Of a stretch of 7,482 nt of DNA, positions 1-7,482 are shown one piece after another. Position numbers and translations under genes: made by a program. The number at the start of each line of letters is the position of its first letter. Positions within the stretch are counted from its first letter, which is position 1. The stretch lies in NCBI GenBank assembly GCA_031273385.1, contig JAISRY010000084.1, positions 1-7,482 on the forward strand, in the 5' to 3' direction. This DNA comes from Tannerellaceae bacterium. GTDB lineage: Bacteria > Bacteroidota > Bacteroidia > Bacteroidales > Tannerellaceae. The notes beneath the pieces were generated by a model. The model was not told the origin of the DNA. It saw only the letters and a program-made list of their open reading frames with translations, and did not search any database.

Positions 1-100
1 CCCCCATTCGGGGTTAGGGGGATGGTGGGTATTTCCCATACCCCGCTCTGCGCTTGGCTTGAACGGGGTTATTTAGTGGAAACGCCTCCGGCGTAAAAGT
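1..100. repeat. Palindrome-rich non-coding block, possible decayed dispersed repeat
   Basis: There is no plausible coding sequence here. Three local inverted repeats lie within about 70 bases. GGGTAT (27-32) pairs with ATACCC (38-43) over a 5-base loop. ACCCCG (40-45) pairs with CGGGGT (64-69). ACGCC (82-86) pairs with GGCGT (90-94) over a 3-base loop. The first two stems share 40-43 and so compete. None is followed by a run of T, so they do not look like intrinsic terminators. The G/C-rich hairpin style resembles REP-like intergenic repeats. Whether it is repeated elsewhere in the genome cannot be seen from one window. Confidence 0.4.
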
Positions 101-129
101 TACTATCAGTTATATTTCAAGCGATTGTG

Positions 130-245
130 ATTCGTCGTCATTATAACCGAGCGCAGCGAGTGGAGACAACTCCGATCGAGAGGACGGAAAATGAGGTTTT
201 AGTCCCACTTCTGGATTGCTTCACTACGTTTATAATGACGGAAAA
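130..245. repeat. Inverted repeat pair with 11-bp perfect arms
   Basis: CGTCATTATAA (136-146) is the exact reverse complement of TTATAATGACG (230-240). The sequence inward of each arm is also partly related in inverted orientation: GAGCGCAGCGAGTGGAGACA on the left, and CTGGATTGCTTCACTACG on the right. This looks like two diverged copies of one short element facing each other. A fragment with the same AATGACG core recurs at 302-308. No transposase gene is present, so any element would be non-autonomous or a relic. From 246 to about 370 I recognise only small hairpins: TGACG 236-240 with CGTCA 259-263, and GGCAC 293-297 with GTGCC 331-335. Confidence 0.45.
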
Positions 246-372
246 TCAATGCTATCGCCGTCATTTCCCTTTTTGATAAACCTGGTTTATTGGGCACTTG
301 CAATGACGAATGGTGATCTGTGTCATCTGCGTGCCATTCACTTTTTGGACACCCTGTTATTCATCCTCGCTA

Positions 373-403
373 TTTTCGGTTTGTCTATTTTTTGTTATCT
401 TTG
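373..403 (+). promoter_or_regulatory. Bacteroidota-type promoter for the alpha/beta hydrolase gene
   Basis: TATCTTTG at 396-403 is a perfect match to the -7 consensus TAnnTTTG of the Bacteroidota primary sigma factor. Nineteen bases upstream, TTTT at 373-376 is a weak stand-in for the TTTG -33 element. Transcription would start near 408-412, giving a leader of about 15 A/T-rich nucleotides before the ATG at 426. This placement supports the 426 start over the longer open frame that begins at 216. Confidence 0.6.
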
Positions 404-425
404 TCAAAAGATTTATTATCAAAAA

Positions 426-1805
426 ATGAAACAGATCATTGTAGTATTACTTAGTAGTTTGGTTTCCGTAGTCGTTTGGGGGCAAGGCTTTACGGGGCAG
501 TGGGGCGGCGTGTTGAAGGTCCAGGGGATTCAGCTGCGCCTGGTTTTTCATCTCACCGAAACCGGCGGCGCCATGGATAGCCCCGACCAGGGGGCAAAGG
601 GAATCCCCCTCACTTCAGTGAGTTATGAAAATGCCACGCTGAAATTGGCGATCGCCAACGCCGGTATCGAATATGAGGGTACGCTGGGTGACGATGGCGT
701 GATCGCCGGTACGTTTAAGCAAGGAGGGCTGACGCTTCCGCTGAACTTGTCGAGGGAGGCGGCGGTGAATACGCTTGTCCGGCCGCAAGAGCCTGTGAAG
801 CCATACCCCTACCACGAGGAGGAGGTATCTTTTGAAAATGCGGAAGCCGGTGTCACGCTGGCGGGAACGCTGACGTTGCCGGAACGGGAGGGCGCCGCTC
901 CCGCCGTCGTGCTGATCAGCGGCAGCGGCGCACAAAACCGCGACGAAGAGCTGATGGGGCACAAACCCTTTCTGGTGATCGCGGACTATCTGACGCGCAA
1001 CGGGATCGCCGTCCTGCGTTTCGACGACCGCGGGACAGCCGGCTCGACGGGGGATTTCAAGACGGCTACCAGCCTTGATTTCTCTAAAGATGTGGAAGCT
1101 GCCGTACATTATCTGCAAACGAGAAAGGAGATTGACCGGAAGAGAATCGGCTTAATCGGCCACAGTGAGGGTGGTGTCATCGCCCCCATGCTGGCAAGCC
1201 GCTCAAAGGATATCGCGTTTTTCGTCCTGCTTGCCGGAACGGGCGTACGCGGCGACCAACTGCTGTTGTCGCAACAGGAGGCCATTTATACCGCTTCGGG
1301 AATGAGCGACGCGGACTGGAAAAACCTCAAGGCGATGAATGAAAAGGTGTTCGCAATCGTCGTTCAATCAACCCATCCGGAGCAACTGAAAGCCGACCTG
1401 ACCGGATACCTGAAACAGCTGTTCACCGACCATCCCGACCAGATTCCGCAAGGCATGGGCGAAGAACAGTTCATTCAATCTTATGTGACGCAAATGACGC
1501 ATCCGTGGATGGTGTATTTCCTCAAATACGATCCTGCCCCTGCATTGGAGAAAACGAAATGCCCCGTGCTGGCGCTCAATGGCGAAAAAGACCGGCAAGT
1601 CCCGGCGAAAGAAAACCTGGAAGCCATAAAGAGGGCGCTCGCCAAGGGCGGCAACAAGCGGGTGACCGTCAAGGCGTTCCCCGGGCTGAACCACCTATTC
1701 CAGGAGTGTAAAACAGGTTTACCGACCGAATATGCGACGATAGAACAGACGTTCTCGCCCGCCGTTTTGGAAGAAATTTCGCAATGGATTAAACTACAAA
1801 GGTGA
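426..1805 (+). CDS. Secreted alpha/beta hydrolase (esterase/peptidase-like)
   Basis: This 459-residue protein probably hydrolyses an ester or peptide substrate in the periplasm; the substrate is unknown. Residues 1-19 form a signal peptide with a likely cleavage after VWG, leaving an N-terminal Gln. There is no lipobox Cys. Residues about 20-115 are a beta-rich N-terminal domain of the kind found before secreted hydrolases in this phylum. Residues about 130-459 are the alpha/beta hydrolase fold. The nucleophile elbow is GHSEGG with Ser247. The probable acid is Asp389 (NGEKDR) and the probable base is His423 (LNHLF). SGSGAQNRDE (165-174) probably helps form the oxyanion hole. The open frame extends upstream to a TTG at 216, but that part lies before the promoter and runs through the repeat region, so ATG 426 with its signal peptide is chosen. 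The fold is certain; the exact family (S9-like peptidase or esterase) is not. Confidence 0.88.
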   Translation: MKQIIVVLLSSLVSVVVWGQGFTGQWGGVLKVQGIQLRLVFHLTETGGAMDSPDQGAKGIPLTSVSYENATLKLAIANAGIEYEGTLGDDGVIAGTFKQGGLTLPLNLSREAAVNTLVRPQEPVKPYPYHEEEVSFENAEAGVTLAGTLTLPEREGAAPAVVLISGSGAQNRDEELMGHKPFLVIADYLTRNGIAVLRFDDRGTAGSTGDFKTATSLDFSKDVEAAVHYLQTRKEIDRKRIGLIGHSEGGVIAPMLASRSKDIAFFVLLAGTGVRGDQLLLSQQEAIYTASGMSDADWKNLKAMNEKVFAIVVQSTHPEQLKADLTGYLKQLFTDHPDQIPQGMGEEQFIQSYVTQMTHPWMVYFLKYDPAPALEKTKCPVLALNGEKDRQVPAKENLEAIKRALAKGGNKRVTVKAFPGLNHLFQECKTGLPTEYATIEQTFSPAVLEEISQWIKLQR

Positions 1806-1833
1806 AGTATGCGGTGAATTCGGTTTTATTTTC

Positions 1834-1841
1834 TACTTTTG
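1834..1841 (+). promoter_or_regulatory. -7 element just upstream of the AlaX-like gene
   Basis: TACTTTTG matches TAnnTTTG perfectly. No TTTG is seen 19-21 bp upstream, where the sequence is the end of the hydrolase gene. The box ends 5 bases before the ATG at 1847. Usual spacing would put the transcription start at or within a few bases of the start codon, implying a leaderless or nearly leaderless mRNA. Confidence 0.5.
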
Positions 1842-1846
1842 CACGC

Positions 1847-2311
1847 ATGAATCAGGAGCCAGTATTGAACGAAGCAAAAAAGGATTACAGTTGTCCGATG
1901 CATACGGCTGAACATATTTTGAATCAGACGATGGTACGGATGTTCGGATGTCCGCGATCAATGAATGCACATATTGAAAAGAAGAAAAGCAAATGTGATT
2001 ATTTGTTGGCGGAAGCGCCCGGCGTGGAGGCCATGGAAGAGGTCGAACGGAGGGTAAATGAGGTGATCGAGCGCCATTTGCCCGTTACGATCGACTTTTT
2101 GCCGCGCAACGAGGCGGCTGGGATCGTCGATTTGAGCAAGCTTCCCGAAAACGCGAGCGATACGCTCCGGATTGTGCGGGTGGGCGATTATGACGCCTGC
2201 GCCTGTATCGGCGAGCATGTGCGCAACACGTCCGAGATCGGGCATTTTAAATTATTGAATTGGGATTATGCGGAGGGGCGGCTTCGTTTACGTTTTAAAC
2301 TAACCGAATAA
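1847..2311 (+). CDS. Stand-alone tRNA-editing protein, AlaX-like (tRNA_SAD domain)
   Basis: This 154-residue protein resembles the short class of AlaX trans-editing proteins, which hydrolyse mischarged aminoacyl-tRNA (typically Ser-tRNA-Ala). Nearly the whole chain is the second-additional domain shared by alanyl- and threonyl-tRNA synthetases. The metal-binding residues are visible: His19 and His23 in HTAEH, and Cys120 and His124 in CIGEH. No synthetase catalytic domain is attached. The frame opens at a GTG (1802) overlapping the hydrolase stop, but ATG 1847 is preferred. The -7 box at 1834-1841 precedes it, and the conserved domain starts soon after. The gene lies 41 bp after the hydrolase and 43 bp before pgk, with no terminator in between. 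Specificity (Ala, Thr or other tRNA) cannot be read from the sequence, so no gene symbol is given. Confidence 0.82.
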   Translation: MNQEPVLNEAKKDYSCPMHTAEHILNQTMVRMFGCPRSMNAHIEKKKSKCDYLLAEAPGVEAMEEVERRVNEVIERHLPVTIDFLPRNEAAGIVDLSKLPENASDTLRIVRVGDYDACACIGEHVRNTSEIGHFKLLNWDYAEGRLRLRFKLTE

Positions 2312-2354
2312 TTTATGACCGGATTTATCATTAAATTTAAAAAATAATATAGCT

Positions 2355-3617
2355 ATGCAAACGATTGAAAGGTACAATTTTGCCGGGAAAAAGGCATTTG
2401 TGAGGGTCGATTTTAATGTCCCTTTGGACGAGCAATTTAACGTCACAGACGATACGCGTATCCGCGCCGCCCTTCCTACATTAAAAAAGATTATAGCCGA
2501 CGGAGGCAGCCCGATTATCGGTTCTCACCTGGGGCGTCCGAAAGGCGTTACGGATAAATTTTCCCTGCGGCATATCCTCGGACATGTCTCCGCTCTTCTG
2601 GGCGTTGAGGTACAGTTTGCCGGTGACTGTATAGGCGAAGAGGCCGCCCGGAAATCGGCCGCTTTGCAGCCGGGCGAGGCCTTATTGCTGGAAAATCTCC
2701 GCTTTTATGCCGAAGAGGAGGGTAAGCCGAGAGGGGTGGCGGACAATGCGACGGACGAAGAAAAGAAACGGGCAAAAGAGGAGGTCAAGGCAAGCCAGAA
2801 AGCCTTTACCCAAAAGCTGGCCTCCCTTGCCGATTGCTATGTCAACGATGCTTTCGGCACAGACCACCGCCCCCATGCTTCGACGGCCCTTATCGCCGAA
2901 TGTTTTGGCGAAGAGGATAAGATGTTCGGCTACCTGATGGAGAAAGAGGTACTTGCCGTCGAAAAGATATTGGATGATATCAACCATCCCTTTACCGCTA
3001 TTATGGGAGGATCGAAAGTCTCTTCCAAGATTGAGGTCATTAAAAACCTGCTGAACAAGGTGGATAACCTGATTATTACGGGCGGTATGACCTATACGTT
3101 TACCAAAGCGCTGGGCGGAAAGATCGGAAATTCCATCTGCGAAGATGATAAATTGGATTTGGCGATTGAACTGTTGCAGAAAGCGAAAGAGAAAGGCGTC
3201 AACATTGTCCTGGCGGTCGATGCGAAAATCGCCGACAGTTTCAGCAACGATGCGAAGACGGGATTCTGTGCCGTCGATGAGATCCCCGACAATTGGGAGG
3301 GGCTTGATATCGGGCCTGAAACGGAGAAGCTGTATGCCGAAGTGATCAAAAAGTCGAAAACCATTCTCTGGAACGGGCCAACGGGGGTATTTGAGTTTGA
3401 GAACTTTACGCACGGTTCCCGTTCGGTCGGCGAGGCGGTCGTCGAAGCGACGAAGAGCGGCGCGTTCTCGCTGGTAGGCGGGGGCGATTCGGTCGCCTGC
3501 GTCAATAAATTCGGTTTGGCGGACGGCGTTTCATACGTTTCGACCGGCGGCGGTGCGTTGCTGGAGGCTATTGAAGGAAAACCGCTCCCCGGCGTTGCCG
3601 CTATCAGGGGCTATTAA
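2355..3617 (+). CDS. pgk: Phosphoglycerate kinase
   Basis: This cytosolic glycolytic enzyme transfers phosphate from 1,3-bisphosphoglycerate to ADP, giving ATP and 3-phosphoglycerate. At 420 residues it is full length and slightly long. N-domain substrate motifs are RVDFNVPLD (17-25), SHLGRPKG (57-64), ENLRFY (113-118) and [14 protein letters not shown] (164-177). C-domain nucleotide motifs are MGGSKVSSK (217-225), WNGPTGVFE (339-347) and GGGDSVA (375-381), with the STGGGA hinge at 396-401. A Lys/Glu-rich stretch at about 120-150 is longer than in E. coli-type Pgk. ATG 2355 places RVDFNVP at the usual distance from the N-terminus. The leader is A/T-rich with no Shine-Dalgarno. No good -7 box is seen in the 43-bp gap; TACGTTTT at 2289-2296 is one base off but has no -33 partner. 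Co-transcription from upstream is therefore possible. Confidence 0.98.
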
Positions 3618-3638
3618 AATTGTAAGTTTAAGCATGTT

Positions 3639-5588
3639 ATGGTAAAGATACTATTTCCTGATAGCTCGGTACGAGAATATAGCGATGGGATTACGCCTTT
3701 GCAGATTGCGGAGAGTATCAGCCCGCGCCTGGCGCAGGATGTGTTGGCGGCTGATGTGAACGGGGAAACCTGGGATTTGTCCCGCCCGATCGTTCGGGAT
3801 TCAACCGTAAAGTTGTTGAAATGGGACGACGAAGAGGGGAAACATGCCTATTGGCATTCGAGCGCCCACCTGATGGCGGAGGCGTTGCAGGCGTTGTACC
3901 CGGGCATAAAATTCGGTATAGGCCCGGCGATCGAAAACGGGTTCTATTATGATGTCGATCCCGGCGATACGCCCATCAAAGAGGGTGATTTCCCTGCTAT
4001 CGAAGCGAAAATGATGGAGCTGGTCGCCCTGAAAGAGGAGATCAAGCGCCGGAGTATCTCGAAAGATGACGCGCTGAAACTGTTCGGCGACAGGGGAGAG
4101 AACTATAAGGTAGAGCTTATCAGCGAGTTGGAAGACGGGCATATCACCACGTATACGCAAGGGGCGTTTACGGATTTGTGCCGCGGCCCTCATTTGCCGG
4201 ATACATCGTATATAAAAGCGGTCAAGATATTGAGCGTTGCCGGAGCCTATTGGCGCGGCGACGAAAAGCGGAAACAGCTGGTGCGCCTGTATGGGATTAC
4301 ATTCCCCAAAAAGAAGATGCTGGACGACTACCTGACGCTGTTGGAAGAGGCGAAAAAGCGCGACCACCGGAAGATCGGCAAGGAGCTGGAGCTGTTTGCT
4401 TTTTCGGCGGCTGTCGGGGCGGGGTTGCCCCTGTGGTTGCCACGCGGCACGCAATTGCGCCTGAGGCTGGAAGACTTCCTGAAACGCATACAGAAAAAGT
4501 ATGGCTACCAGCAGGTGATCACGCCTCATATCGGCAGTAAACAGCTGTACGTGACCTCGGGGCATTACGAAAAGTATGGAAAGGATTCTTTCCAGCCGAT
4601 CCATACGCCGCAGGAGGGCGAAGAGTTTTTGCTGAAACCGATGAACTGTCCCCACCATTGCGAGATATACAAGGTCGTGCCGCGTTCGTACAAGGATTTG
4701 CCGATTCGTTTTGCCGAGTTTGGGACGGTTTACCGTTATGAGCAGAGCGGCGAACTGCATGGGCTGACCCGTGTGCGGGGCTTTACGCAGGATGATGCGC
4801 ACCTGTTTTGCCGTCCGGATCAGTTGAAAGGTGAATTTCTGAAGGTGATGGATATTATCTTTATTATATTCAAGGCGTTGGATTTTGAGAACTTTGAGGT
4901 TCAGATCTCCTTGCGCGATCCCGGTAACAGGGAGAAATACATCGGGACGGACGAAAACTGGGAAAAGGCGGAAAACGCGATCATCGAGGCGTGTCAGGAA
5001 AAGGGGTTGAAAGCCAGGGTCGAACTGGGTGAAGCGGCGTTCTACGGGCCTAAGCTTGACTTTATGGTAAAAGATGCGATTGGCCGCCGCTGGCAGTTGG
5101 GTACCATCCAGGTGGATTATAACCTGCCCGAACGGTTTGACCTGGAATATACCGGCGAAGACAATAAGAAGCACCGTCCGGTGATGATCCACCGTGCGCC
5201 TTTTGGCTCGATGGAGCGTTTCGTCGCGGTATTGATCGAACATACGGGCGGTAAGTTCCCGTTGTGGCTGACGCCGGACCAGGTGGCCATTTTGCCGGTC
5301 AGCGAGAAGTTTAACGACTATGCGTGGCAAGTTGCCCGCCAGTTGGAAGAGCAGGATATCCGCGTCGTCGTGGACGACCGGAACGAAAAAGTCGGGCGTA
5401 AAATACGCGATAATGAACTGAAACGAATCCCCTATATGGTCATTGTTGGAGAAAAAGAGGCTGAAAATAATGAAGTTTCTGTAAGAAAACAGGGCGAAGG
5501 TGATAAAGGTTCAATGAAAATTACTACATTTGCGGCGTTTTTAAATGGCGAAGTGGAAGAGATGATGAATCGTTGGCAAAATAAATAA
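3639..5588 (+). CDS. thrS: Threonyl-tRNA synthetase
   Basis: This class II synthetase charges tRNA-Thr with threonine and removes wrongly attached serine. The 649 residues show the full architecture. The TGS domain spans about 1-62. The N2 editing domain spans about 65-225, with zinc-type residues His73, His77, Cys181 and His185. The catalytic core spans about 250-540 and the anticodon-binding domain about 545-640. Catalytic zinc ligands are Cys337 (MNCPHH), His388 (DDAHLF) and His518 (IHRAPFG). Motif 2 is YRYEQSGE with Arg366, and motif 3 ends GSMERF with Arg527. All key residues are intact, so charging and editing should both work. ATG 3639 is 21 bp after pgk, with no Shine-Dalgarno. It heads the conserved thrS-infC-rpmI-rplT order. 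I see no T-box-like or other leader in the short upstream gap. Confidence 0.98.
5525..5532 (+). promoter_or_regulatory. Candidate internal -7 element for infC within the thrS 3' end
   Basis: TACATTTG matches TAnnTTTG perfectly, 85 bp upstream of the infC start. No TTTG -33 element is found 19-21 bp upstream. The surrounding sequence is noticeably more A/T-rich than the rest of thrS, which suits a promoter. The box also encodes thrS residues, so it may be chance. An infC promoter inside thrS is known in E. coli, which makes the idea reasonable. Confidence 0.3.
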
Positions 5589-5617
5589 CTTAAAAATGAG
5601 AGGAAAAGTCTTTTTGA

Positions 5618-6280
5618 ATGAAGAGAGAAAATGATAAACTGAAAGATCAATATAGAACGAATGAACGTATTCGCGTTCAGGAAGTCCGTTTGGTTGGCGA
5701 TAATGTTGATCCGGGTGTGTATCCGATAGCAAAAGCATTGAGAATAGCTGAAGATCAAGAGCTTGATCTGGTTGAGATTTCACCTAACGTCGTTCCGCCT
5801 ATTTGTAGAATCACTGATTTTCAGAAATTCCTCTATCAACAGAAGAAGCGTCAGAAAGAACAAAAGGCCAAGTCGGTAAAGATTGTCGTGAAAGAGATTC
5901 GTTTCGGTCCCCAGACCGACGATCATGACTATAACTTTAAACTGAAACATGCGAAAGGTTTTTTGGAAGAGGGGGCGAAAGTGAAAGCTTATGTATTTTT
6001 CAAAGGCCGTTCCATTTTGTTTAAGGAACAGGGGGAGGTGTTGTTGCTTCGTTTTGCCAATGACCTGGAGGATTACGGCAAGGTAGAGCAGCTGCCCGTC
6101 CTGGAGGGTAAGCGGATGATTATCATGCTTTCTCCCAAGAAAACGTCGGCGGCCAAGCCCGTCGTCAAAAAGGTTGTGACGCCGCCCTCGCGCCCCATCT
6201 TGAAAGCTCCGGTCAAAAAAGTGGAGCCGAAAGAGCAGGGCGAAGAGACAACGAATGAAGAGATAAAGAGTGAAGAATAA
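5618..6280 (+). CDS. infC: Translation initiation factor IF-3 with C-terminal extension
   Basis: IF-3 binds the 30S subunit, blocks premature 50S joining and checks initiator tRNA and start codon. Residues about 10-78 are the N domain, including [13 protein letters not shown] (15-27), DLVEISP (50-56) and [12 protein letters not shown] (63-74). A Lys/Gln-rich linker spans about 75-87. Residues about 88-173 are the C domain, from VKEIRFGP to [10 protein letters not shown]. Residues about 174-220 are an extra Lys/Pro/Glu-rich tail with no counterpart in the roughly 180-residue E. coli protein. The tail is basic first and acidic at the end. The start is an ordinary ATG, unlike the rare AUU used for autoregulation in E. 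coli. The gene follows thrS by 29 bp. A/G-rich sequence (AGAGGAAAAG, 5599-5608) lies upstream but rather far for a Shine-Dalgarno. Confidence 0.97.
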
Positions 6281-6282
6281 AA

Positions 6283-6298
6283 CTATCCGAAAGGATAG
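6283..6298 (+). other. GAAA-tetraloop hairpin between infC and rpmI
   Basis: CTATCC (6283-6288) pairs perfectly with GGATAG (6293-6298) around GAAA, a GNRA tetraloop. It begins two bases after the infC stop. The following sequence (CCTATACTAATTAATAA) has no T run, so it is not a standard terminator. It could protect or define an mRNA end, be a processing site, or serve as a protein-binding element in the 51-nt gap before rpmI. Confidence 0.55.
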
Positions 6299-6331
6299 CC
6301 TATACTAATTAATAATTAAATAAATTGGACA

Positions 6332-6529
6332 ATGCCTAAGATGAAGACTAATTCCGGTGCCAAAAAGAGGTTCGCCCTTACCGGATCAGGTAAAATCAAA
6401 AGAAAACATGCTTTTAAGAGTCACATTCTGACAAAGAAAACGAAAAAGCAAAAGAGAAATCTGACACAGACGGGGCTGGTTTCCCGTGTGGATGTGAACG
6501 GTGTGAAAGAATTGCTTTGTTTGAGGTAA
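6332..6529 (+). CDS. rpmI: 50S ribosomal protein L35 (bL35)
   Basis: This 65-residue, very basic protein of the large ribosomal subunit is full length for the family. The typical bL35 pattern is clear: [14 protein letters not shown] at the N-terminus, [15 protein letters not shown] (17-31), then a Lys-rich stretch and a VNGVKELL end. The ATG lies after an A/T-rich, Shine-Dalgarno-free leader, as usual in this phylum. Its position between infC and rplT is the conserved order. I see no separate -7 element upstream, so it is probably transcribed with infC. Confidence 0.97.
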
Positions 6530-6591
6530 CTTTTAACAGCGAGTGAGTTTTAAACGATTTTTATTAACCGAATGTATTAGCAGATAAAGAT

Positions 6592-6608
6592 CATCCCGGA
6601 AGGAGATG
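6592..6608 (+). promoter_or_regulatory. Hairpin with orphan Shine-Dalgarno sequence in the rpmI-rplT spacer
   Basis: CATCCC (6592-6597) pairs with GG-A-GATG (6602-6608) around a GGAA loop (6598-6601), leaving one bulged A at 6604. The 3' arm contains AAGGAG (6600-6605), a perfect anti-Shine-Dalgarno complement. It is 32 nt from the rplT ATG, too far to serve it, and directly abuts an ATG at 6606. It sits in a 108-nt spacer (6530-6637), long for this cluster. A role in L20 autoregulation is only an inference from other phyla. Confidence 0.4.
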
Positions 6609-6637
6609 GCGCTAACATTCAAAAACAGATTAGAATT

Positions 6638-6982
6638 ATGCCGAGATCAGTAAATCATGTTGCTTCAAGAGCAAAAAGGAAACGGATTTTAAAACTTACG
6701 AGAGGGTATTATGGCGCTCGTAAGAATGTTTGGACAGTTGCCAAGAATACGTGGGAAAAGGGGCTGTTGTATGCCTTTCGCGACCGTCGTAATAAAAAGC
6801 GCAATTTCCGCGCGTTGTGGATACAGCGTATCAATGCCGCCGCCCGCCTGGAAGGGCTGTCTTATTCCCGTTTAATGGGGGCTTTGCATGCCAAAGGTAT
6901 AGAGATCAATCGTAAGGTTTTGGCTGATTTGGCAATGAATCACCCGGAAGCTTTTAAGGCGATTGTAGAAAAGGTAAAATAA
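6638..6982 (+). CDS. rplT: 50S ribosomal protein L20 (bL20)
   Basis: This 114-residue protein is an early 23S rRNA-binding assembly protein of the large subunit. It is the usual family length. The basic N-terminal tail shows [19 protein letters not shown] (1-19) and [10 protein letters not shown] (23-32). The globular part carries [14 protein letters not shown] (45-58), [11 protein letters not shown] (60-70) and [11 protein letters not shown] (73-83). In E. coli and Bacillus, L20 also represses its own operon through mRNA structures upstream; here the long structured spacer before it would be the place to look. ATG 6638 is fixed by the conserved MPR start. Its stop codon lies inside a perfect A/T palindrome (6977-6999). 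Confidence 0.98.
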
Positions 6983-6999
6983 AATCACCGATTTTATTT
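6977..6999 (+). other. 10-bp A/T-rich palindrome over the rplT stop codon
   Basis: AAATAAAATC (6977-6986) is the exact reverse complement of GATTTTATTT (6990-6999), with ACC as the loop. Only one G-C pair is present, so it would be a weak terminator at best. It contains the rplT TAA and reaches into the TTTG -33 box of the next promoter. Confidence 0.5.
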
Positions 7000-7028
7000 G
7001 ATTAATCTAAACCTATTTCCTATATTTG
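6997..7028 (+). promoter_or_regulatory. Strong Bacteroidota promoter for the downstream small RNA
   Basis: TTTG (6997-7000), a 20-bp spacer and TATATTTG (7021-7028) match the TTTG-N19-21-TAnnTTTG consensus completely. This is the best promoter in the window. Transcription should begin near 7033-7036. No credible start codon or conserved protein follows, which points to an RNA product. Confidence 0.8.
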
Positions 7029-7032
7029 TGAT

Positions 7033-7266
7033 GGAATAAGATGAGTTAGCCGCACCTGTTCGATTGGGAAACTCATCAGTTAAATATAATTCCGAGACAT
7101 TGCTCTTGTTGTCAATGGCGGGCCGCACCTTTCGGGGTATGCATTGCACGGCGGATTACAAAGATAACAAAGCGCTCAAATCCTGTCATACGGAGTTTGT
7201 TCATATCTACGGTGCGGCTTTCTTATTAAATAGAGGAAAACTTCTTCGCGAAGTTTTCCTTTTTTT
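7033..7266 (+). ncRNA. Small structured RNA, Bacteroidales-1 / 6S-like candidate
   Basis: A consensus promoter upstream and a strong intrinsic terminator downstream frame an RNA of about 195 nt, or about 230 nt with the terminator. Its ends pair. AGCCGCACC (7048-7056) matches GGTGCGGCT (7211-7219) over 9 bp. AATAAG (7035-7040) matches CTTATT (7222-7227) outside that. Further in, AAACTC (7069-7074) pairs with GAGTTT (7193-7198), and TTGTTGTC (7106-7113) with GATAACAA (7163-7170) through one G-U. CAATG (7114-7118) pairs with CATTG (7142-7146) near the tip. The result is one long, interrupted hairpin with large internal loops, as in 6S RNA, which sequesters RNA polymerase. The Bacteroidales-1 family is described as having this phylum's promoter, ending in a terminator, and often lying downstream of the L20 gene. 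All three hold here. The 5' end is inferred from the promoter, and the 6S role is a hypothesis. The open frame across 7064-7378 is not credible. Confidence 0.72.
7234..7266 (+). terminator. Intrinsic terminator of the small RNA
   Basis: AGGAAAACTTC (7234-7244) pairs perfectly with GAAGTTTTCCT (7250-7260) around TTCGC, giving an 11-bp stem followed by six further T (7261-7266). It ends the small RNA and any read-through from rplT. On the minus strand it lies 23 bp after the kinase stop, but what follows there (CTATTTAATAAG) is a poor T tract, so it works mainly in the + direction. Confidence 0.9.
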
Positions 7267-7283
7267 GCGCCAAAGCGGGGGCT

Positions 7284-7482
7284 TCAGGTTAGTTTCAGCT
7301 CTTTCAGCAACTGGGGGAAGCCATGTTCAAAATCCACTCCGAAGCGGCGGTCGGTCTTTTGTCCGTATGTCCGCATGATGCTGCCGGCGGTATAGCGGAC
7401 GGCAATATCCGCCGATTCTTTCAGGCTGAAATCGTTCAGCAGGCCGGCAAGCAGCGTACTGGCAAAGATGTCGCCGGTGCCA
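7284..7482 (-). CDS. Pyridoxal/pyridoxamine kinase, C-terminal part
   Basis: This is a partial gene, cut by the window edge, with 65 C-terminal residues and a TGA stop at 7286-7284. It starts with GTGDIFASTLLAGLL, the ribokinase-superfamily anion-hole motif carrying the catalytic Asp. The variant GTGD-[IL]-FAS, rather than GAGD, suits vitamin B6 kinases of the PdxK/PdxY type. These phosphorylate pyridoxal or pyridoxamine in the salvage of pyridoxal phosphate. The rest (AVRYTAGSIMRTYGQ, then an acidic and hydrophobic tail) fits a C-terminal helix region. It converges on the small RNA gene. Another PfkB-type sugar or HMP kinase cannot be excluded without the N-terminal part, so no gene symbol is given. 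Confidence 0.75.
   Translation of the reverse strand, partial: GTGDIFASTLLAGLLNDFSLKESADIAVRYTAGSIMRTYGQKTDRRFGVDFEHGFPQLLKELKLT

Follow-up and report, generated by a model that had tools for sequence, protein, structure and literature searches.

A Bacteroidales-1 RNA downstream of rplT in a Tannerellaceae bacterium is probably the 6S RNA of its lineage and shares a two-part closing stem with its relatives

The small RNA encoded downstream of rplT in the window, the 7,482-nt stretch of Tannerellaceae contig JAISRY010000084.1 analyzed here, is a copy of Bacteroidales-1 and, with high probability, its lineage's 6S RNA, which would mimic an open promoter and so hold sigma-ABfr RNA polymerase. 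Sequence comparison shows it as a rod closed by two stems (P1 and P2), with a bubble of two conserved strands, a terminal stem, its own sigma-ABfr-type promoter, a terminator, and a single match in each genome that has it (Table 1).

When the full window was searched with the Rfam covariance models, RF01693 (Bacteroidales-1) matched at 7048–7225 on the + strand over model positions 1–179 of 179, with a score of 182.4 bits (E 6.4e-33) that exceeds the curated cut-off of 60 bits threefold. This was the sole real match over the entire window; a mir-4659 match (22.5 bits against a cut-off of 92) was rejected as chance. The search bears out an earlier note on this DNA, made from the sequence alone, which had named it a probable Bacteroidales-1 or 6S-type RNA. 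The finding of that note is correct but not new because the RNA itself is already catalogued. Wehner et al. are said to have surveyed 6S RNA in 2014. In a passage of PMC5771137, one Bacteroidales-1 RNA is assigned to each of three P. gingivalis strains.

Table 1 Features of the Bacteroidales-1 locus in the window.
Feature	Position	Strand	Basis
rplT, ribosomal protein L20, upstream neighbor	6638..6982	+	Pfam PF00453, E 7.4e-42
-33 element TTTG of the sigma-ABfr-type promoter	6997..7000	+	Read directly; consensus from PMC7366714 (passage)
-7 element TATATTTG	7021..7028	+	Read directly; TAnnTTTG within 60 nt upstream in 45/50 family loci
Predicted transcription start	7033..7035	+	Placed by means of the -7 element
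Leader GATGAGTT; complement of 7070-7077, same sequence as the first 8 nt predicted for the pRNA	7040..7047	+	Conservation and complementarity; putative function
P1, closing stem, 5' strand	7048..7056	+	Two-sided changes at 9/9 pairs
P2, 5' strand AAACUC; would also template the pRNA	7069..7074	+	588/588 cells paired; covariation of an outer seventh pair in the distant set
Central bubble, 5' strand, with the predicted pRNA start near 7075-7077	7075..7101	+	Lies between P2 and the Rfam stem; predicted start
Terminal (Rfam) stem-loop	7102..7173	+	RF01693 structure line
Central bubble, 3' strand, with CAAAUCCUGU	7174..7192	+	Conserved in the 99-sequence alignment
P2, 3' strand GAGUUU	7193..7198	+	Pairing in the alignment and distant covariation
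P1, closing stem, 3' strand	7211..7219	+	Covariation, same test as the 5' strand
Intrinsic terminator hairpin, T-run to 7266	7232..7262	+	Fold and sequence

infC and rpmI precede rplT, and the RNA lies 65 nt past the rplT stop. The two promoter elements are separated by a 20-nt spacer and, as read from the sequence, fit the sigma-ABfr consensus TTTG/TAnnTTTG given in a passage of PMC7366714. In the window's family, 45 of the 50 loci have TAnnTTTG no more than 60 nt ahead of the RNA (shuffled mean 2.8), which sustains the consensus promoter proposed earlier. The motif was likewise present in 53/64 other non-zapA loci, but in only 2/29 zapA loci (shuffled means 2.6 and 0.7, respectively). The terminator, previously described as strong, is a 13-bp hairpin followed by T's. 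One listed + strand ORF overlaps the RNA (7064–7378, TTG start); it is not conserved, as the alignment of relatives contains gaps of 1 and 2 nt, in agreement with the earlier view that the region encodes no credible protein. The end of an ORF convergent with the RNA was seen on the - strand at 7284–7481.

The match to RF01693 is full-length with the same sequence elements; the difference lies in the structure, since Rfam pairs only the middle of the RNA (7102–7173) and leaves both ends unpaired, while P1 and P2 are extra stems proposed here with support from relatives. The RNA (7035–7232) folded better than its shuffles (z -2.57; 2/200 shuffles at least as good). To assess the stems, alignment A1 comprised 99 of loci L001–L102 (L033 and L034 were moved to A2, and L035 is a duplicate of L137), and alignment A2 comprised 44 distant loci (L035, L145, L146, and L147 were dropped as duplicates and L104 since its contig ends). 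P1, reported earlier as a 9-bp perfect closing stem, is indeed perfect in the window, and the covariation check on relatives found two-sided changes at all nine pairs among 98 distinct Bacteroidales sequences, with 92.5% of cells paired and compensated variants such as AGCCGCAC/GUGCGGCU, AGUCGCAU/AUGCGACU, and GGUUGCAU/AUGCAACC. In the 44 distant sequences, two-sided changes occurred at 7/7 pairs of P1 and 93.2% of cells were paired. For P2, 588/588 cells were paired in the Bacteroidales alignment, with only one two-sided and two one-sided cells; 97.4% of cells were paired in the distant set, where a seventh, outer pair appeared as UA, AU, GU, GC, and CG with 17 two-sided cells. None of 500 shuffles reached the values of P1 and P2 together for cells paired, pairs with two-sided change, two-sided cells, or covariation score, and 5/500 reached the fifth measure, further pair types. 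Slid versions of P1 and P2 paired 31–46% of cells; the shuffles do not take out the relatedness of the sequences, but the slid controls retain it. The architecture suggested by the sequences is therefore a two-part closing stem, a central bubble, and a terminal stem. An outer 6-bp stem had also been claimed. GAUGAG (7040–7045) pairs with CUUAUU (7222–7227) in the minimum-energy fold, but this stem is unsupported because leader–tail pairing in the family was not above shuffles (median p 0.39; p 0.12 for the window itself). A local hairpin, GAU/AUC around AAACUC, showed no covariation and was rejected.

These parts agree with the 6S class plan of closing stem, central bubble, and apical stem, with some probability left to another fold of P2. 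In that fold, the working structure would consist of P1, AAUUCCG/CGGAGUU, and GACA/UGUC, leaving AAACUC single-stranded in a larger bubble. We give it roughly one chance in five. With AAUUCCG (7088–7094) as partner of the P2 3' strand, the predicted fold of the window gains 2.4 kcal/mol; 91.6% of cells are paired over 98 distinct sequences, the score of this fold is reached by only 6/500 shuffles, and two-sided change (2 cells) is seen at one pair of the inner GACA/UGUC part. The main helix, yet, has no two-sided change, and it was rejected as a covarying helix even though it is mostly paired; one of its pairs is broken in 39/97 sequences and another in 11/98, and its 5' strand is, by eye, missing from several of the 44 distant sequences, whereas P2 is never broken in the Bacteroidales alignment and is paired in 97.4% of cells in the distant one. 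The P1–P2 fold and this alternative could also both be true in turn, as a switch. A hairpin within the 3' strand, CAAAUCC/GGAGUUU, which would be a release hairpin, gave a mixed result: 68.2% of cells were paired, three measures were reached by 0 or 1 of 500 shuffles and the other two by 443 and 489, and the hairpin slid by 3 columns scored as high.

The reading as 6S RNA, also put forward in the earlier note, was upheld by several observations. The Rfam description line of RF01693 reads "6S-Bacteroidales RNA suggested". Passages of PMC7366714 describe a 6S RNA of Bacteroides, for which dRNA-seq of B. thetaiotaomicron gave evidence of two pRNA classes, so that expression and pRNAs are published for a relative, the equation with RF01693 being by name and Rfam text only. 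RF00013 (6S) matched 0/10 genomes, namely that of the window (70% complete) and those of 9 relatives, with E. coli and B. subtilis controls positive. Therefore, these 10 genomes have no other 6S RNA by that model. Finally, zapA lies beside many distant relatives of the RNA. The canonical 6S plan, as given in a passage of PMC8414754, has a closing stem, a central bulge with the pRNA start, and an apical stem, and the window RNA resembles ssrS in these parts and, through its distant relatives, in zapA adjacency (passage in PMC7641849). It differs in that the RF00013 model yields no hit within the window, even with E values as high as 1, so that the RNA is not filed under that model, and in that the primary sigma factor and promoter of the host are different (passage in PMC7366714).

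The 6S label would be a mere analogy if this were a structured trans-acting small RNA with another role than that of polymerase decoy, such as regulation by base pairing or the sponging of a protein. The lack of a match to RF00013 is consistent with such an RNA, as is the fact that no convincing TAnnTTTG mimic was seen by eye in the bubble, the conserved CAAAUCnUGU on the 3' strand being all that was noted; the 2010 discovery paper of the motif, in the passage concerned, likewise treated it as an RNA of open function with cis-regulatory and switch status marked '?' (PMC2864571). We nevertheless consider this alternative improbable in view of the pRNAs reported for Bacteroides 6S RNA (PMC7366714, in part), the canonical 6S plan recovered by covariation, zapA beside many relatives, and the single match per genome with no other 6S by RF00013.

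RF01693 gave a single match in each of 50 of the 59 genomes of the window's family (39/42 of the good-quality ones) and in each of 85 of the 294 genomes of the order, 61 of them above the cut-off. A pattern scan of named species gave 0 matches with a long pattern and 15 with a shorter one. Four distinct loci outside the family were matched by both RF01693 and RF01685 (6S-Flavo), all below the RF01693 cut-off and one above that of RF01685. A joint model, R1, was built from alignment A3, i.e. 36 of the 44 A2 sequences after 8 with long inserts or doubtful stems had been dropped by eye; its training set contained none from the window's family, and all had first been found with RF01693 or RF01685. 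R1 recovered the window RNA at 96.2 bits (E 1.1e-16, a rough value) and gave a single match in each of 122/296 genomes of the class, while RF01685 alone matched 14/296 genomes of the class and RF01693 alone 6/296 genomes of the phylum. The class samples had completeness floors of 95 for R1 and 90 for RF01685, and all three counts are lower bounds, given that each sample was drawn on its own and that weak matches are lost by the fast filters. Judged from their sequences, RF01693 and RF01685 look like one family: the strands AAACUCA and GGAGUUU are common to both, and one joint model finds both groups. They differ in the middle stem and in that Flavo-type loci follow zapA; zapA-type loci mostly have no TAnnTTTG promoter close upstream, unlike the window's family.

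The L20 gene was found within 450 nt upstream in 36 of the 50 window-family loci, the other 14 showing none within that distance, and ZapA was absent from the upstream DNA examined at all 50. Among the 81 other loci of the order, 15 had L20 and 17 had ZapA within 150 nt, and more than half had neither. Adjacency to L20, which the earlier note had described as frequent for Bacteroidales-1, thus holds in part. Pfam PF05164 confirmed the ZapA call in each of three proteins checked, and distinct zapA loci numbered 29 with class-level loci included. We also used a held-out set of 16 previously unseen loci among the 30 best-scoring of R1's 122 matches. All 16 had ZapA upstream, in 13 cases no more than 150 nt away and in none farther than 198 nt; 0/16 had L20, and 0/16 had TAnnTTTG within 60 nt. 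A passage of PMC7641849 places ssrS behind zapA in beta- and gamma-proteobacteria; the 6S passages of that paper, the one retrieved from the open-licence literature for zapA and 6S RNA in Bacteroidetes, concern Proteobacteria. At zapA-type loci, the P1 3' strand often runs directly into a T-run (e.g., GCGGGTTTTTT and GTAGGCTTTTTT), and therefore P1 may double as terminator at these loci, whereas the window has a separate one.

The short distance from the rplT stop and the L20 gene upstream of most family loci could also be explained by a cis-acting element of the rplT operon, either a 3' UTR or an attenuator, with infC–rpmI–rplT or the next gene as its target. This is very unlikely, since a TAnnTTTG promoter lies close upstream in most loci of the family, the RNA has its own terminator, L20 is missing from the 450 nt upstream of the RNA at 14/50 family loci, and zapA precedes many of the distant members.

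If the RNA acts as 6S RNA, the polymerase would sit on the central bubble, with P2 and P1 serving as the downstream duplex. The 5' strand of the bubble would be the template with a start near 7077, and the pRNA is predicted to begin GAUGAGUUUCCC, its predicted 5' end being GAUGAGUUU (template 7077, plus or minus 2). Copying of the pRNA would open P2, refold the RNA, and free the enzyme. During synthesis of the RNA, the leader of the window's family, GAUGAGUU, may pair with the template strand and give way once the P1 3' strand appears.

In the window, the leader is identical to the first 8 nt predicted for the pRNA. Conservation in the window's family covers the nine bases before P1 (mostly 0.8–1.5 bits per position, one 0.56), and the 16 bases upstream of them mostly have <0.5 bits (one 0.91). 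GAGTT was present in the last 12 nt of the leader in 35/50 family loci versus 1/81 other loci. Exact complementarity to AAACTCATCA over 5 nt or more occurred in 42/50 family leaders (shuffled mean 5.5, maximum 15) and in 4/48 other strong Bacteroidales matches; since the 50 loci are relatives, this complementarity is the trait of one lineage and not 50 observations. The duplex energies of the last 25 nt with the bubble strand (family mean z -1.70, median p 0.12; window p 0.01) are weaker evidence than these counts. When folds of successive prefixes were predicted with an assumed start at 7034, the 8 pairs between the leader and 7070–7077 were present in all 10 prefix folds from 7078 to 7216, and P1 replaced this helix in the prefix fold ending at 7220. 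Leader pairing is not general: two further families of 3 loci each stood out (mean z -4.4 and -2.6), and the remaining 14 families lay between z -1.3 and +0.9. In family f69, GAUGAG was seen again in the leader, farther from P1. In family f114 (L047–L049), a different leader (CAUAAGAUU) pairs over 9 bp with the 5' strand of the bubble, which is a different solution to the same pairing.

At zapA-type loci, the DNA ahead of the RNA often carries GTTC[TA]T, a putative boxA that resembles the boxA sequences of E. coli and B. subtilis. It was found between the zapA stop and the RNA in 19/29 zapA loci (shuffled mean 0.7, maximum 4), close behind the stop in, for example, L118, L126, L130, L139, and L213, as against 7/114 non-zapA loci, for which the 80 nt ahead of the RNA were examined. 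Ten of the 16 held-out loci had it within 60 nt (shuffled mean 0.5, maximum 4). Between the stop and the RNA, the script counted 15/16 held-out loci (shuffled mean 1.05, maximum 6), a figure in which the match of L203 does not count, its interval having been set far too long (1500 nt, probably through masked bases), and in which L208 was scored as a miss, probably since the script put the stop inside the motif; both loci carry the motif within 60 nt. In the 14 held-out loci with a sound interval and a match, it begins 1–14 nt past the zapA stop. The 16S gene was found in 14 genomes, and the leaders of 9 of them, one from the window's family, were examined: GTTC[TA]T lay within about 300 nt of the 16S gene in 7/9, as a raw count. 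A small inverted repeat was seen by eye between the boxA-like site and the RNA in L200, L203, L204, L213, and L217. By eye, L110, L112, and L124, which belong to one family, have a TAnnTTTG promoter and, in the leader, GTTCTTTGAA or a near copy (GTTCCTTGAA in L112); no zapA was found beside the RNA at these loci, and the boxA-like leader is kept. A boxA-like leader alongside the RNA's own promoter fits an RNA-level role. No paper connecting boxA and NusB with 6S RNA was found in the open-licence literature.

As a tentative scenario, to which we give less than even chances, the 6S RNA of Bacteroidota may ancestrally have been made like rRNA, by read-through from zapA with boxA shielding right after the zapA stop. 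The window's family would then have escaped to rplT and gained a sigma-ABfr promoter, its leader being a built-in pRNA that keeps the precursor from the decoy role until it is folded or trimmed.

With the joint model, two Rfam families would become one, with stems that are absent from RF01693, and far more Bacteroidia are reached than with the Flavo model (122 versus 14 of 296 genomes). A zapA–6S gene order common to Proteobacteria and Bacteroidota would speak for common descent or for a lasting connection of cell division with the control of polymerase. If functional, the boxA-like site ahead of the 6S RNA would tie 6S synthesis to the machinery that makes rRNA.
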